In this document: positions 1 through 64,000 of the stretch, piece by piece
Position numbering within the stretch: position 1 is the first letter of the stretch
Layout: each line of letters starts with the position of its first letter
NCBI GenBank assembly: GCA_017935505.1
Contig: JAGBHM010000014.1
Coordinates: 62,001 to 126,000 of the forward strand
Reading direction: 5' to 3'
DNA from: Bacteroidales bacterium
GTDB lineage: Bacteria; Bacteroidota; Bacteroidia; Bacteroidales; UBA932
DNA: 64,000 nt
Notes under the pieces: generated by a model
What the model saw: the letters and a program-made list of their open reading frames with translations, nothing else
Told to the model about the DNA's origin: nothing
The model's database searches: none
Program-made: the position numbers and the translations under genes

Positions 1-625
1 GATAAGGCATCCACACTCTTATCATTTCACCCTCAGGAACCTCACCTGCAGGCACTGTAATGGTATAACGGAGCTTCATAGTTACAGGCATTACAGCCTT
101 TCCCTCCTTGTTGTAACCGGCACCGGCCGCTTTTGTCACCTTCGGAAGATATTCTCCAAGGAAAATATCGAGCTCATCAGACTGTCTTCCCTGTATGCCC
201 TTCTGTTTTGATTGAGCCTCTTTGCTTATTCTGAATAGATTGCGTCCGGCATTCCAGAAATATCTCTTTTCACCGTCAATCATTTTGCATTCCAGGGCGC
301 CCTCGGCCTCCCATTTTGCAAGCTCTTCCGGTGTAACCTCCGGATAGCGCTCCTTTATATATGCAATGACAGTGGAATCTGTATTGCTGAAGTCTTTACG
401 TATACGGTTCATTCTGTCAATTTTGAAATTGAGGTCGTATATCTCCTCCTTGCTTAGTGAACCGGTAGCGATCTTGATCTTGATGACCTCCTCTGCGGCC
501 TTGTATTGTCCCTCATCAATGAGTCTGTCGATATTCTCTGAACTGAAGACAGCCTCATTAGAAAATTGTCCACATCCGTACAATACAGATATGGACAATA
601 TTATGGTAGTCAAAAACTTTTTCAT
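1..625 (-). CDS. Transglutaminase-like domain lipoprotein (3' part missing)
   Basis: The reading frame opens at an ATG at 625 and runs off the left edge of the window, so about 208 N-terminal residues are visible. It starts with a lipoprotein signal peptide ending in a lipobox (VLYGC, Cys at residue 18), so the product should be lipid-anchored in the cell envelope. A charged helical region follows, with a segment reading IKERYPEVTPEELAKWE, then a beta-rich stretch ending in a GEMIRVWMPY-like motif. From memory, these segments precede the transglutaminase-like core in secreted Bacteroidales proteins. The catalytic core itself lies outside the window, so activity cannot be judged. The start is 5 bases beyond the efp stop, so the two genes are probably cotranscribed. 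The family name is moderately sure. Confidence 0.6.
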   Translation of the reverse strand, partial: MKKFLTTIILSISVLYGCGQFSNEAVFSSENIDRLIDEGQYKAAEEVIKIKIATGSLSKEEIYDLNFKIDRMNRIRKDFSNTDSTVIAYIKERYPEVTPEELAKWEAEGALECKMIDGEKRYFWNAGRNLFRISKEAQSKQKGIQGRQSDELDIFLGEYLPKVTKAAGAGYNKEGKAVMPVTMKLRYTITVPAGEVPEGEMIRVWMPY

Positions 626-630
626 GCAGC

Positions 631-1197
631 TTATTTAACACGCTCGCCGTATGAACGGTCTTCTGTTTTAACTCTGATTTTCTCTCCCTGTTGGATGAAC
701 AGAGGAACCATGATGATGGCACCAGTCTCCAAAGTTGCCTCTTTCTGTGCATTTGTAGATGCTGTATCACCTTTAACTGCAGGCTCGGTATAGGTTACCT
801 CAAGCTCTACAAACTGTGGAAGCTCGCAAGTGAGGCATCTCTCTTCGTCTGCAAGGAACATCATCTCAACAGACTGGCCCTCTTTCATAAGGTCTGCGTT
901 TTCAACGAAATCTGTGTCGAGGTGAATCTGGTCGAAAGTCTCAGAATGCATGAAATTGTAACCATCCTCATCTTTGTACAGGAATTGGTAAGGTCTTCTC
1001 TCAACTGTGATGAGATCAATCTTCTCACCTGCAGAGAAAGTGTTGTCCAAAGTCTTTCCGTTCTCAAGGTTTTTGAATTTGGTCTTCACGAAAGCAGGAC
1101 CTTTTCCTGGTTTAACGTGTTGGAAATAAATAAGTTTACAAGGTTTACCGTTGTAGCTGAAGTATAAACCGTTTTTAAAATCTGCTGTAGTTGCCAT
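631..1197 (-). CDS. efp: Translation elongation factor P
   Basis: EF-P binds between the P and E sites of the ribosome and relieves stalling at consecutive prolines. The 188-residue protein has the normal family length and three-domain layout: an N-terminal KOW-like domain, a central OB domain and a C-terminal OB domain. The tip loop reads KPGKGPAF with Lys32 at the position modified in many bacteria; no modification gene (epmA, epmB, earP) is in the window. The C-terminus keeps the family ending RSYGERVK. It begins with ATG at 1197, with a TATCTTTG promoter box about 57 bases upstream. The transglutaminase-like lipoprotein gene follows 5 bases after its stop. Confidence 0.97.
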   Translation of the reverse strand: MATTADFKNGLYFSYNGKPCKLIYFQHVKPGKGPAFVKTKFKNLENGKTLDNTFSAGEKIDLITVERRPYQFLYKDEDGYNFMHSETFDQIHLDTDFVENADLMKEGQSVEMMFLADEERCLTCELPQFVELEVTYTEPAVKGDTASTNAQKEATLETGAIIMVPLFIQQGEKIRVKTEDRSYGERVK

Positions 1198-1253
1198 ATG
1201 ATATTGTTATAATGTTATGCTTGGATGTTTCTATATATCTCTATTTGAGTGCG

Positions 1254-1261
1254 CAAAGATA
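1254..1261 (-). promoter_or_regulatory. Bacteroidetes -7 box for efp
   Basis: On the minus strand this reads TATCTTTG, a perfect match to the TAnnTTTG box of the Bacteroidetes primary sigma factor. It would give a leader of about 50 bases before efp. No clear -33 TTTG is seen. Confidence 0.6.
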
Positions 1262-1298
1262 ATAAAAATAAGGTTTTAAAGAAAAGATATAGGCTGTT

Positions 1299-2222
1299 CT
1301 AAAGATTTTTAAGATATTCGGCCACATTTTCCAACTGCCATTTTGGGGTTGAGGTTGCTCCGCATATGCCTACAGAATCATTCTCCTTAAGCCACCACAA
1401 CTCAATCTGACCGGTATTCTGGATGTGGTAGGAATTTTTGTTTACAGATTTGCACAGATCATAAAGTACCTTTCCGTTGGAGCTCTCTTTGCCGCTCACA
1501 AATATTATTACGGAGTGCTTGCGGGCAAATTCAACCAGATTCTCATGGCGCTGGGCCACCTGCCTGCAGATGGTGTTGTGGATCTTTATGTATCTGTCGG
1601 CCTCCTCCAGTGTGCAATTGTGAGCTTGAGAGATGTTTGAGCGTATCTTACCACATATTGTCACATACTCTTTCGGATCTTTTGTGGTTTGGGAGAATAT
1701 GTATACCGGGCGCAGGCAGTCTATCTTTTCTATTCCCTTGAATGATACTCCATTCTCGGTATGTATCACATCAACAATAACAGCATCTCCATTGACCTGC
1801 CCCACCAGGCCATTGACTTCGGCATGCCCCTCTTTTCCAAAAATTACAATTTGACCGCATGGCCCATTATGATTCTGTCGGATTTCAGAATATGTGTCTC
1901 TTATTTTTTCCTGCAGTTTCAATACTACAGGGCATGTGCAGTCAATCAGTTTTATATTGTTCTGCCAGGCAATTTCATATGTTTGTGGCGGTTCTCCATG
2001 GGCACGGATGAGTACAGTGGTGTCCCTCATCCCCTTCATCTGCTCTATGTCAATTACTTTTAGACCTATGGAGTTGAGCCTTCCCAGCTCCTCACTATTG
2101 TGCACAATGGCACCGAGTGAATACAACCCGTTGTCACCCAGATTTTTCTCTGCAGTATTTATGGCTCTTATTACTCCATTGCAAAAACCCGACTGGGTAT
2201 CTATTTCCACATTGAGGTTCAT
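1299..2222 (-). CDS. ispH: 4-hydroxy-3-methylbut-2-enyl diphosphate reductase (IspH)
   Basis: IspH catalyses the last step of the MEP pathway, reducing HMBPP to IPP and DMAPP with a [4Fe-4S] cluster. The three cluster cysteines are visible in SGFCNGV (Cys14), DCTCPVV and NTICRQVAQ. The family motifs GAIVHN, RAHGEPP and FSQTTKDP are also present. At 307 residues it has the usual length. The ATG at 2222 is chosen over an in-frame TTG at 2255 because the latter lies inside the TATCTTTG promoter box. The gene is divergent from cmk with a short shared intergenic region. Confidence 0.95.
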   Translation of the reverse strand: MNLNVEIDTQSGFCNGVIRAINTAEKNLGDNGLYSLGAIVHNSEELGRLNSIGLKVIDIEQMKGMRDTTVLIRAHGEPPQTYEIAWQNNIKLIDCTCPVVLKLQEKIRDTYSEIRQNHNGPCGQIVIFGKEGHAEVNGLVGQVNGDAVIVDVIHTENGVSFKGIEKIDCLRPVYIFSQTTKDPKEYVTICGKIRSNISQAHNCTLEEADRYIKIHNTICRQVAQRHENLVEFARKHSVIIFVSGKESSNGKVLYDLCKSVNKNSYHIQNTGQIELWWLKENDSVGICGATSTPKWQLENVAEYLKNL

Positions 2223-2252
2223 AAAAAATTCCCGGCTTACATTAATTTCCTG

Positions 2253-2260
2253 CAAAGATA
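2253..2260 (-). promoter_or_regulatory. -7 box for ispH
   Basis: This reads TATCTTTG on the minus strand, 30 bases upstream of the chosen ispH ATG. Its position argues against translation starting at the upstream TTG at 2255. Confidence 0.6.
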
Positions 2261-2269
2261 ACTTTTTTG

Positions 2270-2277
2270 TACTTTTG
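2270..2277 (+). promoter_or_regulatory. -7 box for cmk
   Basis: TACTTTTG matches TAnnTTTG and ends only 5 bases before the cmk ATG. If used, the transcript would be leaderless or nearly so. It lies 9 bases from the divergent ispH box. Confidence 0.4.
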
Positions 2278-2282
2278 CCCCT

Positions 2283-2987
2283 ATGGAAAACAACAGAATA
2301 ATAATAGCGATAGATGGCTACTCATCTACAGGCAAAAGCAGTTTTGCAAAATTGATTGCAAGCAGACTCGGATATATATATGTAGATACCGGCGCACTTT
2401 ACAGGGCTATAACCTATTTTGCACATAATTGCGGTTTTATAGACAACAAATGCAGAATAAAGGAGGATTGGTTGAGAAAGACAATCAATAATGTAAGTGT
2501 GACATTCAAGCAGACTGGTGAAGGCGGAAAATCCGAAACCTATCTGAATGATGCCAATGTCGAGAAACATATCCGCAGTATGGAGGTCTCAAATAAAGTG
2601 AGCCATGTCTCTGCTCTGCCTTTTGTGCGTGAATATGTGGATGGCATACTGCATAGGCTTGGCGAGAAGAAGGGTGTGGTGATGGATGGCCGTGATATCG
2701 GTACAGCTGTTTTTCCCAATGCAGAGCTGAAACTCTTTATGACAGCCGCAATTAATGTGAGGGCTGAACGCAGATTTAAGGAGCTGCAGGCAAAGGGGGC
2801 AAAAGAGACCTTTGAGGAGGTTCTTAAAAATCTTGAGGAGAGGGATTATATAGATGAGCACAGGGAGACAGCCCCTTTGGCAAAGGCAGAAGATGCAATA
2901 TTGCTCGACAATAGCTATATGACAATGGAGGAGCAATGTGCATGGCTTGGAGGAATTCTTAAAGAGAAATTCGATATAGACTTTTGA
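2283..2987 (+). CDS. cmk: Cytidylate kinase
   Basis: The enzyme phosphorylates CMP and dCMP with ATP in pyrimidine nucleotide salvage. A P-loop is seen at about residues 11-20 (GYSSTGKSS), then YVDTGALYRA, the substrate-domain motif VVMDGRDIGTAVFP, and the lid region with RAERRFKELQ. At 234 residues it has the usual family length. It heads a plus-strand run with the Ppx/GppA phosphatase gene, which starts 14 bases after its stop. Its start codon sits almost on a promoter-like box. Confidence 0.95.
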   Translation: MENNRIIIAIDGYSSTGKSSFAKLIASRLGYIYVDTGALYRAITYFAHNCGFIDNKCRIKEDWLRKTINNVSVTFKQTGEGGKSETYLNDANVEKHIRSMEVSNKVSHVSALPFVREYVDGILHRLGEKKGVVMDGRDIGTAVFPNAELKLFMTAAINVRAERRFKELQAKGAKETFEEVLKNLEERDYIDEHRETAPLAKAEDAILLDNSYMTMEEQCAWLGGILKEKFDIDF

Positions 2988-3001
2988 GAGGGAGGAGATT
3001 T

Positions 3002-3955
3002 ATGAAACTTGCGGTATTGGATTTGGGAACAAATGTATTCAATATGCTCTTGGCTGCCTTTTCGGAAAAAGGGTGCGAATATATCAAGGAGTTCAAGTGT
3101 GCGGCCAAACTTGGAGCTGGTGGGCTGGCCAGTGGCAATATCTCCGAAGGGGCCTTTGAAACGGCCTCTTTGGCAATGGAAAGAATACTTGCAGAGATTG
3201 AAAAGGCAGGAGGTGCCGACAAGATAGTGCCATATGCTACATCCGCAGTAAGGGATGCCCAAAATGGTACGGATTTTGTCAAATATATGTACAGCAAGTT
3301 CGGTGTTGAGATAGAGGTGATTCCAGGAGAGAGGGAGGCAGAGCTGATTTTTAAGGGAATAATGAAAAGTCTTCCACATCAGCTTCATAAGGAGATGGCA
3401 TGCAATGGTGAGACAATGCTTATGCTCGATATAGGCGGCGGAAGCAATGAACTCATAATTTCGGATGGGAAGCAGATTTTGTGGAAGAGAAGTTTTCCTA
3501 TAGGTATGGCCAGAATGAGGGAGAAATTCCAGTATAAGGAGCCGATAGGAGCAGAGGTTATCCGTGAGTTTGAGGAGTATTGTACGGAGGTTATGGAGCC
3601 GTTGTGGCGTGAAATTGAAAAATACAGGCCATCGGTATTTGTAGGCTCTTCGGGCTCTTTTGATACATTTAAAGATTTGATGTTCGGATGTGATGCTCCA
3701 AAAGTTCCAAGCATGATTCTTCCTTCAGCGGATTTGTTGGAGTTGCACAATATGCTGCTCGCCTCAACTCCTGAGCAGAGGCTGGCGATGCCGGGAATGT
3801 CACCTATAAGGGTTGATTATATTGTTCTGGCATCGGTATTTACACAAATGATACTCCGACGCATACCTTACAGAATAATATATCAGTCGGATTACTCATT
3901 AAAAGAGGGTGGAATGGCTGAGCTGTATGAAAAATGGTTGAATGGAAATATTTAG
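3002..3955 (+). CDS. Ppx/GppA-family phosphatase (exopolyphosphatase-like)
   Basis: The 317-residue protein has the ASKHA-fold signature of the Ppx/GppA family: phosphate 1 loop DLGTNVFNML, the VPYATSAVRDA segment, phosphate 2 loop MLDIGGGSNEL, and GSSGSFDT near residue 220. Members hydrolyse polyphosphate or the 5'-phosphate of pppGpp. This short form lacks the C-terminal HD-like domain of longer Ppx proteins, and the substrate cannot be told from sequence. The ATG at 3002 is preferred over the TTG at 2984 because a strong GGGAGGAG site precedes it. It probably forms an operon with cmk and perhaps the response regulator gene 22 bases downstream. Confidence 0.88.
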   Translation: MKLAVLDLGTNVFNMLLAAFSEKGCEYIKEFKCAAKLGAGGLASGNISEGAFETASLAMERILAEIEKAGGADKIVPYATSAVRDAQNGTDFVKYMYSKFGVEIEVIPGEREAELIFKGIMKSLPHQLHKEMACNGETMLMLDIGGGSNELIISDGKQILWKRSFPIGMARMREKFQYKEPIGAEVIREFEEYCTEVMEPLWREIEKYRPSVFVGSSGSFDTFKDLMFGCDAPKVPSMILPSADLLELHNMLLASTPEQRLAMPGMSPIRVDYIVLASVFTQMILRRIPYRIIYQSDYSLKEGGMAELYEKWLNGNI

Positions 3956-3977
3956 GATAATATAAAAACAGGGTAAA

Positions 3978-5141
3978 ATGAAAGTTCTGATTATAGATGA
4001 TGAGAGAAGCATCAGAAATACATTGAAGGAGATCCTTGAGTTTGAGGGGCATGAAATATCTTTGGCAGCCGATGGAAAAGAGGGACTGGAGATGGCTCTG
4101 GCCGGGAATTTTGATGTAATCTTCTGTGATATAAAAATGCCGGGCATGGATGGAGTGGAGGTACTTGAGAAACTCGTTGAAAATGGGGTGGACTCATCTG
4201 TTGTGATGATTTCGGGCCATGGATCCATAGATACGGCAGTTGAGTGTATAAAGAAAGGGGCTTTTGATTTTATCCAGAAACCGCTGGATCTCAACCGTAT
4301 TCTGATTACATTGAAGAATGCTACAGATAAAACTACCCTGATAAAGGAGACAAAGGTGCTGAAGAAAAAGGTTGCCGGTATTCCTGAAATTGTTGGAGAA
4401 TCTGCCCCTATTGTAAAGATAAAGGAGATGATCGACAGAGTTGCCGCAACAGATGCTCGTGTTTTGATAACAGGCTCAAACGGTACCGGTAAGGAATTGG
4501 TTGCAAGATGGTTGCACGAAAAGAGCAATAGAAATACAATGCCATTTATAGAGGTGAACTGTGCTGCAATACCAAGTGAGTTGATTGAGAGTGAGCTGTT
4601 CGGACACGAAAAAGGCGCATTTACCTCAGCAATAAAACAGCATAAGGGTAAATTTGAACAGGCCGACGGCGGTACACTCTTTCTGGATGAGATTGGAGAC
4701 ATGAGCCTTGCTGCCCAGGCAAAGGTGTTGAGGGTACTGCAGGAGAATAAACTTACAAGAGTGGGAAGTGATAAGGATATCTCAGTGAAAGTGAGGGTGG
4801 TGGCAGCGACAAACAAGAATCTTCAGGAGGAGATTCAGAAAGGTAATTTTAGGGAAGACTTGTATCACCGCTTGAGTGTAATTATAATACACGTTCCGCC
4901 TTTGGCTGAGAGAAAAGATGACATTCCGTTGCTGGTCAACCATTTTATACGTCTCATATGCGAGGAGACCGGTATGCCTTTGCGAAAGATAAGTGATGAT
5001 GCAATGCAGTTGCTTCAGAAGCATGCCTGGACCGGAAATATCAGAGAGCTGCGCAATGTGACCGAGAGGCTCCTTATCCTTGGAGGCGATGTGATTTCAA
5101 AGGAAGATGTAATGGCCTATGCAACACCTTCGGTGGGTTGA
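3978..5141 (+). CDS. NtrC-like sigma-54 response regulator lacking the DNA-binding domain
   Basis: Residues 1-120 form a receiver domain with the acidic pair DDE at 7-9 and phospho-acceptor Asp51 (FCDIKMPGMDG). Residues about 140-365 are a sigma-54-interaction AAA+ domain with Walker A (GSNGTGKE), a GAFTSA loop in place of the common GAFTGA, Walker B (GTLFLDEIGD) and arginine-finger region motifs (NFREDLYHRL). The protein stops at 387 residues, about 20 after the AAA+ lid, so the usual C-terminal Fis-type helix-turn-helix is absent. No frameshifted HTH is seen before the terminator at 5167. It may act on sigma-54 polymerase without specific DNA contact. The NtrY-like kinase at 12996-16610 is the obvious partner candidate. 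Confidence 0.9.
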   Translation: MKVLIIDDERSIRNTLKEILEFEGHEISLAADGKEGLEMALAGNFDVIFCDIKMPGMDGVEVLEKLVENGVDSSVVMISGHGSIDTAVECIKKGAFDFIQKPLDLNRILITLKNATDKTTLIKETKVLKKKVAGIPEIVGESAPIVKIKEMIDRVAATDARVLITGSNGTGKELVARWLHEKSNRNTMPFIEVNCAAIPSELIESELFGHEKGAFTSAIKQHKGKFEQADGGTLFLDEIGDMSLAAQAKVLRVLQENKLTRVGSDKDISVKVRVVAATNKNLQEEIQKGNFREDLYHRLSVIIIHVPPLAERKDDIPLLVNHFIRLICEETGMPLRKISDDAMQLLQKHAWTGNIRELRNVTERLLILGGDVISKEDVMAYATPSVG

Positions 5142-5166
5142 AGATGTGGATAATATAAATAGAAAC

Positions 5167-5197
5167 GGGGATGGCCGGAAAGGCCATCCCCATTTTT
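5167..5197. terminator. Intrinsic terminator between the response regulator and susD
   Basis: A perfect 10-bp GC-rich stem (GGGGATGGCC / GGCCATCCCC) with a 5-base loop is followed by ATTTTT on the plus strand. It lies between converging genes; the minus-strand side continues GTTTCTATTT, so it could also stop susD transcription. Confidence 0.85.
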
Positions 5198-5213
5198 ACT
5201 ATCTGCCATAAAG

Positions 5214-6665
5214 CTATTTTGCTGCTTTGTAATTGTGCGGAAGAAGATTAGGGTTGAGGCTCACTGCATTCATAGGGAATGGGAATATCCATAGTGGCGA
5301 GCCTGGTTCAATTGAATAAGGAGTCCCAAAAATGTCCCTATGCCAGCTCTGTTTGAAGTTGTCCAGTTCGTTCCAGCGTTTTTTCTGGATAAAATTGTAG
5401 ATAGAGAATAAACACTCTCCATGAGAGGTTTTCTTAAGATACAATATTGCATCCTCCTCTGTTGAAACAGTGCCTTTTAGTGGAGCATATTGTGCAGGAT
5501 CAATTCTATTTACTCTTAATTGGTCGAGATATTCCATAGCTGTGTCATATTCGCCCTCGTGAATTGCACACTCTGCAAGAATAAGGTACATATGAGTAGA
5601 TTTTAGTCCCGACTGGTTCCATCCTGAGGTCATATCGTAAGTTATTTTATAACCTGGCAGACCAAGCATGATAGCACCATAATCCATTATGTTGTCAAAC
5701 ATCAGATTGAAGTTCGCAATTTTGCTGGCACATGCATGGCCGGGCTCGAAGAATGCAATAGTCTCAGGTGTCATGGCATACTGAATCTCTTTGTCGTAGA
5801 TGTAGAAATAATCCTCAGGACATTTCAATTCTTGTCTGAAAATGACAGGATATCTTCCTCCCATTATAACACCCTGCATCATTGTGGTACTGGTGTTGTA
5901 GTTCAAGATATTTCCATTCTCAGCCAAAGCCTCTTTTGCAGCACTGGCTGCTTGAGTGTAATCTTGCATGGACATTAGTGCCAATGCCTTTACTGCATAG
6001 GCTGCAGCCTTGTTCATTCTCATCAGGTTGATATTTACAGATGGAAGTGCATTGAGAGAGATAGCATCATTAATATCCTGTATAATATTTTCGTACACTT
6101 TTTGTACTGAGAGTTTCTCACTTGGAACTGTGAGGTCCCAATCCTCCTTAATATATGGTATACCCGGATCTGTTGCTGCAGTTGCAGGGTTGTATGCTTT
6201 TGCAAATTTATTTACAAGTAGCCAATGGAAGTATGCCCTTATTGTAAGTGCTTCTGCCTTGAGTTGTTTTTTTACACTTTCAGGACCTTCTGCCGCATCT
6301 ACTTGCAGAAGTACAGGGTTGGCAATGCGGCCTATACAACGGTACCAGCTGGTATAATCACCGTCACTTGCAGTCAACTCTCCCAAAAGATCCATTTGTG
6401 AGTCATCAAGTGATACAAGTATTTTATGTCTTGTCATGGCAGGGTTGCTCAATAAAGTAGGAATATTATCGGCACCATAAATGACATCAGCCGCAACCTC
6501 TCTCATATCGGAACTTGTTATCATTATCTCTGCATTGAGCAGCATCTCCAATTCGTTGGTTGTTGAGAGCAAGTTCATTCCTTTTGGTTGTATATCTGTA
6601 TATGCTTCGCAAGATGAAAGCATTACAGCACAAGCAAATAATAAACTGTATATAACTTTTTTCAT
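5214..6665 (-). CDS. SusD/RagB-family nutrient-binding outer-membrane lipoprotein
   Basis: SusD-like lipoproteins sit on the cell surface as lids on SusC-type TonB-dependent transporters. This one has a lipoprotein signal (MLSSC, Cys19), an N-terminal SusD-like helical region with the KAEALTIRAYFHW motif near residue 140, paired TPR-like helices and a RagB-type C-terminal region. At 483 residues it has the normal length. The ATG at 6665 is chosen over a TTG at 6674 because TTGGAGA just before it reads as a ribosome site. It starts 11 bases after the susC stop in the same operon. No degradative enzyme follows, so the ligand cannot be named; a peptide, glycan or other nutrient is possible. Confidence 0.93.
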   Translation of the reverse strand: MKKVIYSLLFACAVMLSSCEAYTDIQPKGMNLLSTTNELEMLLNAEIMITSSDMREVAADVIYGADNIPTLLSNPAMTRHKILVSLDDSQMDLLGELTASDGDYTSWYRCIGRIANPVLLQVDAAEGPESVKKQLKAEALTIRAYFHWLLVNKFAKAYNPATAATDPGIPYIKEDWDLTVPSEKLSVQKVYENIIQDINDAISLNALPSVNINLMRMNKAAAYAVKALALMSMQDYTQAASAAKEALAENGNILNYNTSTTMMQGVIMGGRYPVIFRQELKCPEDYFYIYDKEIQYAMTPETIAFFEPGHACASKIANFNLMFDNIMDYGAIMLGLPGYKITYDMTSGWNQSGLKSTHMYLILAECAIHEGEYDTAMEYLDQLRVNRIDPAQYAPLKGTVSTEEDAILYLKKTSHGECLFSIYNFIQKKRWNELDNFKQSWHRDIFGTPYSIEPGSPLWIFPFPMNAVSLNPNLLPHNYKAAK

Positions 6666-6676
6666 ATTCTCCAATT

Positions 6677-9600
6677 TTATAGGTTAATGTTTATTCCAAA
6701 AATATACGATGCAGGGTTACGTAGTCCCAATGTTTCAGGATCAACTCCTATATCGTTCTTTACCCATAAAGCCTTGGGATTGTCTATCTGGAATTTTATT
6801 GAGGCACGGTTAATCCCGATAGCGTTTAGCCATCTTTGAGGAAGTTCATATCCAATGACAATATTTCTGATCTTCAAGAAATCTGCATCGTGTACTGATA
6901 TGTTTGATAAGCGTGGCTCTTCAGCAGTTGAAGTTGAACTGTAGCGGCCGATGCCAGGAACATCTGTAGGATTCTCAGGTGTCCATGCATTTATAAAGTA
7001 GCTAGCAATAGCCTTGCTTGGCATACCCATTGCTTCATCCTGAACCAATGCCCTCATCTTATGACCTCCATAGTATGCCATAAGAACACTTACACTGAAC
7101 CCTTTGAACTCGAATCTGTTGTCCATACCCATTACTGTAACCGGATCTGCTTGTCCTGAATATTCCAGCACATCAATGCTGTTTGACTGCACGTGATGCT
7201 TTATTGCATCGTTGTCGCCATACCATAGTGTCTGTCCCTCTTCGCCCTCTTTGTCGCTGATGCCTGCAAATCTGTAGCTCCACATTGCACTTGACGGATA
7301 TCCTACCATATAAGGATTCCTTGTCAGTTCGTATGCCCTTGATGCAGGATTTTCAACATTTGTTACCTCATTCTTGTTGTGTGAGAATGTAAAGCTTGTG
7401 CTCCAATTGAATCCTCCTGCTTTTTTCTCTCTGAACCAATCGGCTGTGAGTTGTAGCTCAACACCTTTGTTCACCATGCTTGCCATATTCACAAACATTG
7501 ATGTAAAACCTGTAGACGGTTCCAGCGATTTATTTGAGAATACATCTTTTGCAACTTTGTTGTACCAGTCGATGGAACCCCTGAACCTGTTGTTCAAGAA
7601 GCCGAAATCGATACCTATATCAGTGGTACGGCTCTGTTCCCATTTCAAATTAGGGTTTGCAGGAGATACAATGTCGCCAAAAGGCTGGTTGGTATATTGG
7701 TTCATTCCTGTAGATGTTGCTGTCATGTAAGATGTGGCACCTTGGTAAATGTTACCTGTAATACCATAGCTCACACGCAGTTTGAGAAAATCTACCCACT
7801 CTACACCCTTCATGAACTCCTCGTTGTTGATATTCCACGCTGCTCCTACAGACCATAGTGGCCTGCCACGGAATTTTGCATTGAGGCCGTATACATCGGC
7901 ATAATCTTTACGGAACGAACCGAATATATTGTATCTGTCGTCGAATGTATAGGTGAGATTTGCATAACCAGAGGCAAATCTGTGGAATTGCTCTACAACA
8001 ATGCCCATTCCATCCTCCAAGTAAGGCTGGAAGACATATTGGTTTGCGAGATATTGTCCCTGCATATACCAAGGCGAACTGTGCAGTTGTGATAATGCTC
8101 CAAAATCTACGGTATGGGTTGCGCTGTTCTGTAATTGCTCATCATAACCAAGTATTAGGGCCTTTCTTCCATTCGATTTTGTTTCGCGGAACTCGAGACC
8201 GGCAATGGCTGCTATGGAGTGCTTGCCAAAGGTGTTTGCGTAATTTACCTGGCCTCTGGCTGTATAGGATGCTCCATGGGTTGTTGTAGATCTCAGCATT
8301 CCACCTGTGCGAGGGGTCATATAAGAGACAACACCATTAGCATCTTTGATAGTGTATGCATTTCTGATCTGTCTCGCTACAGAGCTTTTCTCATTGGCAT
8401 GCCAGTCTTGTGACTGTCTGTCGTCTTCATATATGAATTGGGCATTTGCTGTGAGTCCTTTGATAATCTTGAACTGCAGGTCTCCATGGTAACGCATATG
8501 CTGGCGTTTTGTCTCCACTGTGTTGTTATAGAACTCGTCTCTGTATATTGTTCCCATATGATACAGACCTTCGGCATTCTCTGGATTCTCCCACCATTCT
8601 TCATATCCTGAGGTTCCTGGATAAAACATTTTATAGGTGCCGTCCTCATTGTACATTGTATCGTATGCAGCTCTTCCCCATATGTTTCTGTGAGCAGAAT
8701 TATAATCGTAGCCTGCCTCTTTAACTTTACCATAGATACCATTGATGGTAAACGATGCTGTTAACCATTTTGCTATATCATAAACACCCTTGTAGGATAT
8801 GTTCAACTGACTGTTTTCTGCGTTGATAATACCGCTGTTGTCATGTTTGTAGTTAAGTGTAAGGTTGCTCTGGAATTTGTTGGAACGGCTGCGTAATGCC
8901 AGATTGTATTGTTGCAGGAACTGCCTTTTATATATGGCATCAGCATACTCTTTTGCATAATTGTTTCTACTCAACTTGGCCAGCAATGCATCAACATCGC
9001 CTTTTGAAATATTTCCTTTGGCTAAATTGTAATATGCCATCTGTATAGGAGAAAGTGATGCACGGCCAGTGACAAGAGTTGTTTCGGTAGAGCCGATAGG
9101 GTCTGCAATTTCTCCCTCATTATTCAAATAGTAGTAGTCATAATATGCCGATTCAACTTTAACCTGTTGGGCCGCATTCATATAGAAATTGTCGGCATAA
9201 TCAACATTCCTTTTCTCCCATGTTGTGAAGTTCGCAGAAAAGTCAATATCAATCTTACCCTCTTTTTTGGCATTTTTTGTAGTTATAACAATAATACCGT
9301 TTGAGGCACGTGCTCCATAAATAGCAGTTGCAGCCGCATCTTTCAATACATTTATACTCTCAATGTCATACGGGTTCAGATCTTCAATTTTACCCTCTAT
9401 AGGAAGTCCATCAACAACAAGCAATGGATTGGTTTCTGCATATAGTGAACTTGTTCCACGAATTGTAGTCTTTCCACCGTAAGTTGTAAGACCGGCAACA
9501 CGACCCTCAAGATTATTTAAAATATTGGGAGTATATCTCTCTTCTATTTTCTTTGACGAAACGGTTGCAATAGATCCTGTAACCTTCTCTTTCTGAATAT

Positions 9601-10231
9601 CCTGATAACCGGTAACCACCACATTCTCAAGAGTAATCAGATCTGTCTCCATCTGTACATCCATAACTGAGCTTTTGCCGACAGTTGTAACATACTCTTT
9701 CATTCCGACAGAAGAGAAATGCAGATTGTCGCCTTCAGAAGCCATAATTGAATAATTTCCATCAAGGTCAGATACTACGATAACTCCTGTATTACTGTTT
9801 TTTACAGCAACACCTGGAATCGTTTCTCCATTTTCATCTTTTATAGAACCTTTTACGGTAATTTTGCCGGATATCGCTCCGGATTGTTTGGAATTGCTGC
9901 CTTCCTTCAGTTCGCTGCTCAGCAGCGCAATCTGTTTGCCTTTTATTTCATAGATGATACTCGTACCTTTGAACAGCTTGTCAAGCAATACGGTAATCTC
10001 GGAAGCATTGCCTTCATGGGATACGGTAACTTTATTGTCAATTCCGTCCAACAGATTAGAATATACAAAATTATATCCCGACTGTTTCTGCACATCTTTG
10101 AGTATTGATGTGATAGGTGTGTTTTTGTACTGGATTTTAATGTTCTGTGCCCAAACGACAGAGGTGCACAATCCAAAAACTAGCAAAAAAATTGCCGTTT
10201 TAGTACATAAGTTTACAAAATGTTTTTTCAT
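6677..10231 (-). CDS. SusC/RagA-family TonB-dependent transporter with STN signalling domain
   Basis: The 1184-residue outer-membrane protein carries a signal peptide (cleavage near VVWA-QN), an STN domain at about 30-105, a carboxypeptidase-regulatory-like beta domain at about 125-205, and a TonB-box-like ENVVVTGY stretch. The plug domain has LEGRVAGL, TIRGTSSL and LLVVDGLP motifs, and a 22-stranded barrel ends in the family-typical IFGININL. The STN domain is what SusC proteins use to contact a FecR anti-sigma factor, and fecR plus an ECF sigma gene lie directly upstream on the same strand. Substrate uptake is therefore probably coupled to transcription. The ATG directly follows a hairpin with a T-rich tail (see 10236-10281). 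Confidence 0.95.
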   Translation of the reverse strand: MKKHFVNLCTKTAIFLLVFGLCTSVVWAQNIKIQYKNTPITSILKDVQKQSGYNFVYSNLLDGIDNKVTVSHEGNASEITVLLDKLFKGTSIIYEIKGKQIALLSSELKEGSNSKQSGAISGKITVKGSIKDENGETIPGVAVKNSNTGVIVVSDLDGNYSIMASEGDNLHFSSVGMKEYVTTVGKSSVMDVQMETDLITLENVVVTGYQDIQKEKVTGSIATVSSKKIEERYTPNILNNLEGRVAGLTTYGGKTTIRGTSSLYAETNPLLVVDGLPIEGKIEDLNPYDIESINVLKDAAATAIYGARASNGIIVITTKNAKKEGKIDIDFSANFTTWEKRNVDYADNFYMNAAQQVKVESAYYDYYYLNNEGEIADPIGSTETTLVTGRASLSPIQMAYYNLAKGNISKGDVDALLAKLSRNNYAKEYADAIYKRQFLQQYNLALRSRSNKFQSNLTLNYKHDNSGIINAENSQLNISYKGVYDIAKWLTASFTINGIYGKVKEAGYDYNSAHRNIWGRAAYDTMYNEDGTYKMFYPGTSGYEEWWENPENAEGLYHMGTIYRDEFYNNTVETKRQHMRYHGDLQFKIIKGLTANAQFIYEDDRQSQDWHANEKSSVARQIRNAYTIKDANGVVSYMTPRTGGMLRSTTTHGASYTARGQVNYANTFGKHSIAAIAGLEFRETKSNGRKALILGYDEQLQNSATHTVDFGALSQLHSSPWYMQGQYLANQYVFQPYLEDGMGIVVEQFHRFASGYANLTYTFDDRYNIFGSFRKDYADVYGLNAKFRGRPLWSVGAAWNINNEEFMKGVEWVDFLKLRVSYGITGNIYQGATSYMTATSTGMNQYTNQPFGDIVSPANPNLKWEQSRTTDIGIDFGFLNNRFRGSIDWYNKVAKDVFSNKSLEPSTGFTSMFVNMASMVNKGVELQLTADWFREKKAGGFNWSTSFTFSHNKNEVTNVENPASRAYELTRNPYMVGYPSSAMWSYRFAGISDKEGEEGQTLWYGDNDAIKHHVQSNSIDVLEYSGQADPVTVMGMDNRFEFKGFSVSVLMAYYGGHKMRALVQDEAMGMPSKAIASYFINAWTPENPTDVPGIGRYSSTSTAEEPRLSNISVHDADFLKIRNIVIGYELPQRWLNAIGINRASIKFQIDNPKALWVKNDIGVDPETLGLRNPASYIFGININL

Positions 10232-10235
10232 AAGA

Positions 10236-10281
10236 AAAAGTCCTTTAGGTTTACCAGTATAGTTCGTTTTAAAGGACTTTT
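10236..10281 (-). terminator. Hairpin between fecR and susC: terminator or attenuator
   Basis: Perfect 12-bp inverted repeats (AAAAGTCCTTTA / TAAAGGACTTTT) flank a 22-base loop. On the minus strand the 3' arm is followed by a T-rich tail that ends at the susC ATG (10229-10231). It would lower read-through from fecR into susC. Confidence 0.6.
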
Positions 10282-10315
10282 ACCCTAATATAAAATGAAA
10301 AATCTATGGGAGTGA

Positions 10316-11359
10316 CTATCTTTTTGTCAGTGTAATATTTTTACCGGAGATAGAATAGTCTATGAATGTTGTCATTTTTATGAGTTCCAGAATCTGTACA
10401 ATGGATTCATTCTCAAAATTTGCGGTTATCCTATATTTGAGTATATCCTGATCTGTTACTGTGAATTGTGTGCCATGCCACCTGTTAAGTATCTTTATAA
10501 CTTCGCTTATAGGAGTGGATTCAAAATGTATTTTGCCCACTTTCCATATGGATGCATTCTCCATCTGCTCTTCTGTAGCATTGTTGTTGATGCTTATTTT
10601 TTTGTCGGACAAATCTACACTTTGATAAGGCTGCAAAGTCTTCTCTATCAACTTGTTTCTGTTGCCTCTATAGAGAAGGCTTATTGAACCGGAGTAGAGT
10701 GTGGTTTTGGCTGTTTCATCATCTTCATATGCCTTTATGTTGAAGGCGGTTCCTGTAACCTTTACCTTGAATCCCTTGCCTGTAGTGATTATCATAGGAT
10801 GAAGGGAGTCTGCCTTTACTTCGAAATAGGCCTCTCCTGAAAGTCTTACCTCTCTTGTCTGTGTGTTGAAAAATTCAGGATATTCAATTTTTGTATCAGA
10901 ATTGAGCCATACCGAAGAACTGTCGGGGAGCATGATTTTGGCCTTAACCCCCTTTTCGGTATAGATGGTCCTGATGTGATTGGCAGGGACAGATTCAATC
11001 ATATTCTGCTCAGCAAGTTTGATATTTGCCTGATTCCCCATTCTTTGCATGAGAAATATATTCCATGCAACAAGCAATACTATTATAGCAGCTGCCGATA
11101 TCCATGCATAAGAGCTCAATCTGCCCGATCTGCGGTTTTGGGCTGCTGAAGAATTGTATCCATTCAGATAGTGGCGGAATTCATCATATTTTGTATCGTC
11201 AGCTTCGGTATGCGGCATATGGTCTGCGACCCATCTGTTCATCATCTCTACAAGGAGAGTCTCGTTCTCCTTGCTGATGCTGGCCCATTCAAGCACCTTC
11301 TGAATCTCCTCTTGAGATGCCGTTTTGTTGATATATTTTATTATCAGATTTTTGTCCAT
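10316..11359 (-). CDS. FecR-family anti-sigma factor
   Basis: Of 347 residues, the first about 85 are cytoplasmic and begin with a short helical region that should bind the sigma factor. A single membrane span follows (near residues 87-105, WISAAAIIVLLVAWN), then the periplasmic FecR domain and a C-terminal DUF4974/STN-like domain starting near IWKVGKIHFES. FecR proteins hold or activate an ECF sigma factor and release it when the STN domain of a loaded TonB-dependent receptor docks. The ATG at 11359 is used because it begins MDKNLIIKYI; it overlaps the sigma gene's end by 16 bases, suggesting translational coupling. Confidence 0.93.
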   Translation of the reverse strand: MDKNLIIKYINKTASQEEIQKVLEWASISKENETLLVEMMNRWVADHMPHTEADDTKYDEFRHYLNGYNSSAAQNRRSGRLSSYAWISAAAIIVLLVAWNIFLMQRMGNQANIKLAEQNMIESVPANHIRTIYTEKGVKAKIMLPDSSSVWLNSDTKIEYPEFFNTQTREVRLSGEAYFEVKADSLHPMIITTGKGFKVKVTGTAFNIKAYEDDETAKTTLYSGSISLLYRGNRNKLIEKTLQPYQSVDLSDKKISINNNATEEQMENASIWKVGKIHFESTPISEVIKILNRWHGTQFTVTDQDILKYRITANFENESIVQILELIKMTTFIDYSISGKNITLTKR

Positions 11360-11907
11360 AATAAAAGTGCTATTGATACAACAATTATACAACCAATATA
11401 ATCCTTGAAGTATTTCCGTAGAATTTTGAGGGCAGTACTGATTCTATATTCAACGGTTTTGACAGAGATGTGTTCGGCAACTGCAATCTCTTCATATTTA
11501 AGTCCTTCTATTCTGCACTGCAGGAATGTTCTTTTTATTTTTTCAGGCATTTCCATCAGGGCCTTGTCCAAGATGCCATTGATTTCATTCATATACACAG
11601 AGGTCGCTGTATAATCATGCAATGCGTTCATATATAGAGAGTCTGAGTTGTGAATGCTGGTCTTCCTGTATTTTAGCATACAGTTTCTCTTGCGGAGCAC
11701 ATTTACACACAGATTACGTGCTATTACTGTAAGATATGGGAGAATTTCCGCTTTTTTATCCAATTTGTTGCGATTGTTCCACAGCACGACAAAAGTCTCC
11801 TGCGCAACATTCTCTGCCTCATACCAGTTGTTGAGGTAGTAATATGCGTAGAACATTATCTTATTGAAGTTCTGCTTGTATATTTTTTTGAAATCGTTAT
11901 CCTGCAT
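11344..11907 (-). CDS. ECF RNA polymerase sigma factor (SusC/FecR-linked)
   Basis: The 187-residue protein has sigma region 2 at about 8-75 (YYYLNNWYEAENVAQETF, then ILPYLTVIARN) and region 4 at about 110-165 (GLKYEEIAVAEHISVKTVEYRI, a helix-turn-helix). These sizes and motifs fit the sigma-70 factors that Bacteroidetes pair with FecR and SusC. It is the first gene of the sigma-fecR-susC-susD run and most likely directs transcription of susCD. The C-terminal tail of about 20 residues is hydrophobic (IGCIIVVSIALLLW), which is unusual for a soluble sigma factor. Confidence 0.93.
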   Translation of the reverse strand: MQDNDFKKIYKQNFNKIMFYAYYYLNNWYEAENVAQETFVVLWNNRNKLDKKAEILPYLTVIARNLCVNVLRKRNCMLKYRKTSIHNSDSLYMNALHDYTATSVYMNEINGILDKALMEMPEKIKRTFLQCRIEGLKYEEIAVAEHISVKTVEYRISTALKILRKYFKDYIGCIIVVSIALLLWTKI

Positions 11908-11914
11908 GCCGTTA

Positions 11915-11946
11915 CAAAGGTTGTAATAAAATTCAAATAACCCAAA
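11915..11946 (-). promoter_or_regulatory. Promoter-like site for the ECF sigma gene
   Basis: On the minus strand a TTTG (11943-11946) is followed after 20 bases by AACCTTTG (11915-11922), close to the TTTG-N19-21-TAnnTTTG pattern. The start codon at 11907 would lie at the transcript's 5' end. A small inverted repeat (TTACAA/TTGTAA) overlaps the -7 box. Confidence 0.4.
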
Positions 11947-11954
11947 CTTGCAGG

Positions 11955-11988
11955 AATAAAAAAGAGAGGGAACTGCTATTCCCTCTCT
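11955..11988 (-). terminator. Intrinsic terminator of the DUF4783-like gene
   Basis: A 10-bp stem AGAGAGGGAA / TTCCCTCTCT with a 6-base loop is followed on the minus strand by TTTTTTATTCC. The stop codon of the gene (11976-11978) lies in the loop, so the last codons double as the terminator. Confidence 0.85.
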
Positions 11989-12371
11989 ATTCTTAACTGC
12001 TGTATCTGATTTCCGCTCTCTTTTTGTGTCTTTACAAATAGCGTAACCCTGAAAGTTTCGCCTCCGGCGTTGAGGTTGCCTATGGCGTATTTCATAGGGG
12101 CCTTTCCGCTTTTATGTATGATTGTGAAGCTTTTTGGGGTATATGTTACAAAAAAGTCCTTCATTATTTGTGTTGCCTGTACTTTACTGCAATCATTGGT
12201 TTTACCCAATATGTCAAGTTCAAGATTGTTGGCAAACCACGCCGACAGACTCTCTGAATCCCCTTGTTGGATGTATTTGCCTATCGGAACGAAAACATCC
12301 TGTGTCTGTTGTGCTCTCAATCCTGTAAATGCCAGTAGCACAAATGAAACCAATATTGTAGCGATTCTCAT
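11976..12371 (-). CDS. DUF4783-like secreted protein
   Basis: The 131-residue product starts with a Sec signal peptide ending GLRA-QQ and continues with a compact alpha+beta domain. Motifs such as DSESLSAWFANNLEL, ATQIMKDFF, MKYAIGNLNAGGE and IQQLRIERE agree with what I recall of the DUF4783 family of Bacteroidetes, which is related to NTF2-like folds. No enzymatic residue set is evident and the role is unknown. It stands alone between its own terminator and a TATCTTTG box about 113 bases upstream. Confidence 0.75.
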   Translation of the reverse strand: MRIATILVSFVLLAFTGLRAQQTQDVFVPIGKYIQQGDSESLSAWFANNLELDILGKTNDCSKVQATQIMKDFFVTYTPKSFTIIHKSGKAPMKYAIGNLNAGGETFRVTLFVKTQKESGNQIQQLRIERE

Positions 12372-12455
12372 GATATCCTTATTAAATTCATTCTTTTTTT
12401 GAAGCCGATATGCTCAATTTTTTACAAAAATCAAGCCATATTACTGTTTTATTGC

Positions 12456-12463
12456 TATTTTTG
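12456..12463 (+). promoter_or_regulatory. -7 box for rlmH
   Basis: TATTTTTG fits TAnnTTTG and lies about 50 bases upstream of the rlmH GTG start. Confidence 0.4.
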
Positions 12464-12483
12464 CAATAGTGCCTGAACTCTGG

Positions 12484-12491
12484 CAAAGATA
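12484..12491 (-). promoter_or_regulatory. -7 box for the DUF4783-like gene
   Basis: On the minus strand this is TATCTTTG, giving a leader of about 105 bases. It faces the plus-strand box at 12456-12463, so the two transcripts would overlap at their 5' ends. Confidence 0.45.
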
Positions 12492-12514
12492 CTCATTTTT
12501 AATTTACTGAAGAA

Positions 12515-12988
12515 GTGAAGATAACATTATTGTTAGTAGGCAAGACTGCATTCCCCTATATCAATGAGGGAATATCGCTTTATGAGAAGAGGCTTTCATT
12601 TTATGTAAATTATTCTAAAATTGAAATTCCGGAACTCAAGGGAGTCTCAGCTATGAGCCAGGGGCAGATAAAGGAGAAGGAGGGAGAGCTCATACTTAAA
12701 AATATAAAGCCTTCTGATGAGGTGATATTGCTGGATGAACGTGGAAATTTGTACACATCTGAAGATTGGGCACGCCATTTGGAGAAGAAGATTGTGTATG
12801 GAGGAAAGGATATTGTTTTTGTAATTGGTGGGGCATATGGTTTCTCCTCACAGGTCTACAAGAGGGCAAACGGAATGCTGTCGCTTTCAAAGATGACATT
12901 TTCCCACCAGATTATAAGGGTAATCTTTCTGGAGCAGCTTTACAGGGCATTTACAATAATTAAGGGGGAACCTTATCACCACCGTTGA
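12515..12988 (+). CDS. rlmH: 23S rRNA pseudouridine-1915 N3-methyltransferase
   Basis: RlmH is a SPOUT-class methyltransferase that uses SAM to methylate pseudouridine 1915 in helix 69 of 23S rRNA. The 157-residue protein has the normal length. It shows the knot motifs EVILLDERG, FVIGGAYGF and LSKMTFSHQIIRVIFLEQLYRA, and ends in the invariant PYHH. The start is a GTG (MKITLLLVGK); no in-frame ATG is nearby. The large sensor kinase gene begins 7 bases after its stop, so the two are likely cotranscribed. Confidence 0.96.
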   Translation: MKITLLLVGKTAFPYINEGISLYEKRLSFYVNYSKIEIPELKGVSAMSQGQIKEKEGELILKNIKPSDEVILLDERGNLYTSEDWARHLEKKIVYGGKDIVFVIGGAYGFSSQVYKRANGMLSLSKMTFSHQIIRVIFLEQLYRAFTIIKGEPYHHR

Positions 12989-12995
12989 GGGTAAA

Positions 12996-15900
12996 ATGAG
13001 GATATTGGATATACTGCACAAGACACGGGCCCTTGCCCAAATGGCGTATGGCATTTTAAAGAAATACCGTACTCTTATTGCTTGTGCCATTGCAATATTG
13101 CTCTTTGTTGTCTCATTCCTTGCCCCGGTGGAGAGATATTCCATTGAGAAAGAGGCCTCAAAAATAGAGAAAAAGATACGCCAGAGGCAGCAGATACTCG
13201 AAGAGTATGTGCAGGAGGCCTTTGAGGTGCCTGTGGAGGAGCGCCTTGATATCGAGGGCTTCCCGGAGGACATGGTAATCTACAAGTATAATGCGGATAC
13301 CATACAGTCTTGGATAAACCAGTTTCCGATAAATAATGATGAGGTGGATGTGATACCTTTGTGGTATAGGCTCCACTATATGAACAGCCGCAGCCTTTTC
13401 AATACACCGTTGGCATACCTTACTGAGCGTGAGCAGTATGTGAATCTGGGTTCTGCATGGTATGTTGTGAAGGTGTATATGAATGATGGGGTGAAGATAA
13501 TAGCAGGTCTGTTGGTAAAAACGGAGTATCTGTCGGATAATGAGGTGCTTGTAAGTAAAATCAATCCAAGGTTGGGAACCGACAGAAAGCTCTATCTTTC
13601 TCCTGTGAATTTTGATGAAGGACGTGTGGTTACCGGAAAAGATGGTGGTGTGCTCTTCTCTGTGGTGGATAATCCATCTTCATTGCGGACAGAGCGCAGT
13701 ACAACTCTGCAATGGTTTTCACTGCTCTTTGCATTGGCAGCCCTGTACTCATATTTCCTCGGGAAAAAGAGTTTCCTTGCATTCGGCATCTTCATTTTCG
13801 GTATAACTGTGTTAAGGCTCCTTGCCTTTCCTATAGGAAACAGCATGCGCCTTGATGTGCCCCTTTTCTCTCCAAATCTGTATGCCGATAGCGGCATATT
13901 CTCATCATTGGGAAATTTGCTGCTGAACAATCTCTATGTCTTTCTCTTTGTACTTGCCGTATATATCATGAGGAAGCAGATTGCAAAATTGAAGAGGGAG
14001 CTTCCTGTTGCATTGAAATATATCTTCACAGCTGTTCTGGTCATTTTGCCTGTTATTGCCGGAGTATATATACATGAGACATTCCAATCGCTGATAAACA
14101 ACTCAAACATAACATTGGAAATCTACAGGATTGAGGAGCTTGATATCTACTCCATTTTGTGTTATGTTTCGTACGGCCTGCTCTTTATTGCATTTCTTCT
14201 TCTGCTTCAGGTGGCACTCATGATGACCTCACTCTCCGGCAGGATATCTTTTCTGCGCACAAAGTATCTTCTGGTATACATATTTATAATATCTGCCTAT
14301 ACTTTGGTTGCAATAAGTTATCTCGGATACAAGAAGGAAGAGGCAAGGTGCAGGATGTGGACAAACCGTCTCTCGGTGGAGAGGGATCTGGGTTTGGAGC
14401 TGCAATTGAGATCTATTGAGGGCAAGCTGGTGGCAGATCCGGTACTTAAAAATATCCTCAATGTCCAGCAACAGGGGGCGGATGTGCGTACTCTCTTGTA
14501 TAACAGGTTGATAGAGTCGTATCTACAGGGTGTAAACCAGAAATATGAGATAAGCCTTACCATCTGCAGACCCAATGAAAGCCTTCTTCATAACGACGGC
14601 CAGAGGATAGTGGACTGCAACTCCTATTTCCAGAATGAAGTTGTAAGGAACGGCTCACCGCTTTCAGACAGGTATATATTCTTTTTCCTGAACAATTATA
14701 ATGGAAGGGTAAGTTATCTTGGAATGATATCATATTATGGTCCGAACGGAGCTATCTCCCTTTATATAGAGATCAATTCGAGGTTCATGAAGGATGTGAT
14801 AGGTTATCCGGCCCTGCTGTTTGACTATAAGCAGGCTGATAACTTCAACATGCCGGGCACATACTCATATGCAAAATATATAGGTGAGCGTATGGTGCTC
14901 TATAGGGGCAATTACAATTATCCTATCACAATTGATGCTTCACAATATTCCGACAACTTTACAACAAGTGTAAAGGACAAGCACCTGCATTTTATAAACA
15001 AGTTCCCTTCAGATAATATAATAGTGATAAGCCGTCCGAAGAGGGATATATTCATATATTTCATCTCCTTCTCATACTTGGCGCTCTTCTTTTCTGCTAT
15101 GTTCTTCATCTTCCTGAGGATGAGGCGTGTGAACAAGAGGGCTTTGAGCATGAGGCTTCCAAAGCATTCGTTCAGGAGGAAGGTGAACTATCTGCTGACC
15201 TTCTCTCTGGTGGTGTCGCTGCTCTGTATGGGCCTGGGTTGTATATGGTTCAGTATAAGCTATTACAATGAGGCAAACCGTATGCAGATGGAGGAGAAAC
15301 TGCAGACTGTGCAGACAACATTGTCGGATTTCTGCAAATATATAGCACAATACAACGACCTCAACACTCCTGACATGTTTCAGACTATGGACCGTGTGGC
15401 AAATACAACACAAGTGGATATAAACTTGTATGATCCGCATGGAAGACTCATCCGTTCAACCCAGCCCGAACTGTTTGAGAGATATCTGCTCTCTTCGCGC
15501 ATGAATCATCAGGCATACAAGAAGTTGCTGGTAGAGAACAAGAAGCAGGTTGTAAACAAAGAGAATATCGCGGAACTCTCATATCATTCACTCTATGCTC
15601 CAATAATGAATGCAGAGGGTAAACTAATTGCCATTGTGAATATTCCATATTTTACCCGCAGTGCCGGAATGAGTGAGGTCTCCTCGATAGTTGCCTCCAT
15701 AATAAATATATATATATTGTTGCTGTTGGCGGCCATTCTTGGTGGAACCATAATATCAAACTCTTTGGCAAGACCATTGGCTGAGATTAGCCGCAAGATG
15801 CAGCTTATCGATATCTCAGGCCATGCAGAGCATATCAACTACCGGAATGATGATGAACTCGGTGTGCTTGTGGGGGCATATAACAAAATGGTGGATGATC

Positions 15901-16610
15901 TGGAGGAGAGTACAAAGCGGCTGGCGCAGACAGAGAGGGAGCAGGCGTGGAGCGAAATGGCGCGTCAGATAGCCCATGAAATCAAAAATCCGCTCACCCC
16001 TATGCGCTTGAGCATACAGCATCTTATAAGATTGAAACAGCGAGGTGTTGACGGATGGGAGGAGAAGTTTGAAGAGGTTGCCGGCTCTATTCTTGAGCAG
16101 ATTGATATTCTGTCGAATACAGCATCTGAGTTTTCAAGTTTTGCAAAATTTTACTACGAGGAGAATAGCATTCTCAATCTCTACAATATAATTACGGAGC
16201 AGAAGATACTGTTCGATACAAGGGACAATATAAAGATATTGTTCAACTATGATAGTGAAGAGGCTCTTGTTTTTGCCCGTAAAGGCCAGATAATAAGGGT
16301 TATTGTAAATCTGCTTTCCAATGCTGTACAGGCCCTTGAATCTGTAGGTAGGGGATATGTGAGAATATCATTGACCAGACAGAACGGCAGTTATACCGTC
16401 TCAATCGAAGATAATGGACCGGGTGTGAAAGATGAGGATGTGGCAAAACTCTTCAAACCGAACTTCACTACAAAGAGCAGTGGTACAGGCCTTGGACTTG
16501 CCATCAGCCGCAATATAATAGAACAGAGCGGCGGAACAATAAGTTACAGCCGCTCGGAACTTGGTGGTGCAGACTTCTCATTCAGTCTGCCTGTATATTA
16601 CAAAGCATAA
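12996..16610 (+). CDS. Giant NtrY-like membrane sensor histidine kinase
   Basis: This 1204-residue kinase has an N-terminal membrane span (about 28-46), an outside segment, and a cluster of spans at about 240-430. A second outside region follows, then a pair of spans near 690 and 735, a further outside region, and a last span near 905-930. It continues with a HAMP linker, a HisKA domain with H-box IAHEIKNPLTPMRL (His994), and a HATPase_c domain with N box (NLLSNAVQAL), EDNGPGVKDED and GTGLGLAISR. The catalytic end resembles NtrY, the usual partner of NtrC/NtrX regulators, which makes the sigma-54 regulator at 3978-5141 a likely partner. The signal sensed is unknown. Its stop is 3 bases from the convergent der stop. 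Confidence 0.9.
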   Translation: MRILDILHKTRALAQMAYGILKKYRTLIACAIAILLFVVSFLAPVERYSIEKEASKIEKKIRQRQQILEEYVQEAFEVPVEERLDIEGFPEDMVIYKYNADTIQSWINQFPINNDEVDVIPLWYRLHYMNSRSLFNTPLAYLTEREQYVNLGSAWYVVKVYMNDGVKIIAGLLVKTEYLSDNEVLVSKINPRLGTDRKLYLSPVNFDEGRVVTGKDGGVLFSVVDNPSSLRTERSTTLQWFSLLFALAALYSYFLGKKSFLAFGIFIFGITVLRLLAFPIGNSMRLDVPLFSPNLYADSGIFSSLGNLLLNNLYVFLFVLAVYIMRKQIAKLKRELPVALKYIFTAVLVILPVIAGVYIHETFQSLINNSNITLEIYRIEELDIYSILCYVSYGLLFIAFLLLLQVALMMTSLSGRISFLRTKYLLVYIFIISAYTLVAISYLGYKKEEARCRMWTNRLSVERDLGLELQLRSIEGKLVADPVLKNILNVQQQGADVRTLLYNRLIESYLQGVNQKYEISLTICRPNESLLHNDGQRIVDCNSYFQNEVVRNGSPLSDRYIFFFLNNYNGRVSYLGMISYYGPNGAISLYIEINSRFMKDVIGYPALLFDYKQADNFNMPGTYSYAKYIGERMVLYRGNYNYPITIDASQYSDNFTTSVKDKHLHFINKFPSDNIIVISRPKRDIFIYFISFSYLALFFSAMFFIFLRMRRVNKRALSMRLPKHSFRRKVNYLLTFSLVVSLLCMGLGCIWFSISYYNEANRMQMEEKLQTVQTTLSDFCKYIAQYNDLNTPDMFQTMDRVANTTQVDINLYDPHGRLIRSTQPELFERYLLSSRMNHQAYKKLLVENKKQVVNKENIAELSYHSLYAPIMNAEGKLIAIVNIPYFTRSAGMSEVSSIVASIINIYILLLLAAILGGTIISNSLARPLAEISRKMQLIDISGHAEHINYRNDDELGVLVGAYNKMVDDLEESTKRLAQTEREQAWSEMARQIAHEIKNPLTPMRLSIQHLIRLKQRGVDGWEEKFEEVAGSILEQIDILSNTASEFSSFAKFYYEENSILNLYNIITEQKILFDTRDNIKILFNYDSEEALVFARKGQIIRVIVNLLSNAVQALESVGRGYVRISLTRQNGSYTVSIEDNGPGVKDEDVAKLFKPNFTTKSSGTGLGLAISRNIIEQSGGTISYSRSELGGADFSFSLPVYYKA

Positions 16611-16613
16611 TGC

Positions 16614-17921
16614 TTATTTCTGTCTCAGATATATCTGCACAGGACATCCGTTGAAATTGAAATGCTCTCTCAATCTGTTCTCAAGATATCTCTTGTAAGG
16701 GTCTTTCACATACTGCGGCAAGTTGCAGAAGAATGCAAATGACGGACTCTTGCTTGGCAGCTGTGTAACATATTTGATCTTTATATACTTGCCCTTTATT
16801 GCTGGTGGCGGATAATTTTCAATCTCCTCAAGCATAACCTCATTCAGTTGTGATGTAGGTATCTTGCGAGAGTAGTTCTCATATACTTCATTTGCAGCTT
16901 TGAGAACATCAAATATCCTCTGTTTGTTCAGTACGGAGGTAAATATGATAGGAACATCATTAAATGGTGCAATACGTTTGAGGATAGCCTCTTTGTACTG
17001 TTTCATGGTATTACTGTCCTTCTCTATGGCATCCCACTTGTTAACCACAATTACACATCCTTTCTTGTTCCTGACAATAAGGTTGAAAATTGCCATATCC
17101 TGAGCCTCAACACCATTTTGGGCATCAAGCATGAGGATACATACATCTGAGTTCTCTATGGATCTGACAGCTCTCATTACAGAGTAGAACTCAAGATCTT
17201 CGGTAACTTTATTCTTTTTCCTCAATCCGGCAGTGTCTACAAGCATGAACTCATAGCCATACTTATTATAATATGTGGAGATGGAGTCTCTTGTTGTTCC
17301 GGCAACTGGAGTGACAATGTTCCTCTTTTCTCCCAACAGGGCGTTGGTCATTGAGCTTTTGCCCACATTTGGTTTACCCACAATTGTTATGTAAGGAAGC
17401 TCTTTCTCTTCTTCCTGCTGCGGGTCATCTTCCGGCAAAAGTGAGCATATTTTGTCAAGCAAGTCTCCTGTTCCTCCTCCGTTTACAGCTGCAATGCTGA
17501 AAGGTTCACCCAAGCCGAGGGAGTTGAATTCATAGGTTCCATACATCTTATCACCTGTATCAACCTTATTTACGGCAAGGATGACAGGTTTCTTGCATTT
17601 TCTCAAGAATCCGGCAATTTCGGCATCGTAATCGGTAATGCCTGTCTCCACTTCACACAAAAAGAGAATTACATCGGCCTCCTCAATGGCCAATGCAACC
17701 TGGTCTCTGATCTCACCTTCAAAAACGTCATCCGAGTTGCTGGTATAACCGCCTGTATCGACAACAGAAAACTCTTTGCCGCACCACTCTGCCTTGCCAT
17801 AGTGTCTGTCACGTGTTACGCCGGCAGTTTCATCTACGATTGCCTGTCTCATTCCCACCAACCGGTTGAAAAGGGTGGATTTGCCCACATTCGGGCGGCC
17901 TACTATTGCTACTATTCCCAT
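16614..17921 (-). CDS. der: Ribosome-assembly GTPase Der (EngA)
   Basis: Der is a double-GTPase needed for 50S subunit maturation. Two tandem G domains are seen: the first starts GRPNVGKST (G1) with DTGGYT and NKVD, the second starts GKPNVGKSS near residue 182 with DTAGLRKK and NKWD. A C-terminal KH-like domain ends in [13 protein letters not shown]. The 435-residue length is standard. A TATCTTTG promoter box lies about 23 bases upstream of the ATG. Confidence 0.97.
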
Positions 17922-17943
17922 AATTAATCAATTAAACAGGCTG

Positions 17944-17951
17944 CAAAGATA
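17944..17951 (-). promoter_or_regulatory. -7 box for der
   Basis: TATCTTTG on the minus strand, just upstream of the der ATG. It sits in the 57 bases between der and the small Cys-rich protein gene. Confidence 0.6.
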
Positions 17952-17978
17952 CAACAAAGAAACCAAACTGCAAGGAGT

Positions 17979-18230
17979 TTACTCACAGCCGGCACTGCAA
18001 CTTCCACAATCGCTGCTGCATTCTGCTGCATTGTGGCTCCTGCTGCTTTTTTTCTTTCCCCAGAGTTTTTTCTCCTCCATTTTGGCACATTGGATTCCCC
18101 TTTTGCGCATCTCCTTGTTATGTTCAATCTCAGTTTCTGGAAACTTGCCGTCTTTTTTGAATATGATGTTGAAGCAAAGCAGGAATACGCACAGGCCTAT
18201 TATAATTATGGCGACTAGAAGCAGTTTCAT
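17979..18230 (-). CDS. Small single-span membrane protein with Cys-rich tail
   Basis: The 83-residue product has an N-terminal membrane span (about 3-24) and then the segment KKDGKFPETEIEHNKEMRKRGIQC. I recall this as a hallmark of a widespread but unnamed Bacteroidales small membrane protein. It ends in a cysteine cluster, CSSDCGSCSAGCE, which could bind metal or a cluster; the function is unknown. It lies 32 bases after the nadE stop on the same strand, so the two may be cotranscribed. No modification or export gene is nearby. Confidence 0.7.
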   Translation of the reverse strand: MKLLLVAIIIIGLCVFLLCFNIIFKKDGKFPETEIEHNKEMRKRGIQCAKMEEKKLWGKKKSSRSHNAAECSSDCGSCSAGCE

Positions 18231-18262
18231 GGCTCAATTTGTCTGGACAATGGTTTGGCTTA

Positions 18263-19105
18263 TCATAGCAGCCACTTGCTCTTGTGGGCAAGAGGTTTGC
18301 TGCTGACGTTGAGTATTTGTGGGATCTGGTACAGTTTTGAGGCCGATTTGTTGTACAATGCAAGTACATTTTCAACATCATTTCTGTCAAAACCGTCGTT
18401 GACAACCTCTTCGCACGATTTTCCCTGTTCGTTCAGTGCAAAAATTATGCGGTCGAGAGTTGTATGTTCCGGCAGGGTGTCGGTATCCTTCTGGTCTCTC
18501 CTCAATTCATCAGAAGGGGCCTTTACCAATATGGAGCCGGGAATTATCTCCTTTTCCATATTGATATATCCTGCCAATTCATAAACCTCACTCTTATAAA
18601 GGTCTGCAAGAACCATAACAGCTCCGGCAAGGTCGCCATAGAGTGTGCCGTAACCCACAAACAGTTCGCTTTTGTTTGTTGTATTCAACAGCAATGCGCT
18701 GAATTTGTTCGCATATGCCATAAGGATGGAACATCTTATACGGGCCTGCAGATGCTCTTCTGCAACATTCCATTTGTTGTATGGCCCGAATATCGGCTGG
18801 AGTTCCTTTATGAATTTTTTATAAATGGTGCTTATCGGAATTATATTGTATCCGATATCAAGACTGTCGGCCAAGTCAACGGCATCCTGAATTGAGTGAA
18901 GTGTTGAAAACTCGCTCGGCATCAGTATGGCATGTACATGACTCTTGCCAAGAGCTTGTGAGGCAAGAGTGGCCACTACGGCAGAATCCAGACCTCCGGA
19001 GAGCCCTATGACGGCATCCGAAACGCCTCTTGAGGAGAAAAAATCCCTGATGCCGCAAACGAGGGCATCGTGGACCATGTCTATCCGGAGATCATTAGAT
19101 AACAT
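18263..19105 (-). CDS. nadE: NH3-dependent NAD+ synthetase
   Basis: The 280-residue enzyme adenylates nicotinic acid adenine dinucleotide and amidates it to NAD+. It has the PP-loop SGGLDSA near residue 36, then LNTTNKSELFVGYGTLYGDLAG (read as two motifs, NTTNKSE and GTLYGDLAG) and KAPSDELRRDQ. The N-terminal nitrilase-type glutaminase domain of the roughly 640-residue form is absent, so free ammonia is the expected nitrogen donor. The start lies 9 bases after the prs stop, suggesting a prs-nadE unit that joins PRPP supply to NAD synthesis. Confidence 0.93.
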   Translation of the reverse strand: MLSNDLRIDMVHDALVCGIRDFFSSRGVSDAVIGLSGGLDSAVVATLASQALGKSHVHAILMPSEFSTLHSIQDAVDLADSLDIGYNIIPISTIYKKFIKELQPIFGPYNKWNVAEEHLQARIRCSILMAYANKFSALLLNTTNKSELFVGYGTLYGDLAGAVMVLADLYKSEVYELAGYINMEKEIIPGSILVKAPSDELRRDQKDTDTLPEHTTLDRIIFALNEQGKSCEEVVNDGFDRNDVENVLALYNKSASKLYQIPQILNVSSKPLAHKSKWLL

Positions 19106-19114
19106 GCCTTATTT

Positions 19115-20065
19115 TTAGAATACAAATGTAGGAGTGATTGATTTGTAGTTGTATACTTTATCAATAACGTCTCCTATCAGTTCTGCAATTGAAATAACTT
19201 TGATTTTTGAAGTGTCAGCACCCTCTGCAGGACGTAATGGAATAGTGTCGGTTACGATAAGCTCCGCCAATTGTGAATTTGCGATATTCTCGTAAGCAGC
19301 ACCTGAAAGCACAGCGTGAGTAGCGATAGCCCTTACGCTCAATGCACCCTTCTCCATAAGCATGTTTGCAGCTTTGCAAAGTGTACCGGCAGTATCAACC
19401 ATATCATCCACAATTACAACATTTCTTCCCTCTACATCACCGATTGCGGTCATTGAACCTACAACATTGGCTCTCTCTCTTGATTTGTGGCATACGATAA
19501 GCGGACAACTCAAAATGCGTGAGTATGCGTTTGCTCTCTTTGCACCACCCATATCAGGCGCAGCAATTGAAAGGTTCTCGATATTCAGACTTCTCAAGTA
19601 TGGAAGGAATATTGTGCTTGCATATATGTGGTCCACTGGAAAATCGAAGAATCCCTGAATCTGGTCTGCGTGGAGGTCTACAGTCATTACTCTGTCGCAA
19701 CCTGCAGCTCCCAACATGTTTGCAACCATTTTTGCTCCGATAGATACTCTTGGACGGTCTTTTCTGTCTTGTCTCGCCCATCCGAAGTAAGGCATCACAG
19801 CAATAACCTTGTATGCAGAAGCTCTCTTTGCAGCATCAATCATGAGAAGAAGCTCAAAAAGATTTTCTACAGGTGGATAAGTTGACTGTACGATAAATAC
19901 AGTAGCTCCTCTGACGCTCTCGTTGAATGCTGGCTGGAATTCACCGTCGCTGAAAACGGTAACTTCAGATTTGCCCAACTCCAGTTTCAATGCCTGAGCA
20001 ATTCTGTCGGCAATATGTCTCGAGCCACGGCACGAGAATACTTTGATAGTGTGAGTGTGATCCAT
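19115..20065 (-). CDS. prs: Ribose-phosphate pyrophosphokinase
   Basis: Prs makes PRPP from ribose 5-phosphate and ATP for purine, pyrimidine, histidine and NAD synthesis. The 316-residue protein has the type I phosphoribosyltransferase layout, with VFSDGEFQ near the N-terminus, PYFGWARQDRKDRPR, MTVDLHADQIQGFFDFPVDH (two motifs) and the PRPP loop VIVDDMVDTAGTL. The ATG at 20065 matches the family start better than an upstream one at 20125, which would add 20 unlike residues. engB ends 25 bases upstream on the same strand. Confidence 0.95.
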   Translation of the reverse strand: MDHTHTIKVFSCRGSRHIADRIAQALKLELGKSEVTVFSDGEFQPAFNESVRGATVFIVQSTYPPVENLFELLLMIDAAKRASAYKVIAVMPYFGWARQDRKDRPRVSIGAKMVANMLGAAGCDRVMTVDLHADQIQGFFDFPVDHIYASTIFLPYLRSLNIENLSIAAPDMGGAKRANAYSRILSCPLIVCHKSRERANVVGSMTAIGDVEGRNVVIVDDMVDTAGTLCKAANMLMEKGALSVRAIATHAVLSGAAYENIANSQLAELIVTDTIPLRPAEGADTSKIKVISIAELIGDVIDKVYNYKSITPTFVF

Positions 20066-20090
20066 AGTGTGTTTTATGATTAAGTGTTTG

Positions 20091-20708
20091 TCAATATATA
20101 TTTTTATTCTCTTTAATAATTCCAAGTACCGACTCTATGTACTCCAGGAGATCCTCTTTTCCGAATCCGGTTTCGGAAGATGTGACAAATATCGGAGGAA
20201 GTTCCTCCCAATATTGGAGCAGAGTCTTTTTATTGGCTTCAACTTGCGCGGCAAGGGAGTTTTTGCCCAATTTGTCACCTTTTGTAAATATGATCGAAAA
20301 CGGCACCTGTGCCTCACCTAGAGCCATCAGGAACTCAAGGTCTATCTTCTGGATAGGATGTCTCGAATCAAGAAGCACAAACAGCAGTGCAAGCTCCTGG
20401 GAGTTGCTTATATAGCCGTTTATCATCTTGGTGAGGTTCTCCCTGCCTTTCTGGGAAATTTTAGCATAACCATATCCAGGGAGGTCGACAAGATACCATG
20501 AACCATTTATAAGGAAGTGGTTTATAAGCAGAGTTTTGCCGGGTGTGGCTGATGTTTTTGCCAGTTTGTCGTTGCTGCACAATGTGTTTATTAGAGAAGA
20601 TTTGCCAACATTGGATCTGCCGATGAATGCAAATTCCGGCAATTTGGCTTTGGGCCTCTCCTCCAATTTCTGGCTGCTTCCAGCAAAGACTGCTTTGGTT
20701 ATCCTCAT
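20091..20708 (-). CDS. engB: Ribosome-biogenesis GTPase EngB (YihA/YsxC)
   Basis: The 205-residue protein is a single G domain with GRSNVGKSSLINTL (G1), TPGKT (G2), DLPGYGYA (G3) and TKGDKL (G4). EngB helps assemble the 50S subunit. The length and the motif DLPGYGYAKISQKG are typical. It has a TATATTTG box 18 bases upstream and sits on the same strand as prs-nadE downstream. Confidence 0.96.
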   Translation of the reverse strand: MRITKAVFAGSSQKLEERPKAKLPEFAFIGRSNVGKSSLINTLCSNDKLAKTSATPGKTLLINHFLINGSWYLVDLPGYGYAKISQKGRENLTKMINGYISNSQELALLFVLLDSRHPIQKIDLEFLMALGEAQVPFSIIFTKGDKLGKNSLAAQVEANKKTLLQYWEELPPIFVTSSETGFGKEDLLEYIESVLGIIKENKNIY

Positions 20709-20725
20709 CGTATATAAATTTATTA

Positions 20726-20733
20726 CAAATATA
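20726..20733 (-). promoter_or_regulatory. -7 box for engB
   Basis: TATATTTG on the minus strand, matching TAnnTTTG, 18 bases from the engB start codon. Confidence 0.5.
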
Positions 20734-20821
20734 CTAAAGCCAACCCGAAATATCTAAAAAAGGTTATAAATAAATAAAAAAATTAGTACTTTTATAAAAT
20801 ATTTGACTGGATAAATGGAGC

Positions 20822-22012
20822 ATGGAAGAGAAGATATCTCTATATGAATTGCAGGAAAAGGTAAAAAGGGCTGTAGACCATTTGTCGCAGGGGTCTGTCT
20901 GGGTTACTGCGGAAATCAGCGAGATAAAGGGGAACGCGAGCGGCCACTGGTATCTTGAACTGGCAGATTACAATGAGAAGGAGAGGGTGCTTGCTGCCAA
21001 GGCGAGGGCCATGATATGGAGCAGAAGTGCAGCCATGCTCATACCGTTCTTTGAATCGACAGCCGGTGCCCCCCTTTCGGCAGGAATGCATGTTCTGTTG
21101 AAGGTGCAGGTGCAGTATTCTGTAATTTATGGACTCTCTCTCAATGTCCTGGATATAGACCCTTCGTATACGGTCGGAGAGTTGGAGATGAACAGGCAGA
21201 GGGTGATAAGACAACTGCAACAGGAGGGGATGTTCGGCTTGAACTCCTCTGTGGAGATGCCGTTGTTGCCTAAAAGGATTGCGGTGATCTCTTCGGAGAC
21301 GGCAGCCGGATATAGGGATTTCAGGAAACATTTGCAGAAAAATGAGTATGGTTTCGGATTTGAAGCAGAACTCTTTTCGGCTCCGATGCAGGGTGTGGAT
21401 GCTCCGGCCGGAATAATTGCTGCTTTGGATAATGTTATGGAGAAACTCTCCTGTGGTGAGCATTATGATGCGGTGGTGCTGATAAGGGGAGGAGGTGGAG
21501 CTCTGGAACTTGCTTGTTTTGACGATTATGAACTTGCCTTGAATATCGCCCAGTTTCCGCTTCCGGTGCTTACCGGTATAGGCCATGACCATGATTTCCA
21601 TGTTGCGGATATGGTGGCCTATGCATATTTCAAAACTCCTACCGCGGTTGCCGGTTATCTTATTGATCTGCATCTGCAGCAGGCGGAGAGGATAGAATCC
21701 CTCTACAGAAGGGCATCGGCAGCACTGATGCACTGCATAAACAATAATCTCAATGCTCTCCAGAGATGTTTCGACAGACTGGAGAATTCTGTGAGGCGGG
21801 TGATATATGATGAGTATAACCGCTTGAAAATGATTGAATATAAAGTGCAGGCCCATGACCCTATGCAGATTCTGAACAAAGGCTTTGCAATTGTTGTTGA
21901 TGGGGGCGGCAACCGTATTTCTTCGGCATCTGCAATGGCATCTGGAGATGTTGTGAAGCTGCTTATGAAAGATGGGGAAGTGGAGCTGTCGGTTTTAAAA
22001 GTGAAAAAATGA
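20822..22012 (+). CDS. xseA: Exodeoxyribonuclease VII large subunit
   Basis: XseA with XseB degrades single-stranded DNA in both directions. The 396-residue protein has an N-terminal OB domain (VWVTAEISEIKGNASGHWYL), the catalytic region with LPKRIAVISSETAAGYRDF, the VVLIRGGGG motif, TGIGHDHDF and KTPTAVAGYL, and a coiled-coil C-terminal part. It is somewhat shorter than the enterobacterial enzyme (about 450 residues), which is common in this phylum. xseB follows 10 bases later. Confidence 0.95.
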   Translation: MEEKISLYELQEKVKRAVDHLSQGSVWVTAEISEIKGNASGHWYLELADYNEKERVLAAKARAMIWSRSAAMLIPFFESTAGAPLSAGMHVLLKVQVQYSVIYGLSLNVLDIDPSYTVGELEMNRQRVIRQLQQEGMFGLNSSVEMPLLPKRIAVISSETAAGYRDFRKHLQKNEYGFGFEAELFSAPMQGVDAPAGIIAALDNVMEKLSCGEHYDAVVLIRGGGGALELACFDDYELALNIAQFPLPVLTGIGHDHDFHVADMVAYAYFKTPTAVAGYLIDLHLQQAERIESLYRRASAALMHCINNNLNALQRCFDRLENSVRRVIYDEYNRLKMIEYKVQAHDPMQILNKGFAIVVDGGGNRISSASAMASGDVVKLLMKDGEVELSVLKVKK

Positions 22013-22022
22013 GATACAGCAT

Positions 22023-22208
22023 ATGGAAAAGATAAGTTATCAGGAGGCAGTTGCCGAACTGGAGAAGATTGTGGCGCAAATGGAGGCTCCGGAGCTCAGA
22101 ATTGAGAATGTCAAGGGGCTGATTACAAGGGCGAATGAACTGATATCATTCTGCAGGGGCGAACTTGCAGGATATGAAGAGGAGTTTTCCTCATTGTTGG
22201 ACAAATAG
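22023..22208 (+). CDS. xseB: Exodeoxyribonuclease VII small subunit
   Basis: A 61-residue helical protein beginning ISYQEAVAELEKIVAQME, the conserved start of XseB, which binds the coiled coil of XseA. It is at the short end of the family (about 60-80 residues). It directly follows xseA, and the branching enzyme gene begins 17 bases downstream. Confidence 0.93.
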   Translation: MEKISYQEAVAELEKIVAQMEAPELRIENVKGLITRANELISFCRGELAGYEEEFSSLLDK

Positions 22209-22225
22209 TTTAAATTACCATACAT

Positions 22226-24202
22226 ATGATTTTTGATAATGATGCATATCTGGAGCCTTTCAAAAAGCAGATAACCGACAGATATGCCCGTCTCGTGATA
22301 AAAAGGAATGAAATTGCCGGATATGGCAAGAGACTTACAGATTCCATTAATAACCACCTTTATTATGGAGTACATAAAGAGGATGGATGCTGGGCTTTCA
22401 GGGAGTATGCTCCCAATGCTGTTGAAATATTTGTCATAGGCGATTTCAATGGATGGAAATGCTGTCCCGAATATGCCATGAAGCATATTGGCGGAGGTAA
22501 TTGGGAACTTAAAGTTTCATTGGAAAGTGTGAAACATGGCGATCTGTTCAAATGGTATGTGAAATGGAATGGCGGAGAGGGCGAGCGTCTGCCGGCATAT
22601 GCAACAAGATGTGTCCAGGACAAAAAGACATATCTGTTTGCTGCACAGGTATGGGCTCCGGAGAAACCATATGAGTGGAAACATAAATTTGCGAAGAAGG
22701 TGGAGAATCCGCTCATCTATGAGACCCATATAGGTATGGCAGGGGAGGAGCTGGCTGTTGCCTCGTTCAGGAATTTTACACAGAATGTATTGCCGCATGT
22801 GGCTGATATGGGCTATAATACGCTGCAGATAATGGCTCTTCAGGAGCATCCGTATTATGGTTCCTTCGGATATCAGGTCTCCAATTTCTTTGCTCTGAGC
22901 TCCCGTTTCGGGACACCTGAGGATTTTAAGGAGCTGGTGGATACAGCCCATTCGTATGGCATTGCCGTGATTATGGATATAGTGCATTCGCACGCTGTGA
23001 AGAATGAACTGGAGGGACTCAGTAATATAGATGGGTCTGGAGGGTTCCCATATTTTCATGAGGGAGAGGCAGGTGAGCATCCGGCGTGGGGAACCCGCTG
23101 CTTCAATTATGGAAGGGATGAAACCCTGCAGTTCCTTTTGAGCAACTGTAAATTCTGGATGGAGGAGTATAATCTCGACGGATTTAGGTTCGACGGTATA
23201 ACAAGCATGCTCTACTGGGATCATGGCCTTGGAAAATGTTTTACATCGTATGATGATTATTTCAGTGGAAATACCGATGTAGATGCCCTCACTTATTTAG
23301 GACTTGCCAATATGCTTGTGAAGGAGATAAAGCCAACAGCCTTTACAATTGCCGAAGATATGAGCGGTATGCCTGGATTGGCTGCCCCTGTAAAGGAGTA
23401 CGGTACAGGGTTTGACTACCGCATGAGTATGGGTGTTGCAGACCATTGGATAAAATGGATCAAGGAGGTGAGTGACGAGAATTGGAATGTCTGCAATATG
23501 TGGTATGAACTGACCAACAAGAGAGCAGACGAAAAGACCATCAGTTACGCAGAGTGTCATGATCAGGCTATGGTGGGTGACAAGACCATCATATTCCGTC
23601 TGATGGACAAAGAGATGTACACTTCGATGAATCTCGGTTCCCAGAATATTATAGTGGATAGGGGCATAGCTCTGCACAAAATGATAAGGCTGCTCACCAT
23701 AGCAACTTCCGGCAATGGATATCTCACCTTTATGGGCAATGAGTTCGGACATCCGGAGTGGATAGATTTTCCGAGGGAAGGAAATGATTGGTCTTACCAA
23801 TATGCGAGAAGGCAGTGGTCTTTGAGCGAAAGTCCGTTCCTCAGATATGGCTGCCTGATGAAGTTTGAAAAGGAGATGATTGGACTCTTCAAGAAAAAGA
23901 AGATTCTCTCAAAGGAGCCTGTGTCGGTATATAATGATGAGCAGAAGCAGATTTTGGTGCTCAAACGCAACGGTTACCTCTTTGTCTTCAATTTCAGCCC
24001 GACAAATTCATATGACAGCTACCTTGTAGATGCAGATCCGGGCAAATATAAGGTAGTGCTCGATACAGACTGGAAGGAGTTCAACGGATTTGAGCGCAAC
24101 AGCAGAAAAACGGCCCATTTCACCATATATTCTGAGGCTGGAAACAAGTTGTCACTCTATCTTCCGTCGAGGAGTGCATTTGTTCTCAAACATTTAAAAT
24201 AG
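22226..24202 (+). CDS. glgB: 1,4-alpha-glucan branching enzyme (GH13)
   Basis: This 658-residue GH13 enzyme forms alpha-1,6 branches in glycogen. An N-terminal CBM48-like domain (YGVHKEDGCWAFREYAPNA) precedes the barrel. Barrel motifs are DIVHSHAVKN, the nucleophile motif GFRFDGITSM, the acid-base motif IAEDMSGMP and YAECHDQ. An alpha-amylase C-terminal all-beta domain closes the protein. The spacing and wording look more like eukaryote-type branching enzymes than like E. coli GlgB. It opens a run of glycogen genes on the plus strand. A promoter-like box and 53 bases separate it from the debranching enzyme gene. Confidence 0.93.
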   Translation: MIFDNDAYLEPFKKQITDRYARLVIKRNEIAGYGKRLTDSINNHLYYGVHKEDGCWAFREYAPNAVEIFVIGDFNGWKCCPEYAMKHIGGGNWELKVSLESVKHGDLFKWYVKWNGGEGERLPAYATRCVQDKKTYLFAAQVWAPEKPYEWKHKFAKKVENPLIYETHIGMAGEELAVASFRNFTQNVLPHVADMGYNTLQIMALQEHPYYGSFGYQVSNFFALSSRFGTPEDFKELVDTAHSYGIAVIMDIVHSHAVKNELEGLSNIDGSGGFPYFHEGEAGEHPAWGTRCFNYGRDETLQFLLSNCKFWMEEYNLDGFRFDGITSMLYWDHGLGKCFTSYDDYFSGNTDVDALTYLGLANMLVKEIKPTAFTIAEDMSGMPGLAAPVKEYGTGFDYRMSMGVADHWIKWIKEVSDENWNVCNMWYELTNKRADEKTISYAECHDQAMVGDKTIIFRLMDKEMYTSMNLGSQNIIVDRGIALHKMIRLLTIATSGNGYLTFMGNEFGHPEWIDFPREGNDWSYQYARRQWSLSESPFLRYGCLMKFEKEMIGLFKKKKILSKEPVSVYNDEQKQILVLKRNGYLFVFNFSPTNSYDSYLVDADPGKYKVVLDTDWKEFNGFERNSRKTAHFTIYSEAGNKLSLYLPSRSAFVLKHLK

Positions 24203-24222
24203 TATTATTTATAAAAATAGAT

Positions 24223-24230
24223 TATCTTTG
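24223..24230 (+). promoter_or_regulatory. -7 box for the debranching enzyme gene
   Basis: TATCTTTG, 25 bases upstream of the ATG at 24256, within an AT-rich stretch. It suggests that the GH133-GT4-GH57 genes can be transcribed separately from glgB. Confidence 0.6.
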
Positions 24231-24255
24231 CACCATCAAAAAAATATATAGTATA

Positions 24256-26184
24256 ATGGCTTATTTGGAATTTAATAAAGAGGAGCTTGTAAACCTTGAA
24301 TATTCTTTGGAGAGAGAGATTCTTTTGACAAACAGAGCCGGTGGATATATCAATACTACAATTGTAGGTTGCAATACCCGCAAATATCACGGACTGCTTG
24401 TTGTTCCAATTGAAAATTTCGGAAATGAAAGGCATATTCTGCTCTCAACTCTTCATGAATCGTTAGTGCAGCACGGACAGGTGTTTAATTTGGGAATCAG
24501 TTCATATGGAAAAGTGTATGAACCGAGGGGCCATAAATACATTATAGATTTTGAAATGGATTATGCTTCAACTGTTACCTATAGGGTTGGAGGCATGATT
24601 TTCAGCAAAACCATAATGTTTGTAAGGGAGACAGAGGAGGTGCTTGTGAAGTATACATTGCTTGATGCTCACTCTGAGACAACACTCCGTATAAAGCCAT
24701 TTTTGGCATTCAGAAATATACATGCGCTTACATATGCAAACACTGATGCCAATACAAAATATGTTGAGGCAAACAATGGTGTTGCATTCAAGATGTATGA
24801 AGGTTTCCCTACACTATATCTGCAGTTGAACAAGGGTGGCGAGTGGGTTGCAAATCCGGACTGGTACAAGGATATAACCTATAAGGAGGAGAGCCGCAGA
24901 GGATTCGCGGATAAGGAGGACTTGTTTGTTCCTGGCTATTTTGAAGTTCCTATCAAAAAAGGTGAGAGCATAATATTGTCGGCATCAACTTCTGAGATAA
25001 AACCTCGCAGCCTCAAGAAAAGGTTTGCGGATGAGGTTGCAAAAAGGGAAGACAATTCGAGAAACAGTTATGAGGACTGCCTCAAACTTGCTGGCCAGCA
25101 GTGTGTGCTGAAACAGAATAATAAATATAGCGTATGTGCCGGATATACATGGGATTATGAGGATTTGAGATACTCGCTCATTGCAATTCCTGGCCTTACT
25201 CTCTATAACGACGGTGATACAAAACACTTTGAGGCTGTTTTGGAGAATCTGCTTACAGACAAGAGGGACAGACTCTTCAAGTCGGGCAATGAGCCTGATC
25301 TTCCATTGTGGCTTTTCAGAACACTCCAGCAATACATAGAGTATGGTGCAAAACCTGAGTATGTATGGAAGAAGTATGGAAAAGATCTGTCGGCACTTCT
25401 TGATACATATACAAACGGTGAGAGAAGTGAGGTGGTGTTGCATGAAAATGGCCTTTTGTGGTGTCAGAAACCGGGAGTTGCCCTCTCGTGGATGAATGTA
25501 TACAGCAACGGAGTTCCTGTAACTGAGCGTCATGGATATCAGGTGGAGACAAATGCATTATGGTACAATGCCCTCTGCTTTGCTGTGGAGATGGATGAGA
25601 AGTATGGAAAAGGCACATTGAGGAAAAAATGGGACCGTATTATAAACAGTATCAAGGTTAACTATACCAACTATTTCTGGGTGGAGGAGCGTGGCCATCT
25701 TGCAGATTACTACAATGAAAACGGCAAGAATATCTTCATGCGCCCTAACCAGCTGATAGCAGCTGCTGTACAGTACTCGCCTATAGATGACGTCATCAAG
25801 ATGGAGCTGCTCAAGGCTGTGCAGAAAGAGCTTCTTACTGTGAGAGGTATAAGGACACTCTCTCCTAAGAACCCTATATATAAAGGTGTATATGAGGGAG
25901 ACCAGGTTACAAGAGACCATGCACACCATAACGGATGCGCATTCCCTTGGCTTTTGGGTCCGTATGTGGAGTCTGTAGTGAAACTGTTGGGCAAGAGCTC
26001 AGTGAAGAAGGCAAAAGATATGTTCAATGCATTTGAGGAAGATATCAATGTTCATGGTATAGGCTCTATTGCTGAACTTTATGATGGTAATCCTTCTCAC
26101 AAGCCTCATGGTTGCATATCTTCGTCAGTGAGTGTGGCAGAGGTAATAAGAGGAAAATATTTGTTGAATAAAATAAAGAAATAA
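24256..26184 (+). CDS. Glycogen debranching enzyme (amylo-alpha-1,6-glucosidase, GH133-like)
   Basis: The 642-residue protein has an N-terminal GDE-type beta-sandwich domain (TNRAGGYINTTIVGCNTRKYHGLL, seen as RAGGYINTT and CNTRKYHGLL). An (alpha/alpha)6 catalytic domain follows, with AGYTWDYEDLRYSLIAIPGL, RHGYQVETNALWYNAL and QLIAAAVQYSPI. It should hydrolyse the single alpha-1,6-linked glucose left at branch points. The protein resembles the archaeal-type single-domain debranching enzymes rather than GH13 GlgX. It is 3 bases from the glycosyltransferase gene, so tight coupling is likely. Confidence 0.9.
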   Translation: MAYLEFNKEELVNLEYSLEREILLTNRAGGYINTTIVGCNTRKYHGLLVVPIENFGNERHILLSTLHESLVQHGQVFNLGISSYGKVYEPRGHKYIIDFEMDYASTVTYRVGGMIFSKTIMFVRETEEVLVKYTLLDAHSETTLRIKPFLAFRNIHALTYANTDANTKYVEANNGVAFKMYEGFPTLYLQLNKGGEWVANPDWYKDITYKEESRRGFADKEDLFVPGYFEVPIKKGESIILSASTSEIKPRSLKKRFADEVAKREDNSRNSYEDCLKLAGQQCVLKQNNKYSVCAGYTWDYEDLRYSLIAIPGLTLYNDGDTKHFEAVLENLLTDKRDRLFKSGNEPDLPLWLFRTLQQYIEYGAKPEYVWKKYGKDLSALLDTYTNGERSEVVLHENGLLWCQKPGVALSWMNVYSNGVPVTERHGYQVETNALWYNALCFAVEMDEKYGKGTLRKKWDRIINSIKVNYTNYFWVEERGHLADYYNENGKNIFMRPNQLIAAAVQYSPIDDVIKMELLKAVQKELLTVRGIRTLSPKNPIYKGVYEGDQVTRDHAHHNGCAFPWLLGPYVESVVKLLGKSSVKKAKDMFNAFEEDINVHGIGSIAELYDGNPSHKPHGCISSSVSVAEVIRGKYLLNKIKK

Positions 26185-26187
26185 GCG

Positions 26188-27480
26188 ATGAGAGTTTTAA
26201 TGTTCGGGTGGGAGTTTCCTCCTCATATTGCCGGAGGATTGGGAACCGCTTGTCATGGTCTGACAAAAGGACTGGCAAAACATGATGTTGACATTCTGTT
26301 TGTTATGCCTTCTGCATCGGGTGATGAGGATCAGTCGGCTGTAAAGATCGTAAATGCAAGTGATGTACCTTTTACTCAGACATGGAGCGACATGCAGACA
26401 TTTCTAAATAAAGTTGATTTCTTGAAGGTGTCGTCAAATCTGGTACCTTACATAGATCCTCAACTCTATACAGAGTATGCCGGTTCCAAGATGGAAAAAT
26501 CGGAGTTTGAGCAGTTTAAGGTAAAATACGGAAGCAAGTACAAATTCTCAGGCAAATATGGCGCAAACCTCATGGAGGAGGTTGCCAGCTACGCAATGGT
26601 AGCAGCCACTATCGCTTCGGAAAATACATTTGATGTGATTCATGCCCATGACTGGCTGACTTATGCTGCCGGTATCGCTGCAAAACGGGTTTCGGGAAAA
26701 CCTCTTGTAATACATGTGCATGCAACATCATTTGATAGGGGTAGTGCCGATAACATTGATACCCGTGTATATGAAATTGAGAGAATGGGTATGTTGGCGG
26801 CAGATAAGGTGATAACAGTAAGTAACCTTACAAGAAATATTGTAATAAATAAATACGGCATAGATCCAAGTAAAGTGATTACCGTTCATAATGCTGTGGA
26901 TTTCAATGAGTTCAAACAAGTTGACGTTCAGCGTGGCGTAGATGACAAGATTGTCACTTTCCTTGGCCGTATTACATTCCAGAAGGGTCCTGAATATTTT
27001 ATAGAGGCTGCTGCAAAGGTGTTGAAACGATACCCTAAAGCACGTTTCGTAATGGCAGGAAACGGTGACCTGATGAACCGTTCGATAAGGCGTGTGGCAA
27101 AACTTGGAATTGCCGACAGGTTCCATTTCACAGGATTCCTCAGAGGTGCAGATGTGAAGAAGATGTTTGCATACTCAGATGTATATGTAATGCCATCGGT
27201 GTCTGAACCGTTCGGTATCTCTCCATTGGAGGCCATGAAATCCAATGTACCTACAATTATCTCAAAACAGTCTGGTGTGGCTGAGGTTCTCAAATATGCC
27301 ATAAAAGTTGATTTCTGGGATATAGATGCAATGGCTGATGCAATGTATGGTTTGTTGGCTTATCCTGCACTTTCGCAGATGAGCATGAGATGCGGTATGG
27401 ATGAGGTGAATGAACTCAAGTGGGAAAATGCCGCTCTGAAAATTAAGGATGTATACTCAATGGCAATAGCAGGAGAGTAA
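26188..27480 (+). CDS. GT4 glycosyltransferase, probable glycogen synthase
   Basis: The 430-residue GT-B enzyme begins RVLMFGWEFPPHIAGGLG, where the GGLG loop binds the nucleotide sugar as in starch synthases. It has HAHDWLTYAAG, then VHATSFDRGS, and the C-terminal FLGRITFQKGPEYF, SDVYVMPSVSEPFGISPLEAMKSN (two motifs, VMPSVSEPFG and SPLEAM). It lacks an obvious GT5 (GlgA) layout, so GT4 is preferred. Its place between debranching enzyme and GH57 supports alpha-glucan chain elongation from UDP- or ADP-glucose; the donor cannot be decided, and no glgC is in the window. Confidence 0.85.
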   Translation: MRVLMFGWEFPPHIAGGLGTACHGLTKGLAKHDVDILFVMPSASGDEDQSAVKIVNASDVPFTQTWSDMQTFLNKVDFLKVSSNLVPYIDPQLYTEYAGSKMEKSEFEQFKVKYGSKYKFSGKYGANLMEEVASYAMVAATIASENTFDVIHAHDWLTYAAGIAAKRVSGKPLVIHVHATSFDRGSADNIDTRVYEIERMGMLAADKVITVSNLTRNIVINKYGIDPSKVITVHNAVDFNEFKQVDVQRGVDDKIVTFLGRITFQKGPEYFIEAAAKVLKRYPKARFVMAGNGDLMNRSIRRVAKLGIADRFHFTGFLRGADVKKMFAYSDVYVMPSVSEPFGISPLEAMKSNVPTIISKQSGVAEVLKYAIKVDFWDIDAMADAMYGLLAYPALSQMSMRCGMDEVNELKWENAALKIKDVYSMAIAGE

Positions 27481-27510
27481 TTTTAAGCAGATAAAAAATA
27501 GATAAAAGAT

Positions 27511-28737
27511 ATGGACAAGTCATTATGTTTTTATTTCCAGGTACATCAGCCGGATAGGTTAAGATTATACCGTTTTTTTGATATTGGAAATGATTCCCAA
27601 TATTTTGATGATTTTGCAAACAGAACAATCCTCAGAAGAGTTGCAGACAGATGTTATCTTCCGATGAATGCAATAATTCTGGAGTTGATAAATAAATATC
27701 AGGGCCAGTTCAAAGTTGCCTATTCGATTTCGGGTGTGGCCTTGGAGCAATTTGAGAAGTATGCACCGGAGGTTCTTGAGAGTTTCAAGAGACTTGCTGA
27801 TACAAAATGTGTTGAATTCCTTGCTGAGACATATTCACACAGCCTTGCATCACTCATCTCTGCAAAAGAGTTCAAAGCTCAGGTGAAAGAGCATGCTGCA
27901 GCAATTAAAAAACATTTTGGAGTGACTCCTAAAGCTTTCAGAAACATAGAGTTGATCTACTCTGATGAGATTGGAGCAGCTGTAGCAGATATGGGTTACA
28001 ATGTGATGCTTACAGAGGGTGCAAAACATATTTTGGGCTGGAAGAGTCCTAACTATGTTTATACAAATGCCATTAATCCTAAATTGAAACTGCTGTTGAA
28101 GAATTTCAATTTGAGTGATGATATTGCATTCCGCTTCTCAGACAGAAGCAACCCTAACTGGCCGCTTACAAGCGAGAAATATGCGCAATGGCTCAATGAG
28201 GCCGGCAAAAATGACGAGGTGATAAACCTTTTTATGGATTATGAGACATTTGGTGAGCACCAGAGACAGTCTACCGGAATTTTTGAATTCATGAGAGCAT
28301 TGCCAGGCTCTGTGTTGGCAAACACAAACTTTAAGTTCCGTACTCCGTCTGAGGTTGCTCAGCAGCATCAGCCTGTAGCTCCTCTACATGTGCCTTTTGC
28401 AATTTCATGGGCAGACGAGGAGAGGGATACAAGTGCATGGATCGGCAATGAGCTGCAGAATGAGGCTTTCCACAAATTGTATGAGTTGGAGAAGGCTGTG
28501 ATGGCAACAAAAGATGCATCATTGATCTCTGATTTCAGAAAATTGCAGGAGAGTGACCACTTCTACTACATGTGTACAAAATTCTTCTCTGATGGAGCTG
28601 TACACAAATATTTCAACCCTTATGATACACCGTATGAGGCATTCATCAATTATATGAATGCTCTGAGCGATTTCAAACTGAGAGTTGAGAAAAGCGCTGT
28701 AAAATCAGCAGGCAAGGCAAAAAAGGCATCGAAGTAA
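27511..28737 (+). CDS. GH57 alpha-glucan-active glycosidase
   Basis: The 408-residue protein opens with the GH57 signature CFYFQVHQPDRLR. The nucleophile is expected in FRNIELIYSD and the acid-base Asp in FMDYETFGEHQ, after which a helical C-terminal region follows. GH57 members include alpha-amylases, 4-alpha-glucanotransferases and branching enzymes; the exact activity cannot be fixed here. It ends the debranching-synthase-GH57 run and is followed by a strong terminator. The last about 20 residues are Lys/Ala-rich. Confidence 0.9.
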   Translation: MDKSLCFYFQVHQPDRLRLYRFFDIGNDSQYFDDFANRTILRRVADRCYLPMNAIILELINKYQGQFKVAYSISGVALEQFEKYAPEVLESFKRLADTKCVEFLAETYSHSLASLISAKEFKAQVKEHAAAIKKHFGVTPKAFRNIELIYSDEIGAAVADMGYNVMLTEGAKHILGWKSPNYVYTNAINPKLKLLLKNFNLSDDIAFRFSDRSNPNWPLTSEKYAQWLNEAGKNDEVINLFMDYETFGEHQRQSTGIFEFMRALPGSVLANTNFKFRTPSEVAQQHQPVAPLHVPFAISWADEERDTSAWIGNELQNEAFHKLYELEKAVMATKDASLISDFRKLQESDHFYYMCTKFFSDGAVHKYFNPYDTPYEAFINYMNALSDFKLRVEKSAVKSAGKAKKASK

Positions 28738-28782
28738 TTAATATATAAAAGCCTGATATACAGGTGCTACCTGATAAATAAG

Positions 28783-28822
28783 AGAGGGTAGACCCAAATT
28801 GGAGTTTGGGTTGCCCTCTTTA
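28783..28822 (+). terminator. Terminator after the GH57 gene
   Basis: A long interrupted stem (AGAGGGTAGACCCAAA pairing with TTTGGGTTGCCCTCT, with small mismatches) is followed by TTATT. It separates the GH57 gene from the phosphorylase gene. Confidence 0.75.
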
Positions 28823-28871
28823 TTAAGTGATAATGGTAGCTGCACAAACTAAATTATACTAACAAATTTAT

Positions 28872-31499
28872 ATGAAATCATTGGAAAGAGAGTTAGCAGG
28901 AAATGGAGCATTTCCGGAGAACAAGGAAGAGGCGATTCATAGTTACAGCAAGTATAGGGTGAATAATCCTACATGGCGTAACATGCTGATTAATAAGAAA
29001 CTTCCGGAAAGACTGAAGAATTTGGAGGAATTGTCAAAGAATCTGTGGTGGTGTTGGAATCAAAGTGCAATAGAGTTGTTCCAGATGGCAGACCCTGAGT
29101 TGTGGACATTGGCAAACGGAAACCCTATCGCCATGTTGGATATGATAGATCTCAATAGATATAACCAACTTGAGAAGGACAAGGCGTTCTTGGGCAGACT
29201 GGACGAGGTTTATACAGAGTTTGTACAGTACATGTCAAAGAAAGCTGAGGCAAAGGGTCCTGGCATTTCATATTTCTGTATGGAGTATGGTCTGGATACC
29301 TCTTTGAAGATATATTCAGGAGGTCTCGGTATTTTGGCAGGTGACTACCTTAAGGAGGCCAGTGATATGAATGTGAGGATGAATGCTGTAGGATTCCTTT
29401 ATAAATATGGCTATTTCACACAAAAGCTGTCGGGACAAGGAGATCAGGTGGCAAATTATGATCCACAGGATTTCTCAAAGACACCAGCTGTTCCTGTAAT
29501 GGATGACAAAGGAAATTGGATGAAGATTACAGTAGAATTTCCAGGAAGAACCCTTTTTGCAAGAGTATGGAAAGTTGAAGTAGGTAGAATCAATTTGTAC
29601 TTGCTTGATACTGATATAGATGAGAATCTGCAGGAAGATAGAGGCATTACCCATCAGCTCTATGGTGGAGATTGGGAGAACCGATTGAAACAGGAGCTCC
29701 TTTTGGGCGTGGGCGGAATCCGCGCATTGAGGAAACTCGGAATCCATTCTGAGGTTTACCACTGCAATGAGGGACATGCTGCATTTATCGGACTTGAGAG
29801 ATTGAGAGAGTATGTTCAGGAGAAGAATCTGTCATTTACAGAGGCATTGGAGATAGTAAGAGCCTCTTCACTCTTTACAACCCACACTCCTGTGCCTGCA
29901 GGACACGATGCTTTTGCAGAAGATATGTTGAGAAAATATATTTCACACTATCCTGAAAGGTTGAGAATAGACTGGCCTACCCTCATGTCTTTGGGTATGA
30001 TAGACCCTTACAACCCAGGTGACAAGTTCTCAATGAGCAATCTGGCTGCAAACCTTAGCCAGGAGGTGAATGGTGTGAGCTGGCTGCATGGTAAAGTGAG
30101 TCAGGATATACTTTCAAACCTATGGCCTGGATATCTTCCTGAAGAGCTTCATGTAGACTATGTTACCAATGGTGTACACTATCCTACATGGACCGCTCCT
30201 GAGTGGAAAGAGCTTCATGCAAAAGTATTTGGAGAGGAGTTTGCAAGCCACAACTATGACAAGAGCTGTTTCAGCGGAATCCGCAAGGTGAGCAATGAGC
30301 AGATCTGGAGCATAAGATGCGGCTTGAAGACAAAACTTATCAACAAGATCAAAGCATATCTCTCTGATCCTGCTGTAGCAAACCACTACTCTCCACAACA
30401 TATTGTAGAGATTAAGAACACTTTGAGAGATGATATCCTTACTGTAGGTTTTGCAAGACGTTTTGCAACATACAAGAGGGCTCACCTGCTCTTCAGAGAT
30501 CTTGATACTTTGAATGATATAATCAATAATCCTGAGCGTCCTATACAGTTTATATTTGCCGGTAAGGCGCATCCTGCAGACAAAGCCGGTCAGGATTTGA
30601 TCAAACGTATTGTTGAGATCTCCAAGATGCCTCAGTTCATAGGAAAGATTGTATTTGTACCTAACTATGACATCACTTTGGCAAAATATCTTGTACAGGG
30701 AGTTGATATATGGATGAACACACCTACAAGACCTCTTGAGGCTTCTGGAACCAGTGGTGAGAAGGCTGTAATGAATGGTGTAATGCATTTCTCTGTCCTC
30801 GACGGATGGTGGGTTGAAGGTTACAAGGAGGGTGCCGGATGGGCTCTGCAGATGGAGCGTACATATCAGGACCAGAATTTCCAGGACGAGTTGGATGCCG
30901 CTACAATATACCATATCTTTGAGTCTGACATTGCCCCTAAATACTATGACAAGAACTCAAAGGGCATATCAAATGCATGGATTGAGACAATCAAGAACTG
31001 CGTTGCTGAGGTTGCATGCGACTTTACAACCAACAGGATGATGAATGACTACTTCAACAAATTCTACAATCCATTGGCAAAACGCTATAATAGATTGATT
31101 GAGAATGATTACGCTGTGGCAAGAACAATTGCTTGCTGGAAGAGGGGAATGCGCAGGGAGTGGTCTAAAGTTGAGGTTGTAGATAATACTACAATAAGCA
31201 ACGGATCATTGGTATTGGGTGATTCATCACAATCAGTAATTAAATTGTATATAGGTAATGATATTGAACCGGAAGATATCGGAATTGAGATATTGCTGGC
31301 AGAATACAACAGAAAAGGAAGACTCTGTATAAAAGAAGTATTCCCTTATGTATTCAAGGAGTTTGCCGACGGAGTGGCAACTTATGTCTGCGATATGCTT
31401 CCAGACAAGACCGGTGCATATCAGGTTGCCGGAAGAATGTATGCGAAGAACCCGCTTCTTCCTCATAGACAAGATTTTGAATTAGTAAGATGGTTGTAG
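28872..31499 (+). CDS. glgP: Alpha-glucan phosphorylase (GT35)
   Basis: The 875-residue enzyme releases glucose 1-phosphate from the non-reducing ends of glycogen. It belongs to the form with an N-terminal DUF3417-type segment (LEELSKNLWWCWNQSA). The phosphorylase core shows YFCMEYGL, GGLGILAGDYLKEASD, HCNEGHAAF and FTTHTPVPAGHD. The PLP-binding region reads EASGTSGEKAVMNG, with the Schiff-base lysine most likely Lys631. It follows a terminator, so it has its own transcription start, though no clear -7 box is visible in the 50 bases before it. Its end overlaps ribF by 10 bases. Confidence 0.92.
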   Translation: MKSLERELAGNGAFPENKEEAIHSYSKYRVNNPTWRNMLINKKLPERLKNLEELSKNLWWCWNQSAIELFQMADPELWTLANGNPIAMLDMIDLNRYNQLEKDKAFLGRLDEVYTEFVQYMSKKAEAKGPGISYFCMEYGLDTSLKIYSGGLGILAGDYLKEASDMNVRMNAVGFLYKYGYFTQKLSGQGDQVANYDPQDFSKTPAVPVMDDKGNWMKITVEFPGRTLFARVWKVEVGRINLYLLDTDIDENLQEDRGITHQLYGGDWENRLKQELLLGVGGIRALRKLGIHSEVYHCNEGHAAFIGLERLREYVQEKNLSFTEALEIVRASSLFTTHTPVPAGHDAFAEDMLRKYISHYPERLRIDWPTLMSLGMIDPYNPGDKFSMSNLAANLSQEVNGVSWLHGKVSQDILSNLWPGYLPEELHVDYVTNGVHYPTWTAPEWKELHAKVFGEEFASHNYDKSCFSGIRKVSNEQIWSIRCGLKTKLINKIKAYLSDPAVANHYSPQHIVEIKNTLRDDILTVGFARRFATYKRAHLLFRDLDTLNDIINNPERPIQFIFAGKAHPADKAGQDLIKRIVEISKMPQFIGKIVFVPNYDITLAKYLVQGVDIWMNTPTRPLEASGTSGEKAVMNGVMHFSVLDGWWVEGYKEGAGWALQMERTYQDQNFQDELDAATIYHIFESDIAPKYYDKNSKGISNAWIETIKNCVAEVACDFTTNRMMNDYFNKFYNPLAKRYNRLIENDYAVARTIACWKRGMRREWSKVEVVDNTTISNGSLVLGDSSQSVIKLYIGNDIEPEDIGIEILLAEYNRKGRLCIKEVFPYVFKEFADGVATYVCDMLPDKTGAYQVAGRMYAKNPLLPHRQDFELVRWL

Positions 31500-32383
31500 C
31501 AGCAACAGGTTTCTTTGATGGTGTGCATTTGGGGCACCGTAAAGTTTTGGAATCCTTATGTGAGATAGCTCGCAATGAGGGCAAAAGGAGTGCAGTAATC
31601 TCCTTTTGGCCTCATCCGCGCAGCGTCCTGCAGCAGGAGGCCTATAATTTGAGGTTGCTCAATACTCTGGAAGAGAAGGAGTATCTGTTGAAAAGCATTG
31701 GAATAGATGAATTTATAAATATTCCATTTACAAAGGCTTTCAGCAAGCTCTCTACTAAGGAGTTTATGCAGCAGTATCTTATAGGCAAGTATGGAGTTTC
31801 TGTACTTGTCATAGGATATGACCATCGGTTGGGAAGCAATATCTCTGAATCTCAGCAGGAGATGATCACAACTGCTGAGTCTTTGGGCCTGAAGGTAATA
31901 AGGGTCAGCGAATTTATTGTTGACGACAATATCATCAGCTCAACAAAAATAAGAAAACTCCTGCAGCAGACAAATGTTGAGGGTGCTGCAAAATATTTGG
32001 GTTACAACTACTTCATAAAAGGAGTTGTTGTTGCGGGCAACAGGATAGGCCGTACTATCGGTTTCCCTACTGCAAATATGAAATTGTACAATCCTCTTAA
32101 GGAGATACCGGGCAATGGCGTATATGCAGTTTATGTAAATGTCCTCGGAAAACGGTATATTGGAATTACCAATATCGGGACTCGTCCAACTGTTGACGGC
32201 AAGGAGTGCACTATAGAGACATACATCCTGAATTTTGATGAAGATATATATGGATTGGATATCTCTGTGGAATTTGTATTTAAGATAAGGGAGGAGAGGA
32301 AGTTTGCCTCTCTGAATGAATTGAAACAGGAGCTTGCTGCCAACAGGGATTTGGCATTTGAGAGACTGTCGGCTGGATTGTAA
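31490..32383 (+). CDS. ribF: Bifunctional riboflavin kinase / FAD synthetase
   Basis: The 297-residue enzyme makes FMN and FAD. The N-terminal adenylyltransferase half has GFFDGVHLGHR and the ISSTKIRKLL motif; the C-terminal flavokinase half has GRTIGFPTANM and NGVYAVYV with GTRPTV. The length is normal. Its ATG lies inside the last codons of glgP (10-base overlap), so it is cotranscribed with the phosphorylase gene. Confidence 0.95.
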   Translation: MVVAATGFFDGVHLGHRKVLESLCEIARNEGKRSAVISFWPHPRSVLQQEAYNLRLLNTLEEKEYLLKSIGIDEFINIPFTKAFSKLSTKEFMQQYLIGKYGVSVLVIGYDHRLGSNISESQQEMITTAESLGLKVIRVSEFIVDDNIISSTKIRKLLQQTNVEGAAKYLGYNYFIKGVVVAGNRIGRTIGFPTANMKLYNPLKEIPGNGVYAVYVNVLGKRYIGITNIGTRPTVDGKECTIETYILNFDEDIYGLDISVEFVFKIREERKFASLNELKQELAANRDLAFERLSAGL

Positions 32384-32397
32384 TTGGTTTTTGATAT

Positions 32398-32910
32398 ATG
32401 TATTACGCAGATTCTGACATATTGACTGTTGTCCTTACACTCATTACGATGGCGGCGGGTATCTATTCGTCTGTAAAGAGCGGAAAGAAGAAGAAGGGTG
32501 AGCTTGACAGGCGGAAAGTCCGGAGCCGTGCAACTGTAGCAGAAACTGTTGAAACAGAAAACCAAATGGTTGAGGATGAAGATGAAGAGTCTCCATTCTT
32601 TTCGTTGGAAAGCATTCTTCAGGAGATCAGCAACGAGCGTGAAGAGGAATCGGCTTTGGAGGAGTTTGTATACGAGGGCAAATCTGCCGTAGAGCAACCT
32701 CATGCAGCTCAGTGGCAAATAGCTGAAGAACTCCAGACTCCAGAAGAGGTTGTGGTATCAGTTACTGAAAAATATCAGGACAATCGTGAATTCCCTCAGG
32801 AGGCCTCAGAGGAGAGCCGTAGTACCGGAATCAAGGAGCGTCTGAAGGCTTCTCCAAAGGATGCTGTAATCTTTACTGAAATATTGAAACCCAAGTATAA
32901 AGAATTTTAA
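32398..32910 (+). CDS. Acidic membrane-anchored hypothetical protein
   Basis: The 170-residue product has one N-terminal membrane span (about 8-24), a basic patch KSGKKKKGE, then a long, very acidic and probably disordered region. It ends in a short basic motif RLKASPKDAVIFTEILKPKY. From memory, the ending DAVIFTEIL..KY is shared by unnamed Bacteroidales proteins. The function is unknown. It begins 14 bases after ribF, probably in the same transcript, and no enzyme-like motif is seen. Confidence 0.7.
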   Translation: MYYADSDILTVVLTLITMAAGIYSSVKSGKKKKGELDRRKVRSRATVAETVETENQMVEDEDEESPFFSLESILQEISNEREEESALEEFVYEGKSAVEQPHAAQWQIAEELQTPEEVVVSVTEKYQDNREFPQEASEESRSTGIKERLKASPKDAVIFTEILKPKYKEF

Positions 32911-32928
32911 TTGTAATAAAATATTTCT

Positions 32929-32936
32929 TATCTTTG
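32929..32936 (+). promoter_or_regulatory. -7 box for greA
   Basis: TATCTTTG, giving a leader of about 45 bases that contains a terminator-like hairpin before the greA ATG. Confidence 0.6.
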
Positions 32937-32946
32937 CACAGAAGGG

Positions 32947-32976
32947 TCCCGAAACCAATCGGGATTCTTTTTAATT
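32947..32976 (+). terminator. Terminator-like hairpin in the greA leader
   Basis: The stem TCCCGA / TCGGGA with a 6-base loop is followed by TTCTTTTTAA. It lies downstream of the greA -7 box and upstream of the greA start, so it may both end the upstream transcript and attenuate greA. Confidence 0.6.
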
Positions 32977-32986
32977 TTTATATATT

Positions 32987-33460
32987 ATGACTAAGATACA
33001 TTATTTAACAGCGGAAGGATTGGAGAAACTCAAGGCTGAGCTAGCCCACCTTGTTTCAGTGGAGAGACCTTCCATTTCAAAACAGATAGCGGAGGCCCGT
33101 GATAAGGGAGATTTGTCGGAAAATGCAGAGTATGATGCAGCCAGAGAGGCTCAAGGTCTTTGTGAATTGAAGATATCACAACTTCAGGATCTTATAGCAA
33201 ATGCAAGAATTATAGATGAGTCTAAAATAAATACAGATCAGGTTCAGATTCTCAATAAAGTGAAAATCAAGAACTTGAAGACAAATGCTATTGTAGAGTA
33301 TACACTTGTGGGTGAGAGTGAGGCCAATATAAAGGAGGGTAAACTTGCAGCTGCAACACCTATCGGAAAAGCTCTTATAGGAAAGAAAAAGGGAGATATT
33401 GTTCCTGTACAGGTTCCAAGCGGCCTTATAAATTTTGAAATACTTGATATATCAATCTAA
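32987..33460 (+). CDS. greA: Transcription elongation factor GreA
   Basis: GreA rescues backtracked RNA polymerase by stimulating transcript cleavage. The 157-residue protein has the N-terminal coiled coil with the acidic tip (EARDKGDLSENAEYDAARE, seen as EARDKGDLSEN and AEYDAA) and the C-terminal FKBP-like domain with ISIATPIGKALIGKKKGD-type motifs (PIGKALIGKKKGD). The length is standard. It is preceded by a -7 box and a hairpin leader, and followed after 5 bases by the HIT-protein gene. Confidence 0.96.
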   Translation: MTKIHYLTAEGLEKLKAELAHLVSVERPSISKQIAEARDKGDLSENAEYDAAREAQGLCELKISQLQDLIANARIIDESKINTDQVQILNKVKIKNLKTNAIVEYTLVGESEANIKEGKLAAATPIGKALIGKKKGDIVPVQVPSGLINFEILDISI

Positions 33461-33465
33461 GAGTT

Positions 33466-33867
33466 ATGGCTTCTGTTTTTACAAGAATCGCCAATGGCGA
33501 AATTCCTTCATATAAAGTAGCGGAGAGCAGTGACTACTATGCTTTCCTCGATATCAGTCCTATGGCTGCAGGCCATACTTTGGTGATCCCAAAGCATGAG
33601 GTGGATTATATTTTTGATCTCGACAGTGCCGAGTATGCCGGTTTGTGGGCGTTTGCCCAGAAGGTGGCAAAGGCCTTGAAAGAGGCTGTGCCATGCAAAA
33701 GGGTTGGTGTTGCTGTATTGGGAATGGAGGTGCCTCATGCGCATATACATCTTGTTCCGTTGCAGTCGGAGGCAGATATGGATTTCAGAAAGGAGAAACT
33801 CCAGCTCTCTTCTGAGGAGTTTGTTGCAATTGCAGGAAAGATTGCAGAGGCTTTTGACCGTTTGTAA
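33466..33867 (+). CDS. HIT-family nucleotide-binding hydrolase
   Basis: The 133-residue protein is a histidine-triad member with IFTRI-like start (SVFTRIANGEIPSY), GHTLVIPKHEVDY and the triad PHAHIHLVP near residue 93. HIT proteins of this type hydrolyse purine nucleotide phosphoramidates and adenylated substrates. It directly follows greA and is likely cotranscribed with it. Confidence 0.93.
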   Translation: MASVFTRIANGEIPSYKVAESSDYYAFLDISPMAAGHTLVIPKHEVDYIFDLDSAEYAGLWAFAQKVAKALKEAVPCKRVGVAVLGMEVPHAHIHLVPLQSEADMDFRKEKLQLSSEEFVAIAGKIAEAFDRL

Positions 33868-33890
33868 AAAATAATTCAACAATAAACTAT

Positions 33891-35042
33891 ATGAAAAAGA
33901 GTTTTCTTTTAGTAATGGCCGCTCTTTCAATTGTTTCATGCGGTCCAAAGGATAGTGCGGTGGTGAATGTGGAAGTTCCGGGTGCCGCAGGGAAGGAGAT
34001 TGTACTTTCAAAATTACAGGTGAACCAGATTAAAGTTGTTGATACGCTCAAATTGGATTCAAAAGGTGCCGTAAAATACAATGTTTCTGTGGCAGAAGAT
34101 ATGCCTGATTTCTACTATTTGTCATACAACAGAAAAAGATTGGCATCTATGCTTCTCAAAGGTGGTGACAAGGTGAATGTTTCGGTGGATACACTCGGAG
34201 GAGACCTTAAAATCGAGGGCTCTGAGGAGTCTGTTAAATTGGCTGAGATTGAGGCAAAGGTACATCAGTTCACTGCAAAATTCGACTCCCTTTCATACGA
34301 GCTTGTTTCGGCTGTAGAGGCAAATGAGAGTGAAAAAGTTGATAAACTGCAGCATGAACTCGGTCGCCATTTCATTGCATACAAGAGGGCTGCCGTAGCG
34401 GATATCATGAAGAATCCATATTCATTCACAAATGTTACACTGCTGTATCAGCAATTGAATGAGAATCTTCCATTGTTTGGTGATATGACAGACGTTGCAT
34501 ATTTTAAACGTGTGGCTGATTCATTGCAGACAGTCTACCCTAATTCTGTATATGTGAGGTCGCTTAAGGATGAGGTTGCAAAGAAGGAGAACATGCTTGC
34601 ATTGAGCAACAGACTTAAAGCAGCAGAGGAGTTGGCATATCCGGAGCTCTCTCTACCTGATACAAAATCTGAAGTACACAAATTGTCTTCACTTTTGGGC
34701 AAACCTTTTATTCTGATATTCTGGACAAGCACAGTTGCTCAGCAAAAGATGTTCAACCATGACCTCAAAGAGTTGTACAAGAAGTATAATCCTAAAGGCC
34801 TGGAGATATATCAGGTGAGTGCAGATGTTGACAAAGCATCTTGGGCTACAATTGTAAAGGAGCAGGAGTTGCCATGGATAAATGTATGTGATGGCTTTGG
34901 CGCACAATCAACAGCGCTCCATACATACGGAGTTTCAACCTTGCCTGCAATGTTCATTTTTGATAAGGCTGGTACTATTGTGGCAAAAAATATTTTCGAC
35001 AAGGCTGCCCTGGATAGGGAATTGGCCAAATTGTCTTATTAA
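33891..35042 (+). CDS. Thioredoxin-fold lipoprotein without the CxxC motif
   Basis: The 383-residue protein has a lipoprotein signal (LSIVSC, Cys17), an N-terminal DUF4369-like beta domain, a helical middle part (about 110-235) and a C-terminal TlpA/AhpC-like domain from about 250. That domain keeps the strand leading to the active site (PFILIFWTSTVAQQKMF) and the cis-Pro loop (VSTLPAMFIF), but TSTVAQQ replaces the usual W-C-x-x-C. No cysteine pair is present, so classical thiol-disulphide exchange is not expected; it may be a binding or structural relative. It lies 23 bases after the HIT gene. Confidence 0.82.
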   Translation: MKKSFLLVMAALSIVSCGPKDSAVVNVEVPGAAGKEIVLSKLQVNQIKVVDTLKLDSKGAVKYNVSVAEDMPDFYYLSYNRKRLASMLLKGGDKVNVSVDTLGGDLKIEGSEESVKLAEIEAKVHQFTAKFDSLSYELVSAVEANESEKVDKLQHELGRHFIAYKRAAVADIMKNPYSFTNVTLLYQQLNENLPLFGDMTDVAYFKRVADSLQTVYPNSVYVRSLKDEVAKKENMLALSNRLKAAEELAYPELSLPDTKSEVHKLSSLLGKPFILIFWTSTVAQQKMFNHDLKELYKKYNPKGLEIYQVSADVDKASWATIVKEQELPWINVCDGFGAQSTALHTYGVSTLPAMFIFDKAGTIVAKNIFDKAALDRELAKLSY

Positions 35043-35048
35043 TTTGGG

Positions 35049-35090
35049 ATTGCCGGAATCCTACAGAAGTTTTTTAGGTTTTCCGGCAAT
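35049..35090. terminator. Hairpin between converging genes
   Basis: Perfect 10-bp arms ATTGCCGGAA / TTCCGGCAAT with an inner CCTA/TAGG pair separate the thioredoxin-fold gene from tsaB and overlap the last tsaB codons. There is no proper T-tract on either side, so its efficiency as a terminator is uncertain. Confidence 0.5.
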
Positions 35091-35777
35091 GAAATCTTTA
35101 AGATAGAAGGGTTCAAAGTATGCAACATCTTTGAACTCTTTTTTATTTAGTAGTGCAGAGGCTATCACACGCATACCTGTGGCATGGGGAAGTTGTTCTG
35201 CAAATATGGCATTGGGATGGTTTACAAGTGGCTTGAACTTCTCCGCACCGTTTCCTGTAAAAAGCACTTTTCCGGATTCCAGCTCCTCTTTAAAACTGTT
35301 TTCATCAAGAATGAGGGCTTTTGTTGGAGAGGTCGCCTCACCTTTTGAATTAAAGGTTGCTGTATATACTTCCATCCTCCTGGCGTCGATCATTGGAACT
35401 ATAGTGTAATTCTCCCCTTCCAGCAGTTTGTTACCGTTTGTATTCACCAGATTGTTATCTATTGCACATTGTGCTATAATATCAAGGGTGCCTACGCCTA
35501 TAAGAGGTTTGCCTGCACCATAGCACAATCCTTTGGCACAAGAGACCCCAACTCTTAAACCGGTATATGAACCGGGGCCCTCACTTACAGCAACTGCGCC
35601 GCAGTCGGCCATTGTCAGATTATTTTCGGCAAGGATATCCTGAATATATCTGGCCAATAGCGAAGCGTGTGACTTGGGTTCATTTATATATTTTTCGGCA
35701 ATAATCTTATCTCCTGAACATATTGCAACTGAGCACGATTCTGTTGCTGTCTCCAATAATAATATGATATTCTCCAT
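35061..35777 (-). CDS. tsaB: tRNA N6-threonylcarbamoyladenosine synthesis protein TsaB
   Basis: TsaB is the non-catalytic ASKHA-fold partner of TsaD in t6A37 tRNA modification. The 238-residue protein has LLLETATESCSVAI, SHASLLARYIQDIL and VAVSEGPGSYTGLRVGVS, all typical. It begins 12 bases after the hlyD stop, so an essential translation gene appears to be the last cistron of the tolC-hlyD transcript. Confidence 0.94.
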   Translation of the reverse strand: MENIILLLETATESCSVAICSGDKIIAEKYINEPKSHASLLARYIQDILAENNLTMADCGAVAVSEGPGSYTGLRVGVSCAKGLCYGAGKPLIGVGTLDIIAQCAIDNNLVNTNGNKLLEGENYTIVPMIDARRMEVYTATFNSKGEATSPTKALILDENSFKEELESGKVLFTGNGAEKFKPLVNHPNAIFAEQLPHATGMRVIASALLNKKEFKDVAYFEPFYLKDFIAGKPKKLL

Positions 35778-35789
35778 GGTGCGGATCCC

Positions 35790-37031
35790 TTATTTATTTT
35801 TATTCAACTCTTTAATAATGACCTTGGTGCCGTTTTGCAGCTCTCTTGTTATTGCACTGTAAGGCCCTGTAATGATCATTGTACTGTCAGAAATGCCTTC
35901 GGTCACTACAATATTCCTCATATCTTGTATTCCTGTCTTTACAACTGTCGCTTTGGCGGTTGAGCTGTTTTTGTCATAGGTGAACAGATATTCGGTCACT
36001 CCTTCCGTTCCTGAATCCTCTGTCAGATCCGGCCTTGTTGTAATGGCCTGCAGCGGAACTGTGAGGACATTATAGCATCTCTCAGTAATTATATTGGCAG
36101 AGGCCGACATCCCCGGTCTGAAAGGAATGGGACTATTTTTGTACAAATCTACATAGGATTCAGGTAAAATCTTTACATGTACCTCAAAATTTGTAACCTG
36201 GTCGCTAGCTGTGCTGAGATCTGCATTTTTCGCAGAGTTTGCTATTTGGGTAACAATCCCTGTAAATTTTCTGTTAGGATATGCATCCACTTCAATGTGT
36301 GCAGTATCAGCAATATTCAGCTTTATTATATCATTCTCATTTACCTCTACAAGAAGTTCCATCTCTTCAAAATTGGCAATTCTCAACATCTCTGTTCCTG
36401 CCATCTGACTTGTACCAACAACCCTTTCCCCCTTTTCTACATCGAGTTTCGATACAATTCCTGACGAAGGGGAATATATTGAGGTCTTGTTGAGGTTTTC
36501 CCTAGCCTCCTTTAATGCCGCCTCAGCACTCTTTACATTGAATTGTGCCGCATTCAACTGCTCTGAAGCAATTTCGTATTGCGACAGAGAATTTTCATAA
36601 TCAGCCTCGGAAATGGCTCTCTGCTCATGCAGCACCTTGTTTCTGTTGTAAGCAAGTTCTGCCTGGGAAAACTGGGCCTTCTGCTGCAGGTATTGGGCCT
36701 TTACTGAATTCAAGGAGGCCTCAGCTCTCTCAACTGCAGAGAGATAGAGATCCTGTTTAATTTTTATCAGCAGGTCACCTGCTTCAACTTTATCACCCTC
36801 TTTTACATTGAGTTCGATTATCTCTCCGGAGACATCGGGGCTTATCTTTATTTCTGAAACAGGTTTTATCTTTCCATTTGCAGGAATGCTCTCTGTTATT
36901 GTACTCCTTTGAGGGTACCCTCCGTCAACCGCAATGCCTTTCTCCTTATTGTTCTGAGAAATTACAATAAGTATGGCAATGACTGCAAAGGCAATGATTA
37001 GTATATGTTTTTTCTTTTTGTTCTGCTTCAT
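35790..37031 (-). CDS. HlyD/MFP-family periplasmic adaptor
   Basis: The 413-residue adaptor has a short basic N-terminus, one membrane anchor (about 9-22), a lipoyl half-motif (ISPDVSGEIIELNVKEGDKV), a long coiled-coil hairpin at about 90-190, the second lipoyl half (TSIYSPSSGIVSKLDVEKGE, seen as IYSPSSGIVS) and beta-barrel and membrane-proximal domains. Such proteins bridge an inner-membrane transporter to TolC. The usual neighbour, a MacB-type ABC permease, is absent. The nearest inner-membrane transporter is the C39 ABC exporter at 38905-40995, which makes this its likely adaptor. Confidence 0.9.
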   Translation of the reverse strand: MKQNKKKKHILIIAFAVIAILIVISQNNKEKGIAVDGGYPQRSTITESIPANGKIKPVSEIKISPDVSGEIIELNVKEGDKVEAGDLLIKIKQDLYLSAVERAEASLNSVKAQYLQQKAQFSQAELAYNRNKVLHEQRAISEADYENSLSQYEIASEQLNAAQFNVKSAEAALKEARENLNKTSIYSPSSGIVSKLDVEKGERVVGTSQMAGTEMLRIANFEEMELLVEVNENDIIKLNIADTAHIEVDAYPNRKFTGIVTQIANSAKNADLSTASDQVTNFEVHVKILPESYVDLYKNSPIPFRPGMSASANIITERCYNVLTVPLQAITTRPDLTEDSGTEGVTEYLFTYDKNSSTAKATVVKTGIQDMRNIVVTEGISDSTMIITGPYSAITRELQNGTKVIIKELNKNK

Positions 37032-37044
37032 CGTAAACGGGATA

Positions 37045-38370
37045 TTATAGTTTTATCGGGACCCCTCTGTAGAAGTCCAGTATTTTCATCTGGAATATAT
37101 ATTGGAACTTTGCCTGGAGAGATTCCGATTCTGATTTGAAGAGATTGTTCTTGGCTACAACATATTCTATGCCTGTAACCATTCCTACATTGAATTTCTG
37201 CTCTGTATATACGAACGATTCGCGTGCAGCGGCAACATTCTTCTCCGCAGCACTATATTTTTCATAGGCATTCTCTGCATTGTTGTAGGCCTGTGCTATC
37301 TCCTTATATAATTGTTGGTGTGACTTTTCCAGTTCGAGTTCGCTCCTTTCAATATTAAGGCGTGCATTGCGTATGGCGGTGTTTGTACTCCATCCATTGA
37401 ATATGGGAATGCTCATTGAGAACCCGATGGATGGATTTCTGTTGTCATCAAACTGACTAAAGAAGGCCTGTTCCCGGCTATCGCTGTAATATGTGCCGTA
37501 TCCTGCTGAAAAAGAGATGGAAGGATATGCTCTTCCTCTTTGGATTTTATAATCATACCGGCTCTTTTCAAGTGCCAGTTCCGCCGATTTGATCTGAGGC
37601 AGTGATTGTGCAGATCTGAATATCTCATCAATATTTCCGACAGGCAGCCTCTGTGCAATATCCTCCATATCTGGTATCTCTATATTAAAGCTGCTTCCGA
37701 CAGGCAGGTCAAGCAGTTGCATAAGGTTGAGACGGTTGTTTTTTAGGTCATTTCCGGCGCTTACCAGCTGCAGGCGGTCATTGGCAAGCTGTGCCTGTAT
37801 CTCCAGCAGTGAACTGTAGGCCTGGCTACCCGCATCAACAAGTTTCTGGGTGCGTGCAACCTGTCCCTCGGTGCTTTTGAGAGTTGCCTCAGCGCATTTT
37901 TCAATCTCAGCCGCCAGAAGTGTCTGCAGGTATGCCTGAGTAATGGCAATGGTTATATCATTCTCAAGTTTCTCCACATCATTACGGGAGATGAGCAGCT
38001 CAATTTTACTGCTCTTGAGAGTATTTATTTTTGTAAGTCCTTGGATAAGAGGCATTGATGCGCTCAGATTGGCGCTGGTGCTTTGGGTAAGTTTGTTGGT
38101 AATCTGCAAATCGTTTATATTCACAGACTTACCCCAATTCATGCTGTGGTTTACTGAGGCATTGAACGATGGTATGAAATCGAGTTTTGCCTGCTGCACG
38201 TTATTTTCAAATTGGGAAGCGGCAACTTTCTGCTGTTTTATCTGCAGATTGCTGCGATGGGCATGCTCTATGCAACGCTCAAGACTCCACATATCCTGTG
38301 CCGGCATAATTTCAGGCCAAAGCGACAGAATGGAGCAAAGGATTACTATAACTGATTTTTTTGAGACCAT
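37045..38370 (-). CDS. TolC-family outer-membrane efflux protein
   Basis: The 441-residue protein has a signal peptide and two outer-membrane efflux repeats, with long heptad-like helices (about 150-210 and 330-400) that form the periplasmic tunnel. It begins with MWSLERCIEHAHRSNLQI after the signal, a common start in this family. It forms a two-gene unit with hlyD (13 bases apart). A TATATTTG box lies immediately upstream, and a terminator separates it from the peptide genes. Confidence 0.92.
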   Translation of the reverse strand: MVSKKSVIVILCSILSLWPEIMPAQDMWSLERCIEHAHRSNLQIKQQKVAASQFENNVQQAKLDFIPSFNASVNHSMNWGKSVNINDLQITNKLTQSTSANLSASMPLIQGLTKINTLKSSKIELLISRNDVEKLENDITIAITQAYLQTLLAAEIEKCAEATLKSTEGQVARTQKLVDAGSQAYSSLLEIQAQLANDRLQLVSAGNDLKNNRLNLMQLLDLPVGSSFNIEIPDMEDIAQRLPVGNIDEIFRSAQSLPQIKSAELALEKSRYDYKIQRGRAYPSISFSAGYGTYYSDSREQAFFSQFDDNRNPSIGFSMSIPIFNGWSTNTAIRNARLNIERSELELEKSHQQLYKEIAQAYNNAENAYEKYSAAEKNVAAARESFVYTEQKFNVGMVTGIEYVVAKNNLFKSESESLQAKFQYIFQMKILDFYRGVPIKL

Positions 38371-38380
38371 AATTCAAATA

Positions 38381-38388
38381 CAAATATA
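38381..38388 (-). promoter_or_regulatory. -7 box for tolC-hlyD-tsaB
   Basis: TATATTTG on the minus strand, 10 bases before the tolC ATG and just beyond the terminator hairpin that follows the peptide genes. Confidence 0.45.
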
Positions 38389-38390
38389 CG

Positions 38391-38442
38391 AAAAAGGAGG
38401 TGCATACCAAGAGAGGAATCCAAATCTTGTACAGCACCTCCT
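38391..38442 (-). terminator. Terminator after the double-glycine peptide genes
   Basis: On the minus strand perfect 9-bp arms AGGAGGTGC / GCACCTCCT enclose a 30-base loop with an inner CAAGA/TCTTG helix, and the 3' arm runs into TTTTTCG. It should end the transcript of the exporter and peptide genes before tolC. Confidence 0.7.
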
Positions 38443-38455
38443 GTGCATGGCAAGA

Positions 38456-38650
38456 TTACCACTTATAGTAGTAGCCGTTGGCAGACTGCATTGCAAGTTC
38501 TCGTCCACCTCTGTTTATTATAAGGTATACAAGCCTGGCAAAAGCACCGGCGCATTGCGCTACAATTTCTACAATATTGGCTATGCTCTCATTGCGTCCT
38601 CCGTATACGGTAGCGGATTCTGCCTCATTGATTAAAACAAACTTCTCCAT
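38456..38650 (-). CDS. Double-glycine-leader peptide 2 (64 residues)
   Basis: The start is taken at the ATG at 38650, which follows a GGAGGAG site; an ATG at 38665 would add five residues. The peptide begins MEKFVLINEAESATVYGG, a plausible C39-type leader with Val at -4, Glu at -8 and Gly-Gly at -2/-1. The predicted mature part of 46 residues starts RNESIANIVEIVAQ, is hydrophobic in the middle with one Cys (AQCAGAFARLVYLIINRGG), and ends in an aromatic basic tail (NGYYYKW). Its ATG overlaps the stop of peptide 1 (TAATG), so the two are coupled. No homologue is recognised. Export by the adjacent C39 transporter is inferred. Confidence 0.65.
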   Translation of the reverse strand: MEKFVLINEAESATVYGGRNESIANIVEIVAQCAGAFARLVYLIINRGGRELAMQSANGYYYKW

Positions 38651-38838
38651 TACAGGCTCCTCCATCCTTTTTTGAATCCACGATACATATCCTCCTTATA
38701 CTCGGATATGAAATCCATGAAAAGTTTGAGATATCGGACAAGGTTGAATATCTCCCTCCATGCAGTTCCCCCTCTAATTTGCAGCTCTGCAGTGGTTATC
38801 TCTGCAAAGTTGCTCTTTTTCAACACTTTTTTATTCAT
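38650..38838 (-). CDS. Double-glycine-leader peptide 1 (62 residues)
   Basis: The peptide has a 24-residue leader beginning MNKKVLKKSNFAEITT and ending AELQIRGG, with Ile at -4 and Gly-Gly at -2/-1, as expected for processing by C39 peptidases and similar to leaders of Bacteroidales peptide precursors. The predicted mature part has 38 residues, starts TAWREIFNLVRYLKLF and ends FKKGWRSL. It is rich in aromatic and basic residues (estimated net charge about +3), has no Cys, and could form an amphipathic helix. It lies 66 bases after the exporter gene. No maturation enzyme is nearby. A bacteriocin or signal peptide role is inference. Confidence 0.68.
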   Translation of the reverse strand: MNKKVLKKSNFAEITTAELQIRGGTAWREIFNLVRYLKLFMDFISEYKEDMYRGFKKGWRSL

Positions 38839-38855
38839 AATAGAAATTTTATTGT

Positions 38856-38878
38856 GCCTACAGTAATGGTGCGTAGGC
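38856..38878 (-). other. Small hairpin between exporter and peptide genes
   Basis: The arms GCCTAC / GTAGGC enclose an 11-base loop in the 66-base gap. On the minus strand the tail (ACAATAAAATTTC) is not a good T-tract, so this is more likely an RNA processing, stability or partial-attenuation element than a terminator. Confidence 0.4.
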
Positions 38879-38904
38879 TGCCACCTCTTGAGCGCGCACT
38901 CAAC

Positions 38905-40995
38905 TTATGGAATTACTACAACTCTCTCCGCAAAATCTTTGAACATTCTGTTATGTGAAATTATTATTATTGTTTTTCCACACTCCTTAAGGTGCTGGAA
39001 AAGTTTTATTATCACTCTTTCCGACTCCTCATCCATAGAAGAGGTGGATTCATCGAAAATCATTATCTGTGGATCTTTGTAGAGCATTCTTGCTATAGCA
39101 ATTTTCTGCATCTCACCTCCCGACAGAGTGATTCCCTCCTCTCCGATATTTGTAAGGAGTCCCGACGGAAATTTAGCCAGAGCCTCTGCAAGTCCGACCG
39201 AGATGCAGATCTCCATCACCTTTTCAAGATCGGCATTGCCACTGCCGCATGTGATATTGTCGAGAATGGAGGCATTGTACATATGGCACTTCTGAGGAAC
39301 TATGGAGATATCTCTTCTCCACTCCTTCGGACTTATGGTGGTAATATCAATCTCTTCGCAGAATATTTTTCCCTTTCCAATTTTATAATCCTGCATGAGC
39401 AGTGCCATAAGTGTACTCTTTCCGCAGCCTATCTCTCCGCAGACCAGTGTAATTTTTCCCTGTTCAAACAGTGCATTGAAATTTTTGAACAGCGGATTGC
39501 CTCCCGGGTAGGAGTAGGAGAGGTCCCTGACCGAGATGGTTTTTACCGCTCTCCTGAAATTCGGCATTGTGCCGGCCATCTTTCCATTTGTGTTGGCCCC
39601 TTCATCCTCCAGATCCATTATCTCAAAGAGCCTCTCGGCTGAAACTATGGCTTGAGTAATGAGAGGGCTCATATTTGCAATATTTGAGAGAGGGGAGCAG
39701 AATATTGTACTCAATGTATAGAATGAGACCAATTCTCCCAAAGTTATCTTTCCCTTTAAAACAGCAAATACTCCGCATACCAGAATTGTGGCGGAAAGGG
39801 CTCTGGAGATGGCTTCTGAAGAGACTCCAAAGAATACCTCTGCTTTTGAGGCCCTGAAGAGCCTCTCTGCCATAGTACAATAACTTTTTTCCACCTTTTT
39901 TGAGGAGAGCTCCTCTGCTCCATAGTGCCTTGAGGTGACACTTCCCTCTATACTATGGAGAAGGTCTGTTTCAAATCTGGCTCCACTTTCGGCTAGAGCC
40001 CGGTTGTATCTTTTGTTTATTGAACCGGAGAGTATGTACAAACCTGCATACATGGGTATGAATGATACTGCAAGCAGGGCCAGAGAGCTGTTGTAGCAGA
40101 ACATCAGAGGAATAGAGATTGCCAGAGTTGCCAGACTTACAAAGATTGATACAACTCCTCCCGATATCAGCAGCCTGATATTGAAGGCATCACTTGTCCT
40201 CGAACTTACCTCTCCAGGCTGGTACCGGTTCAAGTGTTCCAATGGGAGTGACGATATTTTATTTAAATACTTTATTATAAGAGTGTTATCTATTTTTGTG
40301 CCATGAATGGCAAGATATCTTCCTTTTGCATAATTTATAAATAGGGCAAGACCTGCAAGAGTGGCGATGGCCAGTGAAATGGATATTAGCATCTCCAGAT
40401 CTTTTTCAGGCAGAGCTATGTCTATAATCTGCTGTATGAAGATTGAGGTACTTATTCCTATAAGAGATACGGCAACGGTGCCGGCAATGGCATGCAGCAT
40501 CTCCTTTCTGTTTGAGTATGCAAGTCTGGAGAGTTTGAGCAGCGTGTCTCCCTTCTCATTTATTTTCCGGAACCCCTTTCCCGGTTCAAGAACAATTATA
40601 TACCCGCTCCACTCCTTTGAGAATCTTTCCTGTGTCCACTTTTCAACTCTTCCGGAGGCTGGATCCATTACGGTGATGTATCCTTTTTCTGCCGCATATA
40701 CCGCAATAAAGTGGTAAAAACCGTTTTCTCTCTTTATATGGGCGATAGCCGGCAGCGGTATCTCATCCAGTGCTTGAGGATCCTTTTGGACTGCCCTGTA
40801 TGCTCTGCCCTCCATATCCAGTTTTTTTGCTCCTTCAATTATCCCCTTTATTGTAATTCCCTCTTTTGTACAACCACACAGATACCTCGATTTTGCAAGC
40901 GTAATAATCCTTCCATGCCACGCTGCTACAGAGCACAGTGATGCCGCGCCACAATCGTAGAAACTCTGCTGCTTTATCCTTACTGCCCTTTTCAT
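38905..40995 (-). CDS. C39 peptidase-containing ABC exporter (PCAT)
   Basis: The 696-residue protein joins three domains. Residues 1-135 are a C39 cysteine peptidase with Cys15 (FYDCGAASL), His95 (GFYHFIAVY) and Asp111 (TVMDPASG). Residues about 160-440 are an ABC exporter membrane domain with six spans. Residues about 480-696 are a nucleotide-binding domain with Walker A GEIGCGKST, signature LSGGEMQKIAIARM, Walker B IMIFDEST and the switch His (IIISHNRM). PCATs cut double-glycine leaders and export the mature peptide. Two such peptides are encoded just downstream, and tolC-hlyD lie beyond them. The start codon overlaps the stop of a 49-residue membrane protein gene (ATGA). Confidence 0.93.
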   Translation of the reverse strand: MKRAVRIKQQSFYDCGAASLCSVAAWHGRIITLAKSRYLCGCTKEGITIKGIIEGAKKLDMEGRAYRAVQKDPQALDEIPLPAIAHIKRENGFYHFIAVYAAEKGYITVMDPASGRVEKWTQERFSKEWSGYIIVLEPGKGFRKINEKGDTLLKLSRLAYSNRKEMLHAIAGTVAVSLIGISTSIFIQQIIDIALPEKDLEMLISISLAIATLAGLALFINYAKGRYLAIHGTKIDNTLIIKYLNKISSLPLEHLNRYQPGEVSSRTSDAFNIRLLISGGVVSIFVSLATLAISIPLMFCYNSSLALLAVSFIPMYAGLYILSGSINKRYNRALAESGARFETDLLHSIEGSVTSRHYGAEELSSKKVEKSYCTMAERLFRASKAEVFFGVSSEAISRALSATILVCGVFAVLKGKITLGELVSFYTLSTIFCSPLSNIANMSPLITQAIVSAERLFEIMDLEDEGANTNGKMAGTMPNFRRAVKTISVRDLSYSYPGGNPLFKNFNALFEQGKITLVCGEIGCGKSTLMALLMQDYKIGKGKIFCEEIDITTISPKEWRRDISIVPQKCHMYNASILDNITCGSGNADLEKVMEICISVGLAEALAKFPSGLLTNIGEEGITLSGGEMQKIAIARMLYKDPQIMIFDESTSSMDEESERVIIKLFQHLKECGKTIIIISHNRMFKDFAERVVVIP

Positions 40996-41141
40996 TGTTT
41001 TACTAATGAGATAATTATGGACAGAGCCAATAGAATTGCAACATAATATGCTATAGTAAAGGGCAAGGATACCGACAGATATTGCTCATCCCTGCTGCCG
41101 CCTGCTTCTGCAGACTTCTCTCCAAATCTCTTCCAGATCAT
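40992..41141 (-). CDS. 49-residue single-span membrane protein coupled to the PCAT gene
   Basis: This short frame begins with ATG at 41141, preceded by a GGAGG site 6 bases upstream, and ends in a TGA that overlaps the ATG of the C39 exporter gene (ATGA), the classic arrangement for translational coupling. The product starts MIWKRFGEKSAEAGG, has about 10 polar residues and then one strong membrane span (about 27-47, PFTIAYYVAILLALSIII), and ends LVKQ. It could be an accessory subunit of the exporter or an immunity-type protein. A Gly-Gly at 14-15 also allows a third cargo, though the leader would be short and atypical. No homologue is recognised. Confidence 0.6.
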   Translation of the reverse strand: MIWKRFGEKSAEAGGSRDEQYLSVSLPFTIAYYVAILLALSIIISLVKQ

Positions 41142-41190
41142 AACGCCTCCATCATCACAAATGTTGCTGCAAAAATGGTTGTGCCGGATA

Positions 41191-41234
41191 TAAAAAAGAA
41201 ACAGAAGCGTAAAAAAATGAAATTTTACGCCTCT
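41191..41234 (-). terminator. Terminator downstream of cvpA
   Basis: On the minus strand GAGGCGTAAAA pairs with TTTTACGCTTC (one mismatch) around a short loop and is followed by TGTTTCTTTTTTA. It separates the nagA-nagA-cvpA run from the peptide-export genes. Confidence 0.7.
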
Positions 41235-41275
41235 GAAAATATTTCTATCCGATTAATACGTATAAAAATCGGAAA

Positions 41276-41770
41276 TTAAGAGAGTATCTCTTTCAGATAG
41301 GGGAAGATCTTTTCAGACAGTTCTGTAAGGTACGGATAGAGGGCTGAACCTGAAAACATGCTGTCGGGGAAGATATTCCATGCCTTGTCGAGATAGTTTA
41401 TCAAAAATGTGACAAGACTCAATATTATTACACACTTCACTACTGAGAAGAGTATTCCGAGCAGGCGGTTGAGCCAGCCCAGCAGTGTAAAATGGACAAT
41501 CTTCTCAATACCCTTGCCTATGAAGGTGCAGAGCAGCATTACAACTAGCAGTATCGTTACGAATGCTACTATATATATTACTGTTTCACCTGCGGGGATC
41601 AATGATTTGAGTTGCTCAGTTACATAAGGCGTGAATTTGGAGGCACTCCAAATTCCAAGCACAAGCGAAACTATACCCACAAGTTGTGAGATGAAACCCT
41701 TGAAAGCCCCACCAATGGCGCAGGCAATGATTATGATCAATATTATGAAATCCAACAATCCCAAATCCAT
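41276..41770 (-). CDS. CvpA-family membrane protein
   Basis: The 164-residue protein has four predicted membrane spans, starting with DFIILIIIIACAIGGAFKGF, the typical CvpA start. CvpA-family proteins are widespread inner-membrane proteins of unclear role, named after an effect on colicin V production in E. coli. Although it lies next to a peptide-export locus, it belongs to the upstream nagA run (11 bases from the nagA-like stop) and is separated from the export genes by a terminator, so no link to the peptides is claimed. Confidence 0.88.
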   Translation of the reverse strand: MDLGLLDFIILIIIIACAIGGAFKGFISQLVGIVSLVLGIWSASKFTPYVTEQLKSLIPAGETVIYIVAFVTILLVVMLLCTFIGKGIEKIVHFTLLGWLNRLLGILFSVVKCVIILSLVTFLINYLDKAWNIFPDSMFSGSALYPYLTELSEKIFPYLKEILS

Positions 41771-41781
41771 GGCACGACAAA

Positions 41782-42948
41782 CTAATTGTGCTGTAATGTG
41801 TCAGTTCCAGGAACAAGGTTGCCCTGTGACCATACAGCTCTTACATTAAGGTTATTGTCGAGAATAACAATATCAGCATCCTTTCCTTTTTCAAGAGAGC
41901 CTTTCCTGTTTGAGATGCCCATTATTCTTGCAGGGGTTTCAGATGCCATCCTTACAGCATCTTCCAGCGGAATACCGGCTTTGTTTACCATGGTCCTGAT
42001 GAGGACATCCATGGTTGCGATACTTCCTACCAGAGATGAGTGGTCTGCCAGTTTGCATACACCGTCTTCTATTATTATAGGTGAACCTTCTGCAGGTCTG
42101 ATGTCGCTTCCGGCATACAGAAGGGCATCAGTAACAAGGCAGGTGCGCTCCACTCCTTTCAGTTTATATACCATTTTCAGGATGGTATGAGGCAGATGGT
42201 GTCCGTCGGCAATTACCTCTACGGTCATATCATCAATCAGATAGACACTTTCAACTGTTCCCTCATATTTATACTCCTGACGTTTGTGGAAGCCTGGCAT
42301 TGAGTTGTAGAAGTTGGCTGTATGGGTGAAGCCTGCTTCATGGGCAGCCTTTATATCTTCAAACTCCGCCTCTGTATGGGTAATTGTTGCCAGAATACCT
42401 CTCTCGGTGAGGGCTTTGGCCAGCTCGTGCGCTCCAGGTAGTTCCGGGCTGATATCCCATCTCTTTATACACTCCGTGCTCTCTAGAATTGCTGTGTACT
42501 CAGCCTTATCCGGATTCTTCACTTTGTGGATAGGACCGGACATCTTGTGGTTCAAGTATGGTCCGGCAAGATGAAGCCCCATCACCTGAGAACCCTTCTC
42601 CTTCATCAATTTTTCACAAATGTCTATGGCTTTGTATATTGATTCTGCTGGAGATGTTGCAAGAGTAGGGAATATGCTTGTTGCACCATATTTCAGGTGA
42701 GTTGAAATGACAGTCCTGAAAGCCTCCTCTTCGCACTCCCTGAAATCACGTCCGCCACCACCATAAACATTCATGGCAATGAATCCGGGAACTATATACA
42801 TTCCCTTTGCATCGATAGTCTCCGCTCCAATAATGGAGAGCTCGTTATCTGTAACCGCCAAAATTTTTCCGTTGTTGACTATTACTGAGCCTCCCTTGGT
42901 CCAGCCTCCGGGAGTCAGAATCTTTCCATTGGTAATCTGGGTAAGCAT
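41782..42948 (-). CDS. NagA paralogue lacking the metal site (probable pseudoenzyme)
   Basis: This 388-residue protein aligns end to end with its upstream neighbour NagA and has an intact frame. Key residues are changed, however: the HxH metal motif reads N60-V-Y62 (AMNVYGGGG), the metal-ligand Glu in HLEG is Ala128 (GLHLAGP), and the His in THATHFYN is Asn212 (THTANFYN). It keeps His191 (ITHTEAEF), the DGHH motif and catalytic Asp274 (LVTDALL). Loss of both histidines and the Glu argues against normal deacetylase activity. A regulatory, sugar-binding or complex-forming role beside the active NagA, or a changed reaction, is possible. It starts 12 bases after that gene. Confidence 0.85.
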   Translation of the reverse strand: MLTQITNGKILTPGGWTKGGSVIVNNGKILAVTDNELSIIGAETIDAKGMYIVPGFIAMNVYGGGGRDFRECEEEAFRTVISTHLKYGATSIFPTLATSPAESIYKAIDICEKLMKEKGSQVMGLHLAGPYLNHKMSGPIHKVKNPDKAEYTAILESTECIKRWDISPELPGAHELAKALTERGILATITHTEAEFEDIKAAHEAGFTHTANFYNSMPGFHKRQEYKYEGTVESVYLIDDMTVEVIADGHHLPHTILKMVYKLKGVERTCLVTDALLYAGSDIRPAEGSPIIIEDGVCKLADHSSLVGSIATMDVLIRTMVNKAGIPLEDAVRMASETPARIMGISNRKGSLEKGKDADIVILDNNLNVRAVWSQGNLVPGTDTLQHN

Positions 42949-42960
42949 AAAGCGTATATA

Positions 42961-44127
42961 TTAGAATAGTTTGTTGGTACCTTCAACTAGTTTTCCCATC
43001 GCCCATACGGCGCGTACATTCAACTCTTTGTCGAGAACAAGTATATCTGCATCCTTACCTCTCTGGAGTGAGCCTTTGCGGTCATAAACTCCCATAATCT
43101 TGGCAGGAGTCTCAGATGCCATGCGGATTGTATCTTCCAATGGAACCTCTGCTTTCTGCACCATGGTCTTGATAAGTCTGTCCATAGTTGCAATACTGCC
43201 GGCAAGGGCCGATCTGTCTGCAAGTTTGCATACACCGTCCTCTATAATAACCCTTGGGTCGAATGCTGTCTGGCTGTCGCTGGCAGCGCAAGCCAATGCG
43301 TCTGTAATGAGACATGTGCGCTCAACACCCTTGACTTTATAAACAAGTCTCAGAATTGTAGGAGGAACATGTATTCCGTCGGCAACAACCTCCACAGTCA
43401 TGTCATCAATGAGATAGATACTCTCCACTGTACCCTCGTATTTGTACTCGCGGCGTTTGTGGAATCCTGGCATTGCATTGTAGAAGTGGGTTGCGTGGGT
43501 ATATCCGGCCTGATATGCAGTCATGATATCTTCATACTCAGCCTGTGTGTGTCCTACAGAGGCCAATACACCTTTTGAAGTTATATATTTTCCAAATTGC
43601 ATTGCTCCCGGCAATTCAGGGGCTGCATCCCAGCGTTTGATGCAGTTTGTCTCTTCGAGAAGGGGAATATATTCGTTAGGGTCAGGATTCTTTATATTTT
43701 CAGGAAGCTGTCCGCCTGCCATCTTCATGTTGAAGTAGTGGCCTTCCAGATGGAGACCGAGTACCGGACTGTCCTTTTCTGCCATAAGTTTCTCTGTGGT
43801 GGCAGCAGCAGCGCGTATCATAGGAATTGTTGAAGAGGACAATGTAGGGAAGATACTGGTAGTACCATGTTGCATATGTGCCTTCACAGCCTCTCTGAAA
43901 GCATCTTCGGTACCCTCCATAAAATCCCTTCCGCCACCGCCGTGCGCATGGATTTCAATACCGCCTGGCACAATGTACATCCCTTTGGCATCAATGAGGT
44001 TTGCTCCAACAACGGCCATATCGCAATTTGTAACTTCAAGAATCTTGTTGTCCCTCATTATCACAGAGCCATCTTTAAGCCATCCTTGAGGGGTGAGGAT
44101 CTTTCCATTTATGATTTGTGTAAGCAT
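42961..44127 (-). CDS. nagA: N-acetylglucosamine-6-phosphate deacetylase
   Basis: NagA hydrolyses N-acetylglucosamine 6-phosphate to glucosamine 6-phosphate and acetate in amino-sugar recycling. The 388-residue amidohydrolase has the metal motif EIH60-A-H62, Glu128 in GLHLEGH, His193 in VGHTQAEY, His214 in THATHFYNAM, the DGIH motif and catalytic Asp276 (LITDAL). The usual Pro after HLEG is His here. The ATG at 44127 gives a start identical in wording to the paralogue; an upstream TTG would add 10 residues. It is the first of three cotranscribed genes (nagA, nagA-like, cvpA). Confidence 0.93.
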   Translation of the reverse strand: MLTQIINGKILTPQGWLKDGSVIMRDNKILEVTNCDMAVVGANLIDAKGMYIVPGGIEIHAHGGGGRDFMEGTEDAFREAVKAHMQHGTTSIFPTLSSSTIPMIRAAAATTEKLMAEKDSPVLGLHLEGHYFNMKMAGGQLPENIKNPDPNEYIPLLEETNCIKRWDAAPELPGAMQFGKYITSKGVLASVGHTQAEYEDIMTAYQAGYTHATHFYNAMPGFHKRREYKYEGTVESIYLIDDMTVEVVADGIHVPPTILRLVYKVKGVERTCLITDALACAASDSQTAFDPRVIIEDGVCKLADRSALAGSIATMDRLIKTMVQKAEVPLEDTIRMASETPAKIMGVYDRKGSLQRGKDADILVLDKELNVRAVWAMGKLVEGTNKLF

Positions 44128-44154
44128 AATCGTCTCATTTAATAAATCAGGCAA

Positions 44155-44162
44155 CAAAATTA
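44155..44162 (-). promoter_or_regulatory. -7 box for the nagA run
   Basis: TAATTTTG on the minus strand fits TAnnTTTG, 28 bases before the nagA ATG. No -33 match is seen. Confidence 0.4.
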
Positions 44163-44186
44163 CTTCTTTTATTTATTAAATAAAAT

Positions 44187-44218
44187 TTTGATAAGAATAA
44201 ACGTTCTGATTATCTTTG
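44187..44218 (+). promoter_or_regulatory. Promoter of ileS
   Basis: A -33 TTTG (44187-44190) is followed after 20 bases by TATCTTTG (44211-44218), matching both boxes and the spacing of the Bacteroidetes consensus. The leader before ileS is about 25 bases; no T-box element is present. Confidence 0.75.
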
Positions 44219-44250
44219 CAAATTCAAAAATTTAGCATTTTTATACTACA

Positions 44251-47200
44251 ATGGGTTTTGCAGAATATAAAAAATTGGATTTGGTAGAGATCAATGAGTC
44301 TGTACTGAAGAAATGGAAAGAAGAGAATTGTTTTGAAAATACTTTGAAAGCACGTGAGGGTGCTCCTAAATTCATATTTTTCGAGGGTCCGCCTTCAGCA
44401 AATGGTATGCCTGGTATCCACCATGTGATGGCAAGGGCTATCAAAGACTCGTTCTGCCGTTTCAAGACACAGAGCGGATATCTGGTACAGAGAAAGGCAG
44501 GATGGGATACTCATGGACTCCCTGTTGAACTTGGTGTAGAGAAAATGCTGGGAATTACCAAAGAGGATATCGGCAAGAAAATCTCCGTTGATGATTACAA
44601 CAGCGCATGCCGCAAGGAGGTGATGAAATATACCAAAGAGTGGGTTTCACTTACAGAGAGGATCGGTTACTGGGTAGATATGGACAATCCTTATATCACC
44701 TATGATAACAAATATATCGAGACACTGTGGTATCTGCTCAAGGATATTTATGGCAAGGGCCTTCTCTATAAAGGTTATACAATACAGCCATACTCGCCTG
44801 CAGCCGGCACAGGATTGAGTTCGCATGAACTAAACCAGCCGGGATGCTACCGTGATGTGAAGGATACAACAGTTGTTGGTCAGTTCAGGATACTCGACCC
44901 TAAGCCTGAAATGACCCAATGGGGTACTCCTTATTTCCTTGCATGGACAACCACTCCATGGACATTGCCTTCAAATACAGCACTTTGCGTTGGACCTAAG
45001 ATTGAATATGTAGCAGTGCAGACATATAATGGATATACAGGAGAAAAGATGACAGCAGTGTTGGCGAAACCGCTCCTTTATACCCATTTCAACAAAAAGG
45101 CAGAGGAGCTGGCTCTTGAGGATTACAAACCTGGAGACAAGCTCGTTCCGTTCAAGATTGTAGGTGAGTACAAAGGACCGGATCTGGTCGGAATGAGATA
45201 TGAGCAGATTATCCCTTGGGTAAAACCTGTATCTGTGGATGAGAAGGGAAATTGGAAGGATGCTTCCGACAAGGCATTCCGCGTGATTTCAGGAGACTAT
45301 GTTACAACAGAGGATGGTACCGGTATTGTACACATTGCCCCTACATTCGGTGCTGACGATGCTTTTGTAGCTCGCGCCGCTGGAATTCCTTCGCTCTTTA
45401 TGATAAACAAAAGAGGTGAGACACGTCCAATGGTAGACCTTACCGGAAAATTCTACCTCATGGATGAATTGGATGAGGAGTTTGTAAAGAGCTGTATTGA
45501 TATCAACCTGTACAAGGAGTATGAAGGCCGTTGGGTAAAAAATGCATATGACCCTCAGTTTACAGTAAATAATGTATATGATGAGAAGGCTGCATCAGCC
45601 GCTGAGAATCTTGATATATATATATGCCTGATGATGAAGGCTGCTAACAAGGCATTCAAGATTGAAAAGCATACACACAACTATCCTCACTGCTGGAGAA
45701 CCGACAAACCGGTGCTCTACTATCCTTTGGATTCATGGTTCATAAGAAGTACAGCTGTGCAGGATGAGTTGATAGCACTCAACAAGACCATCAACTGGAA
45801 ACCTGAGAGCACAGGATCTGGCCGTTTCGGAAAATGGCTTGAGAATCTTCAGGACTGGAACCTTTCGAGAAGCCGTTATTGGGGCACTCCGCTTCCTATC
45901 TGGAGAACCGAGGATAAGAAAGAGGAGATGTGCATAGGTTCGGCAGAGGAGCTCTACAATGAGTTGGAAAAATCGGTGGCAGCAGGTTTTATGCCGTCGA
46001 ATCCATTGAAAGATAAAGGATTTGTGCCTGGTGACTTCTCTAAAGAGAATTATGAAAAGATAGATTTGCACAGACCATATGTAGATGGTTATATTCTTGT
46101 TTCACCAAGCGGACAACCAATGAAACGTGAACTTGACCTTATTGATGTGTGGTTTGATTCAGGTGCAATGCCATTTGCTCAGGAAGGCCTTGAGAACCTT
46201 GGCAAACCTCAGTTTGGACAGACTGCGGATTTCATTGCAGAGGGCGTGGACCAGACACGTGGATGGTTCTTCACATTGCATGCAATCTCTACAATGGTGA
46301 ATAAGAAAATTGCCTTCAAGACAGTCCTTTCAAATGGTCTGGTACTCGACAAAGACGGCAACAAGATGAGTAAGAGACTCGGAAATGCAGTTGATCCGTT
46401 CAAGGCTCTTGATGAGTATGGCGCAGACTCTCTGAGATGGTATATGCTAACCAATGCACAGCCATGGGACAACCTTAAATTTGACTTTGCAGGTGTTGAC
46501 GAAGTGAGAAGAAAATTCTTCGGCACACTTTACAATACATATTCATTCTTTGCACTTTATGCGAATGTAGACGGCTTTACAAACCGTATGGAGCAGATTC
46601 CAGTAGAGAATCGTCCTGAGATTGACCGTTGGATCATATCACTCATGAACAGTCTTGTGAAGGATGTGAAGGAGTGTTATGAGAACTACGATGTTACAAC
46701 CGCGGGAAGAAAGATTCAGGATTTCGTATGTGACCATTTGAGCAACTGGTATGTGCGTCTCAACAGAAAACGTTTCTGGGGCGGTACCATGGATGACGAC
46801 AAACTGTCGGCATACCAGACATTGTATTCTTGTCTAGAGAATGTGGCAATTCTTGCAGCTCCTATCGCGCCGTTCTTTATGGAGAGACTCTTCCTCGATT
46901 TGAACGCTGTTTCCGGTCTGCACAATGAGAATTCCGTTCACCTTGTACTTATGCCTGAGGCTGAAGACAAATATATCGACAAGGCTCTTGAGCAACGTAT
47001 GGAGATGGCACAGTTGAGCTCATCAATGGTTCTTGCATTGAGAAGAAAGGTAAATATTAAGGTAAGACAGCCTTTGGCAAAACTGATCATTCCTGTTCTT
47101 GATGACAATATACAGGTTCAATTCGAGAAGGTTAAGGATCTTGTTCTGGGTGAGGTGAATGTTAAGGAGGTTGAATTTATCCGCAATACAGAGGGATTGA

Positions 47201-47727
47201 TTACCAAGAAGATAAAACCTAACTTCAAGACTTTGGGCAAGAAGTACGGTAAACAGATGAAGGAGATATCGGCAGCATTCGGCCAGCTCGACCAGCATGC
47301 AATAAATATGATTGAGCAGTCGGAGGCATATGAAATGGCTTTGGCATCAGGCAATGTTGTACTTGAGAAGGGTGATTATGAGATAACATCTGAGGATATG
47401 CCGGGCTGGTTGGTTGCAACAGAGGGCAAACTGACTGTAGCATTGGATATAACAGTAAGTGATGAACTCAAGAGAGAGGGTGTGGCACGCGAATTGGTGA
47501 ACCGTATCCAGAATCTGCGTAAAGAGTGCGATTTTGAGATTACAGACAAGATCCGCGCCCAGATTTCGAGAAGAGATGATATTGAGGATGCATTGGCAAG
47601 CTTCAACGATTATGTATGCAGCCAGACATTGTGCGAGAAGATAGAGATGGTTGATACTCTTGAGGGTGGTGCACACATAGAGTGGGGCAATAATGAATTT
47701 GTAGATATAAAGGTTGAAAGAGTATAA
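44251..47727 (+). CDS. ileS: Isoleucyl-tRNA synthetase
   Basis: The 1158-residue class I synthetase charges tRNA-Ile. It has the HIGH-type motif (GPPSANGMPGIHHVMAR), an inserted editing domain (TTPWTLPSNTALCVG region through about 400), the KMSKR motif (GNKMSKRLGNAVDP) near residue 705, and anticodon-binding and C-terminal domains with VTDELKREGVARELVNRIQ-like wording (ELKREGVARELVNRIQ). The length and lack of a C-terminal zinc cluster fit the eukaryote-like long IleRS type found in this phylum. Confidence 0.97.
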   Translation: MGFAEYKKLDLVEINESVLKKWKEENCFENTLKAREGAPKFIFFEGPPSANGMPGIHHVMARAIKDSFCRFKTQSGYLVQRKAGWDTHGLPVELGVEKMLGITKEDIGKKISVDDYNSACRKEVMKYTKEWVSLTERIGYWVDMDNPYITYDNKYIETLWYLLKDIYGKGLLYKGYTIQPYSPAAGTGLSSHELNQPGCYRDVKDTTVVGQFRILDPKPEMTQWGTPYFLAWTTTPWTLPSNTALCVGPKIEYVAVQTYNGYTGEKMTAVLAKPLLYTHFNKKAEELALEDYKPGDKLVPFKIVGEYKGPDLVGMRYEQIIPWVKPVSVDEKGNWKDASDKAFRVISGDYVTTEDGTGIVHIAPTFGADDAFVARAAGIPSLFMINKRGETRPMVDLTGKFYLMDELDEEFVKSCIDINLYKEYEGRWVKNAYDPQFTVNNVYDEKAASAAENLDIYICLMMKAANKAFKIEKHTHNYPHCWRTDKPVLYYPLDSWFIRSTAVQDELIALNKTINWKPESTGSGRFGKWLENLQDWNLSRSRYWGTPLPIWRTEDKKEEMCIGSAEELYNELEKSVAAGFMPSNPLKDKGFVPGDFSKENYEKIDLHRPYVDGYILVSPSGQPMKRELDLIDVWFDSGAMPFAQEGLENLGKPQFGQTADFIAEGVDQTRGWFFTLHAISTMVNKKIAFKTVLSNGLVLDKDGNKMSKRLGNAVDPFKALDEYGADSLRWYMLTNAQPWDNLKFDFAGVDEVRRKFFGTLYNTYSFFALYANVDGFTNRMEQIPVENRPEIDRWIISLMNSLVKDVKECYENYDVTTAGRKIQDFVCDHLSNWYVRLNRKRFWGGTMDDDKLSAYQTLYSCLENVAILAAPIAPFFMERLFLDLNAVSGLHNENSVHLVLMPEAEDKYIDKALEQRMEMAQLSSSMVLALRRKVNIKVRQPLAKLIIPVLDDNIQVQFEKVKDLVLGEVNVKEVEFIRNTEGLITKKIKPNFKTLGKKYGKQMKEISAAFGQLDQHAINMIEQSEAYEMALASGNVVLEKGDYEITSEDMPGWLVATEGKLTVALDITVSDELKREGVARELVNRIQNLRKECDFEITDKIRAQISRRDDIEDALASFNDYVCSQTLCEKIEMVDTLEGGAHIEWGNNEFVDIKVERV

Positions 47728-47744
47728 TAAATGATTATTATTAC

Positions 47745-47752
47745 TATCTTTG
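47745..47752 (+). promoter_or_regulatory. -7 box for the dksA-type gene and lspA
   Basis: TATCTTTG, about 20 bases upstream of the ATG at 47772. Confidence 0.55.
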
Positions 47753-47771
47753 ATTATTAAAACTTAACGTC

Positions 47772-48158
47772 ATGGCAACAGAACAATTTGAAAAAGTAAG
47801 GTATAGCGACGAGGAGTTGCAGGAATTCAAGGCTGTTATTCTACAGAAACTTGCGAAGGCTAAGGAGGATTATGAGCAGTTGAGGGCTGCAATAACTCAT
47901 AGCGCCAGCAATGGCGTTGAGGATACCTCCCCTACATTCAAAGTGCTTGAGGAGGGTGCTTCTGCATTGTCTAAAGAGGAGTCAGGCCAATTGGCTGCAA
48001 GACAGTTCAAATTCATCCGTAACCTTGAAGCAGCTCTTATAAGAATAGAGAACAAGACCTACGGTGTCTGCAGGGAGACTGGAAAACTTATTCCAAAGGA
48101 GAGACTCATGCTGGTACCTCATGCCACATTATCTGTAGAGGCGAAGAACAAGAGATAA
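47772..48158 (+). CDS. DksA/TraR-family regulator (single-Cys zinc-finger variant)
   Basis: The 128-residue protein has an N-terminal coiled coil and a C-terminal DksA-type segment YGVCRETGKLIPKERLMLVPHATLSVEAK. DksA/TraR proteins bind the RNA polymerase secondary channel and act with ppGpp. Only one Cys remains of the four zinc ligands, a variant I recall as usual in Bacteroidetes. lspA begins 1 base after the stop, so the two are translationally linked. Confidence 0.88.
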   Translation: MATEQFEKVRYSDEELQEFKAVILQKLAKAKEDYEQLRAAITHSASNGVEDTSPTFKVLEEGASALSKEESGQLAARQFKFIRNLEAALIRIENKTYGVCRETGKLIPKERLMLVPHATLSVEAKNKR

Positions 48159-48159
48159 T

Positions 48160-48780
48160 ATGAAGTTGTCGAAGGGTAAGATAATATCGCTCTCTGTGAT
48201 TTTATTGCTTTTGGTAGACCAGGCAATAAAATTTGCAGTAAAACTCAACATGACTCTTGGTGAGAGCATTCCGGTATTGGGTGACTGGTTCAAGATCTGT
48301 TTTGTGGAGAATAATGGAATGGCCTTTGGAATGCAGTTTGGGGGCGATTTCGGCAAGATTCTTCTTACCTTGTTCAGGATAGTTCTGATTGGACTTATAA
48401 TATACGATATAAATAAAGTATTATTGAAGAAAAGTGATACTCCTACGGGCGTGCTCGTTGGAGTATCACTTGTTTTGGTTGGTGCTATCGGCAATGTAAT
48501 TGACTGTATCTTTTATGGACAGCTCTTCAGCGCATCCTCTTATGGCATGTTGGCTGAATTTCTTCCATCCGGCGGCGGTTATGCCCCCCTTATGATGGGA
48601 AAGGTTGTGGATATGTTCTATTTTCCGCTGATTGAATCTACATTTCCGGATTGGCTGCCTATTTGGGGTGGGAAGGATTTCATCTTCTTCCGTCCTGTAT
48701 TCAATTTTGCCGACAGCTGTATATCAGTGGGTGTAATCTACATGCTCCTTTTCCAGTACAAATATTTTTCCCGACAATAA
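48160..48780 (+). CDS. lspA: Lipoprotein signal peptidase (signal peptidase II)
   Basis: LspA removes signal peptides from prolipoproteins after lipid attachment. The 206-residue membrane protein has four spans, the NNGMAFGM motif, and the two catalytic aspartates in GAIGNVIDCIFYG and FNFADSCISVG. An extended periplasmic loop between the third and fourth spans (about 125-175) makes it longer than the roughly 160-residue enterobacterial enzyme, as is usual for Bacteroidetes. Its substrates would include the lipoproteins found here (SusD, PotD, the TlpA-like protein). Confidence 0.95.
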   Translation: MKLSKGKIISLSVILLLLVDQAIKFAVKLNMTLGESIPVLGDWFKICFVENNGMAFGMQFGGDFGKILLTLFRIVLIGLIIYDINKVLLKKSDTPTGVLVGVSLVLVGAIGNVIDCIFYGQLFSASSYGMLAEFLPSGGGYAPLMMGKVVDMFYFPLIESTFPDWLPIWGGKDFIFFRPVFNFADSCISVGVIYMLLFQYKYFSRQ

Positions 48781-48813
48781 TTTTTCTGATAACATTATTG
48801 AATAGTCTGAGAT

Positions 48814-49308
48814 TCAGTGTTTGAGCTTTTCAATCAGTTTCTGTCTTGAAAAGTGTATACGGCTTTTTACAGTACCCAGATGAAGACCAAGTTCGTCGGC
48901 AATCTCCTGGTATTTGAAGCCGCTGTCGTGCATCTGGAAAGGAATTCTGAACTCAGGTTCAAGTGAATTTACAAGACCTGTAAGTTCTTTGAAATTGAAA
49001 TCGCTCTCCGGATTTGTCTGGGTTGGCTTGCTGTTTATGACAAATTCCTGCACATCCTTGCTGAATATGGCCTGTTTCTTAACTCTGCGCCGGTAATCAT
49101 TTATGAAGGTATTCTTCATGATGGTATAGAGCCAAGCCTTGAGGTTTGTACTTGAATCGAATTTGTCTTGATTGTTCAAGGCCTTGTAGTATGTCTCCTG
49201 AACAAGATCCTTTGCATCGTCAGAATCCAATGTGAGGCTATAAGCATATCTGGAAAGACTCTGTTCCAGGCTTATAATTTCGTGTTCGAAGTTATTGGCG
49301 TTTCTCAT
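48814..49308 (-). CDS. ECF RNA polymerase sigma factor
   Basis: The 164-residue protein has region 2 (DAKDLVQETYYKAL; LKAWLYTIMKNTFINDYRRR) and region 4 (GFKYQEIADELGLHLGTVKSRIHFSR). Unlike the sigma factor at 11344-11907, no fecR or susC is adjacent and no anti-sigma gene is seen, so it is probably a stand-alone general ECF factor. The ATG at 49308 is used; the two preceding codons begin with TTG. A TACCTTTG box lies about 125 bases upstream. Confidence 0.93.
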   Translation of the reverse strand: MRNANNFEHEIISLEQSLSRYAYSLTLDSDDAKDLVQETYYKALNNQDKFDSSTNLKAWLYTIMKNTFINDYRRRVKKQAIFSKDVQEFVINSKPTQTNPESDFNFKELTGLVNSLEPEFRIPFQMHDSGFKYQEIADELGLHLGTVKSRIHFSRQKLIEKLKH

Positions 49309-49432
49309 AATCAATAATGTTAAATTCGACTAAATAACCAGATAACGTTTAAAAAGTTCAGAAAGCCTATTTTATATATAAGGTATAATAGCCCGAAGTA
49401 TACTTATAAATGCCACTTCCACCTGCCCAAAA

Positions 49433-49440
49433 CAAAGGTA
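49433..49440 (-). promoter_or_regulatory. -7 box for the ECF sigma gene
   Basis: TACCTTTG on the minus strand would give a leader of about 120 bases. The rest of the 292 bases between this gene and tRNA-Ser is AT-rich with no ORF or strong structure seen. Confidence 0.45.
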
Positions 49441-49543
49441 ATTGATGGAAATTGAAAAATAATTACATTATTGTTAAATTTGAATGTAATTATTTTTCTG
49501 AGCGCAAAAAATCTATTGGGTAGTAAATATTTTCAAAAAAAAG

Positions 49544-49573
49544 TTGGATAATAAAAAAAAATGTCTACCTTTG
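49544..49573 (+). promoter_or_regulatory. Promoter of tRNA-Ser
   Basis: A TTG (-33-like, 49544-49546) is followed after 19 bases by TACCTTTG (49566-49573), about 28 bases before the tRNA. Confidence 0.6.
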
Positions 49574-49600
49574 CAATCCCAAAGCAAACGCGGAGGAATT

Positions 49601-49686
<86 letters not shown>

Positions 49687-49692
49687 AGCAAA

Positions 49693-49734
49693 GAGGAAGT
49701 TACTGAAACGGTAACTTCCTCAATTTCTTTTTAG
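49693..49734 (+). terminator. Terminator after tRNA-Ser
   Basis: A stem GAGGAAGTTAC / GTAACTTCCTC with a short loop is followed by AATTTCTTTTT. Confidence 0.85.
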
Positions 49735-49938
49735 TTAGGTTCTAACTGCAAAACAATCAAAGAATTACAGACGGATTTCTGACTATCTTCTGACTACCAA
49801 ATAAAGACAGGATGTAGTCAAAAATAGTTACCAGATTGTAACCATCGGTATCCAAATCGTAACCGGACATCCGGAAAGCAGCGATAGGTTACTGCGTCTA
49901 TGATTTGACTACCATTTGTAAGAAGTCGTATCAAATCC
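49735..49938. other. Non-coding stretch after tRNA-Ser
   Basis: No convincing gene, RNA or clear direct repeat of the tRNA 3' end is seen. Short imperfect repeats occur (TCTGACTA twice near 49778-49797, and GTAACC near 49838 and 49860). The position behind a tRNA suggests an old integration site, but there is no integrase. Confidence 0.4.
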
Positions 49939-49969
49939 ATTGTCGGCAGTGGGCAAATGCTTATCTTTG
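49939..49969 (+). promoter_or_regulatory. Promoter of the DUF4359-like gene
   Basis: ATTG (49939-49942), a 19-base gap and TATCTTTG (49962-49969) match the Bacteroidetes pattern, about 35 bases before the ATG. Confidence 0.6.
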
Positions 49970-50004
49970 AGGTACAATTGATTGAAAGTTTTAATTCTAG
50001 ACCT

Positions 50005-50373
50005 ATGAAAAGATTATTGTACACCCTGCTTGTGCTGTTAGCTGTTGCAGGTGTTTGTGTAGTTACTTGTCCGGATAAGGATGCTCATTCTGATGCGTTG
50101 AAGGACTTGTTGAAGACAGCTATGACCTCTGAATTATCAAAAGAAATTACTAATGAAGAAGAGTCTGGATGGGCTATGCTTGGCTCAATGATAGGCACAG
50201 GTATCGGTGGACTTGTTATTGATAATATGCTCAAGGTTGATAATTATTTTGTGTGTAGCGTTGGCACAATAACATATGAAGGGGAAACCAAAATCGTCTC
50301 TGTAGGACTTTTGAATCATGTTTTTACGGCAGATGATGAAGATGTTATGGAAGCATCAGAAGATATTTTTTAA
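50005..50373 (+). CDS. DUF4359-like small envelope protein
   Basis: The 122-residue product starts MKRLLYTLLVLLAVAGVCVVTCPDK, a membrane-anchoring or signal segment, then HSDALKDLLKTAM, and a short beta-rich C-terminal domain (YFVCSVGTITYEG). The wording VTCPDKDAH resembles the TNP-type motif that I recall for DUF4359, but that assignment is from memory and tentative. The start at 50005 is used because the -7 box at 49962-49969 would place a start at 49957 upstream of the transcript. The GIY-YIG gene follows 14 bases later, probably in one transcript. Confidence 0.6.
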   Translation: MKRLLYTLLVLLAVAGVCVVTCPDKDAHSDALKDLLKTAMTSELSKEITNEEESGWAMLGSMIGTGIGGLVIDNMLKVDNYFVCSVGTITYEGETKIVSVGLLNHVFTADDEDVMEASEDIF

Positions 50374-50387
50374 CGAACGAAGATGCT

Positions 50388-51044
50388 ATGAAGGAAGCTG
50401 GATATGTTTATATTCTGACCAATCCTAGTTTTAAGGATGATTGGGTAAAGATTGGCAAGAGTTCCCGTCCTGTGGATGTCCGTTCAAAGGAACTGGATAA
50501 CACTGCTGTGCCATTACCTTTTAAGATTTATGCAACCGTTAAGACCGTCAAGTATGAAGTGTTGGAGAAGAATCTTCACAAGACCATTGATCGTCTGAGT
50601 GATTTGCGAATCCGTCAGAATCGTGAGTTCTTCAACATCTCTCCAGCAATGGCTCTCGACCTTATCAGAGATATTGCAAATCTCATTGATGATGCCGAGA
50701 TAGAGGTTTACCACGATGGAAAGCCTTGTAAGGATTCATGTGAGAAGGCAGTTAAGTCGACTGAGCCTCATAAGCAGCGTCCGAGATTCAAATTCAGCAT
50801 GGTCAATATCCCGATAGGCTCAACGCTTACCTTTGTTCCAACTGGTATTGAGGTACGTGTCGCTTCGGATGATATGGTGGAGTATGAAGACCGCCTATAT
50901 AAATTGTCTCCATTTGTAGGAACATTCATGCCGGAGGAGAAACGCAACACATCCGGAGCCTACCAAGGAGCAAAGTACTTCTCTTATAAAGGAGAGGTGC
51001 TGGATGACATCAGAACAAGGATTGAATGTAATGAAACCAAATAA
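50388..51044 (+). CDS. GIY-YIG nuclease-family protein (T5orf172/Mug113 type)
   Basis: The 218-residue protein begins GYVYILTNPSF, followed by VKIGKSSRPVDVRSKEL, LEKNLHKTI and NREFFNIS, the order of motifs in the T5orf172 branch of GIY-YIG domains (about residues 4-95). This branch occurs in phage and mobile-element proteins. The C-terminal about 90 residues (SMVNIPIGSTLTFVPTG and on) look like a DNA-binding-type beta domain with a C-terminal helix, not recognised further. Its place in the short accessory patch behind tRNA-Ser supports lateral origin. A defence, homing or repair role cannot be decided. Confidence 0.8.
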   Translation: MKEAGYVYILTNPSFKDDWVKIGKSSRPVDVRSKELDNTAVPLPFKIYATVKTVKYEVLEKNLHKTIDRLSDLRIRQNREFFNISPAMALDLIRDIANLIDDAEIEVYHDGKPCKDSCEKAVKSTEPHKQRPRFKFSMVNIPIGSTLTFVPTGIEVRVASDDMVEYEDRLYKLSPFVGTFMPEEKRNTSGAYQGAKYFSYKGEVLDDIRTRIECNETK

Positions 51045-51182
51045 TCTGTAGCTATAAAACGGATATTATTGATAATTCTGATTGCTTGTTTCTCATTAAA
51101 GATATAGTCGCCCTGTGAAGTTCACAATCCTAGGTTTTCCTCCTACTCGATTGGATACATTTTTATTGTGCTGCGCTCTACT

Positions 51183-52130
51183 CTACAGCTCAATTTCTAT
51201 AACCCATTTTTTCAATTTTGTTTTGGTTGGCTCTCCTGTTTCCTGCAAAAAGGAGGCATATCCAGGCCATCCTGTGCCGAGATGGATAGTAAAGCTTGTG
51301 TAACTGTCCATAGACATTTCGGGAACTTCGGATGTGGAGGTGATTTTCTGGTTTTCCGGTAACAATGAGTTTATATAGTGGAGGGTTGTCATTTTGAGTT
51401 GTTCCTTGTCGTAGCGTGTAACGCTGTGGAATGTAGTCCATGTTGTTTCAGGATTGAACTCTGCTACATAACGTTGCAATTCTCCATCCAGAGTTTTGCC
51501 CTGCTCAAATGGAGAGGCAACCTGTATATTGTCTGTGTATCTCTCATTCAGTTTAAATTTATATCCATGAAATGAGAACAGTGAAGTTATAGGCTCAATG
51601 CTCTTGTAGACATAGGCGTCAGACATGAAAGGGGCAATGGCGGTGTTTAAAGCCTCTCTTGTGGTTTTGTCCTTCAACTCTTTCTCCATCTCCTTGATGA
51701 GTGTTTCCAACTGGGATATAAGGCTATTCTTATATTCATCAAAATTTACAATTTCCTGTAATGAACCGTACTCGTTTGTCTTGAAGGTGATGGAAATGCT
51801 GTTTCCAATATTGGCCACCCTTTTCAACAGACTGGCAATAGGAGATTTCTCATCAGAGATGCTTACTGCTTCTGAAAGTTTTGTGTAATTGATCAGGTAG
51901 CCGTTTGCACTACTGTCAATCACTTCAAGTTCAAACTTGCTTTCCGAGTATGAGAGTTCTGTAGTGTCGGTCCCTTTGATTTCAATTGTCTGTGCAGCGT
52001 AGTTGTAGCAGTATTTTTCGCCTTTGTTCCAATATGCTACAATCTGGGCAGTTGAATCTTTGAGGTTGAGCTGTGCAGATACTTGAAATGCGTTCATCAG
52101 GCAGAAGCATAGTATAAACAAATTTTTCAT
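51183..52130 (-). CDS. Secreted hypothetical protein
   Basis: The 315-residue product has a Sec signal peptide (cleavage near QVSA-QL) and no recognisable catalytic motif. It is mostly beta-rich, with a Lys/Glu-rich helix at about 140-165 (LETLIKEMEKELKDKTTRE, seen as KEMEKELKDKT), and ends in a WVIEIEL strand. Similar lone secreted proteins occur in Bacteroidales, but no family name can be given. The ATG at 52130 is chosen because the signal peptide starts there; a TATTTTTG box lies 16 bases upstream. It is divergent from potA. Confidence 0.75.
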   Translation of the reverse strand: MKNLFILCFCLMNAFQVSAQLNLKDSTAQIVAYWNKGEKYCYNYAAQTIEIKGTDTTELSYSESKFELEVIDSSANGYLINYTKLSEAVSISDEKSPIASLLKRVANIGNSISITFKTNEYGSLQEIVNFDEYKNSLISQLETLIKEMEKELKDKTTREALNTAIAPFMSDAYVYKSIEPITSLFSFHGYKFKLNERYTDNIQVASPFEQGKTLDGELQRYVAEFNPETTWTTFHSVTRYDKEQLKMTTLHYINSLLPENQKITSTSEVPEMSMDSYTSFTIHLGTGWPGYASFLQETGEPTKTKLKKWVIEIEL

Positions 52131-52145
52131 AAGCATATTTTTACA

Positions 52146-52153
52146 CAAAAATA
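52146..52153 (-). promoter_or_regulatory. -7 box for the secreted hypothetical gene
   Basis: TATTTTTG on the minus strand, close to the start codon, divergent from the potA promoter 22 bases away. Confidence 0.45.
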
Positions 52154-52174
52154 ATCATAATTCATAATATTGTT

Positions 52175-52182
52175 TATCTTTG
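52175..52182 (+). promoter_or_regulatory. -7 box for potABCD
   Basis: TATCTTTG, about 20 bases before the potA ATG at 52203. It excludes the more upstream in-frame start at 52170. Confidence 0.6.
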
Positions 52183-52202
52183 TTTCCTATAAAATGTTTA
52201 AA

Positions 52203-53600
52203 ATGCAGCAATCTAGTTATATCATTGAAGTTCACAATGTTTCCAAACATTTTGGTGACAAGACAGTTTTGGATAACATAAATTTGAATGTGAAGAAGGG
52301 CGAATTTGTAACAATTCTGGGTCCTTCAGGGTGTGGAAAAACTACACTACTACGTCTTATAGCCGGGTTTCAGACAACATCTGAGGGTGAAATACGCATT
52401 GCGGGGAAAGAGATAACGCAGACGCCTCCGCATTTGAGGCCTGTGAATACGGTTTTCCAAAAGTATGCACTGTTCCCCCATCTGAATGTATATGATAATA
52501 TTGCGTTTGGCCTCAAACTTAAAAAAGTTGCCGCTCCGGTAATTGAGAAGAAGGTGAAGGCTGCATTGAAGATGGTGGGAATGACAGATTATGAATACAG
52601 GGATGTGGATTCGCTCTCTGGTGGTCAGCAGCAGCGTGTGGCTATAGCACGTGCCATTGTGAATGAGCCTGAGGTGTTGCTTCTGGACGAGCCGTTGGCT
52701 GCGTTGGATCTCAAGATGCGTAAAGATATGCAGATGGAGCTCAAGGAGATGCACCAGAAGTTGGGCATTACATTCATCTATGTTACCCATGATCAGGAGG
52801 AGGCACTTACTCTGAGCGATACCATTGTGGTAATGAGTGAGGGAAAAATCCAGCAGATTGGAACACCTATGGATATATATAACGAACCTATAAACTCATT
52901 TGTTGCAGACTTCATAGGAGAGAGCAATATTCTCAACGGTATCATGATACATGATAAGAAGGTCTCTTTTGCCGGCCATGAGTTTGAGTGTGTCGACAAA
53001 GGATTTGGAGAGAATGTGGAGGTGGATGTCGTGATTCGTCCTGAGGATGTCTATATTTTTGATCCGTCGGATGTTGCACAGCTTACCGGAGTTGTGACAA
53101 GTTGTATATTCAAGGGTGTGCATTATGAGATAGTTGTGCAGACATCAGAAGGTTATGAGATAATGGTACAGGATTACCACTGTTTTGAGGCCGGCCGTAA
53201 TGTGGGCCTGCTTGTGAAACCTTTTGATATTCATGTAATGAAGAAGGAGCGTTCATGCAATACTTTTGAAGGAAAAGTTATTGATGACTCGCATGTGGAG
53301 TTTTTGGGATGCAGTTTTGAGGCACCTGCAGCAGCCGGATTTGAGTCTGGTGAGAAGGTGGTTGTGGAGGTTGATTTCAAGGATATTATACTCCAAGATA
53401 ATGAGGAGGACGGTGAGTTGAGCGGCGATGTGAACTTTATCCTCTATAAAGGAGACCACTATCATCTTACAGTTGTTTCAGACTGGGGTGTGGATATTTT
53501 TGTAGATACTAATGATGTTTGGGATAATGGGGATTGTGTCGGAATTTCCATTTTACCGGAGTCAATCCGTTTAAAAAAGTTGCAGGAAGATGCTGAATAG
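52203..53600 (+). CDS. potA: Polyamine ABC transporter ATP-binding protein PotA, long form
   Basis: PotA powers spermidine/putrescine import. The nucleotide-binding domain (about 1-235) has Walker [10 protein letters not shown], the Q loop, signature [14 protein letters not shown], Walker [12 protein letters not shown] and the H-switch THDQEEA. Beyond it lie about 230 residues, whereas the E. coli protein has about 140; two TOBE-like segments can be read (about 235-350 with [11 protein letters not shown], and about 360-465 ending [13 protein letters not shown]), so the regulatory part seems duplicated. It starts the potABCD operon and overlaps potB by 11 bases. Confidence 0.93.
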
Positions 53601-54390
53601 TCTGTCTCGTTTTTTTATGCGGCGTAAGAACTGGTCGATACCTTATGCCCTGTTTCTTATAGTATTTGTAGTAATACCGCTGCTGCTGATTGTATTCTAT
53701 GCTTTCACCGATGAGGAGGGTATGTTCACATTTGCGAACTTCCGCAAATTCATGATGCATCCTGAGGCGATGAACACATTCATCTACTCCATTGGAATTG
53801 CTATAATTACTACCCTGGTGTGTCTGCTTCTGGGTTACCCGGCAGCATATATACTCAGCCACAGGTCGCTGAATGTCTCAAAGACAATGGTAGTTCTCTT
53901 TATATTGCCGATGTGGGTGAATATCCTCATCCGAACATTGGCTACGGTGGCCCTGTTTGATTTTCTCAAACTGCCGCTTGGTGAAGGTGCATTGGTATTC
54001 GGTATGGTCTACAACTTCTTGCCATTCATGATCTACCCTATATACAATACTTTGCAGAAGATGGATTACAGCCTGGTTGAGGCGGCCCAGGATTTGGGTG
54101 CAAATCCGTTGAAGGTCTTCTACAAGGTGATACTGCCGCTCTCTATGCCAGGTATTGTAAGCGGTATTGTTATGGTGTTCATGCCAACTGTTTCAACATT
54201 TGCCATTGCCGAGCTGCTTACAATGAACAATATAAAGCTCTTCGGTACAACAGTACAGGAGAATATATATAATGGTATGTGGAATTATGGAGCGGCCCTC
54301 TCTTTGATAATGCTGCTTCTTATAGGTATTATGAGCCTCTTTACAAATGAGGAGGATAATGCCCAAAATGAAAGTGGAGGTGTGATATGA
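53590..54390 (+). CDS. potB: Polyamine ABC transporter permease PotB
   Basis: The 266-residue membrane protein has six predicted spans and the EAA loop ([26 protein letters not shown], seen as [10 protein letters not shown]) that contacts the ATPase. It belongs to the PotB/PotC permease family. Its ATG lies inside the last potA codons, and its TGA overlaps the potC ATG (ATGA), so the three genes are translationally coupled. Confidence 0.94.
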
Positions 54391-55178
54391 TAAAGAAGAT
54401 TTTTGCAAAAGGGTATCTGTGGCTGCTGCTTGCATTGCTCTATTCACCCATCCTTATCATTATGATATTTTCATTCACCGAAGCCAAAGTACTGGGCAAC
54501 TGGACAGGTTTTTCATTCAAACTCTACAGTTCCCTCTTTGCCGGTGGAATGCACCATTCGCTCATTGATGCAATAATCAATACATTTGTCATAGCCTTTA
54601 TAGCGGCATCTGTCTCCACAATTTTGGGCAGTATAGCGGCTGTGGGCATATACAATCTGCGCTCACCGATGCGTGGTGTTATGAATTTTACCAACAGTAT
54701 TCCTATAATGAATCCCGACATCATTACTGGTGTATCGCTCTTTTTGCTTTTTGTAAGTTTTGGTGTCTCTCAGGGATTTACAACTGTTGTTCTGGCTCAT
54801 ATAGCATTTTGTGCCCCCTATGTAGTGTTGAGCGTAATGCCACGTCTGAAGAAGATGAATCCAAATATCTACGAGGCGGCTCTTGACCTTGGCGCCACAC
54901 CATTCCAGGCTCTGCGCAAGGTTATATTGCCGGAGATATTGCCAGGTATGATAAGCGGATTCATTCTGGCATTCACACTCTCCATAGATGATTTTGCTGT
55001 AACAATATTTACCATAGGAAATGAGGGTCTGGAGACACTTTCCACTTATATCTATGCCGATGCGCGCAAGGGTGGTCTCACTCCGGAACTGCGCCCTCTC
55101 TCCACTATAATATTTGTGACAGTTCTTGTACTTCTGATTGTAATTAACAAACGTGCAGAAAAGCAGAAAAAAGAGTAA
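54387..55178 (+). CDS. potC: Polyamine ABC transporter permease PotC
   Basis: The 263-residue permease has six spans and an EAA loop (EAALDLGATPFQALRKVILPE). It pairs with PotB as a heterodimer. The motif FTLSIDDFAVTIF near residue 195 is typical of PotC. It overlaps potB by 4 bases and is followed after 3 bases by potD. Confidence 0.94.
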   Translation: MIKKIFAKGYLWLLLALLYSPILIIMIFSFTEAKVLGNWTGFSFKLYSSLFAGGMHHSLIDAIINTFVIAFIAASVSTILGSIAAVGIYNLRSPMRGVMNFTNSIPIMNPDIITGVSLFLLFVSFGVSQGFTTVVLAHIAFCAPYVVLSVMPRLKKMNPNIYEAALDLGATPFQALRKVILPEILPGMISGFILAFTLSIDDFAVTIFTIGNEGLETLSTYIYADARKGGLTPELRPLSTIIFVTVLVLLIVINKRAEKQKKE

Positions 55179-55181
55179 AGG

Positions 55182-56516
55182 ATGAAAATACTCAAATATA
55201 TGTTCATATTGGCCATTATTGTGGCCATGACCTCATGCCAGCGTTCACATGAGGCCAGAAACCAGATACTTAAGGTTTATAACTGGGCTGATTATATAGA
55301 TGAGGATGTGCTTGCCGAATTCCCCCAGTGGTATAAGGAACAGACAGGTGAGGATATAGAGGTGATTTACCAGGTCTTCGACATAAACGAGGTGATGCTT
55401 ACAAAAATTGAGAGGGGTCATGAGGATTTTGATGTTGTGTGTCCGTCGGATTACATAATAGAGAGGATGATGAAGAAGGATATGCTTATACCTATTGACC
55501 GCAATTTCGGGCATACTCCGGATTATATTCCCAATGCCTCGCCTTATATGATGTCCCTGCTTGACATTGTGAGTGTAGATGGCCGCAAAGGTTCAGATTA
55601 TGCGGTTGCCTATATGTGGGGCACTGCCGGAATACTTTACAATACTGAGCTGATTTCTGATGAGGAGGCCCATACATGGAAGACTTTGTGGGATCCGAAG
55701 AACAGTGGTCAGGTGCTCATGAAGGATGCCTACAGAGATTGTTATGGAACAGCCATAATATATGCAAATTCGGAGAGGCTGGCCAGCGGTGAAACAACTG
55801 TAGAGGAGCTGATGAATGACAACTCCAGAGAGGCGATTGCTGATGTTGAAGAGGCTTTGAAGGCCATGAAACCGAATATTGCAGGTTGGGAGGCCGATTT
55901 TGGCAAGGAGATGATGACAAAAGGCAAGGCGAGTCTTAACTTTACCTGGAGCGGTGATGCCGTATGGGCGATAGAGGAGGCTGATGCAGTTGGTGTAAGC
56001 CTCAATTATGCGGTTCCTGTTGAGGGCAGCAACGTATGGTTCGACGGCTGGGTTATTCCAAAATATGCCCGCAATGTGAAGGCTGCAAGCTATTTCATCA
56101 ACTATCTGTGCCGTCCTGATATAGCAATGAGAAATATGGATGCAATAGGCTATGTAAGTGCCATTGCAACTCCTGAAATACTTGAATCAAAAATAGATAC
56201 AACTCTCTCGAATTACTCTGACCTGAGCTATTTCTTTGGACCTGAGGCCGACTCTGTACAGGTTTGCCCGATACAGTATCCGGATATACAGGTGATAGAG
56301 CGCTGTGCTATGATAAGAGATTTCAGCAATAAGAAGGATCTTGAGTTGGTTCTTGAGATGTGGAGCCGTGTGAAGGGAGATAATCTCAATACCGGAATAG
56401 TATTGCTCATATTTGCCGTATTCGGAGCTCTGTTTGTGTGGCTAATAGTCAGCAAAGTGAGAAAGATGCGCCATAATATGCGCCGTAAGAGGAGAGGTGT
56501 AAGGCGTAAAAAGTAG
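55182..56516 (+). CDS. potD: Polyamine-binding protein PotD with C-terminal membrane anchor
   Basis: PotD binds spermidine or putrescine and delivers it to PotABC. The 444-residue protein has a lipoprotein signal (MTSC, Cys19), the family start LKVYNWADYID, then VCPSDYIIERMM, PYMWGTAG-like motif (VAYMWGTAGILYN) and VWFDGWVIPK. A membrane span at about residues 401-420 (GIVLLIFAVFGALFVWLIV) and a very basic tail (KVRKMRHNMRRKRRGVRRKK) have been added after the binding domain, so the protein may be anchored at both ends with a cytoplasmic tail. Ordinary PotD (about 350 residues) lacks this. Confidence 0.93.
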   Translation: MKILKYMFILAIIVAMTSCQRSHEARNQILKVYNWADYIDEDVLAEFPQWYKEQTGEDIEVIYQVFDINEVMLTKIERGHEDFDVVCPSDYIIERMMKKDMLIPIDRNFGHTPDYIPNASPYMMSLLDIVSVDGRKGSDYAVAYMWGTAGILYNTELISDEEAHTWKTLWDPKNSGQVLMKDAYRDCYGTAIIYANSERLASGETTVEELMNDNSREAIADVEEALKAMKPNIAGWEADFGKEMMTKGKASLNFTWSGDAVWAIEEADAVGVSLNYAVPVEGSNVWFDGWVIPKYARNVKAASYFINYLCRPDIAMRNMDAIGYVSAIATPEILESKIDTTLSNYSDLSYFFGPEADSVQVCPIQYPDIQVIERCAMIRDFSNKKDLELVLEMWSRVKGDNLNTGIVLLIFAVFGALFVWLIVSKVRKMRHNMRRKRRGVRRKK

Positions 56517-56524
56517 AGTGTTGT

Positions 56525-56998
56525 ATGAAGAAGATAATTAATCCGTATGTAGGTACATCAGAAGGGTTGGGATACAACTGTTTTGCCTGTGCACCCCATA
56601 ACCCTTGCGGTTTGAAAATGGAATTTTATGAGGATGGGGAAGAGGTCGTTTCCTTCTGGACTCCCGATAAAAACTATCAGGGATGGCTCAATACCCTGCA
56701 TGGCGGAATTCAGGCAACATTAATGGATGAGACAGGCGGATGGCTTATTTCAAGGAAGTTCCAGACATCTGCCATGACCACAAACCTCAATGTAAAGTAT
56801 AAAAAACCGGTGCCCGTAGAGCAACCTCTGGAGATCAGGGCCAGACTAAAGGAGGTTAAGCGCAGTTTCCTTATATTGGAGATAACCCTCTCTGCAAATG
56901 GTGAGGTATGCTCTGTTGCAGAGGCCACTTACTATAAATTTTCAAAAGAAATGGCAGAAAAGGAGTTCCATTTTCTGCCATACGAAGTTGAAGAGTAG
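56525..56998 (+). CDS. PaaI-type hotdog-fold thioesterase
   Basis: The 157-residue protein has a Cys-containing N-terminal segment (NCFACAPHNPCGLKM) and a hotdog domain with WLNTLHGGIQATLMDETGGW, where HGG and the acidic residue of DE form the expected active-site region, and VKYKKPVPVEQPL. PaaI-family enzymes hydrolyse acyl-CoA thioesters; the substrate is unknown. It begins 8 bases after potD, but a functional link to polyamines is not evident. Confidence 0.87.
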   Translation: MKKIINPYVGTSEGLGYNCFACAPHNPCGLKMEFYEDGEEVVSFWTPDKNYQGWLNTLHGGIQATLMDETGGWLISRKFQTSAMTTNLNVKYKKPVPVEQPLEIRARLKEVKRSFLILEITLSANGEVCSVAEATYYKFSKEMAEKEFHFLPYEVEE

Positions 56999-57012
56999 TT
57001 CTTCAATTGTTC

Positions 57013-59040
57013 CTATTCAAACGAATACTTCTCGCCATATTCCATCATCTGTCCGAGGAAATCTGTGCCGTATACTATCTTGTAGTCGGTGATTTTTCCA
57101 TTCTCTTCAACTGGAACGATGGTTGGATTGATAAATCCTTTGTATGGTTTCAACTGCAATGCTGCATATCTCTCTTTTACCTCCTTATGAAGAGCAGGAT
57201 CAATATTTATTGCATATTTCTCAATAAGCTCTTTGCCGGCCTGGTAGTCGCCCTCTGATTTTATTCTTTGTATCTCGGCAAGCAACTCACCAAAAATTGT
57301 ACGCAACTTGCTGTAGTCATTTATTACAAAGTATGTTTTTCCGTCGCGCTCCCTCTTTTCTATCACATCTTTTTCTGCACCCGGATTGTTCTCTTTCAAA
57401 CCTCTTTCATAACTCCAGTCTGCAATGAGTTTCCTGTCCTGCATGTGTGCTTCGGTATTTGTCTTGCCAAGCTCAATTCTATTGAACTGCATGAACATTC
57501 CATTTACTACCTGACCCAGGTACTCTGCTTTATAAGCCTCTGCATCAGGCACAATGCCAAGTTCAACCAATTTTGGATCGGCCAGATAATATAGTGCAAA
57601 GAGATCTGCACGTGCCTCCTCAAGGGCTGAGGTATATTCACCTAATGCGTTGTCTGAAACACCTTCGAGCAACTGGCCTGAACCATGGCCCAGACACTCA
57701 TGCAGGTCGGTATGGAGGTCACTTGTGATACTCTTGTATTTTTTCAGAAGCTCTTTGTCGTTATCATCCCAATAGAACTCATTAGTGGCGCTCTTTGGCG
57801 ATTCATCAGCCGCCTTGTTATAGGCATCTGTGATATTGGCAATGGTAACTGATTTGGAACCATAATCTTTTCTTATCCAGTTTGCATTAGGCAGATTTAT
57901 TCCGATAGCTGTATATGGGTGGCAGTCGCCTCCAAGGCTGGCAACTGTAATCACTTTGGCAGAAACACCCTTCACCTTCTCTTTCTTGAAACGGTTATCG
58001 ATAGGGGAGTTGTCTTCGAACCACTGAGCATTTGCACTGATGATTTCAGTCCTTTCAGAGGCCTTTACATCTTTGAAGTTTACAACAGATTCCCATGTAG
58101 CCTTGCGTCCGAGCGGGTCGTTGTAGCTCTCAATAAATCCGTTTACAAAATCAACTTGTGAAATGGTGTCCTGTACCCAAGCTACATTATATTCATCCCA
58201 AGTTTCAAGAGAACCGGTGTTGTAGTACTCTATCAATTGTGCAATATAATCCTTCTGAGCTTGATTTTCAGCATATTCAGCTGCAGCCTGGAGATGTTTC
58301 ACAATCTGCTGGATGCTTTTTCCATAAAGGCCGTCAGCTTTATATACAATCTCCTTTATCTGGCCGTTCTCCCTTACAAGTTTGCTGTTCAGACCATATG
58401 ATACCGGTGTAGTATCTTTCGGATTCTCGAGTTTGTTGTAGAAGTTGTTGGCCTCATCCTTTGTGATGTTTCCACAATAAAAGTTTACAGCGGAGCCAAG
58501 GAGCAGGTCCTTCTCCTTTCCTGTATATTTTCTCTGCGGATAGAGCTCTGGATCAAAGATAACTGGCAGCAGCTCCTCGCACATATCCTCCTGGGCGGTA
58601 GCCACCATGAGTCCCTTGAAATACTCCTGTGTGCATTGAGGAGTGAATTTGTCCTCTGCATAGTGATGGTGTATTCCGTTGCTGAAGAAGACTCTCTTTG
58701 CGTAAGTGAGGAAATTCTGGAACTCTTCGCACTCCCTGTCCCCTTCGTACTCCCTGATTATTTTCTCAAGGCTCTTCCTGATTCTCAGATTGTATTTGAA
58801 GTTCTGGTCGAACAGAATGTCACGGCCGCATTTTCCTGCTTCACTCAGGTGGTAAATCAATGCTTTCTGATTGAGAGACAGAGCATCCCAGCCAGGAATC
58901 TGATAACGCAAGATCTGCAGGTCTGCAAACTCGTCGGCAATGTATTTGAATTCATCTCTCTTCTCTCCGGTGGCATTGCAGCACGATGATAGTGCGATGC
59001 CAAGTCCGCATAAAATGGTCATAGTTTTCAATATTTTCAT
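57013..59040 (-). CDS. Dipeptidyl-peptidase III (M49 family) lipoprotein
   Basis: The 675-residue zinc peptidase has a lipoprotein-type signal (ALSSCC, Cys19) and the M49 signature HECLGHGSGQ near residue 450 and EEARADL near 478, which hold the zinc ligands and catalytic Glu. The middle lobe includes GGDCHPYTAIGINLPN. DPP III removes dipeptides from the N-terminus of small peptides. The hexapeptide motif is H-E-C-L-G-H. The gene is followed by nothing on its strand within 12 bases of the convergent thioesterase gene. Confidence 0.93.
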   Translation of the reverse strand: MKILKTMTILCGLGIALSSCCNATGEKRDEFKYIADEFADLQILRYQIPGWDALSLNQKALIYHLSEAGKCGRDILFDQNFKYNLRIRKSLEKIIREYEGDRECEEFQNFLTYAKRVFFSNGIHHHYAEDKFTPQCTQEYFKGLMVATAQEDMCEELLPVIFDPELYPQRKYTGKEKDLLLGSAVNFYCGNITKDEANNFYNKLENPKDTTPVSYGLNSKLVRENGQIKEIVYKADGLYGKSIQQIVKHLQAAAEYAENQAQKDYIAQLIEYYNTGSLETWDEYNVAWVQDTISQVDFVNGFIESYNDPLGRKATWESVVNFKDVKASERTEIISANAQWFEDNSPIDNRFKKEKVKGVSAKVITVASLGGDCHPYTAIGINLPNANWIRKDYGSKSVTIANITDAYNKAADESPKSATNEFYWDDNDKELLKKYKSITSDLHTDLHECLGHGSGQLLEGVSDNALGEYTSALEEARADLFALYYLADPKLVELGIVPDAEAYKAEYLGQVVNGMFMQFNRIELGKTNTEAHMQDRKLIADWSYERGLKENNPGAEKDVIEKRERDGKTYFVINDYSKLRTIFGELLAEIQRIKSEGDYQAGKELIEKYAINIDPALHKEVKERYAALQLKPYKGFINPTIVPVEENGKITDYKIVYGTDFLGQMMEYGEKYSFE

Positions 59041-59050
59041 AAAATAGTTT

Positions 59051-59362
59051 TTAGTTGTTTCCGTCGGTCGTTTCTATTGGAGTCTCCTTTGGAGTCTCCT
59101 TTTGGGGCTCCTGCACACTTGTACCATTAAATATCTTTTTTACAAAATCATATCCTTTGGCGATATATTTTATCAGGTACTCCATAGAGTATATTTTGTC
59201 CAGCACTCTATTTATATATGTGAGGGGATTGAGGGCATCTTTGCATGCTGTGGCATCCCTCTTCAACTCCAGCTCCTTCAACTCAATCACATGCTTTAGC
59301 CTCTGTCTGGCCTGCTGGAGCTGCTGCAGATTGCTGATGTGGGTATAGTCATTTTTCTCCAT
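59051..59362 (-). CDS. Small coiled-coil partner of the holin-X-like protein
   Basis: The 103-residue product is helical and charged (LQQARQRLKHVIELKELELKR), with a weakly hydrophobic middle and a Pro/Glu/Thr-rich tail. It resembles the short proteins that accompany holin-X-like genes in Bacteroidales but has no name. Its ATG overlaps the end of the preceding gene by 14 bases, so the two are coupled. It is 10 bases from the DPP III start. Confidence 0.7.
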   Translation of the reverse strand: MEKNDYTHISNLQQLQQARQRLKHVIELKELELKRDATACKDALNPLTYINRVLDKIYSMEYLIKYIAKGYDFVKKIFNGTSVQEPQKETPKETPIETTDGNN

Positions 59363-59711
59363 TGTCGAAAAAGGGTTTTATAAATATTTTAATCAGCTGG
59401 TTGATGAAGAGCCTTTTTCTGAAAATATACAGCATTATTGCCACGACAATGAAAAGGGCTCCCATTATGCAGAATCCCAAAGCTGTTGAACCTATCATCT
59501 CCCCAATGGCATATCCTGCTGCCAGCCCGAGCAGCTGGAGGGCAACTCCTGCAACAATGGCTGTAACTGTAACAAACAATATTGTATTGAAGAGAGTCGA
59601 TAATCCCTCTACTCCCCTTAATTTGTATTCATCAATTTTCAGATTCAGATACTCTTTTGCAGAGACCGATAAATTGTTGAATGGATTTTGATGTTCAGGC
59701 TTGTCACTCAT
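59349..59711 (-). CDS. Holin-X-like (phage holin superfamily III) membrane protein
   Basis: The 120-residue product has a soluble N-terminus (DKPEHQNPFNNLSVSAKEYL) and two membrane spans (about 44-70 and 77-98) joined by IGEMIGSTALG. This is the arrangement in the PF07332-type 'holin-X' family, which is common in chromosomes of Bacteroidetes without phage genes. The ATG at 59711 is preferred over a GTG at 59723. No lysin or phage gene is nearby, so a lytic role is unlikely; an envelope role is suspected. Confidence 0.75.
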   Translation of the reverse strand: MSDKPEHQNPFNNLSVSAKEYLNLKIDEYKLRGVEGLSTLFNTILFVTVTAIVAGVALQLLGLAAGYAIGEMIGSTALGFCIMGALFIVVAIMLYIFRKRLFINQLIKIFIKPFFDNGEK

Positions 59712-59731
59712 TTGTTTTTCCACTAATCAAA

Positions 59732-59739
59732 CAAATATA
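59732..59739 (-). promoter_or_regulatory. -7 box for the holin-X-like gene pair
   Basis: TATATTTG on the minus strand, 20 bases before the ATG at 59711. Confidence 0.5.
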
Positions 59740-59782
59740 TGCTTTTTTTATAACTTTTTAACCTATATCTTAACCATTTGTT

Positions 59783-59790
59783 TAATTTTG
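59783..59790 (+). promoter_or_regulatory. -7 box for the DMT-family gene
   Basis: TAATTTTG fits TAnnTTTG, 21 bases upstream of the ATG at 59812. Confidence 0.45.
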
Positions 59791-59811
59791 CAAGAATTTA
59801 TTCGATTAGTT

Positions 59812-60183
59812 ATGGGAAAAGGACTATTGACCATATTCTTACTGTTGGTATCCAACAGTTTTATGACACTGGCCTGGTATGGTCATCTTAAATTCAATAC
59901 AGAAAAGCTCTTCCCCAAATGGGGATTGCTGGCCTTTATAGTGATAAGCTGGCTCATCGCTTTTTTTGAATATTGTTTCCAGGTGCCGGCAAACAGGATT
60001 GGATTCAAGGCATTTGGCGGACCTTTTTCGCTTATGCAGCTGAAAATAATACAGGAGGTTATAACCCTGGTTGTATTTATGGCCTTTTCTTTGTTGTTCT
60101 TCAAGACAGAGACACTCAAGCTCAATCATCTTATAGCTTGCGTGTTCCTGGTATTGGCAGTTTATTTTATTTTTAAACAGTAA
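59812..60183 (+). CDS. DMT-family (DUF486) membrane protein
   Basis: The 123-residue protein has four predicted spans and the DUF486 motifs NSFMTLAWYGHLKF, FEYCFQVPANRIG and LKIIQEVITLVVF. The family belongs to the drug/metabolite transporter superfamily, but its substrate is unknown. The ATG at 59812 gives the family's usual length of about 115-125 residues. Confidence 0.87.
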   Translation: MGKGLLTIFLLLVSNSFMTLAWYGHLKFNTEKLFPKWGLLAFIVISWLIAFFEYCFQVPANRIGFKAFGGPFSLMQLKIIQEVITLVVFMAFSLLFFKTETLKLNHLIACVFLVLAVYFIFKQ

Positions 60184-60202
60184 TTGAGTTAACAGAAAAA
60201 GT

Positions 60203-61507
60203 ATGGAGATTTTGAGATATATAAGACTTCCAAAATTGTTGTCGGCACTTGTCGTATGCCTGCTTATGGGCACTTTATGCTCTTGTGAGGAGGTGATAGG
60301 GAGTGCAGAAGAGTTCAAGGTAAAGGAGAAGACTTTGCTTGTCTATATGATAGCAAACAATAACTTGTCTTCAAATGCAATAAGCAACCTTTCGGCAATA
60401 AGGAACGGATATCTGCCCGATGAAGATAAAGGAAATATAGTGGTATATTATCATGTGCCCAACCAGAATCCGCTTCTGCTGAATGTACTGAAGGAGAAGA
60501 GTGGAAAGGCCCTTATTGATACCGTATATCGTTTCCCGTCGCGCAATTCTGCAACAAAAGAGTCTTTGAAGAGTGCAATGAATGTTACTGCAACCCTCTT
60601 TCCATCAAATGAGTATGGATTGATATTGTGGTCTCATGGAACAGGATGGCTGCCTGTAGGCTACTATGAAAATCCGGTAGGGGAGAGCACTTCGGCAAAT
60701 GCCCCTGCTCTGGAGAATGGTACTTATACACAGTCTGGCCGTACAAATGAAACTGATCCGTATGCACATATGATAAAGATGGCAACAGATGGACAGAGCG
60801 GTGCCCCTGTGCGCAGCTTCGGAAGCGATAGCGGCAAGGAGATGGAGTTGAAGGATATTGTAGCCGGATTGCCATATAAACTCTCGTTCATAATATTTGA
60901 TGCCTGCCTGATGGGAGGTGTTGAGGTGGCTTATGAACTCAAGGATTCCACAGATTATCTGCTCTTCTCTCCAGCCGAGATATTGGCCTCAGGATTCCCT
61001 TATTCAAAAATAATGGAGCATATTTTTGCCACCCCTACAGATCTGGAATCTGTGGCAAAGGAGTACTACAATTTCTATAATGAGCAGCCTGCAACAAGCA
61101 GGTATGCTACAATATCACTAGTGAAGACATCTGAGCTTGAGAAGGTTGCAGAGGTTGCCAAAGAGGTCTTTTCGGCCAACAGAGAGAAGATTTCTTCGCT
61201 TGATGCGAGCAGTGTCCAACGCTATTACAGAGGCAGTAAACATTGGTTTTATGATCTGGGGGATTTTATAGAGAAGATTGCAACTCCCCAACAGTTGCAG
61301 AGTTTTGTCGAGGCTCTGGATGATGCTGTGCTCTATAAGGCCACTACCCAGAATTTCTTTGATATTGTGATGACAAAATATTCCGGATTGAGTACATATA
61401 TTCCAAATCCGGCTGATAAAGTCCTTGCAGAGTACTACCGCACACTCAAGTGGAATGAGGCCTGTGAAATGATAAAAGAGGATGACCCCGTGGAGTCACC
61501 CTCTTAA
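60203..61507 (+). CDS. Clostripain-type (C11) cysteine peptidase lipoprotein
   Basis: The 434-residue protein has a lipoprotein signal (LCSCEE, Cys28), then a C11 domain with the strand KTLLVYMIANNNLS, the catalytic His in LILWSHGTGW near residue 147, and the catalytic Cys in IIFDACLMGGVEVAYEL near residue 236. A helical C-terminal region follows. C11 peptidases cut after basic residues and may auto-process; surface location is inferred from the lipobox. It starts 19 bases after the DMT gene. Confidence 0.9.
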   Translation: MEILRYIRLPKLLSALVVCLLMGTLCSCEEVIGSAEEFKVKEKTLLVYMIANNNLSSNAISNLSAIRNGYLPDEDKGNIVVYYHVPNQNPLLLNVLKEKSGKALIDTVYRFPSRNSATKESLKSAMNVTATLFPSNEYGLILWSHGTGWLPVGYYENPVGESTSANAPALENGTYTQSGRTNETDPYAHMIKMATDGQSGAPVRSFGSDSGKEMELKDIVAGLPYKLSFIIFDACLMGGVEVAYELKDSTDYLLFSPAEILASGFPYSKIMEHIFATPTDLESVAKEYYNFYNEQPATSRYATISLVKTSELEKVAEVAKEVFSANREKISSLDASSVQRYYRGSKHWFYDLGDFIEKIATPQQLQSFVEALDDAVLYKATTQNFFDIVMTKYSGLSTYIPNPADKVLAEYYRTLKWNEACEMIKEDDPVESPS

Positions 61508-61542
61508 AAAAAACTTAAACTCAATACACTAATCTATAACTA

Positions 61543-62100
61543 TTATTTGTCTCCAAAGTATCTTTTGTAAAGACCTGCGAAGCCTTGTCCGTGGCGTGCC
61601 TCGTCTTTGCACATTTCATGAACTGTATCGTGAATTGCATCGAGGTTCTGCTGTTTTGCAAGAGTAGCAATACGTTTTTTATCCTCGCAAGCGCCAGCCT
61701 CTGCTTCCCATCTCTTCTTTAGATTTGTTTTTGTATCCCAAACAACCTCACCGATAAGTTCTGCAAATCTTGCAGCATGGTCTGCCTCCTCAAATGCATA
61801 TCTTCTGAAAGCCTCAGCAACTTCTGGATAACCCTCTCTGTCTGCCTGACGGCTCATTGCCAAATACATACCTACCTCAGTACACTCTCCGGTAAAGTGA
61901 GCCTTCAAACCCTCCATAATTTCAGGATCGCAACCTTGTGCTACACCAAGTCTGTGCTCATCGGCCCATGCCATTTCACCTTCATTCTCTACAACTTCTT
62001 TGAATTTCTCTCTTGGAACTTTGCAAAGAGGGCATTTCTCAGGAGCCTCGTTACCTTCGTGAACATAACCGCATACTGTACAGATAAATTTCTTTTTCAT
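61543..62100 (-). CDS. Reverse rubrerythrin (NADH peroxidase type)
   Basis: The 185-residue protein has an N-terminal rubredoxin domain ([10 protein letters not shown] and KCPLCKVP, four Fe-binding Cys) followed by a ferritin-like diiron domain with [12 protein letters not shown] and [13 protein letters not shown]. In ordinary rubrerythrins the order is the other way round. This reversed form reduces hydrogen peroxide in anaerobes and is important in oxidative stress defence. A TACCTTTG box lies about 106 bases upstream. Confidence 0.93.
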
Positions 62101-62205
62101 AATCGTAGTTTTTAATGTTTATTGTTATTGATATTATTTTTAACTTTGATGTTATTTTTACTTTAATTTTAATAATTCTTATTTTTGAATCATTAAAATC
62201 TATTG

Positions 62206-62213
62206 CAAAGGTA
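62206..62213 (-). promoter_or_regulatory. -7 box for the reverse rubrerythrin gene
   Basis: TACCTTTG on the minus strand. The remaining bases up to the rplY promoter (62214-62304) are AT-rich with nothing else recognised; an oxidative-stress operator could lie there but none is identified. Confidence 0.55.
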
Positions 62214-62304
62214 ATACTTTTTTTTATATCTCCAAATTTTATTTAAAAAAATTCTAAATTAGATTTCGGGAATATAAATAAAGATTTAAATATGTGTCTC
62301 ATAT

Positions 62305-62335
62305 TTTGTCAATTGCATAAAAAAAATTATCTTTG
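62305..62335 (+). promoter_or_regulatory. Promoter of rplY
   Basis: TTTG (62305-62308), 19 bases, then TATCTTTG (62328-62335): a full match to the Bacteroidetes promoter. The leader to the ATG is about 80 bases. Confidence 0.75.
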
Positions 62336-62370
62336 CGGCCACAATTACAAAAAGGCATCTTTTTTGGTGC

Positions 62371-62400
62371 AATGGGGTCTGGAAACTCCAGACTGAGTAA
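62371..62400 (+). promoter_or_regulatory. Structured rplY leader, possible L25 autoregulatory element
   Basis: A perfect 7-bp hairpin GTCTGGA / TCCAGAC with an AAC loop (62377-62393) sits in the leader, flanked by AATGGG on the 5' side and TGAGTAAC on the 3' side. No T-tract follows, so it is not a terminator. The flanks resemble by eye the 5S rRNA loop E that L25 binds (GAUGGUA / GAGAGUA). Confidence 0.4.
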
Positions 62401-62421
62401 CACATTTTTAAACAAAACAAC

Positions 62422-63012
62422 ATGGAAACACTTGTTATTAAAGGTAATGCCAGAACTATTGGCAACAAACAGACAATCAAAACATTGCGTAGAAATGGCG
62501 AAGTTCCTTGCGTAATGTACGGACACAACTTGAACAATCTTGTATTCTCTATCAACGAGAAAGACCTTAAGAAAATTACACATACTCCAAAATCATATAT
62601 CATCAAGATGGATATTGAGGGTAAAGAGTACACTTGCGTATTCCACTCAGCACAATACCATCCAGTAACTGATGAGGCTCTTCATGTAGACTTCCTTTCA
62701 GTTTCAAGCGAGAGACCAGTTGTAATCGATATTCCTATCGTTCTTACCGGTAACTCAGAGGGTGTTAAACAAGGTGGTAAACTTATGGTTTCTTCAAGAA
62801 AACTTAAAGTTTCGGCTCCTATCGAGAACCTTCCAGATGAGCTTACAGTAGATATTACAAACTTGCAGTTGGGCAAAACTATCGTAGCTGGCGATCTTTC
62901 ATTCGATGGCGTTCAGATAGTATCTCCTAAGAGCACAATCATTTGCGCAGTTAAGATGACTCGTGCTGCTCTTGGTGCTGCCGCTGCTGCTGCCGCTGCC
63001 GCTAAAAAATAG
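62422..63012 (+). CDS. rplY: 50S ribosomal protein L25/general stress protein Ctc
   Basis: The 196-residue protein has the long (Ctc-type) layout: an N-terminal 5S-rRNA-binding domain (about 1-90, with RRNGEVPCVMYG) and a C-terminal TL5-like domain (about 95-185, with ENLPDELTVDITNL). It ends in an Ala-rich tail with two Lys. L25 binds 5S rRNA loop E. pth follows 25 bases later, a common pairing in many bacteria. Confidence 0.95.
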   Translation: METLVIKGNARTIGNKQTIKTLRRNGEVPCVMYGHNLNNLVFSINEKDLKKITHTPKSYIIKMDIEGKEYTCVFHSAQYHPVTDEALHVDFLSVSSERPVVIDIPIVLTGNSEGVKQGGKLMVSSRKLKVSAPIENLPDELTVDITNLQLGKTIVAGDLSFDGVQIVSPKSTIICAVKMTRAALGAAAAAAAAAKK

Positions 63013-63037
63013 TAGGGTATCATAAAACAGGCGTATC

Positions 63038-63616
63038 ATGAATTTTTTAATCGCAGGATTAGGAAATATCGGAGCTGAATACGCAAATACCCGACACAAT
63101 ATAGGATTTATGGTGCTGGATGCCTTGATAAAAGACTCCGGCACCTCTTTTATTTCGGGACGTTACGGTTCAACTGCCGAGATTTCTTACAGAGGTCACA
63201 AACTTATATTGCTTAAACCATCCACTTATATGAATCTGAGTGGAAAGGCTGTGAATTATTGGATGCAGGAGCTGAAGATAAAACCGGAAAATCTTCTGGT
63301 TGTAGTTGATGATCTGGCTCTTCCATTTGGAACTCTGCGCATGCGCAAACAGGGCAGTGATGGCGGGCACAATGGCCTTAAAAATATAACCCAGATGTTG
63401 GGCAACAGTTCTTATGCACGATTGAGAGTTGGAATAGGTGATGCCTTCTCAAAAGGTCATCAGGTGGATTATGTGCTTGGAAAATGGAAATCGGAAGAGG
63501 AGAAGGAGATGCCGTTCATTCTCGACCGTGCCTGTGATGCCATAAAAGCCTATGCCTTTATGGGCCCCGACAGAGCCATGAACATCTGTAATACAAACAC
63601 AAAAAAGAGCGAGTAA
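63038..63616 (+). CDS. pth: Peptidyl-tRNA hydrolase
   Basis: Pth releases peptides from peptidyl-tRNA that has dropped off ribosomes. The 192-residue protein has GLGNIGAEYANTRHNIGF with the catalytic His, then LKPSTYMNLSGKAV, VVDDLALPFGTLRMRKQGSDGGHNGLKN (read as VDDLALPFG and GSDGGHNGLK) and RLRVGIG. The length is normal. Its stop codon lies in the loop of a strong terminator. Confidence 0.96.
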   Translation: MNFLIAGLGNIGAEYANTRHNIGFMVLDALIKDSGTSFISGRYGSTAEISYRGHKLILLKPSTYMNLSGKAVNYWMQELKIKPENLLVVVDDLALPFGTLRMRKQGSDGGHNGLKNITQMLGNSSYARLRVGIGDAFSKGHQVDYVLGKWKSEEEKEMPFILDRACDAIKAYAFMGPDRAMNICNTNTKKSE

Positions 63617-63628
63617 CCGCTCTTTTTT
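63601..63628 (+). terminator. Terminator of rplY-pth
   Basis: A stem AAGAGCG / CGCTCTT with a 6-base loop is extended by A-T pairs and followed by TTTTTTT. It overlaps the end of pth. Confidence 0.88.
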
Positions 63629-63713
63629 TATTTACTACTCTTCTGAATGCAAAATAATGAAAGGGTAACAGATGTTTTGTGTGTTATATATATGTTAAAT
63701 TAAATTAAATGTT

Positions 63714-64000
63714 ATGAAGTGTGTGCATATATTCTTATTCCTATTCTTATTGTTTATTAGTTCGTGTGATAAGGAAAATGTTCCAGTATTACCAGAAACA
63801 GAGATGGTGCAATTTATAGAATTAAATAATGATCAATGGATGCTAAATCTTGAAGAAAATCAGGCTATAAAACTATTTGGAAATAGTGCGTATCAGAAGG
63901 TTATCTCACAGATAAAACAATTTAATGATGAGATTATAAAATTAAGAAAAGACTCTGTTAAAATAGAACTTATACATAATAATAAGAGCGTAATTTTTTG
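63714..64000 (+). CDS. AT-rich lipoprotein (3' end outside the window)
   Basis: An ATG at 63714 opens a frame of 95 codons up to the window edge. The product starts with a lipoprotein signal (LFLLFISSC, Cys18) followed by DKENVPVLPE and a helical region rich in Asn, Gln, Glu and Lys. Codon use is markedly more AT-rich than in neighbouring genes, which suggests an acquired gene. No family is recognised. No consensus promoter is visible in the 97 bases after the pth terminator. Confidence 0.65.
   Translation, partial: MKCVHIFLFLFLLFISSCDKENVPVLPETEMVQFIELNNDQWMLNLEENQAIKLFGNSAYQKVISQIKQFNDEIIKLRKDSVKIELIHNNKSVIF

What the first reader, a model, noticed from the sequence alone, without database searches (positions are those of the whole stretch)
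38456..41141. Compact peptide-export locus: two overlapping double-glycine peptides, a C39 ABC exporter and a coupled 49-residue membrane protein
Seen: two short genes with TAATG overlap encode peptides of 62 and 64 residues whose N-termini end in IRGG and VYGG with a hydrophobic residue at -4. The gene just upstream encodes an ABC exporter with an intact C39 peptidase (Cys15, His95, Asp111), and tolC and hlyD lie downstream. Known: C39 exporters cut after Gly-Gly leaders of bacteriocins and signalling peptides. Inferred: this is a complete two-peptide secretion system. No radical SAM, lanthipeptide or other modifying enzyme is in the window, so the mature peptides (38 and 46 residues) may act unmodified, perhaps as a pair. 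Neither mature sequence is one I recognise.
Basis: partly seen in the sequence, partly recalled or inferred. Interest (0 to 1): 0.85.

Follow-up and report, generated by a model that had tools for sequence, protein, structure and literature searches.

The report
Two-peptide export operon, family-wide in Bacteroidales
A family of uncultured gut bacteria carries, in the same chromosomal place in species after species, a small operon that exports two matched helical peptides; they are built like the two-part bacteriocins of lactic acid bacteria, but nobody has yet shown what they do.

Summary
Two coupled genes encode 62- and 64-residue peptides with double-glycine leaders, next to a C39-peptidase ABC exporter, a 49-residue single-helix protein, tolC and an hlyD-type adaptor.

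The window is from a Candidatus Egerieousia-type MAG (uncultured gut Bacteroidales). The pair was found in all 67 loci examined that carry the exporter in this operon and have sequence downstream. They span 11 of 26 genera of the GTDB family, nearly all in the synteny ileS<|cvpA>C39>P1>P2>tolC>hlyD>tsaB>. Both peptides are under purifying selection, stronger on the mature part than on the leader. The exporter follows the species tree.

Both mature peptides are predicted single amphipathic helices. Each has a GxxxG-type motif in all 67 loci (P1 G54xxxG58, P2 A31xxxG35 here). In one genus a CAAX-protease-like gene, a known class IIb immunity family, sits between P2 and tolC.

Best reading: a vertically inherited, class IIb-like two-peptide bacteriocin system in Gram-negative bacteria. 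Activity, immunity and target are untested. The 49-residue protein is not a universal immunity protein: it was not found in 24 of 64 loci. Signalling or self-lysis is not excluded.

The parts
38650..38838 (-). P1: 62-aa double-glycine precursor; leader 38767-38838 (ends QIRGG), mature 38 aa 38653-38766; GxxxG (G54-G58) at 38665-38679
   Evidence: homologues at 67 of 67 loci (39); G54 67/67, G58 63/67 plus 4 Ala (42); helix 27-61 predicted (64)
38456..38650 (-). P2: 64-aa double-glycine precursor; leader 38597-38650 (ends TVYGG), mature 46 aa 38459-38596; AxxxG (A31-G35) at 38546-38560
   Evidence: homologues at 67 of 67 loci (39); G35 67/67, position 31 Gly 48 / Ala 19 (42); helix 21-58 predicted (65)
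38905..40995 (-). Peptidase-containing ABC exporter: C39 (C15, H95, D111), ABC membrane and ATPase domains
   Evidence: Pfam above cut-off; catalytic residues invariant in A1; orthologues in the genus
40992..41141 (-). 49-aa single-TM protein with soluble N-terminus, ATGA-coupled to the exporter; accessory or immunity candidate
   Evidence: comparable ORFs upstream of the exporter in 40 of 64 loci; no Pfam match
37045..38370 (-). TolC-type outer-membrane channel, next gene downstream
   Evidence: Pfam OEP 9e-65; syntenic
35790..37031 (-). HlyD/RND_mfp-type periplasmic adaptor
   Evidence: NCBIfam TIGR01730 above cut-off, Pfam HlyD_D23; syntenic
41202..41235 (-). Intrinsic-terminator-like hairpin plus T-run between cvpA and the 49-aa ORF; plausible upstream operon boundary
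   Evidence: 13 pairs, tail TTTCTTTTTT; consensus match only

Best explanation
This is a class IIb-like two-peptide bacteriocin system of Gram-negative Bacteroidales. P1 and P2 are made in coupled, probably matched amounts. The C39 domain cuts each after Gly-Gly (inferred from catalytic residues and leaders), and the exporter secretes the helical mature parts, probably through the linked HlyD-type adaptor and TolC (inferred). Outside, the two amphipathic helices pair through their GxxxG-type motifs and act on a membrane of a competing, probably related, cell (inferred). Producer protection is not universal in form: a CAAX-protease-like gene in one genus, perhaps the small TM protein in others, otherwise unknown. 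Shown: gene order, conservation, purifying selection, motifs, mainly vertical inheritance. Inferred: cleavage, export route, pairing, killing.
For: Pair at 67 of 67 operon loci, always P1 then P2, stop-to-start offset from -16 to +48 nt with 19 overlaps. Leaders of median 22 and 18 aa ending in GG; intact C39 triad. Mature peptides of median 41 and 42 aa, net charge +2 and +3. Strict GxxxG in 63 of 67 P1 against 15.6 expected by shuffling and 48 of 67 P2 against 13.1; by column, the other 4 P1 have GxxxA and the other 19 P2 AxxxG. Amphipathic beyond the shuffled mean in 67 of 67 and 66 of 67. AlphaFold places one helix starting 2-3 residues after GG in each. Mature part more constrained than leader, pN/pS 0.17 and 0.16 against 0.37 and 0.32. 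A CAAX-protease-like gene lies between P2 and tolC at four loci of one genus; three were scanned and match PF02517 at 54-61 bits, cut-off 22.4. This Abi family includes the class IIb immunity proteins PlnI and PlnL and the sakacin 23K protein SkkI (PMC8538875; PMC6957408). GxxxG or GxxxG-like motifs occur in all characterized class IIb bacteriocins (PMC6382864).
Against: Most loci have no recognisable immunity gene: P2-to-tolC gaps are 27-277 nt in 58 of 62 loci, and the upstream TM ORF was not found in 24 of 64. A vertically inherited locus under strong purifying selection is unlike many bacteriocins, which are patchy. The peptides match no bacteriocin family above cut-off. Short amphipathic helices with GxxxG can serve other roles. 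No activity data exist. The adaptor-TolC pair persists without the exporter in G010, so it is not strictly dedicated. The loci come from MAGs, and the HMMs were trained on the same loci they then scored.
Confidence: 0.58

Rival explanations
1. P1 and P2 are cell-to-cell signals (pheromone-type double-glycine peptides) that report density or kinship through an unlinked receptor.
For: The exporter type serves signalling as well as competition (PMC7018657 abstract). Vertical inheritance and strong constraint on the mature part suit a conserved communal function. P1 of this genome matches Pfam ComC, 24 bits against a cut-off of 20.4.
Against: The ComC match covers residues 1-31 and is shared by 1 of 46 homologues. 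No kinase or regulator among the neighbouring genes; the flanks are housekeeping genes. Two long amphipathic GxxxG helices always together look like a complex rather than a ligand.
Confidence: 0.17
2. Self-directed or envelope-directed peptides: the pair acts on the producer or its kin, for example in autolysis, surface coating or aggregation, rather than on competitors.
For: Gonococcal Nap peptides are bacteriocin-like, have no detectable antimicrobial activity and promote autolysis (PMC11798529). Caulobacter CdzC/CdzD are glycine-zipper proteins that stay on the cell surface (PMC5380434). Immunity genes are not evident at most loci, and the locus is inherited with the species.
Against: The CAAX-protease-like gene in one genus fits immunity. 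The peptides are mixed charged/hydrophobic helices, not the small-residue-rich glycine zippers of CdzC/D.
Confidence: 0.15
3. Ordinary single-peptide double-glycine bacteriocins that happen to be adjacent, each acting alone.
For: Bacteroidales loci outside the family also carry one or two other GG peptides next to a C39 exporter, and bacteroidetocins act as single peptides (PMC6671954).
Against: Strict co-occurrence and order at 67 of 67 loci, tight coupling, and GxxxG-type motifs in both.
Confidence: 0.08

Closest known systems
Class IIb two-peptide bacteriocins of Gram-positive bacteria (lactococcin G, plantaricin S, EF, JK)
   Same: Two adjacent double-glycine precursors, unmodified-looking amphipathic helical mature peptides of about 40 residues, GxxxG-type motif in each, C39 exporter; Abi/CAAX-protease-like gene in one genus.
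   Different: Gram-negative host with linked TolC and adaptor; no recognised sequence family; immunity gene usually not evident; mainly vertical inheritance across genera; activity unknown.
Cdz system of Caulobacter crescentus (CdzABCDI; PMC5380434)
   Same: Gram-negative, type I secretion, two small GxxxG proteins, small TM protein in the cluster.
   Different: CdzC/D are 84-86 residues, rich in small residues, with RTX-like N-terminal signals; the immunity gene cdzI is in the cdzCDI operon. Here C39 exporter, GG leaders, TM ORF before the exporter.
Bacteroidetocins (Coyne et al. 2019, PMC6671954)
   Same: Bacteroidetes, C39-type peptidase/ABC exporter, GG leader, mature peptide about 42 residues, TM protein in the cluster.
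   Different: Single peptides, 15-16 residue leaders, at least two Cys, and mostly a thiol oxidoreductase gene. Here two peptides; Cys not conserved.
ComC/BlpC double-glycine pheromones
   Same: P1 leader region matches ComC above the Pfam cut-off in this genome only.
   Different: 1 of 46 homologues matches; the NCBIfam BlpC match is far below cut-off; no linked kinase or regulator.
Neisseria autolysis peptides, Naps (PMC11798529)
   Same: Bacteriocin-like peptides in a Gram-negative; a model for a non-antagonistic role.
   Different: Three cationic peptides on a horizontally acquired island; sequence relation not tested.

Membership tests
Class IIb two-peptide bacteriocins | Two different, adjacent peptide genes | tested here: met
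   67 of 67 operon loci, P1 then P2
Class IIb two-peptide bacteriocins | Double-glycine leader and C39 exporter in the same cluster | tested here: met
   (position 24 of P1 and 18 of P2 Gly in 67/67)
Class IIb two-peptide bacteriocins | GxxxG or GxxxG-like motif in each mature peptide | tested here: met
   definition from PMC6382864
Class IIb two-peptide bacteriocins | Unmodified, helix-forming amphipathic peptides | tested here: inconclusive
   Helix predicted (mean pLDDT 74 and 71), amphipathic; modification state not testable here
Class IIb two-peptide bacteriocins | Dedicated membrane immunity protein | tested here: inconclusive
   CAAX-protease-like gene in 4 loci of one genus; upstream TM ORF in 40 of 64; none found elsewhere
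Class IIb two-peptide bacteriocins | Synergistic antimicrobial activity of the two peptides | not testable with these tools
   needs synthetic peptides and indicator strains
Class IIb two-peptide bacteriocins | Sequence match to a curated bacteriocin family (supporting, not strictly defining) | tested here: not met
   Scattered weak hits only, including one P2 homologue to lactococcin G-beta at E 0.009
ComC family pheromones (PF03047) | Family-wide match to the ComC model | tested here: not met
   1 of 46 P1 homologues
ComC family pheromones (PF03047) | Linked histidine kinase / response regulator | tested here: not met
   None among neighbouring genes; unlinked receptors not excluded
Bacteroidetocins | Conserved Cys residues and thiol oxidoreductase gene | tested here: not met
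   Mature Cys in only 15 of 67 P1 and 21 of 67 P2; no oxidoreductase in the operon. A thioredoxin-like gene (33891-35042) lies nearby on the other strand
C39 peptidase-containing ABC transporters (PCAT) | C39 catalytic Cys, His, Asp plus ABC membrane and ATPase domains | tested here: met
Cdz contact-dependent system | RTX-like N-terminal signals and extended glycine zippers | tested here: not met
   GG leaders and mixed helices here; Cdz features from PMC5380434

The most novel reading that the evidence does not exclude
The pair is not a weapon but a conserved physiological or social device of this Bacteroidales family: two exported helices that assemble on or between the producer's own kind (signal, self-lysis or surface assembly), inherited with the species like a housekeeping locus.
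Probability: 0.27. Interest if true: 0.78.

Novelty: new variant of a known kind. Interest (0 to 1): 0.6.

Why it matters
Bacteroidetocins are the class II bacteriocins reported from Bacteroidales in the papers read here, and they act singly. A two-peptide, GxxxG-type system with a linked TolC and adaptor would add a second architecture, in uncultured gut and rumen lineages. Because it is inherited mainly vertically and kept by selection across at least 11 genera, it raises a testable question: why would a bacteriocin-like pair be so widely retained? The answer bears on competition within ruminant and monogastric guts, and on whether 'bacteriocin-like' always means antagonism.

Tried and rejected
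Plasmid search with the locus DNA: no match. First genome-contig scan with the single exporter sequence: no relative; it worked with the alignment. ComC pheromone membership: rejected. Universal immunity role for the 49-residue protein: not supported; the ORF criteria were crude (Kyte-Doolittle threshold). In one clade a piece resembling its N-terminus (EEFPQWALLPGK) seems joined to the exporter's start, which would suit an exporter accessory, but this was judged by eye. PDB searches with both profiles: nothing below E 0.17. P1/P2 homology with GG peptides of other Bacteroidales families: core-shuffled controls scored as well, except for L167a of the same family, so no claim. P2 profile in 198 order genomes: only two family members; P1 profile: one weak hit outside the family (G097, E 3e-5), a GG peptide followed by a small TM peptide, not pursued. 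The C39 count in the family (125 of 200) includes paralogues outside the operon with other or no GG peptides, so it was not used as the operon's frequency.

Full report
What was checked. On the minus strand, in order of transcription, lie a 49-residue ORF (41141-40992), the C39 ABC exporter (40995-38905), P1 (38838-38650), P2 (38650-38456), tolC (38370-37045), an HlyD/RND_mfp-type adaptor (37031-35790) and tsaB (35777-35061). The 49-residue ORF and the exporter overlap by ATGA, and P1 and P2 overlap in TAATG. A terminator-like hairpin at 41235-41202 separates the set from cvpA (consensus match only). The exporter has intact C39, membrane and ATPase domains; C15, H95 and D111 are invariant in 12 orthologues.

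Where it comes from. The window is part of a 2.24-Mb draft genome. A scan of named genomes with an exporter alignment returned Candidatus Egerieousia excrementavium and E. equi, Ca. Cacconaster equi and many unnamed rumen and gut Bacteroidales MAGs (taxonomy). From memory, the GTDB family is UBA932; the tools did not name it.

Distribution. In the genus, 37 of 39 held genomes have a C39 match, and every one of the 37 has the exporter at this place, complete or cut by a contig end or a run of N. Most loci show ileS< | cvpA> exporter> P1> P2> tolC> hlyD> tsaB>; in a few, cvpA-ileS sits on the other side, but exporter-P1-P2-tolC-hlyD-tsaB stays together. One 93%-complete genome (G010) lacks the exporter, P1, P2 and the small ORF as a block and keeps cvpA next to tolC-hlyD-tsaB, so the block is dispensable. 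In the family, 125 of 200 genomes have an exporter match at E below 1e-80, but that count includes paralogues elsewhere. The P2 profile is the better guide: 26 of 60 family genomes in 11 of 26 genera, and only 2 of 198 order genomes, both in this family. P1 gave one weak hit outside the family.

The pair. With an ordering constraint, P1 and P2 were found at 67 of 67 loci that have the exporter in this operon and enough sequence downstream. A 68th, diverged pair lies at L167. The HMMs were trained on these loci, so detection is partly circular, but the invariance of the mature-part glycines was not a selection criterion. P1 position 54 is Gly in 67 of 67 and position 58 Gly in 63 (Ala in 4). 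P2 position 35 is Gly in 67 of 67, and position 31 is Gly in 48 and Ala in 19. Strict GxxxG in the mature part occurs in 63 P1 and 48 P2 against 15.6 and 13.1 expected by shuffling. The helical moment exceeds the shuffled mean in 67 and 66. AlphaFold with 46-row alignments gives one helix in each, residues 27-61 of P1 and 21-58 of P2, directly after the leader (mean pLDDT 74 and 71, so a moderate-confidence prediction).

Selection and inheritance. Over 18 pairs of related loci, pooled pN/pS is 0.22 for P1 and 0.21 for P2. It is 0.17 and 0.16 in the mature parts and 0.37 and 0.32 in the leaders. Exporter distances correlate with ileS distances at r = 0.76 (Mantel, 0 of 300 permutations as high), the same as tsaB with ileS, 0.74. 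This supports mainly vertical inheritance; no rooted tree comparison was made.

Immunity and the small protein. A short ORF with one hydrophobic stretch lies just upstream of the exporter in 40 of 64 loci and was not found in several whole groups that keep both peptides. It is therefore unlikely to be the general immunity protein, and an exporter accessory is as likely. In the four readable loci of genus g203 an extra 235-246 residue gene lies between P2 and tolC. The three examples scanned match PF02517 at 54-61 bits, cut-off 22.4, and carry EELLFRE or EELIFRE, an FSLCHRP stretch and an HWxY[ND] stretch, as expected for Abi proteins (motifs in PMC6957408). Abi-family proteins are involved in self-protection against plantaricins EF and JK and sakacin 23K (PMC8538875). 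This is the strongest hint of a bacteriocin role, but it concerns one genus. The own genome has two PF02517 proteins, neither in the operon; the nearer is about 26 kb away.

What it is. P1 and P2 as sets match no curated family: ComC fits only this genome's P1, 1 of 46 homologues. The anatomy is that of class IIb two-peptide bacteriocins in a Gram-negative with linked adaptor and TolC. I therefore say it works like a class IIb system with confidence about 0.58 and do not file it as a proven member: synergy, activity and immunity are untested. Signalling (0.17) and self-directed roles (0.15) remain open. Family-wide vertical inheritance and the missing immunity gene are the observations that the bacteriocin reading explains least well.

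Limits. All genomes are drafts, mostly MAGs. Exporter, IleS and TolC sequences for the distance test were taken from tblastn ranges, not full genes. Start codons of the peptides were chosen by rule. The literature search covers open-access papers only; of the five papers holding both 'Bacteroidales' and 'two-peptide bacteriocin' none appears, from title and abstract, to describe such a system in Bacteroidales, which is not proof of absence.

Noticed in passing
G000:C10:72000-90000 (L072), outside the window: Second C39 exporter of the same genome, beside an 86-aa Cys-containing GG peptide, an outer-membrane-receptor-like 780-aa gene and a 444-aa gene that may be a peptide-maturation enzyme (by eye); looks like a separate peptide-export locus.
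   Followed up: partly
L177, L178, L183, L184 between P2 and tolC: CAAX-protease-like (PF02517) gene in the operon in one genus; candidate immunity protein.
   Followed up: yes
L046, L047, L066 upstream of the exporter: In one clade the small TM ORF is gone, and a piece resembling its N-terminus (EEFPQWALLPGK) appears to be fused to the start of the exporter frame.
   Followed up: partly
L070:3108-3544 (G049, another family): Two GG peptides (64 and 66 aa, leaders ending RGG and YGG) before an hlyD-like gene and a C39 exporter; similar layout, but no sequence similarity beyond shuffled controls.
   Followed up: partly
L195:1347-1722 (G097): GG peptide with a P1-like C-terminus (FKDVREGLSDGYAG) followed by a 61-aa TM peptide; weak P1-profile hit outside the family.
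   Followed up: no
41782-44157: Two tandem nagA-like (N-acetylglucosamine-6-phosphate deacetylase-type) genes next to cvpA, on the operon's strand; identified by eye only.
   Followed up: no
35777-35790: tsaB follows the hlyD-type gene by 12 bases and stays linked in most relatives, so a tRNA-modification gene that is essential in many bacteria may be co-transcribed with the export operon.
   Followed up: partly
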